Below, piece after piece: positions 1 through 44,405 of a DNA stretch of 44,405 nt. The notes beneath the pieces were generated by a model, which worked only from the letters and a program-made list of their open reading frames with translations, did no database searches and was not told the DNA's origin. The stretch is from Rhodobiaceae bacterium. Its GTDB lineage: Bacteria > Pseudomonadota > Alphaproteobacteria > Rhizobiales > TMED25. The translations under genes were made by a program, and so were the position numbers. The stretch spans positions 1 to 44,405 of the forward strand of contig JABIEF010000026.1 of NCBI GenBank assembly GCA_018651345.1. Direction: 5' to 3'. Each line of letters begins with the position of its first letter. Within the stretch, counting starts at the first letter, position 1.

Positions 1-787
1 TAATATCAGAGTGAACAGCTTCCTTTATTGATCTGGCTTCATTTTCTTGAACGCATCTATAATTTCCTGCCAAAAGCATGCTCCATTTTGCTAAAGGAAC
101 AAACAGGGAGTCGTGGACTTTTAGTTTAACCGGAAGTTCAATTGTATCCTGTCCCCTTTTATAAAGAAAAGACTCAATATCACTTTGTAAGTTCCTTAAA
201 ATTTTTGTATTTTCATCTGATACAAAACTTGCAACTTTGAAATTAGTTGGCAACCCTACTTGCAGAACATTAATGGGCTCATCCGGAGGCCTAAAAGCTT
301 GAGGATCAGGGCTACATAGCGTTACTAGATCTGGATTAAATTCAGACCAAACATCTGGCTTTGTGAACGCTTCATGTAAATCAGAAATTTTTAAATTCTC
401 TATACGGGCAAGATATGGCAATGGAGGCATATTCATAATAGACATGCAAGGAATAGCTGATTTAGCTACCCTTGATAGTAGATTGGCGACATCAGCAACG
501 CCGTATTGAGGCTCTTGCATTGCTAAACATATTAGATCAAAATCATTGGGATTAACATCGCTTGGACCTGCAGCAGTAATATTACCTTCGGCATTTGATG
601 AGCGTAACTCTTCTACCCCTTTTTCTCCTTTAATTGGTAACCTGACAATAACACCTTCTTTATTAATAAGTTCAACCTCATTTGGCAAACAAACCAATTT
701 GACATTATGGCCAGCAAGTGCAAGCTTTATTCCCAAAAGAGAACCATACGAAGCTCCTAAGATTAATATTTCATATTTTTTATTCAT
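1..787 (-). CDS. Ketopantoate-reductase-like NAD(P)-binding oxidoreductase, C-terminus cut by window edge
   Basis: The reading frame runs from an ATG at 785-787 to the window edge without a stop, giving 262 codons. The N-terminus is a Rossmann nucleotide-binding strand-turn-helix (LGASYGSLLGIKLALAGHNV), and the layout matches the ketopantoate reductase/ApbA family. A later segment (VPLAKWSMLLAGNY) looks like the start of the helical C-terminal domain. True panE enzymes reduce 2-dehydropantoate for coenzyme A synthesis, but many homologues are general 2-oxoacid or opine-type dehydrogenases. It is the last visible gene of a minus-strand operon with an amidase and a hydroxyacid dehydrogenase, which suggests catabolism rather than vitamin synthesis. 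The exact substrate cannot be told. Confidence 0.75.
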   Translation of the reverse strand, partial: MNKKYEILILGASYGSLLGIKLALAGHNVKLVCLPNEVELINKEGVIVRLPIKGEKGVEELRSSNAEGNITAAGPSDVNPNDFDLICLAMQEPQYGVADVANLLSRVAKSAIPCMSIMNMPPLPYLARIENLKISDLHEAFTKPDVWSEFNPDLVTLCSPDPQAFRPPDEPINVLQVGLPTNFKVASFVSDENTKILRNLQSDIESFLYKRGQDTIELPVKLKVHDSLFVPLAKWSMLLAGNYRCVQENEARSIKEAVHSDI

Positions 788-818
788 ATATACTACTCCT
801 GATACTTATTATATTTTA

Positions 819-1781
819 TTATTTTTTAAACGATTTATTTCCAAAGAATTCTTTATTTACCATAAGATGAATTCCTTTATTACCATTCACCACTTGTGTA
901 ACACGGAGATTACCAACGTAACTAAGTAATGTATAAGCGTCTGCCTTTGATATATTACAATAAATATGTAATAAATTAACCATTTGACGTACGGCAATTA
1001 CAACACAATTATCTAAATCAGGATCAAATGCCATAGTGATAATATTATCTTCAGTTTCAGCCATTGGCCATTCCAACATCATGTCGTCACGTGAAGTTAG
1101 CTTAAAGGATCCTTTCATATTCATTTCTACCGCTGCGGTACATATCTCTCCGTCACCCTGCGTGCCATGACCATCGCCAGCTGAAAATAGGCCACCATCA
1201 ACAAATACTGGTAAAAATACAGTTGATCCAGCAACTAGTTCTTTGTTATCCATATTTCCACCATTTCGTCTCGGCGGTACAGTAGAAAGGGCTCCCCAAG
1301 GCTTAGGAGGAGCTGTGCATAAAACACCAAAGAATGGACTTAAAGGAATTGACATGCCCCAAGGAGTTTTTGCAACCATATTTTCTTGGTCAATATCAAG
1401 ATAAGTCATTTGCTTCTCATGAAAATCATCGGGAAGAGCGCCTTTAAGCGGACTTACTCCAGTATAAGCCCAGTCAGAATCCAGTTCTACAGAAAGGATG
1501 TCAACCTGCAATACATTGCCTGCAACCAGTCCTTTTATTTCAACTGGACCAGTACACATATGCCCGCCTTGTAAGGTACCTCTGACTGGATTTTCATGTA
1601 CGTCATGCAAAGCTTGTCTGACATTATAAGGAGCATTGGCAACAACGTCTGGTGGACCAGAAATAGTTGATAATGATACCGTATCACCACTGTTTATTGA
1701 AATAATGGGAGGAATATCAGAACTTAAATACCCCCAGTGAACCGTTTCAGCGCTTGCTTCGATACTATGTTTGATATTCAT
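819..1781 (-). CDS. Acetamidase/formamidase family protein
   Basis: The 320-residue product has the FmdA/AmdA layout: an N-terminal beta-rich part (HWGYLSSDIPPIISINSGD), the GGHMCTGPV segment and a central region with GDGHGTQGDGEICTAAVEM. Characterised members hydrolyse formamide or acetamide to ammonia and the carboxylate in the cytoplasm. The start has a strong ribosome site, GGGAGG, about nine bases upstream. It lies 26 bases after the hydroxyacid dehydrogenase gene and 31 bases before the ketopantoate-reductase-like gene, so the three are probably co-transcribed. A nitrogen-scavenging role is inferred; the true amide substrate is unknown. Confidence 0.88.
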   Translation of the reverse strand: MNIKHSIEASAETVHWGYLSSDIPPIISINSGDTVSLSTISGPPDVVANAPYNVRQALHDVHENPVRGTLQGGHMCTGPVEIKGLVAGNVLQVDILSVELDSDWAYTGVSPLKGALPDDFHEKQMTYLDIDQENMVAKTPWGMSIPLSPFFGVLCTAPPKPWGALSTVPPRRNGGNMDNKELVAGSTVFLPVFVDGGLFSAGDGHGTQGDGEICTAAVEMNMKGSFKLTSRDDMMLEWPMAETEDNIITMAFDPDLDNCVVIAVRQMVNLLHIYCNISKADAYTLLSYVGNLRVTQVVNGNKGIHLMVNKEFFGNKSFKK

Positions 1782-1807
1782 ATGACACCCTCCCCAATAA
1801 TTAAAAG

Positions 1808-2689
1808 TTATTTACGTTTAACTCCAGCCATTTGATCGGTTATAGCACAAACAGAAGCTGTATCTTCCAGACCAAAACCTTGTGCTAATGCAGATCTATG
1901 AATGTCACCGGCAGTTGATAAAAGTGGAGTCGGGCATCCTATTTGATCAGCATAATCTAGGATAACTGATATATCTTTTTTCATAATTATGTGATTTGCA
2001 GATACATCTTCATCATATTTACCATCTACCATCATAGGCCCTCTAACTTCAAACATACGCGAAGTTCCAGCGCTTGATTTAATCACATCATAAACCAACT
2101 GTGGATCAATACCGGCTTTAATTCCATATGTAATTGCTTCTGCTGCTGAAACATTATGGATTGCTACTAATAAATTTGCTATGTATTTCATTTTAGAACC
2201 TGTACCGAATTCTCCTAAATAATGAACCAGTCTTCCCATCTTCTCAAAAGCAGGCTTCATCTTATTAAAAGAAGCTTCGTCACCACTACCAAATATAACT
2301 AAATCTCCAACAGCTGCCTGGTGACCTGTACCACTAACAGGACAGTCTAATAAAATAACTCCTTTTTCTGCCAAAATATCCCTTGACTTCTCTTTATCAG
2401 ATATTTTTAAAGTACATGTATCGGCGATAATAACTTTATTTCCTGATTCAGCTATTTCCTCTGCAACAGCTTTCAACGCATCCGGATGAGGAAGAGAAGT
2501 AATAATTCTATCAACTTGCGACGATACATCTGTTGCCGATGATGCACGTGTTACTCTTGCATTACCTTGCGCTGCAAAACGTTCCTCATTCAAATCATAT
2601 CCGATAATTTCATAACCTGCTGCACTCAAGTTCTTAGTATAAGCCGAACCCATAATACCTAACCCTATAATTCCTATTTTTTCAGACAT
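1808..2689 (-). CDS. 3-hydroxyisobutyrate dehydrogenase-like beta-hydroxyacid dehydrogenase
   Basis: The 293-residue length is typical of the family. The N-terminal dinucleotide fold carries GLGIMGSAYTKNL at residues 9-21. The substrate-binding segment is DCPVSGTGHQAAVGDL (about 115-130). The catalytic lysine and paired asparagine of the family are at K168 and N172 within GTGSKMKYIAN. Such enzymes oxidise small 3-hydroxyacids (3-hydroxyisobutyrate, tartronate semialdehyde and relatives) with NAD(P)+. It is first in the minus-strand operon and diverges from the 2-oxoglutarate oxygenase across a 180-base AT-rich gap that should hold both promoters. The substrate is not resolved. Confidence 0.85.
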   Translation of the reverse strand: MSEKIGIIGLGIMGSAYTKNLSAAGYEIIGYDLNEERFAAQGNARVTRASSATDVSSQVDRIITSLPHPDALKAVAEEIAESGNKVIIADTCTLKISDKEKSRDILAEKGVILLDCPVSGTGHQAAVGDLVIFGSGDEASFNKMKPAFEKMGRLVHYLGEFGTGSKMKYIANLLVAIHNVSAAEAITYGIKAGIDPQLVYDVIKSSAGTSRMFEVRGPMMVDGKYDEDVSANHIIMKKDISVILDYADQIGCPTPLLSTAGDIHRSALAQGFGLEDTASVCAITDQMAGVKRK

Positions 2690-2871
2690 TCTTTATCCCT
2701 TATATTTTTGTTTTGTTTAAAATTTAGATTTTTTGTTTACATTATGAATATAAAATAGTTAGATTATAAAATAATTTAAAACATATTGTATATTATAGTA
2801 TTACAATAAATCTATAATAGAAAATATTAAATAAATAAATTATTCTATGTATTGATTAAATGGAGTTTGTA

Positions 2872-3897
2872 ATGAGTTCAGAAAAAGTAGATGTTAGAGA
2901 TACCGATTTTCCAACACGTGATTTGCCTATAATGGACCTAGGTCCTCTTCTCGCCGGCGATACCAATGCAGTGAAATTATTATCAGAAAAATGGAGAGAA
3001 TCCTGTGAAGGTCTTGGATTTATGTGCCTAACTAATCATGGGATTAACCAAGAAGCAATGGATAACATGGAAAATGAAGTAATAAGATTTCACGAACAAC
3101 CAGATGAATACAAACTTAGTATTAAAGTTAACGAACATCAAAGAGGTTATATACCTACCAAAGCTATGATGCTAAAACATTCAACTTATGAAGAACATAC
3201 AAAACTTGATACAGTTGAGTGTCTAGTTTTAGCAACAGATTATCCGGAAGACCATCCGATGGTTAAAGCAGGTAAGCAATTTTATACTCAAAATCCTTGG
3301 CCTAAAGACCTGCCTGGGTTCCGAGAAGGAGTTGAAACCTATTGGTCAGGTATTATAAATCTTTGCAAAAATCTTCTTCCTGTTTGGACCGAAGCACTTG
3401 ACGTACCAGACGGATTTTTTGATCCACATTTCAGTGAACTTTATAGTTATTTCAGGCTTGCAAAATATCCAAAAGTAGATTTTGTTGAAGAAAAAGAATT
3501 TGGTTTAGGAGCTCATGCTGATACTGGATTTATGACAATACTTCCTTTAGCAAGAGAACCAGGGCTTCAGGTTCTAGGAACTGATGGAGTTTGGTTCTGG
3601 CCAAATATTCCAAAAGGGGCGCTTATATTAAATATAGGTCAATTTCTTGAAAGATGGACAAATGAAAGATTTAGAGCCACGCCACACAGAGTATTGCCAC
3701 CAAGAAAAAATGATAGATATTCAATAGCGTGCTTTGTTAACACCAGCTTGGATACAGTTGCCAAAGAAATTCCATCATGTGTAAGCAAAGAGAATCCGAT
3801 GAAATATCCTGAAGAATCCTATTGGGATTTTTATAAATGGTATTTAGGACAAACATATACGCATTATGGAAAAGTAAACGCAAAATCAGAAGATTGA
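2872..3897 (+). CDS. Isopenicillin N synthase-family 2-oxoglutarate/Fe(II) oxygenase
   Basis: I place the start at the ATG at 2872 because GGAG (2862-2865) sits six bases before it; an in-frame ATG at 2860 would overlap that site. From 2872 the protein has 341 residues. The N-terminal DIOX_N region is around LPIMDLGPLL. The iron ligands are H215 and D217 (GAHAD) and H272 (TPHRV), and the 2-oxoglutarate-binding pair is R282/S284 (RYSI). All catalytic residues are present. The family hydroxylates or desaturates small molecules with O2. It stands alone between a divergent dehydrogenase operon and a convergent CoA transferase. The substrate is unknown. Confidence 0.88.
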   Translation: MSSEKVDVRDTDFPTRDLPIMDLGPLLAGDTNAVKLLSEKWRESCEGLGFMCLTNHGINQEAMDNMENEVIRFHEQPDEYKLSIKVNEHQRGYIPTKAMMLKHSTYEEHTKLDTVECLVLATDYPEDHPMVKAGKQFYTQNPWPKDLPGFREGVETYWSGIINLCKNLLPVWTEALDVPDGFFDPHFSELYSYFRLAKYPKVDFVEEKEFGLGAHADTGFMTILPLAREPGLQVLGTDGVWFWPNIPKGALILNIGQFLERWTNERFRATPHRVLPPRKNDRYSIACFVNTSLDTVAKEIPSCVSKENPMKYPEESYWDFYKWYLGQTYTHYGKVNAKSED

Positions 3898-3918
3898 TAA
3901 TCTTATCTAAAATATTAG

Positions 3919-3959
3919 AAAAAGGACCAAATATTTTATTTAATTATTTGGTCCTTTTT
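3919..3959. terminator. Bidirectional Rho-independent terminator
   Basis: Two perfect 14-base arms (AAAAAGGACCAAAT at 3919-3932 and ATTTGGTCCTTTTT at 3946-3959) enclose a 13-base AT loop. The GGACC core with an A run on one side and a T run on the other gives a stem plus U-tract on both strands. It sits exactly between the convergent oxygenase and CoA-transferase genes and should end both transcripts. Confidence 0.92.
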
Positions 3960-3961
3960 AT

Positions 3962-5179
3962 TTATATAGTTCCATTGCTTTTATGATTTTTAATTTCTTC
4001 ATCCGATAAGTTTAAATACTCCTTCAATATATCCACTGTATGTTCCCCATGCTGAGGGGGAGGCCTTCTATAAGTTACAGTGCCCTCCTTCATCTTTAAA
4101 GGATTAGCAATCAATTTAATAGGAGCGCCTTTAACTGAAGGGTGTTCCATTTCTACAACCATTTTTCTTTCTTTTACCTGGGGATTAGAAAAAACTTCCT
4201 TTAAAGTATTAATCGCGCTACAACCAATATTATTCTTTTCGAGATTTTCTAGCCACCATTTAGTATCCTTTTGAGAAGTAATATTGTTCAATTCTGCCGT
4301 TACAAGACTTCTATTCTTAACCCTTTCTATTGCTTTGGCATATCTTGGATCTTCTAATAAATACTCACATCCAGCAACAACACAGAATCGTTCAAATGTA
4401 GCATCATTGCCAACAGATAAAACAAAATAACCATCATTTGTTGGCATTACTTGATAAGGCAATATATTGGGATGTTGGTTACCTAGTCTTTCTGGGCTTT
4501 CTCCAGTTGATAAATAATTCATTCCTTGATTTGCTAACCATGCAACATGTGCATCTAGCATAGAGATATCAATATTTTGCCCTTTTCCAGTATTATCACG
4601 ATGCCGTAATGCTGCTAAGATTCCAATTGAAGCATACATTCCTGCCATAAGATCAGCTATAGATACTCCAACTTTCATAGGCTCCCCATTCGGCTCACCA
4701 GTTAGACTCATTACCCCGCCCATAGCTTGAATTAAAGCATCATAAGCAGGTCTATTCGAATAAGGTCCCGTTTGCCCAAAACCTGTAACAGAACAATATA
4801 TTAGACCAGGAAATTCCTCTTTTAACGAACTATAATCTAGACCAAATTTTTTTAATGTTCCAACTTTAAAATTTTCAACCAATATATCTGATTTTGCAAT
4901 CAATTTCTTGGCAAGATCTTGTCCCTCTTTTGAATTTAGATTCAAAGTGATAGAACGTTTGTTTCTATTTGCACCAGCAAAGTAAGCGCTTTCATCTGTA
5001 TCCTTGCCATCTACATCCTTCAAAAATGGTGGAGCAAAATTCCTAGTATCGTCTCCACCCTCTATTCTTTCAATTTTTATAATATCCGCACCCAAATCTC
5101 CTAACATTTGGGTTGAAAATGGACCCGCGAGAACACGTGTCAAATCAAAAACAACCAAACCAGCCAAAGGTCCCTGCAT
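3962..5179 (-). CDS. CaiB/BaiF (class III) CoA-transferase
   Basis: The protein begins MQGPLAGLVVFDLTRVLAGP, the usual family N-terminus, and AAAGGA lies eight to nine bases before this ATG. A longer reading from 5227 adds a 16-residue tail with no ribosome site and is rejected. The family motifs GADIIKIER, NRNKRSITLNL and YDALIQAMGG (with the catalytic aspartate) are present, followed by the large domain up to residue 405. These enzymes move CoA between carboxylic acids. It is a single gene, converging on the oxygenase and divergent from the PuuE-like operon. It may activate an acid produced by one of the neighbouring catabolic genes; this is inference. Confidence 0.9.
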   Translation of the reverse strand: MQGPLAGLVVFDLTRVLAGPFSTQMLGDLGADIIKIERIEGGDDTRNFAPPFLKDVDGKDTDESAYFAGANRNKRSITLNLNSKEGQDLAKKLIAKSDILVENFKVGTLKKFGLDYSSLKEEFPGLIYCSVTGFGQTGPYSNRPAYDALIQAMGGVMSLTGEPNGEPMKVGVSIADLMAGMYASIGILAALRHRDNTGKGQNIDISMLDAHVAWLANQGMNYLSTGESPERLGNQHPNILPYQVMPTNDGYFVLSVGNDATFERFCVVAGCEYLLEDPRYAKAIERVKNRSLVTAELNNITSQKDTKWWLENLEKNNIGCSAINTLKEVFSNPQVKERKMVVEMEHPSVKGAPIKLIANPLKMKEGTVTYRRPPPQHGEHTVDILKEYLNLSDEEIKNHKSNGTI

Positions 5180-5333
5180 ATTGTATATTTCCTTTAAAAA
5201 ATTTATTGATTTAAAATTATAATACATATGATATCATAATCTTTGATAGTTTTTATATACTTTTTAATGCTATAATATATAAATTATTAAAAAACTGTGA
5301 ATGTAATTATTAATTAAATTTAGCGAGATAAAT

Positions 5334-6203
5334 ATGGAATTGCTTACAAACAGACTTAAATACCAAGCCTCAATAGATAGACCTAAACTAAAATTACCCA
5401 ATAATGCAAAGATAGCTATTTGGCCAACAGTTAATGTTGAAGAGTGGAGTATAGTAAGAGATATGCCAAGAAATGCTTTGCCGCCTCCAATGGGCAACCA
5501 ACTTCTTCCAAATGTGCCCAATTGGTCATGGCACGAATATGGAATGAGAGTTGGATTTTGGCGACATTTAAAAGCCTTTAAAGATAGAGGTATTAAAGCT
5601 ACGCTTGCTATAAATGGCAGAGTTTGCGAAGCTTACCCTCGTGTGGCAGAGGAAGCTCTAAAAGCTGACTGGGAATTTATGGGTCATGGATTTGAACAAA
5701 GACCTCAACATTCTTTAGATGACGAAGATAAAGCAATAGCTGACACAGTTAAAGCAATCCATTCTTTTACTGGGAAAAATCCTATAGGCTGGGAGAGCCC
5801 GGGTCTTACTGAAACAGAAAATACACTTGATTTGTTAAAAAAGAATGGAATTAAATATGTATGTAATTGGCCTATGGATGATTTACCAGCAGAAATAAAA
5901 ACTAAGCACGGGCCACTGATTACTCTTCCATATCCTCTAGAAACAAATGATATTGTTATACATATCATTCAACAACAACCAGCAAATATATTTTTTCAAC
6001 AGTGCCGAGATACGTTTGATCGCCTATATAAAGAAAGTGAAGACAACGCAAAAATTATGAGTATAAGCATGCATCCTTATTTAACAGGTGTTCCTCATAG
6101 GATTGGTTATGTTGAACAAGTATTAGATTACATTTCTTCACATGAAGGGGTGGTATTTATGACTGGTGAAGAAATTTATAATTGGTATAAAAATATTAGC
6201 TAA
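5334..6203 (+). CDS. Polysaccharide deacetylase-fold protein, PuuE allantoinase-like
   Basis: This 289-residue protein has the short NodB-type barrel of the PuuE group rather than that of secreted chitin deacetylases: no signal peptide, the strand AIWPTVNVEEW near residue 30, the GMRVGFWRHL segment, and GHGFEQRPQHSL around residue 120. PuuE proteins open the allantoin ring in the cytoplasm, and other relatives act on cyclic or N-acylated compounds. It leads a four-gene plus-strand operon (33 bases to the SDR, then cyclase-family hydrolase and HpsN-like dehydrogenase). I infer a catabolic ring- or amide-cleaving role; a true allantoinase assignment is not secure. Confidence 0.8.
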   Translation: MELLTNRLKYQASIDRPKLKLPNNAKIAIWPTVNVEEWSIVRDMPRNALPPPMGNQLLPNVPNWSWHEYGMRVGFWRHLKAFKDRGIKATLAINGRVCEAYPRVAEEALKADWEFMGHGFEQRPQHSLDDEDKAIADTVKAIHSFTGKNPIGWESPGLTETENTLDLLKKNGIKYVCNWPMDDLPAEIKTKHGPLITLPYPLETNDIVIHIIQQQPANIFFQQCRDTFDRLYKESEDNAKIMSISMHPYLTGVPHRIGYVEQVLDYISSHEGVVFMTGEEIYNWYKNIS

Positions 6204-6236
6204 TTATATTTTATAACATACAGTATTGGTAACGCT

Positions 6237-6965
6237 ATGAATGATTTCTCAGGGAAAACTGTTCTAATTACAGGAGCTTCTAAAGGTATAGGAAAAGCTA
6301 TAACCTTAGAATTTTCTAAATTAAATGCAAATGTGATTGCAGTATCCAGAACGAAAAAAGACTTAGAATCACTTCAAAAAGAAACTTCTAATGCAATAGA
6401 AATATGGGATGAAGACATAACTAAAAATTCTTTTTATGAAAAAATATCAACTCTAAAAAAAATAGATATATGCATAAATAACGCCGGCATGAATAAACCA
6501 AAATTAATTGAAGATGTTGACGATGAAACACTCGATATGATGCTAAATCTAAATATTAGATCTGTTTATAAAACTTCACAGGCCGTTACCAGTATAATGA
6601 AAAAAAATTTAGGTGGAGTTATAATTAATGTCACTTCACAGATGGGACACGTTGGCTCACCAAAGAGATCTGTCTATTGTTTAACAAAACATGCAATTGA
6701 AGGGTTAACAAAGGCTCTGGCCGTTGAATTAGCGGAACATAATATTCGTGTTTGTTCTATTGCTCCAACTTTTGCTGATACTCCAATGACAAGACCTATG
6801 TTTGAAGATAAAAAATTTCATGATTTTGTATATAATATGATCCCTTTAAAAAAATTAGTTGATGTCGACGATATTGTATCTGGTATAATTTATTTATCAT
6901 CGTCATCTGCTAAAATGATTACAGGTACTAGCTTAGTTATTGACGGTGGTTGGACTGCGCATTAA
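6237..6965 (+). CDS. Short-chain dehydrogenase/reductase
   Basis: This is a classical 242-residue SDR. It has the cofactor motif TGASKGIGKA at residues 11-20, NNAG near 84, a serine in NVTSQMG, the catalytic YCLTK pair around 155-159, and the C-terminal TGTSLVIDGGW typical of FabG-like members. It lies 33 bases after the PuuE-like gene and 39 bases before the cyclase-family gene in the same operon. It is expected to interconvert an alcohol and a ketone with NAD(P)(H). In dihydroxypropanesulfonate (DHPS) pathways SDRs accompany HpsN, which also occurs in this operon, but the link here is inference. Confidence 0.9.
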   Translation: MNDFSGKTVLITGASKGIGKAITLEFSKLNANVIAVSRTKKDLESLQKETSNAIEIWDEDITKNSFYEKISTLKKIDICINNAGMNKPKLIEDVDDETLDMMLNLNIRSVYKTSQAVTSIMKKNLGGVIINVTSQMGHVGSPKRSVYCLTKHAIEGLTKALAVELAEHNIRVCSIAPTFADTPMTRPMFEDKKFHDFVYNMIPLKKLVDVDDIVSGIIYLSSSSAKMITGTSLVIDGGWTAH

Positions 6966-7004
6966 GTAAAATTATTAAAATAATAAAATATTGGAGTAGA
7001 TATT

Positions 7005-7958
7005 ATGGATATAAAAGTTGGACTAGATGCTATTAAGAAAGCTTCTCAAGAATTATCTAATTGGGGGAAATGGGGCAAAGAAGATCAAATTGGAACCCTT
7101 AATTATGTTACCAAGGATAATATTGTTAATGCAGCAAAATTAATAAAACAAGGAAAAGTATTTTCACTTGGTATTCCATTAGATAGCGAAGGCCCACAGA
7201 ATGGTTTATTTGGAGGGAGATTTAATCCAATCCACCAGATGCTAGCAACGGGCACTGATGCAATTGCTGGGCAACAAGATTGGAATAAAATTAGATATGC
7301 GGATGATACACTTAATTTGTGCGTGCAAGGCGCAACACATTGGGATGCACTTGGTCATATATTTTATGAAGATAAGGCATATAACGGATATAATGCCAAA
7401 TTAATTGATTCAAAAGGTCTTAATGTTTTAGGAATTGAAAATTCTAAAGATAAAATGAATGGTAGAGGAATACTCCTAGATATTGCTAGATATAGAAATG
7501 TAGATTGGCTTCAAGACGGAGAAAGTATTTCAAATGATGAGCTTGACGCGTGTGCAAAAGCTCAAGGAGTAGAGGTTAATCGTGCTGATTTTGTAATAGT
7601 TCGTACCGGACAAATGGAAAGATGTTTATCAGAAAATGAATGGGGTGGATATGCTGGAGGCGATGCCCCAGGAGTTAAATTTGAAAATTGCTACTGGTGC
7701 CAAGAACATGAAATCGCAGCAATTTGTTCAGATACATGGGGCGTTGAAGTTAGGCCTAATGAAACAGCTGACGCAAATCAACCATGGCATTGGGTTGTTA
7801 TCCCTGCAATGGGGTTATGTATGGGAGAAATATTCTATTTAAAAGAATTGGCTGAAGATTGTGCGAATGATAATATTTACGAATTCTTCTTCTGTGGCCC
7901 ACCTCTTATAATAACAGGGGGAACAGGATCGCCAATAAATCCTCAAGTCTTTAAATAG
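7005..7958 (+). CDS. Cyclase-family (kynurenine formamidase/isatin hydrolase-like) metal hydrolase
   Basis: The 317-residue product carries the PF04199-type metal-binding signature QGATHWDALGHIFYE near residue 110 (family pattern HxGTHxDxPxH), the segment DFVIVRTGQ, and the late EHEIAAICSDTWGVEVRPNE segment found in the long subgroup. Relatives hydrolyse N-formyl or cyclic amide bonds using a divalent metal. GGAG lies about nine bases before the ATG. It sits between the SDR and the HpsN-like dehydrogenase, only 12 bases before the latter. Together with the PuuE-like gene it gives the operon two predicted C-N bond hydrolases. The substrate is unknown. Confidence 0.87.
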   Translation: MDIKVGLDAIKKASQELSNWGKWGKEDQIGTLNYVTKDNIVNAAKLIKQGKVFSLGIPLDSEGPQNGLFGGRFNPIHQMLATGTDAIAGQQDWNKIRYADDTLNLCVQGATHWDALGHIFYEDKAYNGYNAKLIDSKGLNVLGIENSKDKMNGRGILLDIARYRNVDWLQDGESISNDELDACAKAQGVEVNRADFVIVRTGQMERCLSENEWGGYAGGDAPGVKFENCYWCQEHEIAAICSDTWGVEVRPNETADANQPWHWVVIPAMGLCMGEIFYLKELAEDCANDNIYEFFFCGPPLIITGGTGSPINPQVFK

Positions 7959-7970
7959 TAGGGTGACAAA

Positions 7971-9272
7971 GTGATAAAATACATAAAAAAATCAAAATTA
8001 AGTGTTTCTAAATCAGATGACAATGAAGATATAAAAATAACAGTTGAGAGTATAATATCTGATATCAGGCAGAATGGCGATAAAGCTGTTCGTAAAAATT
8101 CAATTAAATTTGATAAATGGGATCCAAAAAATTTTAAACTTACAGATGATGAAATAATTTCCGCTCAATCTTTACTTACAAAATCACAAATTAAAGATAT
8201 AAAATTTGCTCAAAGTCAAATCAAAAATTTTGCAGAACACCAATTAAATACGATAAATGAACTTGAAGTTGAAACACTTCCTGGGGTTTTTCTAGGACAT
8301 AAGAATATCCCTGTCGAAAGCGTTGGGTGTTATGTGCCTGGAGGAAGATATCCAATGGTTGCATCAGCGCATATGAGTATTATTACAGCAAAAGTTGCAG
8401 GTGTAAAAAGAGTTATTGCATGTGCACCCCCATATAATAATGGCCCTCACCCCGCAATTGTAACGGCCATGAAACTTGCGGGCGCTGATGAAATATATGT
8501 GATAGGTGGCGTTCAAGCAATTGCAGCAATGGGTATTGGTACCGAAACTATTAAAGCAACCAATATGATTGTTGGACCAGGTAATGCCTATGTTGCAGAA
8601 GCGAAGAGACAATTATTCGGAGAAATTGGTATAGACTTAATTGCAGGACCTACAGAAACACTAATTATTGCTGATGAGAGCTCTGATGGTGAAATATGTG
8701 CTACAGATTTATTAGGTCAAGCTGAGCATGGGCCAACATCGCCCTCAATATTATTAACAACATCTATAAATGTAGCAGAAGAAACAGAAAAAGAGATAAA
8801 ACGGCTATTAACTATACTACCAACAGCAGATGTTGCCAGTAAGTCTTGGAAAGATTATGGAGAAATAATACTGTGTGATACTGAGGAGGAAATGTTAGAA
8901 GAGGCAAATAGAATCTCCTCAGAACATGTACAAGTAATGACAAAAGACCCAAGCTATTTCCTAAATAACCTATCTAACTTCGGGGCTTTATTCCTTGGGC
9001 ACGAAACTAATGTAGCCTATGGCGATAAAATAATTGGAACCAATCATACACTTCCAACTAAAAATGCAAGCAGATATACCGGCGGCTTATGGGTAGGAAA
9101 GTTTATTAAAACATGCACCTACCAAAGAATAGAAAATAAAAAAACATCAGCTGAAATAGGTGAAATTTGTTCCAGACTATCAATGTTAGAAGGGTTCGCA
9201 GGACATTCAGAGCAAGCAAATATAAGAGTTAGACGTTTTTCAGGAAAAAATGTGCCTTATCCAAAAAAATAA
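7971..9272 (+). CDS. Histidinol dehydrogenase homologue, HpsN-like subfamily
   Basis: This is a 433-residue HisD-fold NAD enzyme with a GTG start preceded by AGGGTG. The zinc ligands of HisD are conserved as Q250, H253 (GQAEHG), D352 (YGDK) and H412 (GFAGH), and the general base pair is E318-H319. GCYVPGGRYPM and SRYTGGLWVGKFIKT resemble the paralogue group that includes HpsN, a 2,3-dihydroxypropane-1-sulfonate dehydrogenase, more than biosynthetic HisD. No other his gene adjoins it; instead it ends an operon with an SDR and two hydrolases. I infer a four-electron alcohol-to-acid oxidation of a small catabolite. DHPS is a plausible but unproven substrate. Confidence 0.87.
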   Translation: MIKYIKKSKLSVSKSDDNEDIKITVESIISDIRQNGDKAVRKNSIKFDKWDPKNFKLTDDEIISAQSLLTKSQIKDIKFAQSQIKNFAEHQLNTINELEVETLPGVFLGHKNIPVESVGCYVPGGRYPMVASAHMSIITAKVAGVKRVIACAPPYNNGPHPAIVTAMKLAGADEIYVIGGVQAIAAMGIGTETIKATNMIVGPGNAYVAEAKRQLFGEIGIDLIAGPTETLIIADESSDGEICATDLLGQAEHGPTSPSILLTTSINVAEETEKEIKRLLTILPTADVASKSWKDYGEIILCDTEEEMLEEANRISSEHVQVMTKDPSYFLNNLSNFGALFLGHETNVAYGDKIIGTNHTLPTKNASRYTGGLWVGKFIKTCTYQRIENKKTSAEIGEICSRLSMLEGFAGHSEQANIRVRRFSGKNVPYPKK

Positions 9273-10049
9273 TTATTTTAATTTTTTATATGGTGCAGAA
9301 AGCCCTTCAAGAACCTTTGGCATAGTTTTTGGTATGTCTAAAATAGGCAAACCGTGTGATGGAGCTATTGATTTAATATTATATTTTAATATTAAAGATC
9401 TTAACTTTTCAGCATAAATATCCATATCAACAAAATTGGTCCAGAAAAGAGCTAACTCTGCAAATACCGCAGAAACATCAAATAGATCAAGTGTTTTAGC
9501 TTCTTCTGCCAACATCCCACAATGCCCGTCTTCATGATAATGACTATAAGCAAACCCGTCCCCAGGAAATAATAGATTCATGGGTTTTACGTATCCCCAT
9601 AATGATGTCCTGAGATCACGCACAACAGGTTCTACTGCTACAAACTCTATACCACCTAAATCAATGCTATCTCCAACTTCCATAGGAATAAAACTTTTTT
9701 CATAATCAGGAAAAGCCATATGATAATCACTAATATCACCGTGCACAGTTAATTCAGGATATAGATTTAAAAATCTTCCAACACCTCCAGCATGCGGCGT
9801 CTCTTGATGTGTGATAAAAATATATTTAAGGGGAATATTTTTTCTATCAAGAATAGATCTTATTTGTTCGTCTAATTTTTTGAAATCTTTTGGATGGCCA
9901 GTTTCTATTAATATTGCCGCTTTATTTCCAATAATTAAATATGCTGAATTGTATGAATGATATATCTTTCCTTTAGACCTCTGCTCAAGACAATCGCCTA
10001 ACCAAAAAACATTACTAATAATTTCGCGAGGTAAGTTTGCATTACTCAT
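9273..10049 (-). CDS. MBL-fold metallohydrolase with intact metal site (flavodiiron-domain-like)
   Basis: The 258-residue protein has a metallo-beta-lactamase fold. The metal site reads THQETPHAGG, an HxExxH arrangement like that of flavodiiron proteins rather than the usual HxHxDH. A downstream aspartate (FPGDGFAYSH) and histidine (APSHG) complete the set. There is no flavodoxin domain, so it is not a full flavodiiron oxidoreductase. It ends right against the HpsN-like gene, the two stop codons being adjacent, and lies two bases after a degenerate MBL homologue with which it must be co-transcribed. The role is unknown; hydrolase or redox activity are both possible. Confidence 0.8.
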   Translation of the reverse strand: MSNANLPREIISNVFWLGDCLEQRSKGKIYHSYNSAYLIIGNKAAILIETGHPKDFKKLDEQIRSILDRKNIPLKYIFITHQETPHAGGVGRFLNLYPELTVHGDISDYHMAFPDYEKSFIPMEVGDSIDLGGIEFVAVEPVVRDLRTSLWGYVKPMNLLFPGDGFAYSHYHEDGHCGMLAEEAKTLDLFDVSAVFAELALFWTNFVDMDIYAEKLRSLILKYNIKSIAPSHGLPILDIPKTMPKVLEGLSAPYKKLK

Positions 10050-10051
10050 TT

Positions 10052-10915
10052 TTATCTTTCCAATCCTCTTGGGACATAAGCTGGTTTAACTTTTGAATTA
10101 TCTAGATCCCGTAAAACATTATCCAAAACTTGAAATTGATTTTTTACCATATCATAACCATGATATATAATTCCATAACCGGGTGCGATTGTTTCAATAT
10201 CAAAGGTTTCAAAAACTTCTTTTACACCATCTCTCAATCTTGAGGTCTTAGCACCCTCTAACCACCAGTACCTTGTATTTAATAAATAAGACCTAACAAA
10301 AGAATCGTTTGTGTCTTCGTGCCGGTCTGACAGAATCCAAGGCCCTACATTGTTATTCCAGATACCGTGACTGAACATATCTGATGAAAATAAAATCTTA
10401 GAGCATGGATCATAAATCCAAGCTGTATTGATCAATCTTATAGGCGCATTCATTGTATGGATATATCTATTATTAGAAGCACCGACTTCATACTTATTAT
10501 CACCACGAAGGATGATCGTTGGAATATCTTTAAGTGATAAATCTTGCTCTTTACCTGTAAGATCAAACCAATCAGCTGCTAAAGGATGAGGTGAATAGTA
10601 ATTTACAACGTTAAATTTTTGTGAAATTGCTTTCGCATTACCAACTGACATAAATTCATTAATCCTTAGAGGAATAATATGAAGGGGTAATTCAGTTGAG
10701 ATTAAACTTGATAATTGGTCTAAAATAGATTCTTGATGATACACAAATCCTGTATCAAACAGAAAGGCGCTGTCATCTTCTTTTAATAAATAGCAATTGC
10801 TTGAAAAATAGCCTTTAAATGAATTTGGATAAGCACTCAATCTGCCATCTAATTTAATTAGATTTTGGAGGGCGTAAACTTTATCATCAAATAAATTAAT
10901 TATATTGTTAGACAA
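10052..10915 (-). CDS. MBL-fold protein with degenerate metal site
   Basis: The 287-residue product starts at a TTG with GGAG nine bases upstream; no ATG exists near the expected N-terminus. The fold is recognisable from LFDTGFVYHQESI, FSSDMFSHGIW and APGYGIIYHG, which align with the metal-binding strands of its neighbour. The histidines are lost: THxExxH has become LRINEFMSVGN and APSHG has become APGYG. It probably binds at most one metal, or none. It is first in a two-gene operon with the intact MBL protein, which suggests a heteromeric or regulatory partner. This is inference. Confidence 0.75.
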   Translation of the reverse strand: MSNNIINLFDDKVYALQNLIKLDGRLSAYPNSFKGYFSSNCYLLKEDDSAFLFDTGFVYHQESILDQLSSLISTELPLHIIPLRINEFMSVGNAKAISQKFNVVNYYSPHPLAADWFDLTGKEQDLSLKDIPTIILRGDNKYEVGASNNRYIHTMNAPIRLINTAWIYDPCSKILFSSDMFSHGIWNNNVGPWILSDRHEDTNDSFVRSYLLNTRYWWLEGAKTSRLRDGVKEVFETFDIETIAPGYGIIYHGYDMVKNQFQVLDNVLRDLDNSKVKPAYVPRGLER

Positions 10916-11035
10916 AAAAAATACTCCAAGGAAATAATTATTATAATTATAATTTATATACTATATATATAATATAATAATTAAATAATTAAATTACTAC
11001 CATTATAAACATACACAAGTAATTGAACTGAAATA

Positions 11036-11923
11036 ATGATTCCCAAAAAACAGAATATTGAAACTAATGATAAAAAAGGGGCTTTTTTTGCACTGTGTTC
11101 TTCTATGGGATACGGTCTTAACAATCCATTAGCTGCTCTTGGTGCGAATAATGGCGTGCCATCAATCTATTCTGCAGCATTTAGAGCAATGGTAATGTTA
11201 ATAGTCTCTGCTATATTATTAAAATCAACAAATAGAGGTTTCTATTTGGCTAAAAATGTAAGAAAAAGCGTTGCTACAATGGCAATCACTACAACTATAA
11301 TAAGTTTATGTTATGTTGGCTCAATTAATTTTATCTCTGTATCTCTAGCAGCAATTATTTTTTTTACATTCCCTATACAGATACTATTATACAGCATAAT
11401 ATTTAAAAAAAAGAGAATTTACTTTATTGAGATATTTGTATTTATTTTTATATTTATTGGCCTAATTTTAGTAATAGCACCTAACTTAAGCAATATAAAT
11501 TTAATGGGGATATTTCTAGCATTTATTTCTAGCATATCAGCCACATTCTTATATTTAGTAGGATCTTTTGCGGCGAAAAATAGCGAACCAATTCTAATTG
11601 GTTTTTGGATACACATTCTTGCATTTCCAATAATCGCATTAGTGTCATATATAATTTATAATTTTATAGAAATAAATACTCTTCAGATGCTATATCCGAT
11701 GATAATAATGGCGTGTTGCTATGTCATGGCGTATTATTTTCAAATTCTATCCCTAAAATATACATCGCCGATTATATCAAGTTTATTTTTTAATGCAGAG
11801 CCAATTATGACAGGATTAGCTGCGGCAATCATTTTAGAAGAAAAATTAATGCCATTACAATACTTAGGAGTATGTTTCGTATTTAGCGCATTGATGCTTA
11901 ATAGTATGAGAAAAAATATATGA
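11036..11923 (+). CDS. EamA/DMT-family transporter
   Basis: The 295-residue product has about ten hydrophobic helices arranged as two EamA repeats, the first near GAFFALCSSMGYGLNNPLAA and the second near MGIFLAFISSISATFLYLVG, with the usual terminal segment around AEPIMTGLAAAIILEEKL. Such inner-membrane carriers export or import amino acids and other small metabolites. It is a single gene, divergent from the MBL pair across an AT-rich 120-base gap, and its stop almost touches that of convergent tusA. Nothing in the sequence identifies the substrate. Confidence 0.88.
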   Translation: MIPKKQNIETNDKKGAFFALCSSMGYGLNNPLAALGANNGVPSIYSAAFRAMVMLIVSAILLKSTNRGFYLAKNVRKSVATMAITTTIISLCYVGSINFISVSLAAIIFFTFPIQILLYSIIFKKKRIYFIEIFVFIFIFIGLILVIAPNLSNINLMGIFLAFISSISATFLYLVGSFAAKNSEPILIGFWIHILAFPIIALVSYIIYNFIEINTLQMLYPMIIMACCYVMAYYFQILSLKYTSPIISSLFFNAEPIMTGLAAAIILEEKLMPLQYLGVCFVFSALMLNSMRKNI

Positions 11924-11925
11924 TT

Positions 11926-12153
11926 TCATTTAATCTGTATTTTACAATAAATAAGATCATCTTTTTCATAAATCTCTAGTAATTTATTATTTGTCTCATT
12001 ACAGAAATGAGGTATATCTATCTTAGCAGCTTTATCTGAAGCAACTATATCTAAGATATCACCTGTCTTCATACCTCTTATTGATTTTCTAATTTTTAGA
12101 ACTGGAATTGGACATTGTAGTCCAATTAGATCTAAGTATTCTAATTCACTCAA
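11926..12153 (-). CDS. tusA: TusA-family sulfurtransferase
   Basis: A 75-residue single-domain protein with the TusA signature LDLIGLQCPIPVLKIRK, including the active cysteine of CPxP at about residue 14. The start is TTG, placed six bases after an excellent ribosome site (GAGGAGG). TusA proteins carry persulfide sulfur from a cysteine desulfurase to tRNA thiolation or molybdenum-cofactor steps. It diverges from fdhD across 143 bases, which matches a persulfide relay feeding FdhD and the molybdenum-cofactor genes. The partnership is inferred from position. Confidence 0.88.
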   Translation of the reverse strand: MSELEYLDLIGLQCPIPVLKIRKSIRGMKTGDILDIVASDKAAKIDIPHFCNETNNKLLEIYEKDDLIYCKIQIK

Positions 12154-12296
12154 GGCAATCCTCCTCTTTTGATTATAACTTTAAAATATAAACAAAACGT
12201 TCGTTCTGTTAATTAAATATATACAAAAAAATATCTAATGGTATTATAAATATTCTAGATAGCATAAAACCAGTTAAATTAATAGTTATTAGAAAA

Positions 12297-13109
12297 ATGG
12301 AAAAATTTACAGTTAAACCAGATCCAGACAACAAATCTTTGTTCGAAACAATATCTGCAATAGATCAATCTGGTGATGAGATAATAACTCATATTATTCA
12401 AGAAAAACCAATTTCTTTATATTTAAACAACCAAGAAATTGTTACACTTATGACAATTGGAGACTATCTAGAAGAGTTAAGCATTGGTTATCTTACTAAC
12501 CAAGGGATGCTTAGTATAAAAGATTCAATAATAAGCATAGATTATGATGAAGATATAAATACCATAGTCGTACGGACTGATAAGAAAACAAATTATGAAG
12601 AAAAGTTAAAGAAAAAAATTCAAACCTCTGGATGTGCTCAAGGAACAACATTTGGTGATATTATGGATAACTTTGAAAAGATTAATTTAAGAAAAGATAT
12701 CTTTATTAAAATAAGCTGGATATTCTCGCTATTAAAATCAATAAATACATGCCCCTCATTATATCTTAAAACTGGTGCTATTCATGGGTGCGCCCTATGC
12801 GATCAAGATAAGCCAATTATTTATATGGAGGATGTAGGAAGGCATAATGCAATAGACAAAATTACTGGATACTGCCGTATAAACAATATATCTACAAATG
12901 ATAAAATATTTTATACTACAGGAAGACTGACATCAGAAATGATAATTAAATGTGTTAAAATGAACATACCTATTTTAATATCTCGCTCTGGATTTACTGC
13001 TTGGGGAGTTAACCTTGCCAGAGAGGCTGGATTGACTCTAATAGGAAGAGCAAGAGGAAACAGATATCTGATATTATCAGGATCTGAGAGGCTTAAAAAT
13101 GATCGATAA
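12297..13109 (+). CDS. fdhD: FdhD formate dehydrogenase accessory sulfurtransferase
   Basis: This 270-residue protein has the FdhD hallmarks: the loop cysteine in SGCAQGT near residue 112, the TGAIHGCALCD segment, and the strongly conserved EDVGRHNAIDKI around residue 180. FdhD passes sulfur from the cysteine desulfurase to the molybdenum cofactor and is needed for active formate dehydrogenase. Its 3' end overlaps mobA by 11 bases and it begins the fdhD-mobA-mobB-moeA operon. No formate dehydrogenase gene lies in the window. Upstream amidase/formamidase activity could supply formate, but this is speculative. Confidence 0.93.
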   Translation: MEKFTVKPDPDNKSLFETISAIDQSGDEIITHIIQEKPISLYLNNQEIVTLMTIGDYLEELSIGYLTNQGMLSIKDSIISIDYDEDINTIVVRTDKKTNYEEKLKKKIQTSGCAQGTTFGDIMDNFEKINLRKDIFIKISWIFSLLKSINTCPSLYLKTGAIHGCALCDQDKPIIYMEDVGRHNAIDKITGYCRINNISTNDKIFYTTGRLTSEMIIKCVKMNIPILISRSGFTAWGVNLAREAGLTLIGRARGNRYLILSGSERLKNDR

Positions 13110-13713
13110 AGAGGTAACTATTCTTCTATTGGCGGGAGGTCAGTCACGTCGACTAGGAGGTGGAGACAAATGCTTAAAAATCTTAGAAAAAGAAGTTATT
13201 TTAGATAAAATTTTGAAAAAAATATTACCTCAAAATGAATCTATAATTCTAAATGCAAACGGAGACCCAAATAGATTTTCAAAATATTCTTTTCCAGTAG
13301 TTAAGGATACGATAGAAGGTCATCTAGGGCCGTTAGTTGGGGTATTAAGTGGGATGGAATGGGTAAAAGAAAACCAAAAAAATAAGAAATATATTGTTAG
13401 CATTGCAACAGATACTCCCTTTTTCCCCAATAATATTATAAACAAACTATATAACACAATCAAAAACAGACCTGAAAAAATTATATGTGCTAGTTGGAAA
13501 GGAAGAGCTAATCCAGTTTTTGCTATTTGGCCAATTTCACTTAGCCATAATTTAAGAGCGGATATATTATCTGGAGCTAGAAAGATAGATAGTTGGACTG
13601 CCAAATATGGTATTTATGCTGTAAATTTTATTTCACCTAATGATCCATTCTTTAATATAAATACACCAGAAGACCTAGAGTTAGCCAACCAAATTATGAG
13701 AGCTAAAAAATGA
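13099..13713 (+). CDS. mobA: Molybdenum cofactor guanylyltransferase
   Basis: The 204-residue protein has the GTP-binding LLAGGQSRRLGGGDKCL at residues 10-26, EGHLGPLVGVLSGME, the metal-binding TDTPFF near residue 95, and a terminal FNINTPEDL, as in MobA. It attaches GMP to molybdopterin to make the bis-MGD cofactor of enzymes such as formate dehydrogenase. The start overlaps the fdhD end by 11 bases and the end overlaps mobB in an ATGA, indicating translational coupling. It acts in the cytoplasm. The assignment is firm. Confidence 0.93.
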   Translation: MIDKEVTILLLAGGQSRRLGGGDKCLKILEKEVILDKILKKILPQNESIILNANGDPNRFSKYSFPVVKDTIEGHLGPLVGVLSGMEWVKENQKNKKYIVSIATDTPFFPNNIINKLYNTIKNRPEKIICASWKGRANPVFAIWPISLSHNLRADILSGARKIDSWTAKYGIYAVNFISPNDPFFNINTPEDLELANQIMRAKK

Positions 13714-14219
13714 AAAAAAAACCATTCTCTATAGGAATTGTAGGGCTAAAAAATACAGGGAAAACAACTTTAATTACAAATATAATTAAAATTTTAGTTA
13801 AAAAAAAATATAATATATCAACTATTAAACATGCCCACCATGAAGTTCAGATAGACGAACCAGGAAGAGATAGCCATCAACATAGAATAGCTGGCGCCCA
13901 CCAAGTAATATTATCAACAAACAATAGATGGGCGCTTATGAATAATTGTGAAGAAACTCCAAATTTAGAATATTTAATAAATAAATTTGAGAAAACTGAC
14001 ATAGTTTTAGTTGAGGGCTATAAAAATAGTAAAATACCTAAAATAGAAGTCAGAAGATACGAAAAATATGATTATGAAAACGAAGATAAAATAAAAAATA
14101 TTATAGCTATAACAAGCGATATAGAAATTAATGAAAAAAGTACAATCTTTAGTTCCAATGATTACGATAGAATATCAGATTTTATAATCAAAAAATTTAA
14201 TGAGCCTGATAATGAATAA
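13710..14219 (+). CDS. mobB: Molybdopterin-guanine dinucleotide biosynthesis protein B
   Basis: The 169-residue P-loop GTPase has the Walker A motif GLKNTGKTTLI near residue 12 and the MobB-specific IKHAHHEVQIDEPGRDS followed by HRIAGAHQVILS. The ALVEGYK-like Walker B region appears as DIVLVEGYK. MobB assists MobA by supplying or positioning nucleotide; it is not essential in enteric bacteria. The ATGA overlap with mobA and 20-base overlap with moeA place it firmly in the operon. The C-terminus is short and lysine-rich, as in many AT-rich genomes. Confidence 0.92.
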   Translation: MKKKPFSIGIVGLKNTGKTTLITNIIKILVKKKYNISTIKHAHHEVQIDEPGRDSHQHRIAGAHQVILSTNNRWALMNNCEETPNLEYLINKFEKTDIVLVEGYKNSKIPKIEVRRYEKYDYENEDKIKNIIAITSDIEINEKSTIFSSNDYDRISDFIIKKFNEPDNE

Positions 14220-15480
14220 AGAAATCGCAAACATTTCTAGTAATTGTAACACCCACAATAAAAAAATTAATAAACACGAGGAGTTGTTAGCTTTTATAGA
14301 ACAAAAGAAACCTTATAAAATTGGATCAAAAAATGTTGAAATCAATAAATCTCTTAGTTTTTTTACTTCTACAGAACTAACTTCAATTTCCAATATACCT
14401 GCTAACAATAACTCTGCTGTTGATGGCTATGCTATTAAATATTCTGATTTAAAAGAAAATAAAAAAAATATACTTAATACATACAGAATAATTACAGCAG
14501 GCGATAATAAAGCTTATCTTCTAGATGAAATGGAGGCGATTGAAATTTTTACCGGATCAATCATACCAAAAAATGCTGATACGATAGTTATGAAAGAAGA
14601 TGCTACTATTCTAAATAATAATCAAATAAAGCTTGATAAACCAATAAATATGAAACAAAACATACGAAAAGCTGGTGAGGATATAAAAAAAAATCAATTA
14701 GTTTTTAATAAAAACCATCAATTAAATGAAATTGATATCGGTACTCTAGCTTCTTTAGGCTTCCAAAATATTAATGTATTTAATCAATTAAAAATTGGTA
14801 TTATATCAACAGGTAATGAAATAAAACGTCCGGGAGAAATGCTTAAACTATCCGAATCATATGACAGTAATTTTTATACTATTAATAATGCCCTTAAAAA
14901 ACTACCAGTCATAATTAGCGATTACGGTGTAGTTAAAGATAATCCCCATTATTTACTAGATATTTTAAAAAAATCTAGCCAAGAATGTGACTTAATAATA
15001 ACCACAGGTGGAGCAAGTCAAGGTGGAGAAGACCACATAATAAAAACTATCAACGAGTATGGAAATCTTGATATATGGCAATTAGCGATTAAGCCTGGAA
15101 GACCTATGGGCCTTGGTACGTTTAATAAAAAAAATATATTAATGTTACCTGGAAATCCTGTAGCCGCTATTATTTGCCTTTATTTATACGGATTCCCTTT
15201 AATAAGGAGGCTTGGCAATGGATTGATTAGAGTACCACAAAGGTATTTATTACCAGCTGGATTTAATCTTGAAAACAAGAAACTTGGTAGAAGAGAATTT
15301 TTAAGAGGAAAGATAAGCTATAAAGATAATTCTATTAATATAGAGAAGTATGAAAATTCTGGTTCAGCAATATTATCATCTCTAAGGCTTACAGACGGGT
15401 TAATTGAAATTAACGAAGAAACAAAAAATATTTATAAGGGAGATTTAGTTAAATTCATTCCTTTTAATGAATTCTATTAA
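14200..15480 (+). CDS. moeA: Molybdopterin molybdenumtransferase
   Basis: This 426-residue MoeA-fold protein contains NNSAVDGYAIKYSDL near residue 67, IFTGSIIPKNADTIVMKED, the GIISTGNE strand, the molybdate-insertion loop TTGGASQGGEDHI, and KPGRPMGLG with LPGNPVAAIICLY. MoeA inserts molybdate into adenylylated molybdopterin. The start is the ATG at 14200 inside mobB; a second in-frame ATG at 14212 is possible. The last four bases overlap the stop of the convergent lipoprotein gene. moaA-E and mogA are not in the window and must be elsewhere. Confidence 0.93.
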   Translation: MSLIMNKEIANISSNCNTHNKKINKHEELLAFIEQKKPYKIGSKNVEINKSLSFFTSTELTSISNIPANNNSAVDGYAIKYSDLKENKKNILNTYRIITAGDNKAYLLDEMEAIEIFTGSIIPKNADTIVMKEDATILNNNQIKLDKPINMKQNIRKAGEDIKKNQLVFNKNHQLNEIDIGTLASLGFQNINVFNQLKIGIISTGNEIKRPGEMLKLSESYDSNFYTINNALKKLPVIISDYGVVKDNPHYLLDILKKSSQECDLIITTGGASQGGEDHIIKTINEYGNLDIWQLAIKPGRPMGLGTFNKKNILMLPGNPVAAIICLYLYGFPLIRRLGNGLIRVPQRYLLPAGFNLENKKLGRREFLRGKISYKDNSINIEKYENSGSAILSSLRLTDGLIEINEETKNIYKGDLVKFIPFNEFY

Positions 15481-15956
15481 TTTGACCTAGCGATAATCAA
15501 TACCCAATAATGTTTAGCTTGACTGTCTTCAGAAAATATATGAGCAATACCAAAATATTTAGCAGGCTCTGTTAATAACCTTTTATTTTCAAATTCATTC
15601 TCTTGCCATAATTCCATTACCTCAAAAAGACTTGCCTTTCCTTGGTGTGAAATTTTAACAATATTTAGATATTTTTTATCTATGTAATCTAATTTTTTTT
15701 TTAGATTTACCCTATCTTTGGTCAAGCCGTCGAACAACAAAGCTTGCGATGAATATATTGCATGTATCTCTGCAAGATATGATAAATCAGGATCCTCAAG
15801 CAGCACGGTTACGTTATTTAAGCTTCTGTAAGAATTCAAGGCTATAGAATTACTATTCATAGTTTTTTTTAAGAGATTTATATCTTGACTAAGATAATCC
15901 TGCGAAAGAGAACAGGATGTAACTAAAGTTAAAAATAATAACAGCAAAAGCTTCAT
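15477..15956 (-). CDS. Small predicted lipoprotein of unknown function
   Basis: The 159-residue product begins with a short lipoprotein signal (MKLLLLLFLTLVTSCS) whose lipobox VTSC puts the lipidated cysteine at about residue 15. The mature part is mainly helical and charged (for example KKTMNSNSIALNSY and DRVNLKKKLDYIDKKY), ending in AKHYWVLIIARSN. I do not recognise a family. It is probably anchored to a membrane facing the periplasm. It stands alone, converging on moeA with a four-base overlap and divergent from the DoxX-like gene. Confidence 0.72.
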   Translation of the reverse strand: MKLLLLLFLTLVTSCSLSQDYLSQDINLLKKTMNSNSIALNSYRSLNNVTVLLEDPDLSYLAEIHAIYSSQALLFDGLTKDRVNLKKKLDYIDKKYLNIVKISHQGKASLFEVMELWQENEFENKRLLTEPAKYFGIAHIFSEDSQAKHYWVLIIARSN

Positions 15957-16065
15957 AACAATATTCTTTATTAATTTTAATTAACATAAATTATATCAGC
16001 TATACTATGTTATATATATTATTAAAGCATATAAGACATATAAACTAACAGGTTTAAATATTGTA

Positions 16066-16593
16066 ATGGAAAACATAACTTATAATGATCTTGGCTTGTT
16101 CATAATCAGATGTGGTATCAGCTACATCTACCTCCACGGTTCATATATGACCGGATCTTCAGTATTAAGAAGGAAAATTAGCGTAAAAAGAACAAGCATC
16201 CTATATAAAAATGTAAAATTTACTAATAACTATATTAACTTGGTTAGTTATATTTCATTTTATATCGGCCTCACATTAATGACTGCAGGAAGTCTATTAA
16301 TCTTAAGTGGCTTTCATGTAAAAATAGGCGCCACAATGCTTATTTTATTTACTATCCCTGCAATCATTATCCATCGGAAAGAAGCTAATGAGTCATTATT
16401 ACTCAAAAATAAAATATTATCTGATGAAAAAATAAAAAAAAATAAAGATATAGAAACCTTAGCTCTTTATAGTCACGTCGGACAAAGATCTTCAGGAAAT
16501 AAGAACTATATGCTATTAGCAGTAAATATAAGTTTACTATTTCTAGAAGATCCTGTAGGCGTCATTTCTTTGTTTAAATTATTTTTTTCTTAA
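16066..16593 (+). CDS. DoxX-like integral membrane protein
   Basis: The 175-residue product has about four hydrophobic helices: LGLFIIRCGISYIYLHG near the N-terminus, YISFYIGLTLMTAGSLLILSG, a third (KIGATMLILFTIPAIII), and a C-terminal one with FLEDPVGVISLFKLFF. The spacing and the polar HRKEANES stretch fit the DoxX group of quinone-linked or stress-related membrane proteins. The 3' end overlaps the convergent NIPSNAP gene by 15 bases. Assignment to DoxX is by general pattern and is moderately sure; the function is unknown. Confidence 0.65.
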   Translation: MENITYNDLGLFIIRCGISYIYLHGSYMTGSSVLRRKISVKRTSILYKNVKFTNNYINLVSYISFYIGLTLMTAGSLLILSGFHVKIGATMLILFTIPAIIIHRKEANESLLLKNKILSDEKIKKNKDIETLALYSHVGQRSSGNKNYMLLAVNISLLFLEDPVGVISLFKLFFS

Positions 16594-16899
16594 ATCAATA
16601 AAAGGGGCAGGAGTTAATAATTTATTCTCCTGACTTATAATTAAAGATTTTACTTTTTGTAAAAATGAGAGCCATTCTTCTGATTGAAAAAGAAGACCTC
16701 TTCTTCTCATTCTTTCTTCATAGCTTTCATATGCCCACATATGTATAATCTGATTTAATGGACCAAATTCTGTAGAAAAATACCCAACCATATTACCTAA
16801 AATTTCCGATTGAATTTTTAAACCGTATTCTTCATATGTATCCATCCAAACTTTTGCTTTACCTGGATATAAAGTATATATTCTTTCTTCAACTATCAT
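16579..16899 (-). CDS. NIPSNAP family protein
   Basis: A 106-residue dimeric alpha-beta barrel type protein: EERIYTLYPGKAKVWMDTY at the N-terminus and IIHMWAYESYEERMRRR in the middle are typical of bacterial NIPSNAP proteins. AGAGGAG lies upstream of the ATG. It starts 15 bases after the TPP enzyme stop, so the two are co-transcribed, following an SDR. Bacterial NIPSNAPs often accompany catabolic enzymes but have no established reaction. It may serve as a small enzyme or binding partner for the TPP enzyme product. Confidence 0.85.
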   Translation of the reverse strand: MIVEERIYTLYPGKAKVWMDTYEEYGLKIQSEILGNMVGYFSTEFGPLNQIIHMWAYESYEERMRRRGLLFQSEEWLSFLQKVKSLIISQENKLLTPAPFIDLRKK

Positions 16900-16913
16900 A
16901 ACGATCTCCTCTT

Positions 16914-18584
16914 TTAAATTAATCCAATATTTTTACCAATTTCTAATGTAGGGGTAATTGCTTTTGGTTCAACAAATACCTCTAGAAGCGAACATTTTCC
17001 AGATTTCACCGCACGATTAAATGCACCTGCAAAATCTTCAGTTTTACTAACAGTTTCAGAATATGCCCCATAGGCTTTTGCCAAAGCTGTAAAATCAGGA
17101 TTTATTAGATCAGTCCCTACAACTCGACCTGGATATGAACGTTCTTGATGCATTCTAATAGTAGCGAGCATTGAATTATTTACCACTATAAAAATAGGAT
17201 TTAGTCTATATTGAATTGCCGTCGCCATTTCCTGACCTAACATCATAAAACATCCATCGCCATTTACACTTACAACAGTTCTTCTTGGATACACAATCTT
17301 TGCTGCTACTGCAGCTGGTACAGCATAGCCCATCGATCCTGATGTAGTTACAAGTTGTGAACCTAATCCTCTGTATTGATAATAACGATGAACCCATTGC
17401 GAGTTATTACCGGAACCAACAATCATAACAGCATCATCTTCTAATTCATCATTTAAATAAGAAATAATCTCTGAAAAATTAACAGGCCCGCTAATCGGAG
17501 TAGGTTTAATAAAGTCTAAATATTCAGTCCTTGCCTCATTAACCCAATCTTGCCATATGGGATTATTAATTTTTGGCAATTTTGAGAGCTCAAGTGCAAA
17601 TTCTTTCATACCACTATTTATACCAATATTTGGAGAATATACAGAACCTATCTCATTTATTCCAGGATGTATATGGACTAAAAACTGATTTGTAACAGGT
17701 ACTTTCAACATTTTGTAGCCAAGTGTTGTAACTTCTCCCAGCCTTGCTCCAATTGCTAGAATAAAATCACTACTCTCAATCCTATTTCTAGTTTTTTGTT
17801 CAATTGCGTAACTCGCATGACCAATGTAATTATCGTTACGATTATCAAAATGATCTTGTGCTCTATAAGAAGTAATAACTGGTATATTATTTGCATCAAC
17901 AAATTTAGTAATATTATCTATTGCAGTTTGGTCCCACGTAGAACCTCCTATTATAATTATTGGTTTTTTTGCATTCTTTAAATTTTTATATAAATTATTA
18001 ACTTTTTCAATTGAGGGCGATGCCTGGATAATACTTGCAGGATTTGCATCTGGACAATCTACAAGATCCGTTAACATGTCCTCTGGAATGGATAAAACTA
18101 CTGGGCCTGGTCTTCCTGACTGCGAAATATAAAATGCCTTACTTATATACTCAGGAATTCTATTTGCGTCATTAATCTCAGCAACCCATTTAGCCATAGG
18201 AGCGAACATATCTTTATACTCTATCTCTTGCTGAGCCTCTCTATCCTTCTCGTCCCTAGAAACTTGTCCTATTAATAATATTAGCGGTGTTGAATCTTGA
18301 AAGGCTGTGTGGATACCATTTGCAGCATTAGTAGCTCCAGGCCCCCTAGAAACTGCGCATATACCTGGTTTCCCTGTTAACTTCGCATAAGCATCTGCCA
18401 TATTTGATGCCCCACCTTCATGTCTTGCTGTTATTAATTTAATCTTATCTTTATTCTTATAGAGCCCGTCTAGAAGAGCTAAGTAACTCTCACCGGGAAC
18501 ACAAAAAACTGTATCAACACCATTGAGCAATAATTGATCAACTAATACATGACCGCCTATTCTCTGATTTTTATTATCATCCAT
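16914..18584 (-). CDS. Thiamine diphosphate enzyme, acetolactate synthase large subunit-like
   Basis: The 556-residue protein has the three domains of the family: a Pyr domain (GVDTVFCVPGESYLALLDG, with the cofactor-activating glutamate E56 in RHEGGAS), a central Rossmann-like domain (about 195-330), and a C-terminal PP domain with the GDG...NN thiamine motif (VNGDGCFMMLGQE to VVNNS). The start is preceded by AGGGA. There is no small subunit (ilvH) beside it, and the neighbours are an SDR and a NIPSNAP gene, so it is probably not the biosynthetic IlvB. It more likely decarboxylates or ligates a 2-oxoacid in catabolism. The substrate cannot be assigned. Confidence 0.87.
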   Translation of the reverse strand: MDDNKNQRIGGHVLVDQLLLNGVDTVFCVPGESYLALLDGLYKNKDKIKLITARHEGGASNMADAYAKLTGKPGICAVSRGPGATNAANGIHTAFQDSTPLILLIGQVSRDEKDREAQQEIEYKDMFAPMAKWVAEINDANRIPEYISKAFYISQSGRPGPVVLSIPEDMLTDLVDCPDANPASIIQASPSIEKVNNLYKNLKNAKKPIIIIGGSTWDQTAIDNITKFVDANNIPVITSYRAQDHFDNRNDNYIGHASYAIEQKTRNRIESSDFILAIGARLGEVTTLGYKMLKVPVTNQFLVHIHPGINEIGSVYSPNIGINSGMKEFALELSKLPKINNPIWQDWVNEARTEYLDFIKPTPISGPVNFSEIISYLNDELEDDAVMIVGSGNNSQWVHRYYQYRGLGSQLVTTSGSMGYAVPAAVAAKIVYPRRTVVSVNGDGCFMMLGQEMATAIQYRLNPIFIVVNNSMLATIRMHQERSYPGRVVGTDLINPDFTALAKAYGAYSETVSKTEDFAGAFNRAVKSGKCSLLEVFVEPKAITPTLEIGKNIGLI

Positions 18585-18609
18585 TTCCCTAAACCTCTCT
18601 TATTATGTA

Positions 18610-19395
18610 TTATATGCTTTTAATAAGCCCTCCATCAACACGCATCATATGCCCTGTAACATAACTTGCCCTCTCGCTAACTAGAAATGCAAGAACTGAA
18701 GCAAATTCATCTGGGGAACCAAACCTCTTCATTGGAATTTCCTGTGCTGATTTATTTAGCATCTCCTCGTAAGTAGTATTATATTTTTTAGCTTTAGCTG
18801 TATTTATTATCCCAGTCCTGTCGGTTAAAATCCTACCTGGAATTATGGTATTTACAGTAATATTATATTGCGCAATCTCATTCGATAAAGATTTCATAAA
18901 ACCAACAATAGCTGGCCTTAGTGTATTAGAGATACTTAAATTTTCTATAGGCTGAACTACTCCTGATGAAGTAATTGTAACAACCCTTCCCCAGCTTAAA
19001 TCTTTCATTCTTTTAACAGCCGATTCAGTAACTTTCATAGTGCTTAAAATAATAGACTGAATATATTTAGACCAGATATCATCGCTTACATTTAAAGAAG
19101 TACTTGGAGGGGGGCCACCAGTATTATTAACCAATATATCTATTGCCATTCTTTCCTCAAGAGAAGAGCATAACAAAGTTAAGTCTTCAGTTTTCTGTAG
19201 ATCAACCTGATAAGGCTCTACCCTAACCCCTGCTTCGTTTCTAATTTCTATAGCTAATAACTCTAGCTTAATTATATCTCTAGATGCTATTACTAAATCA
19301 CAACCTTCGTAAGCTAATTTTTTTGAAATATCTCTTCCTAGACCACTCGAGGCGCCTAGTACTAATGCTTTTTTACCTTTTATACCCAAATCCAT
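18610..19395 (-). CDS. SDR family oxidoreductase
   Basis: The start is the ATG at 19393-19395, giving MDLGIKGKKALVLGASSGLG and 261 residues. A longer reading from 19509 translates the tRNA-Leu gene and is rejected. The cofactor motif is GASSGLG, the middle motif NNTGGPP replaces the usual NNAG, and the C-terminus YVTGHMMRVDGG is standard. The usual YxxxK catalytic pair is not obvious: the aligned stretch reads ISNTLRPAIVGF, as in the NNTGGPPP subgroup of SDRs where Tyr and Lys are replaced. It precedes the TPP enzyme by 25 bases and is probably in its operon. Confidence 0.85.
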   Translation of the reverse strand: MDLGIKGKKALVLGASSGLGRDISKKLAYEGCDLVIASRDIIKLELLAIEIRNEAGVRVEPYQVDLQKTEDLTLLCSSLEERMAIDILVNNTGGPPPSTSLNVSDDIWSKYIQSIILSTMKVTESAVKRMKDLSWGRVVTITSSGVVQPIENLSISNTLRPAIVGFMKSLSNEIAQYNITVNTIIPGRILTDRTGIINTAKAKKYNTTYEEMLNKSAQEIPMKRFGSPDEFASVLAFLVSERASYVTGHMMRVDGGLIKSI

Positions 19396-19430
19396 TTTTT
19401 TAACAAACTTATAGTTATAACAAATATAAA

Positions 19431-19515
19431 TGGTGCCCCTGGCCGGACTCGAACCAGCACGCCCTAAGACAACAGATTTTGAATCTGTCGCGTCTACCAA
19501 TTCCGCCACAGGGGC
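19431..19515 (-). tRNA. tRNA-Leu (anticodon CAA)
   Basis: On the minus strand GCCCCTG at the 5' end pairs with CAGGGGC at the 3' end. The A box region is GTGGCGGAATTGGTAGACGC and the T arm GGTTCGAGTCC. The anticodon stem ACAGA/TCTGT encloses TTCAAAA, so the anticodon is CAA (reads UUG). There is a long variable arm (class II), and the terminal CCA is encoded (19431-19433). It lies 35 bases upstream of the SDR start on the same strand. Confidence 0.96.
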
Positions 19516-19571
19516 AAAAACAATAATATTACTGTTTTTACAAGGTATATATTAAAGATAATTATATTGCA

Positions 19572-19596
19572 AACAAGCTTTATTAAAGAGCTTGTT
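19572..19596 (-). terminator. Hairpin overlapping the glnK stop, possible amt-glnK terminator
   Basis: Perfect eight-base arms AACAAGCT (19572-19579) and AGCTTGTT (19589-19596) flank a nine-base loop containing the glnK stop codon. The sequence after it on the minus strand is AT-rich but lacks a solid T run, so termination efficiency is doubtful. An mRNA 3'-end stabilising role is an alternative. Confidence 0.45.
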
Positions 19597-19921
19597 GATC
19601 TTTTTCACCAGTTCTAATACGAATAGCTGTTTCAATATCCCAAACAAATATTTTACCATCACCAATTTTACCAGTGTTCGCTGTCTTTGTAATAGTTTCG
19701 ATAACATTATCAGCTATGCTATCGTCAACAACAAGATCTATCTTAAATTTTGGAATATAATTAATCTGATATTCAGCGCCTCGATAGATCTCAGTATGAC
19801 CTTTAGTTCTTCCGTAACCCTTAGCTTCAGTTACAGTCATCCCATTAACGCCGATACTATTTAACGCTTCACGAACCTCATCTAGTTTATGAGTTTGTAT
19901 AATTGCTGTCACCATCTTCAT
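19583..19921 (-). CDS. glnK: Nitrogen regulatory PII protein GlnK/GlnB
   Basis: The chosen ATG at 19919-19921 gives 112 residues, the canonical PII length, and puts the uridylylated T-loop tyrosine at Y51 (IYRGAEY). A GTG three codons upstream (19930) is inferior because GGAG then overlaps it. The KGYGRTKGH loop start and IGDGKIFVW are intact, so 2-oxoglutarate/ATP sensing is expected. It lies 17 bases after amt in the same direction. PII proteins paired with Amt plug the ammonium channel when nitrogen is plentiful. This makes glnK the likely name, but a general glnB role is possible. Confidence 0.95.
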   Translation of the reverse strand: MKMVTAIIQTHKLDEVREALNSIGVNGMTVTEAKGYGRTKGHTEIYRGAEYQINYIPKFKIDLVVDDSIADNVIETITKTANTGKIGDGKIFVWDIETAIRIRTGEKDQQAL

Positions 19922-19938
19922 TTTAATCACTCCGTTTA

Positions 19939-21150
19939 TTATAGGTTATATCCGGTTTCGCCGTGAGCTTTATAATCCAAACCTTCGAGCTCATCTTCTG
20001 ATTCTACTCTAAGACCAACTAATCTTCTAGTAATGTAAATTATTGCAAGAGTTACAGCTATAGACCAAACAAGTACAGATCCAATACCTATTATTTGAGT
20101 TTTTAATTGACTTATAGAAGATACGCCCTCCTCCAAACCAACCCCAGACATTGACTCTAGGGCTAGAAATGCAATAAGTAAAGTCCCCGTTGCTCCTCCA
20201 ACGCCATGAACCGCAAATACATCCAAAGAGTCATCAATATTAAATCTTACTTTAATCAAATCAACACAATAATAACAAACCCCACCACCAACTAAACCAC
20301 ATATTAAACCTCCAATTGGACCAATAAATCCAGATGCAGGAGTAACGGTGGCCAAACCGGCAATTGTACCTGTTACCAAACCAATCAAACTAGGCTTGCC
20401 AAAACGAATCCATTCAATTGTTAACCAAACTAATGAAGCTGTTGCAGCAGACAAATGAGTAACTAACATCGCCATACCTGCATCAGAACCCGCACTTAAT
20501 GCACTACCTGCATTGAAACCAAACCACCCTATCCAAAGCATAGCAGCACCAACCATTACCATCCAAGGTGCGTGTGGAGGAGAAATTTGATCTGGAAATT
20601 TAGATCTATTGCCTAAAACAATTGCTATAACCAACGCAGAGATACCAGCTGTTACATGAACAACAATTCCACCGGCAAAATCCATAACACCCATATCGGC
20701 TAACCATCCGCCGCCCCATACCCAATGACACACAGGAACGTAGACTAGAAGTAACCATAAAGAGGAAAACAATAAGACTGCGCCAAACTTAATTCTTTCA
20801 ACATAGGCACCTACGATCAAAGCAGGTGTTATAACAGCAAAGGTCATTTGAAAACTAAAAAATACAGATTCTGGTATAGTTCCCGTTGCAGCATCCCTAG
20901 CCATGTCTAACAAAAATATATTAGAAAGGCTTCCAATGTACGCACCTCCCTCTGTAAATGCCAGCGAATAACCTAAAGCAAACCATAAAACAGAAGAAAC
21001 GCAGCAAATAGCTGAACAATGCATTAATACTGACAATATATTCCTCGACCGGACTAAGCCAGCATAAAAAAGCGCCAAACCAGGCATTGTCATAAGCAAA
21101 ACTAAAGCAGTTGAAGTTAAAATCCATGCCGTATCACCAGAATCAAACAT
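19939..21150 (-). CDS. amt: Ammonium transporter Amt
   Basis: The 403-residue channel has eleven hydrophobic helices. MPGLALFYAGLVRSRN is the standard first loop, the pore histidines are H165 (VVHVTAG) and H315 (AVHGVGG), and the C-terminus carries the GLDYKAHGETGY tail that signals to PII. No cleavable signal peptide is evident. GTAGGGAT before the ATG is a good ribosome site. It is first in an amt-glnK operon, which reverses the glnK-amtB order seen in many Proteobacteria. A sigma-54-type element lies about 105 bases upstream, consistent with induction under nitrogen limitation. Confidence 0.96.
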   Translation of the reverse strand: MFDSGDTAWILTSTALVLLMTMPGLALFYAGLVRSRNILSVLMHCSAICCVSSVLWFALGYSLAFTEGGAYIGSLSNIFLLDMARDAATGTIPESVFFSFQMTFAVITPALIVGAYVERIKFGAVLLFSSLWLLLVYVPVCHWVWGGGWLADMGVMDFAGGIVVHVTAGISALVIAIVLGNRSKFPDQISPPHAPWMVMVGAAMLWIGWFGFNAGSALSAGSDAGMAMLVTHLSAATASLVWLTIEWIRFGKPSLIGLVTGTIAGLATVTPASGFIGPIGGLICGLVGGGVCYYCVDLIKVRFNIDDSLDVFAVHGVGGATGTLLIAFLALESMSGVGLEEGVSSISQLKTQIIGIGSVLVWSIAVTLAIIYITRRLVGLRVESEDELEGLDYKAHGETGYNL

Positions 21151-21255
21151 AATATCCCTACCTTTTCTGTATTTTATCTAATTATTAAGTTAAACTTCAT
21201 AATATTTATTTACCAATATGTATGGTATGTAATTATACTCACATCTATATAATAT

Positions 21256-21270
21256 GCAGTATTCATGCCA
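21256..21270 (-). promoter_or_regulatory. Sigma-54 (RpoN)-type -24/-12 promoter for amt-glnK
   Basis: On the minus strand the 15 bases read TGGCATGAATACTGC, with GG and GC separated by exactly ten bases as in the -24/-12 consensus TGGCACG-N4-TTGC. Matches are GG, GC and most flanking bases; two positions differ. It faces amt and would give a leader of roughly 90 bases. No convincing NtrC enhancer site was found upstream by eye. Confidence 0.6.
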
Positions 21271-21402
21271 AGGCTATATTATTTAGGTAACATATTGTTT
21301 TATATGAAAGAAAAATTTTAGGTGGCGTTTAATATTAAAATTTATGCTTAATAATTAATCATATTGGTGTTTTTTTAGGCAATTTTAGAAAAAAATTTAT
21401 AT

Positions 21403-22005
21403 ATGTTTAGCAAAAGAGCAAAAAATAAAATATTACAATACTCTAATAAGAGATTTATAACCTTTTATATAAGCCTATTTTCAGTAACAGAAAGTATTTT
21501 TAATCCATTTCCAGTTGAACTGTTGCTTGTACCCATTACCATTAAATACCCTAGAAGATTCATAAAATTTACTCTAATTGCAACTTTATCTTCAACAATA
21601 GGGGCTATAATAGCGTACTTTATTGGATTTTATTTTGGAGAATCAATCGGAAAAATAATTATAGATACCTACAATCTTAATGAAGAATTTATAACATTTA
21701 AAAACAATTATTCAACATACAGCATCTTGTTCGTATTAATTGGAGCCGTAACACCGTTTCCTTTTAAGATTGTTACGATAGCAAGCGGGATTATGTCCAT
21801 AAATATATATGGATTTATCATTGCATGTTTTTTTGGCAGATTATTAAGATACTTCACTGTAACTTGCATAGTGCGCTACACAAGCGCTCCTATAATAAGG
21901 TATATTAGAAATAAGAGAATATATTATAGTGACAAACGTGATATCATTATGATATTTTTAACAATAGCTCTAGCATCATTTATATGTTTATGGATACTTA
22001 CATGA
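21403..22005 (+). CDS. YqaA-like DedA/SNARE-associated family membrane protein
   Basis: The 200-residue membrane protein has the family loop VTESIFNPFPVELLLVPI near residue 28, then FIGFYFGESIGK and a second re-entrant-type loop LIGAVTPFPFKIVTIASG. This is the YqaA subgroup pattern. DedA-superfamily members are thought to move lipids, including undecaprenyl phosphate or phosphatidylethanolamine, across the inner membrane. The stop overlaps the dsbB start in an ATGA (22002-22005), so the genes are translationally coupled. The 250-base region upstream is shared with divergent amt. Confidence 0.85.
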   Translation: MFSKRAKNKILQYSNKRFITFYISLFSVTESIFNPFPVELLLVPITIKYPRRFIKFTLIATLSSTIGAIIAYFIGFYFGESIGKIIIDTYNLNEEFITFKNNYSTYSILFVLIGAVTPFPFKIVTIASGIMSINIYGFIIACFFGRLLRYFTVTCIVRYTSAPIIRYIRNKRIYYSDKRDIIMIFLTIALASFICLWILT

Positions 22006-22523
22006 TTTTCAATATTGTTAAATCTCCAAACAAAACATCCTTAACCATATTAATTTCTTGTAGTATAGTATTGATATCAGCGTATATATTAGAATTTTTT
22101 TTTGGTTTTGAGCCTTGTCCTTTATGTTTAAAGCAACGAATCCCTTACTTTATAGTGATAGGACTTTTGTTTATTAACTATATATTACACAGAGTGAATA
22201 TAAAAAAATTTGATTTATTTTTTATATTATTATCATCCATAACCATGGCCTACTCATCTTATCTTGCGTTATACCACATGGGAGTTGAGTTTAATTTTTG
22301 GGAGATAACATCCTCTTGTTCATCTAATACAATTAAGGTTAACCAAGAAATCGTTACTAACGATTTACTGGAATCCTTGGTAAAATACAAAAATATTGAC
22401 TGTTCAAAGCCACAAAAAATTCTAGGCTTATCATTAGCTACGTATAATTTTTTTATATCTATATTTATAGTTATATTATCGCTGCCAACTTTATTGCAAA
22501 CTAAGTATTTTCAAAAAAAATAA
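22002..22523 (+). CDS. dsbB: Disulfide bond formation protein B
   Basis: I choose the ATG at 22002 because it forms an ATGA overlap with the preceding stop; in-frame ATGs at 21984 and 21990 would overlap more deeply. The 173-residue protein has four hydrophobic helices and the quinone-side CxxC at C39/C42 (EPCPLCLKQRIPYF). A second periplasmic pair is ITSSCS and IDCSKP. DsbB reoxidises DsbA and passes electrons to quinone. No dsbA lies in the window. Pairing with a YqaA-type gene occurs in other Alphaproteobacteria, as I recall. Confidence 0.9.
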   Translation: MIFNIVKSPNKTSLTILISCSIVLISAYILEFFFGFEPCPLCLKQRIPYFIVIGLLFINYILHRVNIKKFDLFFILLSSITMAYSSYLALYHMGVEFNFWEITSSCSSNTIKVNQEIVTNDLLESLVKYKNIDCSKPQKILGLSLATYNFFISIFIVILSLPTLLQTKYFQKK

Positions 22524-22544
22524 AAAAATCCATAACAACTTATA

Positions 22545-23219
22545 CTAAGAATCCTTTGAAGTATTAATTCTAGCGTTCAAAAAACTAGCTCCTATGGAAA
22601 TACAGGTCCTATCAATACCGTGCCCTAATCCTTGGATAAGATGCGATTCAATATTTATATTAGCATTCTTAAAGTAGTTTATAGAAGATGCCATATATTC
22701 AGGTGAAACAACCAAATCTTCATCACCGTGAATCATTAGAATAGATGGCAGTTTAACGTTTTCTTCAATATAAATACCCTGCAACATTAGACCTGAAAAA
22801 CTAATAACCGACAATGGCTTTTGGATTCTTGTAACCGCCAAATACAGGGCCATCATACCCCCTTGACTAAATCCAACTATCGACATATCAGAAGAGGTTA
22901 AATTTCTTATATCTAATTCATTGTCAATAAAATCATTAAGCTCTATCGCTGAAGTTTTAATTTCATTGTTTATTTTATATTTATCAACAATAGGAATTTT
23001 AAACCATTGATAGCCGTCTTGATTGCTATCACAGATATAAGGAGCTGTGGGAGCGATAAACTCAACCTCTGGAAATAGATTATTCCATTGGTCTCCAATC
23101 CCAATAATATCATCTCCATCTGCACCGTAACCATGCAGTATAAAAACTAAATGTTTTGTTTTGCTTTTATTTGTAGAATTTGTTCTTGATATTTTAATCT
23201 TAACTTCCCCTTTTAACAA
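22545..23219 (-). CDS. Phospholipase/carboxylesterase family alpha/beta hydrolase
   Basis: The product has the family signature HGYGADGDD near the oxyanion hole, the nucleophile motif GFSQGGMMAL, HGDEDLVV with the acidic residue, and GLGHGID with the catalytic histidine, in the correct order. Family members cleave carboxylic esters of varied acyl chains. The coordinates use a TTG at 23219 that lacks a ribosome site. An AAAGGGGAA site (23205-23213) instead sits eight bases before an ATT at 23196-23198, which would give a 217-residue protein starting at MKISRTN. The 5' end therefore remains open. It diverges from gluQ. Confidence 0.85.
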   Translation of the reverse strand: MLKGEVKIKISRTNSTNKSKTKHLVFILHGYGADGDDIIGIGDQWNNLFPEVEFIAPTAPYICDSNQDGYQWFKIPIVDKYKINNEIKTSAIELNDFIDNELDIRNLTSSDMSIVGFSQGGMMALYLAVTRIQKPLSVISFSGLMLQGIYIEENVKLPSILMIHGDEDLVVSPEYMASSINYFKNANINIESHLIQGLGHGIDRTCISIGASFLNARINTSKDS

Positions 23220-23270
23220 AAATTCATTAGTTTATATAATATACAAATAAACAACTAAATCGGTAAAGAA

Positions 23271-24179
23271 ATCTTTAAAACAAAACAAAAAAAATTATGT
23301 GTAAGATTCGCTCCTAGCCCAAATGGTTTTATGCATTTAGGTCATGCTTTTTCAGCATTATTTGTAAAGAAAATTGCTGAATCATTAAATGCAAAATTTA
23401 TACTAAGAATAGATAATTTAGACGAAACAAGATCTAAGGATATATATATCAACCAGATATATGAGGATTTAAAATGGTTAGGGATAGATTGGGAGGAACC
23501 TGTTCGCTTCCAATTAGATAATATTCCTTTATACAAGAAAGCCATAAATAAATTACAAGACGATGAATTGATTTATAATGCAAAAACAAAGAACAAAGAA
23601 CAAAAAAAATCTTTGCTTAATACCAATAGGGATGACTTTGATCCCGATGGGAATCTAATATTTTTTAAAAAAATCTCTGAAAAATTTATAAAAAATAATA
23701 ATGATTTAGCAAAAAAAAGATTCGATACAAATCAAGCTTTAAAAAATATTAATAGTGATCTATTTTTTAGAGATCTGGGACCAAAAAATTATTTTATGAA
23801 TTCAATCAAAGCGGACCCTTTAAAATGGGGTAATCCAATATTACTGAACAAAGACGGTGCTGCAGGTTACAATTTAAGTGTTGTTATTGATGATTCTAAT
23901 CAAGAAGTAACCCATGTCACGAGAGGAGAAGATCTTTACGAAACAACGCATATTCAAATATTGCTTTACCATTTATTTGATTTAGAAATACCAAAATATT
24001 GTCACCATCCAATACTAAAGGATAAAAATGGTAAAAAATTAAGCAAGTCTAAAAATTCTATTAGCTTAAAGCAATTAAGATCTGAAGGAACAAATGTTTC
24101 TGATATTATTCGCCTAACAAAACTTGATAAATATAATGATTATTTTGAAAAATTAAATAAAAACATTATATCTATATAG
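23271..24179 (+). CDS. gluQ: Glutamyl-Q tRNA(Asp) synthetase-like protein, no standard start codon
   Basis: The catalytic core of a truncated GluRS is clear: VRFAPSPNGFMHLGHA (HIGH motif), INSIKADPLKWGNP-type insert, VTHVTRGEDLYETTHIQ and the KLSKSK motif. There is no C-terminal anticodon domain, as expected for GluQ, which glutamylates queuosine in tRNA-Asp. The first in-frame ATG (23331) would remove RFAPSP. Between the preceding stop (23256) and the core there is no ATG, GTG or TTG in frame, only ATC at 23259 and 23271; the coordinates use the latter. Zinc-binding cysteines usual in this family are missing (LIYNAKTKNKEQ). It may be functional, mutated or mis-assembled. Confidence 0.75.
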   Translation: MFKTKQKKLCVRFAPSPNGFMHLGHAFSALFVKKIAESLNAKFILRIDNLDETRSKDIYINQIYEDLKWLGIDWEEPVRFQLDNIPLYKKAINKLQDDELIYNAKTKNKEQKKSLLNTNRDDFDPDGNLIFFKKISEKFIKNNNDLAKKRFDTNQALKNINSDLFFRDLGPKNYFMNSIKADPLKWGNPILLNKDGAAGYNLSVVIDDSNQEVTHVTRGEDLYETTHIQILLYHLFDLEIPKYCHHPILKDKNGKKLSKSKNSISLKQLRSEGTNVSDIIRLTKLDKYNDYFEKLNKNIISI

Positions 24180-24223
24180 AATAATGCAAAATAAATAATA
24201 TTACATACAAATTGAAGGTTCAA

Positions 24224-24412
24224 ATGGACACACTATTAAATATACTACTACCATTATCAATTGGATCAGTTTTCCTAGTCCTGGTCTTAGGAATATTCAA
24301 CATGATAAGAAAAGGCAGCTCTCATAAATCCCAGAATCTAATGAGATTAAGAGTAATTACTCAATTTATTGCTATCATAGTAGTTGTCATATATTTTTAT
24401 TATAAAAAATAA
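24224..24412 (+). CDS. Twin-transmembrane (HIG1-like) small protein
   Basis: The ATG at 24224 with GAAGG five bases upstream gives a 62-residue protein; an upstream TTG at 24212 is less likely. It has two hydrophobic helices (LLNILLPLSIGSVFLVLVLGIF and VITQFIAIIVVVIYFYY) joined by a basic loop with NMIRKGSSHKSQNLMRLR. This resembles HIG1-type twin-helix proteins. The same small gene commonly precedes an adenosyltransferase and etfBA in Alphaproteobacteria, which supports it. A role in respiratory complexes is inferred from HIG1 homology. Confidence 0.85.
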   Translation: MDTLLNILLPLSIGSVFLVLVLGIFNMIRKGSSHKSQNLMRLRVITQFIAIIVVVIYFYYKK

Positions 24413-24433
24413 TATTAAGAAAGGAATAAAGCT

Positions 24434-25021
24434 ATCGTTAGACTAAATAAGATATACACTCGTACTGGGGATGATGGAACAACATCTCTGGGCAGTGGAG
24501 ATAGAGAACGCAAGGATTCTCCTAGGATAAGTGCCTATGGTAGCGTCGATGAAACAAATTCATTCATAGGAACGTCGAGGCAATACATTATAACAAAGGA
24601 ACTTAAAGAACTTGATACTATCTTATTCCGCGTTCAAAATGATTTATTTGATTTAGGTGCTGATCTATGTGTTCCAGAGAACAATGAACAGGACAGTAAA
24701 AACTGTTTAAGAATAAATAACGAACAAGTAATTAGGTTAGAAAAAGAAATTGATTTATTGAATGCAGAATTACTTCCCCTCAAATCATTCATATTACCCG
24801 GCGGATCTAAAGCTTCTTCCTATCTACATATAGCTAGAACTGTTTCAAGAAGAGCTGAAAGAGAAATGATTACCATAAATCAGGTAGAAATTAAAAAGAT
24901 TGGATCACCTGCACTTAAATACATCAACAGATTATCAGATTTACTTTTTGTTGCTAGTCGATATGCAAATTTAAAATTAAATAAGGATGATATTTTATGG
25001 GTCCCTGGAGCTAATAGATAA
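24434..25021 (+). CDS. PduO-type cob(I)alamin adenosyltransferase with apparent AUC start
   Basis: Family N-termini read MVRLNKIYTRTGDDGTT. Here VRLNKIYTRTGDDGTTSLG is intact but the first codon is ATC (24434-24436) rather than ATG, and AAGGA (24421-24425) is eight bases before it. The next in-frame ATG (24758) would delete more than half of the enzyme. GSVDETNSF and ARTVSRRAEREM (active-site arginine/glutamate region) are intact across 195 residues. It makes adenosylcobalamin for B12-dependent mutases. Neighbours are the twin-helix protein and etfB, a recurrent alphaproteobacterial order. Confidence 0.88.
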   Translation: MVRLNKIYTRTGDDGTTSLGSGDRERKDSPRISAYGSVDETNSFIGTSRQYIITKELKELDTILFRVQNDLFDLGADLCVPENNEQDSKNCLRINNEQVIRLEKEIDLLNAELLPLKSFILPGGSKASSYLHIARTVSRRAEREMITINQVEIKKIGSPALKYINRLSDLLFVASRYANLKLNKDDILWVPGANR

Positions 25022-25106
25022 GTAAGATTAGTAGCTATAAATAAATATATTTTATAATTAATAATCTTTTGGTATAAATAATAAAAATATAAATGGAGAT
25101 TTTTTA

Positions 25107-25856
25107 ATGAAAGTTCTTGTGCCTGTTAAAAGAGTTGTAGATTATAATGTAAAAATTAGAGTTGACTCACAAAGTCAAAGTATAGATTTAACAAATATTA
25201 AGATGTCTATGAATCCTTTTGATGAAATAGCTGTTGAAGAAGCTATTAGACTAAAAGAATCTGGTCAAGTCGAAGAAATTATTGCCCTATCTATTGGCCC
25301 ATCTCAATGTCAAGAGACCATTAGAAATGCTCTTGCAATGGGTATGGATAGAGGTATACACATAGAGACAGAACATTCACCTGAACCGCTCATAGTAGCA
25401 AAATTAATTAATGAAATTGTTAAAAAAGAAGAAGCTGACATTGTAATACTTGGTAAACAAGCTATAGATGATGATTGTAGTCAAACTGGACAAATGCTAT
25501 CGGCGTTAATGAAGTGTTCTCTAGCGACATTTGCATCAAATATTACTTTTGACGATGATCGAGTAATAGTTACAAGAGAGATCGACGGGGGATTGCAAAC
25601 GATCAAACTACAAAAACCAACCGTTATAACAACAGATCTCAGGTTAAATGAACCAAGATATGCATCTTTACCAAATATAATGAAGGCAAAGAAAAAAATA
25701 ATTGATAAATATTTACCTGACGATCTTAATATTGATATGACACCAAAACTTGATGTCATAAAGATTGAGGAACCTCCAAAAAGACAAGGTGGCGGAAAAG
25801 TTGAGACTATTATAGAGTTAGTTGAAAAATTAAAAAATGAAGCAGGAGTTATATAA
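25107..25856 (+). CDS. etfB: Electron transfer flavoprotein beta subunit
   Basis: The 249-residue protein begins MKVLVPVKRVVDYNVKIRVD as in alphaproteobacterial EtfB. SMNPFDEIAVEEAIRLKE and ILGKQAIDDDCSQTGQML (AMP-binding region) are present, and a late VETIIELVEKLKNEAGVI is standard. With EtfA it accepts electrons from acyl-CoA and related dehydrogenases and hands them to ETF:ubiquinone oxidoreductase. The last base of its stop is the first base of the etfA ATG (25856), so the two are coupled. GGAG lies upstream of the start. Confidence 0.97.
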   Translation: MKVLVPVKRVVDYNVKIRVDSQSQSIDLTNIKMSMNPFDEIAVEEAIRLKESGQVEEIIALSIGPSQCQETIRNALAMGMDRGIHIETEHSPEPLIVAKLINEIVKKEEADIVILGKQAIDDDCSQTGQMLSALMKCSLATFASNITFDDDRVIVTREIDGGLQTIKLQKPTVITTDLRLNEPRYASLPNIMKAKKKIIDKYLPDDLNIDMTPKLDVIKIEEPPKRQGGGKVETIIELVEKLKNEAGVI

Positions 25857-26794
25857 TGGCAACATTAATATTAGCAGAACACGATAATATCAAGTTAAAA
25901 GAATCAACGAATAAGGTAGTTACTGCTGCTAATTTAATTGGCGATACTATTGATATTTTAGTCATTGGAAATAATTGTATGAGCGTGGCTACTCAGGCAT
26001 CTAAAATAACTCACGTCTCCAAAGTAATAGTTGTAGAAGAATCTTATTATCAAAATATGCTAGCAGAACCAGTTTCAGATCTAATTGTTAGTCTAATGAA
26101 AGATTATAAAACATTAATGTCACCGGCAACAACTAATGGGAAGAATATTCTGCCAAGAGTTGCAGCTACACTTGATGTATCACAAATTTCTGAGATTACA
26201 GCAGTGATTGATAAAAATACATTCGAAAGACCTATCTATGCAGGGAATGCAATTGCAACAATAAAAACTACTACTGAAAAAAATGTTATAACTGTAAGAA
26301 CAACTGCCTTTGATGCTGCAACTAACGAAAATAATACTGAAATTGAGATTCTTAATGCAACAGCTAACCCATGTTTATCTGAATTTATCGAAGAGAAGAT
26401 ATCTGGAAGTGAAAGGCCCGAGCTAACGTCAGCTAAAATAATTATATCAGGCGGAAGAGGAATGCAATCTGGTGACAACTTTTCCATGTTAGATAAAATT
26501 GCAGACAAATTAGGAGCTGCCGTCGGGGCAAGTAGGGCAGCAGTTGATGCTGGCTTTGTTCCAAACGAATACCAAGTTGGACAAACTGGAAAAGTTGTAG
26601 CGCCCGATCTTTATATTGCAGTTGGTATTTCAGGAGCAATACAACATTTAGCTGGAATGAAAGACTCTAAGGTAATCGTTGCAATTAACAAAGATGAGGA
26701 GGCGCCAATATTTGAAGTTGCAGATTATGGGTTGGTTGCAGATTTATTCGATGCAATTCCAGAACTAGAAAATGAATTAAATAACATAAAATAG
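25856..26794 (+). CDS. etfA: Electron transfer flavoprotein alpha subunit
   Basis: The 312-residue protein has the EtfA N-terminal domain ([18 protein letters not shown]) and the FAD-binding C-terminal domain with [48 protein letters not shown] and [12 protein letters not shown], ending with the [17 protein letters not shown] segment. All cofactor motifs are intact. It is fused head-to-tail to etfB and followed 26 bases later by the 3-hydroxyacyl-CoA dehydrogenase, giving a beta-oxidation-related operon. Confidence 0.97.
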
Positions 26795-26820
26795 ATTTAT
26801 CCAACTTTTGAAGGTAGACA

Positions 26821-27669
26821 ATGAATCTTACATCCATAGGCATCATAGGCGCAGGTCAAATGGGGTCTGGTATCGCTTATGTTTGTGCTGCCTCAGGATA
26901 TAAAGTAAAACTGTACGACATTGATTCAAAATTAATAAATATTGCATTAGAAAAAATTAATAAAAATTTATCCTATCAACTGAAGATAAAAAATATCAAC
27001 CAAACAGAAAAAGAAGCTGCGTTTAGCTTAGTTGAACCAATAAATAATCTAAGAAAATTATCAAGTGTTGACCTTATTATAGAATGCGTAATAGAGAACA
27101 AACAAATAAAAAGTGATATTTACCAAGAATTAGAAAAATATCTTAAAAAAGAAGCTGTCGTTGCAACTAATACATCTTCATTATCTATATCAAACTTAGC
27201 GTCGACATTCATTCGACCTAATAAATTCATTGGTATCCATTTCATGAATCCACCTCATATGACAAATTTGATTGAATTAATTAAGGGAGACTTAACAGAC
27301 AATAACACTCTGAATATTGCCAGGCAATTTGTCAGTTCCTTGGATAAAAAATGCGTGATTTCAAAGGATTCTCCAGCATTTATTGTTAACAGGATTCTTA
27401 TACCGATGATCAATGAAGCTATTTATGCACTACACGAAGGTGTAGCCGATGTTAACTCTATTGATCAAGCTCTTAAGCTTGGTGCAAACCATCCCATGGG
27501 ACCCTTGGAACTTGCAGATTTCATTGGACTTGATACTTGCCTGTATATACTGCAGACATTATATACAGAAACTTCGAATGAAAAATACAAACCTTGTCCA
27601 CTTCTTGTGCAATATGTAGATAAGGGCTTGTTAGGAAAGAAAACAGGAAAAGGTTTTTACAAACATTAA
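26821..27669 (+). CDS. hbd: 3-hydroxybutyryl-CoA dehydrogenase
   Basis: The 282-residue single-function enzyme has the NAD motif GIIGAGQMGSGIA at its start, TNTSSLSIS, the active-site HFMNPPHM (His-Glu dyad region), and the C-terminal GANHPMGPLELADFIGLD typical of Hbd. It oxidises 3-hydroxyacyl-CoA, mainly C4, to the 3-keto form, and a thiolase gene exists at 39 kb. It is last in the pduO-etfB-etfA-hbd series; the downstream 138 bases are AT-rich without a gene. Confidence 0.94.
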   Translation: MNLTSIGIIGAGQMGSGIAYVCAASGYKVKLYDIDSKLINIALEKINKNLSYQLKIKNINQTEKEAAFSLVEPINNLRKLSSVDLIIECVIENKQIKSDIYQELEKYLKKEAVVATNTSSLSISNLASTFIRPNKFIGIHFMNPPHMTNLIELIKGDLTDNNTLNIARQFVSSLDKKCVISKDSPAFIVNRILIPMINEAIYALHEGVADVNSIDQALKLGANHPMGPLELADFIGLDTCLYILQTLYTETSNEKYKPCPLLVQYVDKGLLGKKTGKGFYKH

Positions 27670-27807
27670 TACTGCTTAACAATAATATCACAGTAGATAG
27701 ATAGTTTTAAATAATATATAATACATATTTAATTAAGATTAATAACATAATATAAAATCATACTATTATGCAAACACTATAAATATTGTTTAAAAAGAAA
27801 AAAATCT

Positions 27808-29187
27808 ATGGCTAATAAAATGTGGGGCGGCAGATTCGCTAACAGTCCTGATAAAATAATGGAAATAATAAATTCTTCTATCCACTTTGATATTCGACTT
27901 GCACTTCAAGATATTCAAGGTTCTATCGCTCATGCAAAAATGCTAGGAGAGGTATCTATAATTACAAAAAAAGAATCAGAAAAAATTATCACCGGCCTAA
28001 ATGAAATAAGAAAAGAAATTGAAAATGGTAATTTTAAAACATCAGTAGAATTAGAAGATATTCATATGAATATTGAAAGTAGACTGAATGAATTAATTGG
28101 AGATTTATCGGGAAAATTACATACAGGAAGGTCGAGAAACGATCAAGTTGCAACAGACATAAAATTATATTTACGTGAAAAGATTAATTATATAACTGAA
28201 TTAATAAATACTTATCAAAAAACATTGTCTTTAAATGCTTTGAAATATTATGATACTATCATGCCAGGATTTACTCACCTGCAAAGCGCTCAACCAATAA
28301 CATTTGGGCATCACTTGTTAGCATATGTTGAGCTTGCTGAAAGAGATAAGGGGCGTTTTACTGATTGTTTACAAAGATTAGATGAATGTCCACTAGGGGC
28401 TGCAGCACTTGCAGGTACATCTTACCCTATAGATAGATTTATGACCGCTAGTATTCTTGGATTTAAAAAACCTATGGCAAATTCTCTAGATGCCGTCTCG
28501 TCTCGTGACTTACTTCTGGAAACACTATCGGTAATTGCTATAACAGCTATCAACCTATCTAGGTTTGCAGAAGAATTAGTTCTCTGGTCGTCAACAGAAT
28601 TTAACTATATCAAATTATCAGATAAATACACCTCAGGTTCGTCAATTATGCCGCAAAAGAGAAATCCCGATGCAGCAGAATTAGTAAGAGCAAAATCTGG
28701 AAGAACAATAGGTTCGCTAATTACATTATTTACAGTTCTAAAAGGCTTGCCGCTCGCATACAGCAAAGATATGCAGGAAGACAAAGAAGCTTTATTTGAT
28801 TCAATTGATACTATTGAGATTTCTTTACTGGCATTAATTGGCATGGTTGGGGATATGAAACCAAATATTGAAAAAATGCAGTCTGCCTCAAAAGAAGGCT
28901 TTTCAATTGCAACAGATATAGCTGATATGCTAGTTATAAAAATTGGCATTCCTTTTAGGGAGGCTCATAATATTGTTGGCAAAATGGTTGCCCTTGCAGA
29001 AAAAAATAATACATATTTAGATAAATTAGATCCAAAAGAAATAATTACGATAGATAAAAGAATACCAAATGATATTATGAGTTTAATTACGATAGATAAT
29101 ATGGTTTTAAACAAAACATCCTATGGTGGAACATCCCCTCATGAAGTATTAAAAAGAGCTAACGAGTGGGTTGAACGCTTAAGTTAA
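27808..29187 (+). CDS. argH: Argininosuccinate lyase
   Basis: The 459-residue protein starts MANKMWGGRFANSPDKIM and contains the fumarase-superfamily signature GSSIMPQKRNPDAAEL plus LHTGRSRNDQVATD and TSYPIDRF. It splits argininosuccinate to arginine and fumarate in the cytoplasm. Length and all three conserved regions are normal. It begins the argH-lptM-lysA run that is conserved in Alphaproteobacteria. Confidence 0.97.
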   Translation: MANKMWGGRFANSPDKIMEIINSSIHFDIRLALQDIQGSIAHAKMLGEVSIITKKESEKIITGLNEIRKEIENGNFKTSVELEDIHMNIESRLNELIGDLSGKLHTGRSRNDQVATDIKLYLREKINYITELINTYQKTLSLNALKYYDTIMPGFTHLQSAQPITFGHHLLAYVELAERDKGRFTDCLQRLDECPLGAAALAGTSYPIDRFMTASILGFKKPMANSLDAVSSRDLLLETLSVIAITAINLSRFAEELVLWSSTEFNYIKLSDKYTSGSSIMPQKRNPDAAELVRAKSGRTIGSLITLFTVLKGLPLAYSKDMQEDKEALFDSIDTIEISLLALIGMVGDMKPNIEKMQSASKEGFSIATDIADMLVIKIGIPFREAHNIVGKMVALAEKNNTYLDKLDPKEIITIDKRIPNDIMSLITIDNMVLNKTSYGGTSPHEVLKRANEWVERLS

Positions 29188-29232
29188 TTGCTAAATTTAG
29201 AACTACACTTAATAAAATTGAACGGAATTTAA

Positions 29233-29370
29233 ATGATAAAAAAATATTCAATAACATGCATAATACTAGTCTTCGTTATTTCTCTTGCCTCATGTGGAAT
29301 AAAAGGCGCGTTAGAACCCATGTCTGATAAAAAATCTGATAAAGATTTTATATTAGATGATTTAATTTGA
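29233..29370 (+). CDS. lptM: LptM-like small lipoprotein
   Basis: A 45-residue gene sits between argH and lysA, the standard position of lptM/yifL. It has a signal with lipobox SLASCGIKGALEP, so a cysteine near residue 21 is lipidated. The G-x-K-G-x-L-E-P stretch after the cysteine is the recognised LptM motif. In enteric bacteria LptM helps mature the LptD outer-membrane translocon; that role here is by homology. The stop overlaps a TTG at the possible upstream lysA start. The tail is short and acidic. Confidence 0.86.
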   Translation: MIKKYSITCIILVFVISLASCGIKGALEPMSDKKSDKDFILDDLI

Positions 29371-29378
29371 GAAGCTTA

Positions 29379-30644
29379 ATGAACTATATTGAATATAAAA
29401 AAAACACACTAAATATAGAAAATATAAGCATAGTAGATATTGCTTCTAAAAATTCTACTCCTTTCTATTGTTATTCAAATAATCATATCGTTGATCAATA
29501 TAATAAATTTTCAAAATCCTTAGAGAAAATTGATCATAAAATATTCTATGCTGTAAAAGCCAATTCAAATCAATCAATTCTTAAGATCCTCGCAAATCTT
29601 GGAGCTGGTATGGATGTTGTCTCAGGTGGAGAGCTAAGTAGAGCTCTTAAAGCTGGAGTAAAAGGATCGGATATTATTTATTCAGGTGTCGGTAAGACAG
29701 ATGAAGAAATTTCATATGCAATTGAATCTAAGGTTTCGTGCTTAAATGTGGAATCAGAATCAGAATTACATACCATAAATCAAATTGCTTCTGAAAGTAA
29801 GACAAAAGCAAATATTTCTATTAGAGTTAATCCGGATGTAGACGCAAAAACACATGTTAAAATTACCACAGGAAAAGCAGAAAATAAGTTTGGAATTGAA
29901 TTTAATGATTCTGCTAGAATTTATAAATTAGCTTCTTCTTTAAAAAATATAAATATTACCGGTGTTTCAATTCATATTGGTAGTCAAATAACAAGCTTAG
30001 AGCCATTCAAAAAAGCTTTTTTAATCATTCGTGATTTAGTATCCCAATTAAGAAATGACGGCCACACAATAGATCATATTGATTTAGGCGGAGGTCTAGG
30101 AATAGCCTACCATGAAAATGAGACTCCTCCATCTATCAATGACTATGGTAAATTAGTGTCATCAATCTTTGAAGGAGTAGGTGCGCAAATTTACCTTGAA
30201 CCTGGAAGATTTATAATAGGAAATTCAGGATTATTAATTACAAAAGTTATTAATGTAAAAACTACGCCCCAAAAGTCATTTATTATAGTTGACGCAGGTA
30301 TGAATGACTTTATTAGACCAACTCTCTATGGCGCATACCACGAGACACTACCTGTAATTGATAACCTTGGAACCTCCAGCAAACGCTATGATGTAGTTGG
30401 TCCTGTATGCGAAACAGGTGATTTCTTTGCAAAGAATAGAAAAATGAATTTTGTAAAAAAAGGTAGTTTGATTGCTATAAAATCAGTAGGTGCCTATGGT
30501 ACGGTTCAGTCATCTAATTATAATTCTCGACCGATAGTAGCCGAAATACTAGTCAATAAAGGCCAGTATGAGATTATAAGACATGCTCAAAAAATTGATG
30601 ATCTAATTAATTTAGACACAGTAGCTACGTGGCTAGATAATTAA
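29379..30644 (+). CDS. lysA: Diaminopimelate decarboxylase
   Basis: The ATG at 29379 gives MNYIEYKKNTLNIE, matching family N-termini; a TTG at 29367 overlaps the lptM stop and is less likely. The 421-residue PLP enzyme has YAVKANSN with the Schiff-base lysine, HIGSQI, DLGGGLGIAY and EPGRFIIGNSG, and the active-site CETGDFFA. It makes lysine from meso-diaminopimelate. It follows lptM and is 39 bases before the ftsE start. Confidence 0.96.
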   Translation: MNYIEYKKNTLNIENISIVDIASKNSTPFYCYSNNHIVDQYNKFSKSLEKIDHKIFYAVKANSNQSILKILANLGAGMDVVSGGELSRALKAGVKGSDIIYSGVGKTDEEISYAIESKVSCLNVESESELHTINQIASESKTKANISIRVNPDVDAKTHVKITTGKAENKFGIEFNDSARIYKLASSLKNINITGVSIHIGSQITSLEPFKKAFLIIRDLVSQLRNDGHTIDHIDLGGGLGIAYHENETPPSINDYGKLVSSIFEGVGAQIYLEPGRFIIGNSGLLITKVINVKTTPQKSFIIVDAGMNDFIRPTLYGAYHETLPVIDNLGTSSKRYDVVGPVCETGDFFAKNRKMNFVKKGSLIAIKSVGAYGTVQSSNYNSRPIVAEILVNKGQYEIIRHAQKIDDLINLDTVATWLDN

Positions 30645-30683
30645 TCTTTATTTTATAACATAAAATAATGATTGGAAAATAAT

Positions 30684-31343
30684 TTGATTGAACTTAAAAA
30701 TGTTAGCCTGAGATATAATCTCAACAGAGAGATACTAAATAATGTATCATTTGCTATTGAGCCAGGTGGTTTCTATTACATTACAGGTTCTTCAGGTGCT
30801 GGCAAAACATCTTTATTAAAATTATTATTCTTATCGCTAAAACCATCTGATGGGAAGGTATCAGTATTTGGTCACGATATATCAAAAATTTCAAATTATA
30901 AAAAACAATTATTAAGAAGAAGAATTGGGTTTGTATTTCAGGATTTTAGACTTCTTAACCATCTCACTACTTATGAAAATATTGCATTACCTCTTCGAGT
31001 TAGAGGGGAAGACGAAATAAATTACAAAAAAGATGTAATTGAACTGTTAAAATGGGTTGATCTTGAACATTGCATACATTCAAAACCAGAAGTTTTGTCT
31101 GGCGGAGAAAAACAAAGAGCTGCTATAGCAAGAGCTGTGATAGGATCCCCAGAAATCATTCTTGCTGACGAACCTACTGGGAACGTTGACCCAGATATTG
31201 CATCACGTATATTGAAGTTATTTCTTGAATTAAATAAACTCGGCACATCTATTGTAATAGCAACCCATGATACAGCAATAATCAAGCAAATCAAAAAACC
31301 TATAATAGAATTAAAAAATGGAAAAATTAAAATACAAAAATAA
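30684..31343 (+). CDS. ftsE: Cell-division ATP-binding protein FtsE
   Basis: All ABC motifs are present: Walker A GSSGAGKTS, Q-loop FVFQDFRLL, signature LSGGEKQR, Walker B IILADEPTGN and the switch histidine ATHD. The start is the TTG at 30684, giving MIELKNVSLRY like other FtsE proteins, with GGA about nine bases upstream; a TTG at 30672 adds four residues. FtsE powers FtsX in septal peptidoglycan remodelling. It overlaps ftsX by 26 bases. Confidence 0.95.
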   Translation: MIELKNVSLRYNLNREILNNVSFAIEPGGFYYITGSSGAGKTSLLKLLFLSLKPSDGKVSVFGHDISKISNYKKQLLRRRIGFVFQDFRLLNHLTTYENIALPLRVRGEDEINYKKDVIELLKWVDLEHCIHSKPEVLSGGEKQRAAIARAVIGSPEIILADEPTGNVDPDIASRILKLFLELNKLGTSIVIATHDTAIIKQIKKPIIELKNGKIKIQK

Positions 31344-31983
31344 GATTAAAATATTATCTAGTTTAGAAAATATAAAAAGTTTAAACAAAGGTAGAATAAG
31401 ATCTTTAGCTCCAAAACCATCTAAATTAATACCAAATGATGGAATTGCAGGAAAATATCTGCTAATCATAATCTCTTTAATGTGCTTCACAATATCACTA
31501 TTACTTTGTGCTATTATCCTAATAAATAATACAATATCCGCATCTCAAATTTCAATAAATCTACTACAAACTTTTAATATTATTAGCACTCTTATAGTAA
31601 TATTAATCTCAGCTGCTATCTGTAGTGTTATAATATTTGCAACAAATGCAGCTTTAACCAGTAACAAAGAAGTTGTACAGGTTCTAAATTTAATGGGAGC
31701 TTCAAGAAATTTTATTGCCTATCAAATACAAATAAAATTTTTTAATCTAAGTATTTTAGGAGGGATAATTGGATGCTTTTTAACATTATTGACAGTTTTT
31801 GCCATCAACCCATTTTATAGCCAACTATTCAATATGATCTATAATTATGACACTGATATTATAATTATCAATTTTTTGAATTTTCAGGTTTATGAGTATT
31901 TATTTATTTTGATAGTTCCTCTATTATCAGGGCTTATAGGCCTAGTTTCATCTCGAATAGCTATTATTAATATTTTAAAATAA
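31318..31983 (+). CDS. ftsX: Cell-division protein FtsX, lacking the periplasmic domain
   Basis: The 221-residue product has an N-terminal cytoplasmic tail, TM1 (about 46-70), a very short 17-residue loop, TM2 (88-107), the conserved coupling segment EVVQVLNLMGASRNFI, TM3 (about 144-165) and TM4 (194-213). Normal FtsX has roughly 100 residues or more between TM1 and TM2, which form the periplasmic domain that contacts EnvC-type regulators; that domain is absent. No frameshift is visible and the frame is open through all four helices. It overlaps ftsE by 26 bases, so expression is coupled. Confidence 0.88.
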   Translation: MEKLKYKNKIKILSSLENIKSLNKGRIRSLAPKPSKLIPNDGIAGKYLLIIISLMCFTISLLLCAIILINNTISASQISINLLQTFNIISTLIVILISAAICSVIIFATNAALTSNKEVVQVLNLMGASRNFIAYQIQIKFFNLSILGGIIGCFLTLLTVFAINPFYSQLFNMIYNYDTDIIIINFLNFQVYEYLFILIVPLLSGLIGLVSSRIAIINILK

Positions 31984-31999
31984 ACAAAGAAGATTAACA

Positions 32000-32584
32000 A
32001 TTAAATTTATTAAAAAAATCTACATAATTATCACCTTTATTTTCTTGATTGTTCTAATTGTTGATATAATGAAATACAGAAATACGCTAATTGACGAAGG
32101 AGATAAAATCTTACCCGCCTCCGTTGATGCTATTGTTGTTTTTAGCGGTGGATCAAATAGAATAGAAAACGCAGTTGAGTTATTAGAAAAGAAATTAGCC
32201 AAAAAATTATTTATTTCAGGCGTAAACCCAAAAACAACCAAAAATGATATCTTAATCAAAGATATAGGTAACGAAAAATTATTTAAGTGTTGTATAGATC
32301 TAGGGAAAAATGCAATAAATACATTTGAAAATGCAATAGAAACAGCCGAGTGGATAGATAAGAATAAATTTGATTCTGTTATATTAGTAACATCTAATTA
32401 CCACATAAAGAGAAGTCTTATTATATTAAAAAAAATCAACCCTAATGCTAATTTTATACCATACCCTATAAAGAGTACCTTCGATAAAGACCAGCAATAT
32501 ATAAGAAGTTTTGATATGTTAAAAGTCTTATCAGGAGAGTATTTCAAGCTATTATATACCAGATTAAGAATAATGTGGTTATAG
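32000..32584 (+). CDS. YdcF-family (DUF218) membrane-anchored protein, apparent AUU start
   Basis: The domain is clear: VDAIVVFSGGSNRIENAVELL near residue 45, LFISGVN, and ILVTSNYHIKRSL later. This is the ElyC/SanA/YdcF fold, often linked to envelope polysaccharide metabolism. Its N-terminal membrane helix (IKFIKKIYIIITFIFLIVLI) is encoded in frame upstream of the first standard start (TTG 32045). The only candidate preceded by a ribosome site (AAGAAG near 31987) is an ATT at 32000. It follows ftsX in the same run and precedes plsC by 24 bases, which is its usual place in Alphaproteobacteria. Confidence 0.85.
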   Translation: MKFIKKIYIIITFIFLIVLIVDIMKYRNTLIDEGDKILPASVDAIVVFSGGSNRIENAVELLEKKLAKKLFISGVNPKTTKNDILIKDIGNEKLFKCCIDLGKNAINTFENAIETAEWIDKNKFDSVILVTSNYHIKRSLIILKKINPNANFIPYPIKSTFDKDQQYIRSFDMLKVLSGEYFKLLYTRLRIMWL

Positions 32585-32608
32585 ATAATAAATGAAAGTT
32601 TAATTTAC

Positions 32609-33328
32609 ATGTTAATCAGATCGATAATATATTATTTTGTGTTCACTATAAATCTTGTCTTATTTTGCTTAATTTGCCTTCCTCTCTTTGTGCTTCCGCA
32701 ACGAATAGGACTTAAATTATTAAAGATATGGGCAAAAAGTTCACAAGATATTTTATTATATATTTGTAAAATAGACTTTGAGGTTAGAGGGGCAAAGAAT
32801 ATTGCAAATCATAAAGTATTAATTGCGTCAAAGCATCAGTCTACTTGGGAAACAATAAATTATTTACATATACTAGAAGATCCTATTATGATTCTTAAAA
32901 AAGAACTCATACTAATTCCATTTTTTGGATTATACGCCCTGAAATTTGGTAATATAGCGATAAAAAGATCTTCTGGATCAAAAGCTTTAAAAGAATTAAT
33001 ACAAAAGACAAAAAAGACAAAAAATAATAAAAGACCAATTATTATTTTTCCTGAGGGCACAAGACAAAAACCATCAAATCCCAAGGATTATAAAAGAGGA
33101 GTGTTCGCATTATATAAAAATTTGAACATACCCTGCGTACCAGTTGCATTAAATTCAGGTGTTTACTGGCCAAAAAATAAATTGAAAAAAATACCTGGTA
33201 GAATAATTATTGAATTTCTTGATCCAATAGATCCAGGACTAAGCTCATCAATATTTATGTCTGAGCTAGAAAATAGAATAGAAAATGCTACCAACAAATT
33301 GATTACAGAAAGCAAAACAAGTGATTAG
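32609..33328 (+). CDS. plsC: 1-acyl-sn-glycerol-3-phosphate acyltransferase
   Basis: The 239-residue protein has an N-terminal membrane helix (about 8-28), the acyltransferase block I as ASKHQSTWET (H and the acidic residue four positions later), block III as IIFPEGTRQ, and a late VPVALNSGVYW. It adds the second acyl chain to make phosphatidic acid at the inner membrane. It ends the ftsE-ftsX-ydcF-plsC run and faces the convergent tyrA gene 12 bases away. Confidence 0.94.
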   Translation: MLIRSIIYYFVFTINLVLFCLICLPLFVLPQRIGLKLLKIWAKSSQDILLYICKIDFEVRGAKNIANHKVLIASKHQSTWETINYLHILEDPIMILKKELILIPFFGLYALKFGNIAIKRSSGSKALKELIQKTKKTKNNKRPIIIFPEGTRQKPSNPKDYKRGVFALYKNLNIPCVPVALNSGVYWPKNKLKKIPGRIIIEFLDPIDPGLSSSIFMSELENRIENATNKLITESKTSD

Positions 33329-33340
33329 ATTTTCTTATTA

Positions 33341-34252
33341 TTATTTATAATTATTCGTTTCATCTTCTTTTAAAATAATACTCTTACGTATTTCTCTTGT
33401 CTTAACAAATAATTCTTCTAATTTATCACCGTCACTCCACCTGATAGCCTTTTGTAAAGCAGTTAAATCTTCCACAAATCGTCCCAGCATTTCAAGAACA
33501 GCGTCCTTATTGTTCAGGAATATATCTCTCCACATTATAGGATCCGATGAAGCTATCCTCGTAAAATCTCGGAAACCTCCTGCTGCATACTTTGTTACTT
33601 CCGATCTTGTCACTTTCTCTAAATCTGCTGCAGTGCCAACAATATTATATGCTATTAGATGGGGAACGTGGCTTGTAATTGCTAGAACTAAGTCATGGTG
33701 TTCGGCACTCATAACATCAACAAGCATTCCACATGATTGCCAAAACTTTATGAGAATGTTTAACTTTACCTCAATACAGTTATCTAATGGAGTTAAAACA
33801 CACCATTTTTTTTGAAAAAGTTCTGCAAAACCTGATTCTGGACCGGAGAACTCTGTTCCAGCAATTGGATGACCAGGAATAAATGTTATATCTTCCGAAA
33901 TATGGGGTAATATATCTCTAATAACAGAACCCTTAACTGAACCGACATCTGTCAAAATAGACCCTGATTTCAAGTGTTCGCCAATTTGTATGATGATACT
34001 TAAATTTGCTCCAACTGGTGTGCAAAGAATAGTTAAATCAGCATCTTTTACTGTCTCTATAGCATTATCGTAAATTTCATCCATATAGCCTAATTTTTTA
34101 GCAGTATTTCGTGTGCTATCTGTTTTTGCGTATCCGTAGACTTTATCTGCTAATCCATATTTTTTTATAGCCCTTGCAATTGACGATCCTATTAAACCTA
34201 TACCAATTATTGCGACCACATCAAACAAAGGTTTTTTAGTATTGTTGCTCAT
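33341..34252 (-). CDS. tyrA: Prephenate/arogenate dehydrogenase
   Basis: The 303-residue enzyme begins with a Rossmann motif AIIGIGLIGSSIARAIKK, then LTDVGSVKG, PGHPIAGTEFSG and LVLAITSHVPHL, all typical of TyrA. It oxidatively decarboxylates prephenate or arogenate toward tyrosine. There is no fused chorismate mutase domain; a separate one is encoded by the gene two upstream. Its ATG overlaps the hisC stop by four bases. Confidence 0.94.
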   Translation of the reverse strand: MSNNTKKPLFDVVAIIGIGLIGSSIARAIKKYGLADKVYGYAKTDSTRNTAKKLGYMDEIYDNAIETVKDADLTILCTPVGANLSIIIQIGEHLKSGSILTDVGSVKGSVIRDILPHISEDITFIPGHPIAGTEFSGPESGFAELFQKKWCVLTPLDNCIEVKLNILIKFWQSCGMLVDVMSAEHHDLVLAITSHVPHLIAYNIVGTAADLEKVTRSEVTKYAAGGFRDFTRIASSDPIMWRDIFLNNKDAVLEMLGRFVEDLTALQKAIRWSDGDKLEELFVKTREIRKSIILKEDETNNYK

Positions 34253-35349
34253 ATCCGAGTATCCTCAACATATTTCTGTATTTCGCCAAGTAAAGTTTCA
34301 TTATCTTTCTCACTACCTATTGTTATCCTTAAATGCGTAGGTAATCCATAATCCGCAACATTCCTGATGTATATATTTTTTTCATTCAAATATTTTTCTA
34401 ATGTATTTGAATTTATATTTTCTAAATTCTTAAAATCTAATAATAAAAAATTTGCAACACTAGGTATAACCTTAATACCTAATTCGGTATAAAAATTATG
34501 TAAGTGATCTCTCCATTTAGCATTATGGGCAACAGAATGATTTACATGGTCAATGTCATTCATAGCAGCCGATCCTGCCATAATAGATGGAATAGATACA
34601 TTAAAAGGACCTCTAATACGATCTAAGACATCAATTATATGGCTTGGACAATACGCCCATCCAATTCTCAGAGAAGCTAATGCATGCACCTTTGAAAAAG
34701 TTCTTGTCATAACCACATTATTTGAAGCGGAAACTAATTCAACTCCACAATCATAATTATTAGCCATAACATATTCTGCGTAAGCCCCATCAATAATTAG
34801 CAAAATATTTTCTGGAATATTTGACTGTAATCTTTTAATTTCACTTGAAGATAAATATGTCCCTGTCGGGTTATTAGGATTTGCAATAAAGATAATTTTT
34901 GTTTTAGAGGTAACTAAATTTAATATTGAATCAACATCAGCTGTTAAGTCTTTTTCTGGCGCAGCAATTGGTATAGCTCCATTAGCCAAAGTTATAATTT
35001 TATACAAAACAAAAGCATGTTCGGGATAAATAACCTCATCCCCTGGGGTTAGATATGCATTACCAATAAGAGTTAGAATCTCATCTGATCCAGCACCACA
35101 AATGATCTGGTTAATATCTAAGTTATTATTCTTCGCTATGGCTTCTTTAAGAGCATACTGCTTTCCATCCGGATAAATTGCCAGACTATCTAAACTTTTT
35201 AAAAAAGCTTCCTTAACACGCAGACTTGGCCCAAGCGCGGATTCATTTGAAGATAGTTTTATTGATTTTTTACCAATAAATCCGCTTTTACCTCCAGCAT
35301 ATGGTTTAATTTGCATAATGCCTGGACCAGGCTTTATATAATTATTCAA
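34249..35349 (-). CDS. hisC: Histidinol-phosphate/aromatic aminotransferase
   Basis: The 366-residue PLP aminotransferase has LSSNESALGPS near the N-terminus, NPNNPTGT, DGAYAEY and the Schiff-base lysine in TFSKVHALASLRIGW. The start is TTG with AAGGA nine bases upstream. In this neighbourhood, between tyrA and a chorismate mutase, the enzyme probably serves both histidinol phosphate and aromatic (prephenate or phenylpyruvate-type) transamination. It overlaps tyrA by four bases and is three bases from the mutase stop. Confidence 0.93.
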   Translation of the reverse strand: MNNYIKPGPGIMQIKPYAGGKSGFIGKKSIKLSSNESALGPSLRVKEAFLKSLDSLAIYPDGKQYALKEAIAKNNNLDINQIICGAGSDEILTLIGNAYLTPGDEVIYPEHAFVLYKIITLANGAIPIAAPEKDLTADVDSILNLVTSKTKIIFIANPNNPTGTYLSSSEIKRLQSNIPENILLIIDGAYAEYVMANNYDCGVELVSASNNVVMTRTFSKVHALASLRIGWAYCPSHIIDVLDRIRGPFNVSIPSIMAGSAAMNDIDHVNHSVAHNAKWRDHLHNFYTELGIKVIPSVANFLLLDFKNLENINSNTLEKYLNEKNIYIRNVADYGLPTHLRITIGSEKDNETLLGEIQKYVEDTRI

Positions 35350-35352
35350 TTT

Positions 35353-36249
35353 CTATTTTCCTTTGTTGTAGATCAATATATTAGGATAAATACCTTTTAA
35401 TTCAATAGTTTTAATTGAATTATTTGATGAAAGTGTCTTAATAAATTCTGACGATTCATCAAAATAACCCTTAACACCTATTAAATATTTTTTAACTGTT
35501 GGATTTGGAATCAAATATTCAATTTCAATATCTATTTCCAATTGTTTTTGCATTTGTTTTTTTAAATCACTAAACCATTTTGATACCCATTCGTAATCAT
35601 CTTTATTGTCATCAAATTCACTAGGGATTTCTATGTTCCAATTATTAAAAATTACAGAAAAAAGGGTAATATCATCACTAGATTTTAGAAAAATATTTTT
35701 TCCAACTACAAAATACTTAGGCGTATCTCTACTAATCATAGGAAATGCTCCAATAATCTTTCCACCTACGGAATGATCTGAGTCCCATCTAGAAAATGGT
35801 ATTACAATAATATTCGATTCAGGATTATTCGTCATAGCATCTTCTATCAACTTAGGTCCTTCAGCCCCATCAGAGGAAGTTGATAGTTCATGAATTTCAA
35901 CATCAGGACCAAAATAAGATAATATATCTGCATTTATTTCTTTTTTATCCCAGACATGTATATGTAAAGTAGATTGTAAGCTAATATTTGCATTAATCAT
36001 CGATCTCCATATATCCCAAACTTTAGCTATATCTAGAGGAGATAGATCTGAGGAATTTAATTTCCTTAATATCTCAGCTTCTCTTACAGGTTGGTATACA
36101 AAAGAATTATCAGACTTCTTTGCTTCATATATTTTCGCCGCGAGTTGTGCTCTTTCAACAACCATTTGCAATATATTATTATCAATAGTATCCAATTTTT
36201 TTCTAAGGGTTTTGAGGCTGCTAGATTTTTCTTTTGGTATATTTTTCAT
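35353..36249 (-). CDS. Chorismate mutase with unidentified C-terminal region
   Basis: Residues about 10-95 form an AroQ-type mutase: LRKKLDTIDNNILQMVVERA, AAKIYEAKK, and the helix with REAEILRKL. The remaining 200 residues include a strand-helix pattern with NNPESNIIVIPFSRWDSD and a final FDESSEFIKTLSSNNS that resembles an ACT-like end, but I do not recognise a catalytic prephenate dehydratase motif. The enzyme turns chorismate into prephenate for tyrA below. It leads the mutase-hisC-tyrA operon, and the same trio occurs in other Alphaproteobacteria. Confidence 0.85.
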   Translation of the reverse strand: MKNIPKEKSSSLKTLRKKLDTIDNNILQMVVERAQLAAKIYEAKKSDNSFVYQPVREAEILRKLNSSDLSPLDIAKVWDIWRSMINANISLQSTLHIHVWDKKEINADILSYFGPDVEIHELSTSSDGAEGPKLIEDAMTNNPESNIIVIPFSRWDSDHSVGGKIIGAFPMISRDTPKYFVVGKNIFLKSSDDITLFSVIFNNWNIEIPSEFDDNKDDYEWVSKWFSDLKKQMQKQLEIDIEIEYLIPNPTVKKYLIGVKGYFDESSEFIKTLSSNNSIKTIELKGIYPNILIYNKGK

Positions 36250-36482
36250 AACAAATTAATTAAGTTTTTGTTGGTGCAATTATGACTAAAATTATAATTT
36301 CTAATTATATTTACAACTAATTGATACATACTTTAGACAAAACTAGATTAGTATGGATTAGATAATTTTCAAAGCAAATAAATAAACTATAGAATATATT
36401 GTGCTATGATTATTTTAACATTAAATTAAAATATACGATATATATTAAACGCACTTTATATTAATTTCAATCAGGAATTCTA

Positions 36483-37598
36483 ATGCCAAGCAAAGTCATA
36501 ACTTTCGGCCCAAGTCAACCTCTGCAATTAGAATCAGGTAAATCTATTAGCCCGGTAACAATAGCTTACCAAACATATGGTACTCTAAACGCTAAAAAAT
36601 CTAATGCTATTTTTATTTGCCATGCCCTAACTGGTGATCAATACGTAGTCGAAGATAACCCAACTACAAATAAACCAGGTTGGTGGAAAAATTTGGTGGG
36701 AGAAGGAAAGCCTATAGATACAAATAAATATTTTATTATATGCTCTAATGTAATAGGCGGATGTATGGGTACCACTGGTCCCAGCTCCATTAATCCCAAA
36801 ACAAATAAACCCTATGCTCTAGATTTTCCAATGATTACGATTAACGATATGATTAAAACACAAATTATGTTGCTTGATTATCTTGAAATTGACAAAGTAT
36901 TATCAGTCATTGGGGGTTCTATGGGTGGAATGCAAGTTTTAGAATGGATGACAAGCTACCCTAATAGAATTCAATCAGCAATTCCAATAGCAACTTCAGC
37001 ATACCATAGTTCACAGAACATTGCATTTAATGAGGTCGGAAGACAGGCTATCATGGCAGATCCTGAATGGCATGAGGGTCTTTATCTTGATAAGAAAAAA
37101 CGCCCTGCAAAAGGATTGTCTGTCGCTCGCATGACTGCCCATATAACGTATTTATCAGAAGTAGCGTTAGAAGAAAAATTTGGTAGAAACTTTCAAGATA
37201 GATTGAGTCCGACATTTACATTTGATGCAGACTTTCAGGTTGAAAGTTATCTAAGACACCAAGGGTCAAATTTTGTTGATAGATTTGATGCAAATAGCTA
37301 TCTTTATCTCACACGGTCTATGGATTATTTTGATTTAATAACTGAAAACAACGGAGTATTAGCAAATGCTTTTAAGGATCTTAAATCTCATGTTTGTATT
37401 ATTTCCTTTACAGGAGATTGGTTATTTCCAACATCAGAAAGTAGAAGAATAGTCCACGCATTAAATGCTTCGGGCGCAAATGTTAGTTTTGTAGATATAG
37501 AATCTAACAAAGGTCATGATGCTTTTTTACTTGATGAACCAAATATGTTCAATGCTATAGAAGGATTTCTCAAAGCTGTAGAAAGTAAGAATTGTTAG
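36483..37598 (+). CDS. metX: Homoserine O-acetyltransferase
   Basis: The 371-residue alpha/beta hydrolase-fold enzyme has CHALTGDQY (oxyanion region), [12 protein letters not shown], the nucleophile S146 in GGSMGG, D312 in TGDWLFP and H345 in GHDAF. These complete the MetX triad. It acylates homoserine for direct sulfhydrylation to methionine. The 230-base AT-rich upstream region has no SAM riboswitch that I can recognise. It is followed one base later by metW. Confidence 0.95.
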
Positions 37599-37599
37599 A

Positions 37600-38238
37600 A
37601 TGAATATAAAAAATAATAAAATAAAATTTGATTCTTCAAATCGTGTTGATTTTGTTGTTATTAATAATATGGTTAAAAAAAAATCACGCATTCTTGATAT
37701 TGGATGCGATGACGGTACTTTGTTAAATATGTTAATAGATTCAAAGTCCGTTGACGGCAGGGGTATAGAAATATCATCCAGTAAAGTTAATAAATGCCTT
37801 GCTAAGGGTCTTTCTGTTGTTCAAGGAGATGCGGATAGAGATTTAGTTGGCTATCCAGATGAAAGTTTTGATTACGTCGTACTCAGCCAAACAATTCAAG
37901 CAATGCAGGACCCTTATGCTACCTTGGTAGAGTTATTAAGAGTTGGCAAAAAAGCTATAATTTCAATTCCTAATTTTGGTTATTGGAGAGTAAGGACATA
38001 TTTATCAATTTTCGGTAAAATGCCTGTTACACCATCGCTGCCACAAACTTGGTACAATACTGAAAATATTCATTTATGTACAATCAAAGACTTCATAGAT
38101 ACGTGCGAACAACTTAATTTTAAAATTGAGCAAGCAGTGGCATTGGATAGAAAAGGGAAACAAATAAGTTTTGCAAAAAGTTTATGGGCTGCTAATTTAA
38201 TTGGAGAACAGGCAGTTTTTCTATTATCTAAAAAATAA
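37600..38238 (+). CDS. metW: Methionine biosynthesis protein MetW
   Basis: The 212-residue SAM-binding fold protein has ILDIGCDDGTLL near residue 31 and DYVVLSQTIQAMQDP, then IISIPNFGYWRVR, as in MetW. MetW is thought to work with MetX in O-acylhomoserine synthesis, where it stimulates activity; a methyltransferase reaction has not been established. Start and metX stop are one base apart. It precedes gloB by 23 bases. Confidence 0.94.
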   Translation: MNIKNNKIKFDSSNRVDFVVINNMVKKKSRILDIGCDDGTLLNMLIDSKSVDGRGIEISSSKVNKCLAKGLSVVQGDADRDLVGYPDESFDYVVLSQTIQAMQDPYATLVELLRVGKKAIISIPNFGYWRVRTYLSIFGKMPVTPSLPQTWYNTENIHLCTIKDFIDTCEQLNFKIEQAVALDRKGKQISFAKSLWAANLIGEQAVFLLSKK

Positions 38239-38261
38239 AATATAGCAACGGAAGAAAAAAT

Positions 38262-39032
38262 ATGAACAAATTAATAATTCATCAGTTCGAATGTCTGAGT
38301 GATAATTATGGCGTCTTAATTCATGACTCAGAAACAAACCAAACTGCTAGCATTGATGCGCCAGATGCCGTGGTAATTAAGAGGGAGCTAAAAGAAAAAA
38401 ATTGGAATCTGACTCATATTTTAGTTACCCATAAACATCTTGACCATATAGGTGGTATAGATGATTTAAAGAAATATTATAACCCATTTGTTATTGGACC
38501 AAAATATGAAGAAGAATCCATAGAATTTCTTGACAAAACAGTACTTGATCAAGAATTTTTTGACTTCTCAAACAGGCCTGTAAAGGTAATCCATACTCCG
38601 GGACACACTCTTGGGCATATTATATATTGGATTGAAAATGACAATGTATTGTTCGCAGGAGACACAATCTTTGCTATGGGTTGCGGGAGAGTTTTTGAAG
38701 GTTCTCACGATCAAATGTTAGATTCCCTCAATAAGATCAAAGAACTACCAGAAAATACTATAGTATACTGTGGGCATGAATATACTATTGCTAACGGCAA
38801 ATTTGCATTATCAATTGAACCTAATAATAAAAATTTATGTTCAAGAATAGAGTATGTTAAGGAACTAAGGTCTGAAAATAAACCAACACTTCCGACCACA
38901 ATAAAAACAGAACTTGATACCAATCCTTTTCTAAGAACTGACAGCCTTGAAATAAAGAAAAATTTAGACTTACTGAATTCAGATTCAAAAAAGATATTTT
39001 CAGCGCTCAGGACAAAGAAAGATAACTTTTAG
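38262..39032 (+). CDS. gloB: Hydroxyacylglutathione hydrolase (glyoxalase II)
   Basis: The 256-residue MBL-fold enzyme has the intact metal motif THKHLDH (H57, H59, D61, H62), HTPGHTLGH, FAGDTIFAMGCGRVFEGS and YCGHEYT, with the C-terminal substrate-binding helices. It hydrolyses S-lactoylglutathione to lactate in methylglyoxal detoxification. It shares the strand of metX-metW and converges on the thiolase gene eight bases away. Confidence 0.95.
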   Translation: MNKLIIHQFECLSDNYGVLIHDSETNQTASIDAPDAVVIKRELKEKNWNLTHILVTHKHLDHIGGIDDLKKYYNPFVIGPKYEEESIEFLDKTVLDQEFFDFSNRPVKVIHTPGHTLGHIIYWIENDNVLFAGDTIFAMGCGRVFEGSHDQMLDSLNKIKELPENTIVYCGHEYTIANGKFALSIEPNNKNLCSRIEYVKELRSENKPTLPTTIKTELDTNPFLRTDSLEIKKNLDLLNSDSKKIFSALRTKKDNF

Positions 39033-39040
39033 ATATTATC

Positions 39041-40228
39041 TTAATCGTGCCTCTGAATACACATTGCAATACCCATACCTCCACCAATACACAAAGCCGC
39101 CAAACCCTTTTGTACGCCTCTTCTCTTCATTTCAAAAAGTAAAGTAGTTAAAACTCTTGCGCCAGATGCTCCGACTGGATGCCCTAATGCTATAGCACCA
39201 CCGTTGACATTTAATTTACTTGCATCAATCTGCAAATCTTTTGCACAAGCACAAGCTTGTGCAGCAAAGGCTTCGTTTAACTCTACTAGATCCAAATCTT
39301 CTATAGCCCAGCCAGCCTTTGCTAAAGCAGACCGTGAAGCTGGTATTGGGCCCGACCCCATTAGCGCAGGATCAACTCCTGCTTGACCCCATGAAACTAT
39401 TTTTGCCAGAGGATGCAAGTCTCTTTTTTGAGCTTCTTCATATGTCATTATTACCAAAGCAGCAGCACCGTCATTAATTCCTGAAGAATTACCTGCAGTA
39501 ACCGTTCCATCTTTCTTAAAAATAGGTTTCAAGCGCTCAATATTATCTAAAGAGATGTCTTTTCGAATATATTCATCTTTATCAACAAAAATATCTTCGC
39601 GATTAACCTTCACTTTAACAGAGCATATTTCTTCATCAAACCTTCCTTCGTCTTGAGCATTCGAAGCCTTAATTTGAGAATTTAATGCAAAATTATCCTG
39701 ATCTGATTTGGATATATTCCAATTATTTGAAATATTTTCAGCTGTAACCCCCATATGATAACCATTAAATACATCTATTAAGCCATCGTGAATCATTGTA
39801 TCTATATAGTTGATATTACCCATCTTATATCCGTTTCTTAAATGCAAACAATGCGGAGATAAGCTCATATTTTCCTGGCCACCAGCAATTACAATTTTTG
39901 CGCTATTATCCATAATTTGCTGATAGCCTATTGCCACAGACCTTAAACCAGATCCGCATAATTGATTAAGACCCCAAGATGGCACTGAATATGGTACTCC
40001 GGCCATTACAGATGCTTGTCTCGCAGGATTCTGTCCTTGACCCGCAGTTAAAATCTGGCCTAATACTACTTCATCAATGTCTTTAGGATCTATTTTAACC
40101 CTCAGTAAAGCCGATTTTATAGCAATACTTCCTAATTCATGCGCAGGTACATTAGCAAATATTCCGTTAAAAGTGCCAATAGGTGTTCTTGCTGCAGATA
40201 CTATTACGACATCAGTTAATTTATACAA
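39041..40228 (-). CDS. Acetyl-CoA acetyltransferase (thiolase)
   Basis: The start is a TTG at 40226-40228, five bases after a perfect GGAGG, giving MYKLTDVVIVSAARTPIGTF and 395 residues. The nucleophile is C91 in NQLCGSGLRSV, followed by GGQENMS, NEAFAAQA, GHPVGASGAR and the second cysteine in LCIGGGMG. It joins or splits acetyl-CoA and acyl-CoA. Its first codons overlap the end of the MFS gene by eight bases. A phaA- or atoB-type role cannot be decided. Confidence 0.93.
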   Translation of the reverse strand: MYKLTDVVIVSAARTPIGTFNGIFANVPAHELGSIAIKSALLRVKIDPKDIDEVVLGQILTAGQGQNPARQASVMAGVPYSVPSWGLNQLCGSGLRSVAIGYQQIMDNSAKIVIAGGQENMSLSPHCLHLRNGYKMGNINYIDTMIHDGLIDVFNGYHMGVTAENISNNWNISKSDQDNFALNSQIKASNAQDEGRFDEEICSVKVKVNREDIFVDKDEYIRKDISLDNIERLKPIFKKDGTVTAGNSSGINDGAAALVIMTYEEAQKRDLHPLAKIVSWGQAGVDPALMGSGPIPASRSALAKAGWAIEDLDLVELNEAFAAQACACAKDLQIDASKLNVNGGAIALGHPVGASGARVLTTLLFEMKRRGVQKGLAALCIGGGMGIAMCIQRHD

Positions 40229-41411
40229 TTTGACCTCCAATGTTAAGCTTCTCGCTATTTGAAGTATCAGCCCAATAAGTAATCAATACTATTAAAATCA
40301 AAAAAGGTATACAGATCAAGTTCAGTGTTTCCCAGCTGGTTAAATTTAAAAAAAATCCTGCTGACAAACTTGCTAAAGCTTGTGTTGAAAAAACCAACAC
40401 ATCATTTAAACCCTGAGCCTTGTATTTCTCATTCTCTTTATAAGATATAACCAATAGACTAGTTCCAGATATAAACAAAAAGTTCCAACCCAAGCCCAAG
40501 AAAGCTAATGAGATTATATAGTTTAAGAAGACTTGTTCAAAATTACTTAACATAATAGTAATGCCAAAAAAAATTACTCCGCAATACATGATTTTGCTAT
40601 GACCATATTTTTTCACTAAGGTGCCTGTCAATAAAGAAGGCAAAAACATTGCTATGACATGAATTTGTATAACCATCCCTGTTTTACCCAAGCTTATTCC
40701 ATGCATAATATGCATGCTAATAGGGGTTGCTGTCATTAAGAAAGACATTATTGCATATGCAAATGCAGCAGCGACTATGGCTTGCAAAAATCTTGGTTGT
40801 GCAAGTAATTCTAAATACGACCGACCAGACGTTTTCTTTTCATTAGTTTTTTTTGTTTCATTAGAATAAAAGAAAAGAAAAAATACCGGAATAAATGTCA
40901 ATACAGAAAGAGCTAAATAAGACCCGACATAGGTATGGCCATCAATCATATCTTTTGCATAGTTGGCTAAATTAGGACCCAATAAAGCCGATAAAATACC
41001 AGCAAGCATAATAATAGAGATAGCTCTAGGTATCATTATTTTTTCTACCGATTCTGCAGCTGCAAAACGATATTGATGTGTAAACGCAAGAGAATTACCA
41101 ATCAAAAAACATGCCATACAGTATAATGCAAAATTCTCATTATAAATAGAGTATGCCGCAACTAAAGACGAAAATGAACAAGCTATGGCAGAAAGCAAAA
41201 AACCCCTCTTGCGTCCTATGCGACTCATAATCTTTGAAGCAAAAACTGTAAATACAGCACTCCCTACTATCATCATAGCTGTCGGGAGAGTGGAAAGAGC
41301 GACAATTGGCGTTATCAGAGATCCTATAATTCCACTTAGGAATATAGTTATAGGGGCAGCTGTAAAACTAAAAACTTGAGATAATGTTAGCAACCATAAA
41401 TTTTTATTCAT
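40221..41411 (-). CDS. MFS transporter
   Basis: The 396-residue product has about twelve hydrophobic helices, with the loop SKIMSRIGRKRGFLLS between TM2 and TM3 as the MFS loop motif, and a central cytoplasmic loop around NETKKTNEKKTSG dividing two six-helix halves. The late half has VKKYGHSKIMY. The substrate is unknown. Overlap with the thiolase start suggests an operon, so a carboxylate or related metabolite is conceivable. Confidence 0.9.
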   Translation of the reverse strand: MNKNLWLLTLSQVFSFTAAPITIFLSGIIGSLITPIVALSTLPTAMMIVGSAVFTVFASKIMSRIGRKRGFLLSAIACSFSSLVAAYSIYNENFALYCMACFLIGNSLAFTHQYRFAAAESVEKIMIPRAISIIMLAGILSALLGPNLANYAKDMIDGHTYVGSYLALSVLTFIPVFFLFFYSNETKKTNEKKTSGRSYLELLAQPRFLQAIVAAAFAYAIMSFLMTATPISMHIMHGISLGKTGMVIQIHVIAMFLPSLLTGTLVKKYGHSKIMYCGVIFFGITIMLSNFEQVFLNYIISLAFLGLGWNFLFISGTSLLVISYKENEKYKAQGLNDVLVFSTQALASLSAGFFLNLTSWETLNLICIPFLILIVLITYWADTSNSEKLNIGGQIV

Positions 41412-41532
41412 AAAATACGATCCTTATCAATAAAGCAGAATTTGGTTGTTATTAATATTTTTAAAGAGAACGGGCATTAATCTACATATCTAACAAGCCT
41501 TCGTATCTTATACCTTCATAATACGATAGGAT

Positions 41533-41576
41533 AATAGTATACTATTTACATTGCTATCTACAAGAATCTTTTTTAA
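41533..41576. repeat. Palindromic dispersed repeat, copy 1
   Basis: A perfect 14-base palindrome AATAGTATACTATT (41533-41546) is followed on the plus strand by TTGCTATCTA, one variable base, then AAGAATCTTTT (41551-41572). The second half recurs with one change at 43995-44016 beside another palindrome. Copy 1 lies just beyond the stop of the minus-strand hydrolase gene, so it may act as a 3'-end signal. Confidence 0.6.
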
Positions 41577-41579
41577 TAA

Positions 41580-43064
41580 TTACTTTAGATATTGATTAAT
41601 AAGCCCTTCTAATTTAACTGCCGATTGTTTTGCTGCTTCATCATCTCTTCCATACACAGCACCCATATTCTCACACTCTTTATTATATTCTTTCCATAGA
41701 GGATCCGCTCTGAAATTCCAACCTTCATAATCATCAAATTCGATTCTCATATCATCTAGTCTCCATGACCTTTTATAGTTTTCGTCAATCCAGTAATAAC
41801 AATTATCAGTTACATACCACTTACTATAGTCTTTTGCAGGTGACATCGAATCCCACCATGGGTTATCGAAGTTATGTGCTGCACCAGAATAAATATCAAT
41901 CGATACATCATAACCTAGATTATTAAAATCATTGGCCATCTCAATACAATGATTGGGCGGAACAGCATCGAGCTCGCCTTGAACTATGTGAAGTTTATTT
42001 TTTGAGTATTTTGGATTATCAAATTGTCTACAAAAAAAGTAGTAAGGCACCCTTAAAGCAAAATCAACATCGTCACTTACTATTGCTTTACGAACTAAAT
42101 CTATACCCGTAAAATAGGCAACTTGCCCACCCCAGCTAAAGCCAATAATACCAACCTTGTCTCCATCTACTTTTTGATGACTTTGTAAAAATTTTAGTGC
42201 ATGCAAGGCATCAGCTGCTCCCATCCAAGCAGTTAGTTTTAAATAATTACCACTAGCAATTGGATTATTTTCACTCAAACCTCTGGGTGAACAGTTATCA
42301 ATTTCAAGTGTTGCGACACCCTGATTCTTAATATCAAAACCATAAGTTGCCTCTCTGTGCCCATAACCACAACCTGAATTTACAATCATTATCATTACTG
42401 GGAATTTTTCTTGATCACCCTCAGGGAATGTAAGTAAACCAGATATCATATATTTTTCATCATTCTCAACGCCATCAACATAATCCAATATCCATTTTGG
42501 TGAGTACGAATCAAAGAATATTTCTTCGCTTCTATACAGCTTTCCTTTACATTGACGCCCATCACCGGTTAAATCCATAGTGTTATTGGTAGTTAAGTTA
42601 CCTTCCCAATTTGAGGTATTGTCAAAAGATCTACTTTCAATAGTGATTTTTTGCTTATAAATCTTGAATGATTGAATTTTATGCCCACCTTCTGACCAAT
42701 CCAACCAAAATCTTCCTTTCCCAGGATAATCACGATTCCCTACTTCTATAGTTCCTTTACTAACAGTAAAATCAATCTTGCCGGAGAGTTTGCCGTTACC
42801 AAGTTTATATTCACCTCCTCCCCATTTTTCTTTATCTTGATCACAAATTACTATTCCACGCCATCGGCCATCGATATTAAAAGTATGAGTTGGCACAGTT
42901 TTATTTTTTTTATCAGACGTTTTTAAATCTTTAATTTTATTATCATCGCAGTTATATTCAAAATCAATGCTACTTATAGCTAAATCACTTCCATCAGAGC
43001 ACTCTAACGCATGGCCTTGTGCTGGGAAAAATAATAGAAACAAGATTATGAGAAGATTCTTCAT
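41580..43064 (-). CDS. Secreted two-domain protein with dienelactone hydrolase-like C-terminus
   Basis: The 494-residue product starts with a signal peptide (MKNLLIILFLLFFPAQGHA, likely cut after GHA). Residues about 60-180 form a beta-rich domain of unknown family (RWRGIVICD, GRFWLDWSEGGHK). Residues about 205-420 are an alpha/beta hydrolase with nucleophile S310 (GFSWGGQ), D366 (GELDAVPP) and H397 (GAAHNFD). It should act in the periplasm or be released. The tail after residue 420 is aromatic and acidic. Similar hydrolases act on esters or lactones; the substrate is unknown. Confidence 0.82.
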   Translation of the reverse strand: MKNLLIILFLLFFPAQGHALECSDGSDLAISSIDFEYNCDDNKIKDLKTSDKKNKTVPTHTFNIDGRWRGIVICDQDKEKWGGGEYKLGNGKLSGKIDFTVSKGTIEVGNRDYPGKGRFWLDWSEGGHKIQSFKIYKQKITIESRSFDNTSNWEGNLTTNNTMDLTGDGRQCKGKLYRSEEIFFDSYSPKWILDYVDGVENDEKYMISGLLTFPEGDQEKFPVMIMIVNSGCGYGHREATYGFDIKNQGVATLEIDNCSPRGLSENNPIASGNYLKLTAWMGAADALHALKFLQSHQKVDGDKVGIIGFSWGGQVAYFTGIDLVRKAIVSDDVDFALRVPYYFFCRQFDNPKYSKNKLHIVQGELDAVPPNHCIEMANDFNNLGYDVSIDIYSGAAHNFDNPWWDSMSPAKDYSKWYVTDNCYYWIDENYKRSWRLDDMRIEFDDYEGWNFRADPLWKEYNKECENMGAVYGRDDEAAKQSAVKLEGLINQYLK

Positions 43065-43164
43065 TCAAGAACTATAATTCAATTTAAACCGAGAAACAAA
43101 TTTAGTTTAATATTCGAGGGAGAGGTGTAATTAAATTAAAATCATATATAGGAAAGAGGTAAGC

Positions 43165-43254
43165 ATCATAAAATACCGAGATCTTAAGATCGAGGTTGAT
43201 GACGCGATAGAGCCCTGTTGGAAGGTTGTCACTTCATACAAAGAGACACCATGA
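43165..43254 (+). other. Possible small ORF or structured RNA in unusually GC-rich intergenic stretch
   Basis: The 218-base gap here is visibly richer in G and C than other gaps. A 29-codon frame begins at ATC (43165), has AGAGG five bases earlier, and reads IIKYRDLKIEVDDAIEPCWK before a TGA at 43252. The region also contains the palindrome GATCTTAAGATC (43180-43191) and a bulged hairpin from GTCAC to GTGAC (43228-43264, inner stem CTTCAT/ATGAAG). I recognise no family. It could be a microprotein, a gene remnant or an RNA. Confidence 0.3.
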
Positions 43255-43282
43255 AGCGCGTGACTATGCTTTCAAGTGAAGT

Positions 43283-43954
43283 TTATTGCGACAAACCAGC
43301 AATTTCATTTGATTCAAAAATAGTTTGTTGAATATCATTTTGAATAACAGCTATCATTGCTTTTGCAACGGTTTCTGAATGAATAGGTTTCATTTTCTTT
43401 AAAGGACCTAAAAGTAATGGGGAAAGTAACTTAAAAACGTAGATGCCTATTTTTTCACTTACTCTCTTTTCTTTTCTATCTCCCATTAAAAAGGAGGGCC
43501 TCATTATTGCTAATTTAGAAAAATTAAGTTTTTCTAGTTCTGCTTCAACCAGACCTTTGAATTTTACATAATCTGCGAAACTCTTGGGGTTTGCATATAG
43601 TGCAGAGACAAAAATAAATGAGTTGAGAAAATTTGATTTTGCAATTTTTGCAATTTCTTTAGGGATATCAAGTTCAACTCTTTTATATTCATCTTTATCT
43701 GGTGAATTTTGCTTAGTTGTACCAATACAAACAAAACAATCATCGCCTATAATATCGTCTATGTGATTTTGTAAATTGTGAAAATCAGTCTTAATAATCT
43801 CTACTTTTGGATCACTAACTTCAGGAGTTGTACGAACAAATAATTTAATTTTAGAATAATTTTTATCTTTAATTAATTGATTAAGGAGATGACCTCCAAC
43901 TAAGCCTGATGAGCCAAATAATAATGCTATTCTCTCTGTCACTTTAGACTCCAT
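43283..43954 (-). CDS. Atypical SDR / NAD(P)-binding protein, HTATIP2-like
   Basis: The ATG at 43952-43954 gives MESKVTERIALLFGSSGLVG and 223 residues; a GTG at 43981 would add a poor nine-residue tail. The Rossmann motif is GSSGLVGGHLL, then IGTTKQNSPDK, FVSALYANP and RPSFLMGDRKEKR, as in HTATIP2/TIP30-type oxidoreductases. The catalytic tyrosine-lysine pair corresponds to YVKFKG. It follows the small membrane protein gene on the same strand. The substrate is unknown. Confidence 0.85.
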   Translation of the reverse strand: MESKVTERIALLFGSSGLVGGHLLNQLIKDKNYSKIKLFVRTTPEVSDPKVEIIKTDFHNLQNHIDDIIGDDCFVCIGTTKQNSPDKDEYKRVELDIPKEIAKIAKSNFLNSFIFVSALYANPKSFADYVKFKGLVEAELEKLNFSKLAIMRPSFLMGDRKEKRVSEKIGIYVFKLLSPLLLGPLKKMKPIHSETVAKAMIAVIQNDIQQTIFESNEIAGLSQ

Positions 43955-43966
43955 GTTGAAAAATTT

Positions 43967-44016
43967 AATACAGTAGTACACTGTATTGTATATATTGCTA
44001 TCTAAAAGAATCTTTT
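43967..44016. repeat. Palindromic dispersed repeat, copy 2
   Basis: An inverted repeat AATACAGT (43967-43974)/ACTGTATT (43980-43987) with a five-base spacer is followed by TTGCTATCTA, one variable base and AAGAATCTTTT (43995-44016). This part matches copy 1 at 41.55 kb except for one base. It overlaps the last codons and stop of the membrane protein gene on the minus strand, and precedes the atypical SDR start. Confidence 0.6.
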
Positions 44017-44382
44017 AAATTTTGTTAGAAATATTTTTAATGTAATTATTATTCCAAAGAGGATTATTAAATAAGTAAGACTTGATAATACCCATTTAAA
44101 CAAGTTGATTCCAGATCCTAACGAAACTAATGTTTCGGATATTGAACTTGAATTTAAATAGGTTTTTAGCATCAATAATTCAACGTAATTCTCTGCCCAA
44201 TCTGCAATCATGACAAGAATAGGAATTATCAAAAATAAACGCTTGTTTTTAAAGAAGTACAAAACCCAAGATGCATACATCAAAGTATAGACAAATACAA
44301 AAATTGCGTCCCAAATTTGAAGGAATTGGCTATAACAAAGAAGTTGCTCCCGATTCCTTGATTCAAAGAAATTTTGAACCAT
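44002..44382 (-). CDS. Small integral membrane protein of unknown function, possibly 5'-truncated
   Basis: The 126-residue reading has three to four hydrophobic segments (about 28-45, 48-64 and 95-117) and a DWAENYVELLML motif at the second helix. I do not recognise a named family, although the D-W-x-E-N pattern recurs in hypothetical membrane proteins of marine bacteria as I recall. The frame stays open past 44382 to the window edge, and the ATG used has no good ribosome site, so the start may lie outside. The stop lies inside a dispersed repeat. It is followed by the atypical SDR. Confidence 0.65.
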   Translation of the reverse strand: MVQNFFESRNREQLLCYSQFLQIWDAIFVFVYTLMYASWVLYFFKNKRLFLIIPILVMIADWAENYVELLMLKTYLNSSSISETLVSLGSGINLFKWVLSSLTYLIILFGIIITLKIFLTKFKRFF

Positions 44383-44405
44383 CTCTTTAGTATAAGAAAA
44401 AGAAA

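What the first reader, a model, noticed from the sequence alone, without database searches (positions are those of the whole stretch)
31318..31983. FtsX without a periplasmic domain
TM1 and TM2 are joined by only about 17 residues, whereas typical FtsX carries roughly 100 residues or more there to bind EnvC-like activators. All helices, the coupling segment and coupling to ftsE are kept, which argues against a broken gene. A minimal FtsEX would have to regulate amidases differently or act only on divisome assembly.
Basis: partly seen in the sequence, partly recalled or inferred. Interest (0 to 1): 0.6.

Follow-up and report, generated by a model that had tools for sequence, protein, structure and literature searches.

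The report
FtsX that lost its periplasmic domain
A whole family of small-genome marine bacteria has a cell-division protein, FtsX, without the outer domain that normally switches on wall-cutting enzymes, and it has also lost the two genes that domain serves, so only the inner, assembly half of a two-sided machine appears to remain.

Summary
Window 31318-31983 encodes a 221-aa FtsX orthologue behind an intact ftsE, in the normal lysA-ftsE-ftsX-DUF218-plsC order. About 106 residues, the whole periplasmic domain between TM1 and TM2, are missing: the linker is 18 residues here and 124 in full-length relatives. This is not a broken gene or a local assembly fault. All 14 genomes held for this family (two genera, TMED25/OCS116-type marine Rhizobiales, single-cell genomes included) carry the short form; dN/dS within the genus is 0.12. 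Full-length forms were seen in the rest of the order and among the best-scoring matches across the class.

The decisive addition is co-loss. The same family lacks envC/ldpF and amiC. In the genomes examined, each gene is missing from an otherwise unchanged locus (rlmH-[envC]-ctpA; rne/[amiC]-mrcA-prfB). Both are present in other-order genomes, including two equally small ones. FtsA, the dcw cluster, AmpD, DipM and a MepM-type endopeptidase remain.

Best explanation: a natural separation of function. The FtsEX-EnvC-AmiC amidase arm was discarded; the FtsE/FtsX membrane core is kept for its Z-ring/FtsA divisome-assembly role. I found no report of a naturally loopless FtsX. The co-loss is one evolutionary event; the retained function is inferred.

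The parts
30672..31343 (+). ftsE, ATPase partner
   Evidence: TIGR02673 275.9 bits, over cut-off; dN/dS 0.04
31318..31983 (+). ftsX, short form, 221 aa
31318..31443 (+). FtsX N-terminal cytoplasmic part (residues 1-42) with LAPxP motif invariant in the family; the region that contacts FtsA in E. coli (literature)
   Evidence: low-confidence part of the model
31444..31533 (+). TM1 (residues 43-72)
   Evidence: AlphaFold helix, hydropathy
31534..31554 (+). turn joining TM1 and TM2 (residues 73-79); site of the missing periplasmic domain
31555..31662 (+). TM2 (residues 80-115)
31666..31692 (+). cytoplasmic coupling helix (residues 117-125), before the conserved GAS motif
31705..31842 (+). TM3 (residues 130-175)
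31873..31977 (+). TM4 (residues 186-220)

Best explanation
This is a true FtsX, reduced to its four-helix membrane core. In the ancestor of this marine Rhizobiales family the whole septal-amidase arm of the FtsEX pathway was lost: the FtsX periplasmic domain that docks the activator, the activator gene envC/ldpF, and the amidase gene amiC. What remains most likely works on the cytoplasmic side only. FtsE brings the complex to the Z-ring, and the FtsX N-terminus and coupling helix engage FtsA and FtsE. The ATP cycle then promotes and gates divisome assembly and septal wall synthesis, as loop-deleted or EnvC-blind FtsEX does in E. coli. Daughter cells are presumably separated by other hydrolases (a MepM-type endopeptidase, lytic transglycosylases, DipM-regulated enzymes). 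Shown here: the domain loss, its fixation in the family, purifying selection, and absence of both partner genes (at their conserved loci in the genomes examined). Inferred: the retained function and how separation is achieved.
For: The short form occurs in 14/14 family genomes across two genera, with the same 18-residue linker in all ten aligned. dN/dS is 0.12 for ftsX and 0.04 for ftsE. Full-length FtsX was found elsewhere in the order, and all but one of the listed class matches are long. Amidase_3: 0/14 in the family, 20/20 outside it, including G077 and G172 at 1.4-1.5 Mb. EnvC-type M23: none in the family against 19 of 20 outgroups by score pattern; three outgroup cases were confirmed as degenerate coiled-coil EnvC between rlmH and ctpA. 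In the family rlmH lies directly against ctpA in five genomes from both genera. amiC is missing between rne and mrcA-prfB in five family genomes. FtsA is kept and the dcw cluster is complete. The fold matches FtsX of V. cholerae FtsEX: Z 17.7, 179 residues, rmsd 2.7. Literature: FtsEX with a deletion in the periplasmic loop supports division in E. coli, and the FtsX N-terminus contacts FtsA (PMC7343993). EnvC-blind FtsX supports low-osmolarity growth but not cell separation (PMC7668044). LdpF links AmiC to FtsEX in Caulobacter (PMC10336132). Agrobacterium completes division without AmiC (PMC8416486).
Against: No experiment exists. The co-loss is one event on one stem, so the correlation is not replicated. 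The order of the three losses is unknown. The FtsA contact is inferred from E. coli. The laboratory loop deletions cited may be smaller than the loss seen here, so evidence that an FtsX without the whole Porter domain folds and works is indirect. Half of the 14 family genomes fall short of 90% completeness or exceed 5% contamination.
Confidence: 0.72

Rival explanations
1. The short FtsEX still controls wall hydrolysis, but through another periplasmic or membrane partner that contacts the TM helices or the short turn (for example DipM or the MepM-type endopeptidase), so it remains a transmembrane relay with a new client.
For: DipM-type and MepM-type M23 proteins are retained. FtsE keeps its ATPase motifs and strong constraint. 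Type VII complexes are known for diverse partners (PMC7668044). B. subtilis FtsEX needs membrane cofactors SweC/SweD (PMC6705773, title only).
Against: The turn is only a few residues long in the models, leaving little to bind. In Caulobacter DipM showed no interaction with FtsEX (PMC10336132). No new gene joins the ftsEX locus.
Confidence: 0.15
2. The complex is decaying: FtsX is a relic on the way to loss after the amidase pathway went, with little function left.
For: Small genomes; other reduced rhizobia (uncultured Liberibacter) lost ftsE and ftsX altogether (PMC3885570). FtsX identity between the two genera is only about 30%.
Against: ftsX dN/dS 0.12, similar to neighbours at 0.06-0.17. 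Intact in all 14 genomes of two diverged genera. Invariant motifs such as LAPxP and the coupling-helix GA remain.
Confidence: 0.08
3. Assembly or gene-calling artefact: collapsed sequence or wrong frame hides the domain.
For: Metagenome-assembled genome in 79 contigs.
Against: The same junction appears in independent bins and single-cell genomes from several projects. The frame is open and constrained. The profile finds no domain piece in the window's six frames.
Confidence: 0.01

Closest known systems
FtsX of the FtsEX division complex (type VII / MacB-fold ABC permease)
   Same: Partner ftsE, gene neighbourhood, four-helix core, coupling helix, C-terminal FtsX domain; fold match to V. cholerae FtsX
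Laboratory E. coli FtsX mutants blind to EnvC (loop deletion; X-lobe deletion 145-171; F152E)
   Same: Lose EnvC docking but keep the membrane core and support division / low-osmolarity growth (PMC7343993, PMC7668044)
   Different: Engineered and in part smaller; EnvC and amidases are still encoded. Here the loss is natural, complete and lineage-wide
FtsEX-LdpF(EnvC)-AmiC pathway of Caulobacter and Agrobacterium
   Same: Same class or order; the arrangement seen in the outgroups
   Different: The family has lost the activator, the amidase and the docking domain together
BceB-type permease, N-terminal four-helix unit
   Same: An FtsX-like four-helix unit that superposes without a large intervening domain (7tcg_A residues 6-176, Z 11.0)
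   Different: Part of a longer fused permease with its extracellular domain elsewhere (own knowledge); unrelated function

Membership tests
FtsX (FtsEX division complex) | Encoded with FtsE, overlapping or adjacent | tested here: met
   ftsE passes TIGR02673; ORFs overlap by 26 bp
FtsX (FtsEX division complex) | C-terminal FtsX permease domain with coupling helix, four TM helices | tested here: met
   PF02687 22.0 bits (just under 25.5) for the window protein, 32.9 (over) for the orthologue in L004; four helices in AlphaFold models; Z 17.7 to V. cholerae FtsX
FtsX (FtsEX division complex) | Whole-protein FtsX equivalog model TIGR00439 above cut-off | tested here: not met
   20.8 bits against 255. 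A full-length outgroup orthologue also misses it (70.8), so the cut-off is uninformative in this order
FtsX (FtsEX division complex) | Large periplasmic domain between TM1 and TM2 that binds EnvC-like activators | tested here: not met
   18-residue linker against 124; about 112 profile positions absent
FtsX (FtsEX division complex) | Orthologous locus | tested here: met
   ftsE-ftsX-DUF218-plsC order shared with full-length relatives
FtsX (FtsEX division complex) | Works at the Z-ring with FtsA/FtsZ | not testable with these tools
   FtsA is present over cut-off in all but one 53%-complete family genome; no localisation data
FtsEX-EnvC-amidase pathway | EnvC/LdpF activator encoded | tested here: not met
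   No EnvC-type M23 in 14 genomes; missing between rlmH and ctpA in the five examined
FtsEX-EnvC-amidase pathway | AmiA/B/C-type Amidase_3 encoded | tested here: not met
   0 of 14; missing from the rne/mrcA locus in the five examined

The most novel reading that the evidence does not exclude
A natural, lineage-wide type VII ABC complex with no periplasmic domain, whose only remaining role is cytoplasmic (Z-ring/FtsA gating of septal wall synthesis). It would show in nature that the amidase-control and divisome-assembly functions of FtsEX are separable, and that a Gram-negative bacterium can dispense with septal amidases.
Probability: 0.6. Interest if true: 0.75.

Novelty: new variant of a known kind. 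Interest (0 to 1): 0.62.

Why it matters
FtsEX is described as a transmembrane mechanical relay whose point is to activate wall hydrolases outside the membrane. Why it also matters for divisome assembly, and whether the two roles can be separated, has been argued mainly from mutants. Here evolution appears to have made the separation: the docking domain, its activator and its amidase all went, while FtsE and the FtsX membrane core stayed under purifying selection. That gives a ready-made minimal FtsEX for testing the FtsA/FtsZ-side function. It also raises the question of how these marine cells separate without a septal amidase.

Tried and rejected
Broken gene or local deletion: rejected by 14/14 occurrence and dN/dS. 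General genome shrinkage as the sole cause: two equally small genomes of the order, G077 and G172, keep amiC and EnvC; the matched FtsX frame of G077 is long (377-aa open frame; 353 aa). A displaced periplasmic domain: the second G000 match to profile A1 is most simply the two-piece alignment of this FtsX. No separate domain was found in the fetched G000 stretches, but the whole genome was not searched with the domain alone. Other short FtsX in the class: none among the listed best matches of about 385 genomes, apart from G431 with a 243-aa frame lacking the model's N-terminal part, probably a truncated gene. Weaker matches were not listed, so this is not a full exclusion. Amidase_2 as replacement: a single AmpD-like gene beside mraZ, also in most outgroups, with no evident signal peptide. 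Literature searches found no report of a naturally loopless FtsX. One search was an empty script.

Full report
WHAT IS THERE. The window carries argH-lysA-ftsE-ftsX-DUF218-plsC (the same order in G003). ftsE (30672-31343) passes the FtsE equivalog cut-off, and its Walker A, signature and Walker B motifs read intact in the translation. ftsX (31318-31983, 221 aa) overlaps it by 26 bp. Its C-terminal part matches FtsX models weakly; the cut-offs are missed by the window protein, but an orthologue of the sister genus passes the Pfam cut-off. A profile built from short and long forms aligns to the window protein in two pieces and skips about 112 positions exactly between TM1 and TM2. The linker measured in a fixed alignment frame is 18 residues in ten family sequences and 124 in seven outgroup sequences. 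AlphaFold models for both genera show four helices with a turn in place of the domain. The window model superposes on V. cholerae FtsX from the FtsE/FtsX cryo-EM structure with Z 17.7 over 179 residues at 2.7 A. Foldseek also ranks FtsX chains first, though with modest E-values. HrtB and YtrF, other members of the same fold, score close behind, so the fold alone does not single out FtsX; the gene order and ftsE do.

HOW FAR IT EXTENDS. Both genomes of the genus and all 14 of the family have the short form. Record titles of matching contigs name 'Rhizobiales bacterium TMED25', 'OCS116 cluster' genomes with AG-/AH- single-cell style names, and bin FRAM18_bin081. The family label TMED25 is inferred from those titles. 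Of 199 genomes in the order, 194 matched, and the listed frames outside the family are long; one of 237 aa (G094) lies near a contig start and is probably partial. In two class-wide surveys of about 385 genomes no other family-type short form appears among the listed matches. The weakest matches were not listed, so rare independent cases cannot be excluded.

IT IS UNDER SELECTION. Between the two species of the genus, ftsX has dS 0.71, dN 0.086, ratio 0.12; ftsE 0.04; neighbours 0.06-0.17. Each segment of ftsX, including TM1, the short linker and TM2, lies at 0.07-0.14, though the segments are short and these values rough.

THE CO-LOSS. In E. coli and Caulobacter the FtsX periplasmic domain serves EnvC/LdpF, which controls or recruits amidases (PMC7668044; PMC10336132). 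Amidase_3 is absent from all 14 family genomes and present in all 20 other-order genomes tested, two of them as small as this one. M23 proteins of the EnvC kind are seen in 19 of the 20 outgroups and in none of the family; the twentieth, G059, has only a fragment at a contig end. Assignment of the 19 rests on their score and match pattern; three were read in full, and each is a degenerate coiled-coil LytM protein between rlmH and ctpA. In five family genomes the block proB-proA-nadD-rsfS-rlmH-ctpA-rppH is otherwise unchanged and rlmH lies directly against ctpA; in one, G001, the longest ctpA frame even overlaps rlmH, which may be a mis-called start. In outgroups amiC lies between rne and mrcA; in five family genomes rne and mrcA-prfB are still neighbours and amiC is gone. 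The loss is therefore seen at the expected sites and is not a matter of genome incompleteness alone.

WHAT REMAINS. FtsA is present over cut-off in all but a 53%-complete genome. The dcw cluster from mraZ through ftsL, ftsI, mur genes, ftsW, ftsQ, ftsA, ftsZ to lpxC is present in the window's genome; apart from ftsA, genes were named from sequence and order, not each by a model. A degenerate DipM-type LytM protein with two LysM domains sits in the surE-yajC locus, and a MepM-type M23 protein with intact-looking zinc ligands is kept. One AmpD-like Amidase_2 gene sits beside mraZ. In Agrobacterium, AmpD is a recycling enzyme, division completes without AmiC, and EnvC-AmiC is used mainly for growth-pole patterning (PMC8416486), so its loss in another rhizobial lineage is plausible.

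MECHANISM. In E. coli, FtsE binds the FtsZ tail, the FtsX N-terminus contacts FtsA, and FtsEX promotes recruitment of downstream proteins and must hydrolyse ATP to permit septal synthesis. A deletion in the periplasmic loop that cannot bind EnvC still supports division (PMC7343993). EnvC-blind variants restore low-osmolarity growth but not separation (PMC7668044). The simplest reading is that this family keeps that cytoplasmic function and has discarded the periplasmic one. Shown: domain loss, fixation, constraint, co-loss. Inferred: retained function, compensating hydrolases, order of losses. The main weakness is that everything rests on one ancestral event.

AGAINST KNOWN KINDS. [quoted passage not shown] This protein is an FtsX orthologue that lacks it, so it is filed as a variant of FtsX, not as a full member of the EnvC-regulating type. 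For contrast, plant-associated Liberibacter have lost ftsE and ftsX altogether (PMC3885570).

Noticed in passing
L116:3686-5530, L117:3873-5711, L118:3079-4896: mrcA (class A PBP1a) in the sister genus is only 605-614 aa, against 770-825 aa in the window's genus and three outgroups: a shortened bifunctional PBP at the very locus that lost amiC.
   Followed up: no
L110:4844-7081 against L082:1203-6181 and L080:2430-7851: A further gene of about 390-420 aa (probably a divergent polysaccharide deacetylase, named from memory, not by a model) lies between ctpA and rppH in two outgroups and is missing from the family.
   Followed up: no
window 31318-31983: The window FtsX scores below both the Pfam and the NCBIfam FtsX cut-offs, so automatic annotation may call it hypothetical and gene-presence surveys may wrongly report FtsX as absent in this family.
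   Followed up: partly
L078:2879-3937: DipM-type LytM factor retained, with two LysM domains and degenerate zinc ligands, although its amidase target AmiC is gone; its remaining partners would be of interest.
   Followed up: partly
L015 (G003:C1:126643-126957): Weak second FtsX-like match with two internal stops in one family genome, not identified.
   Followed up: no
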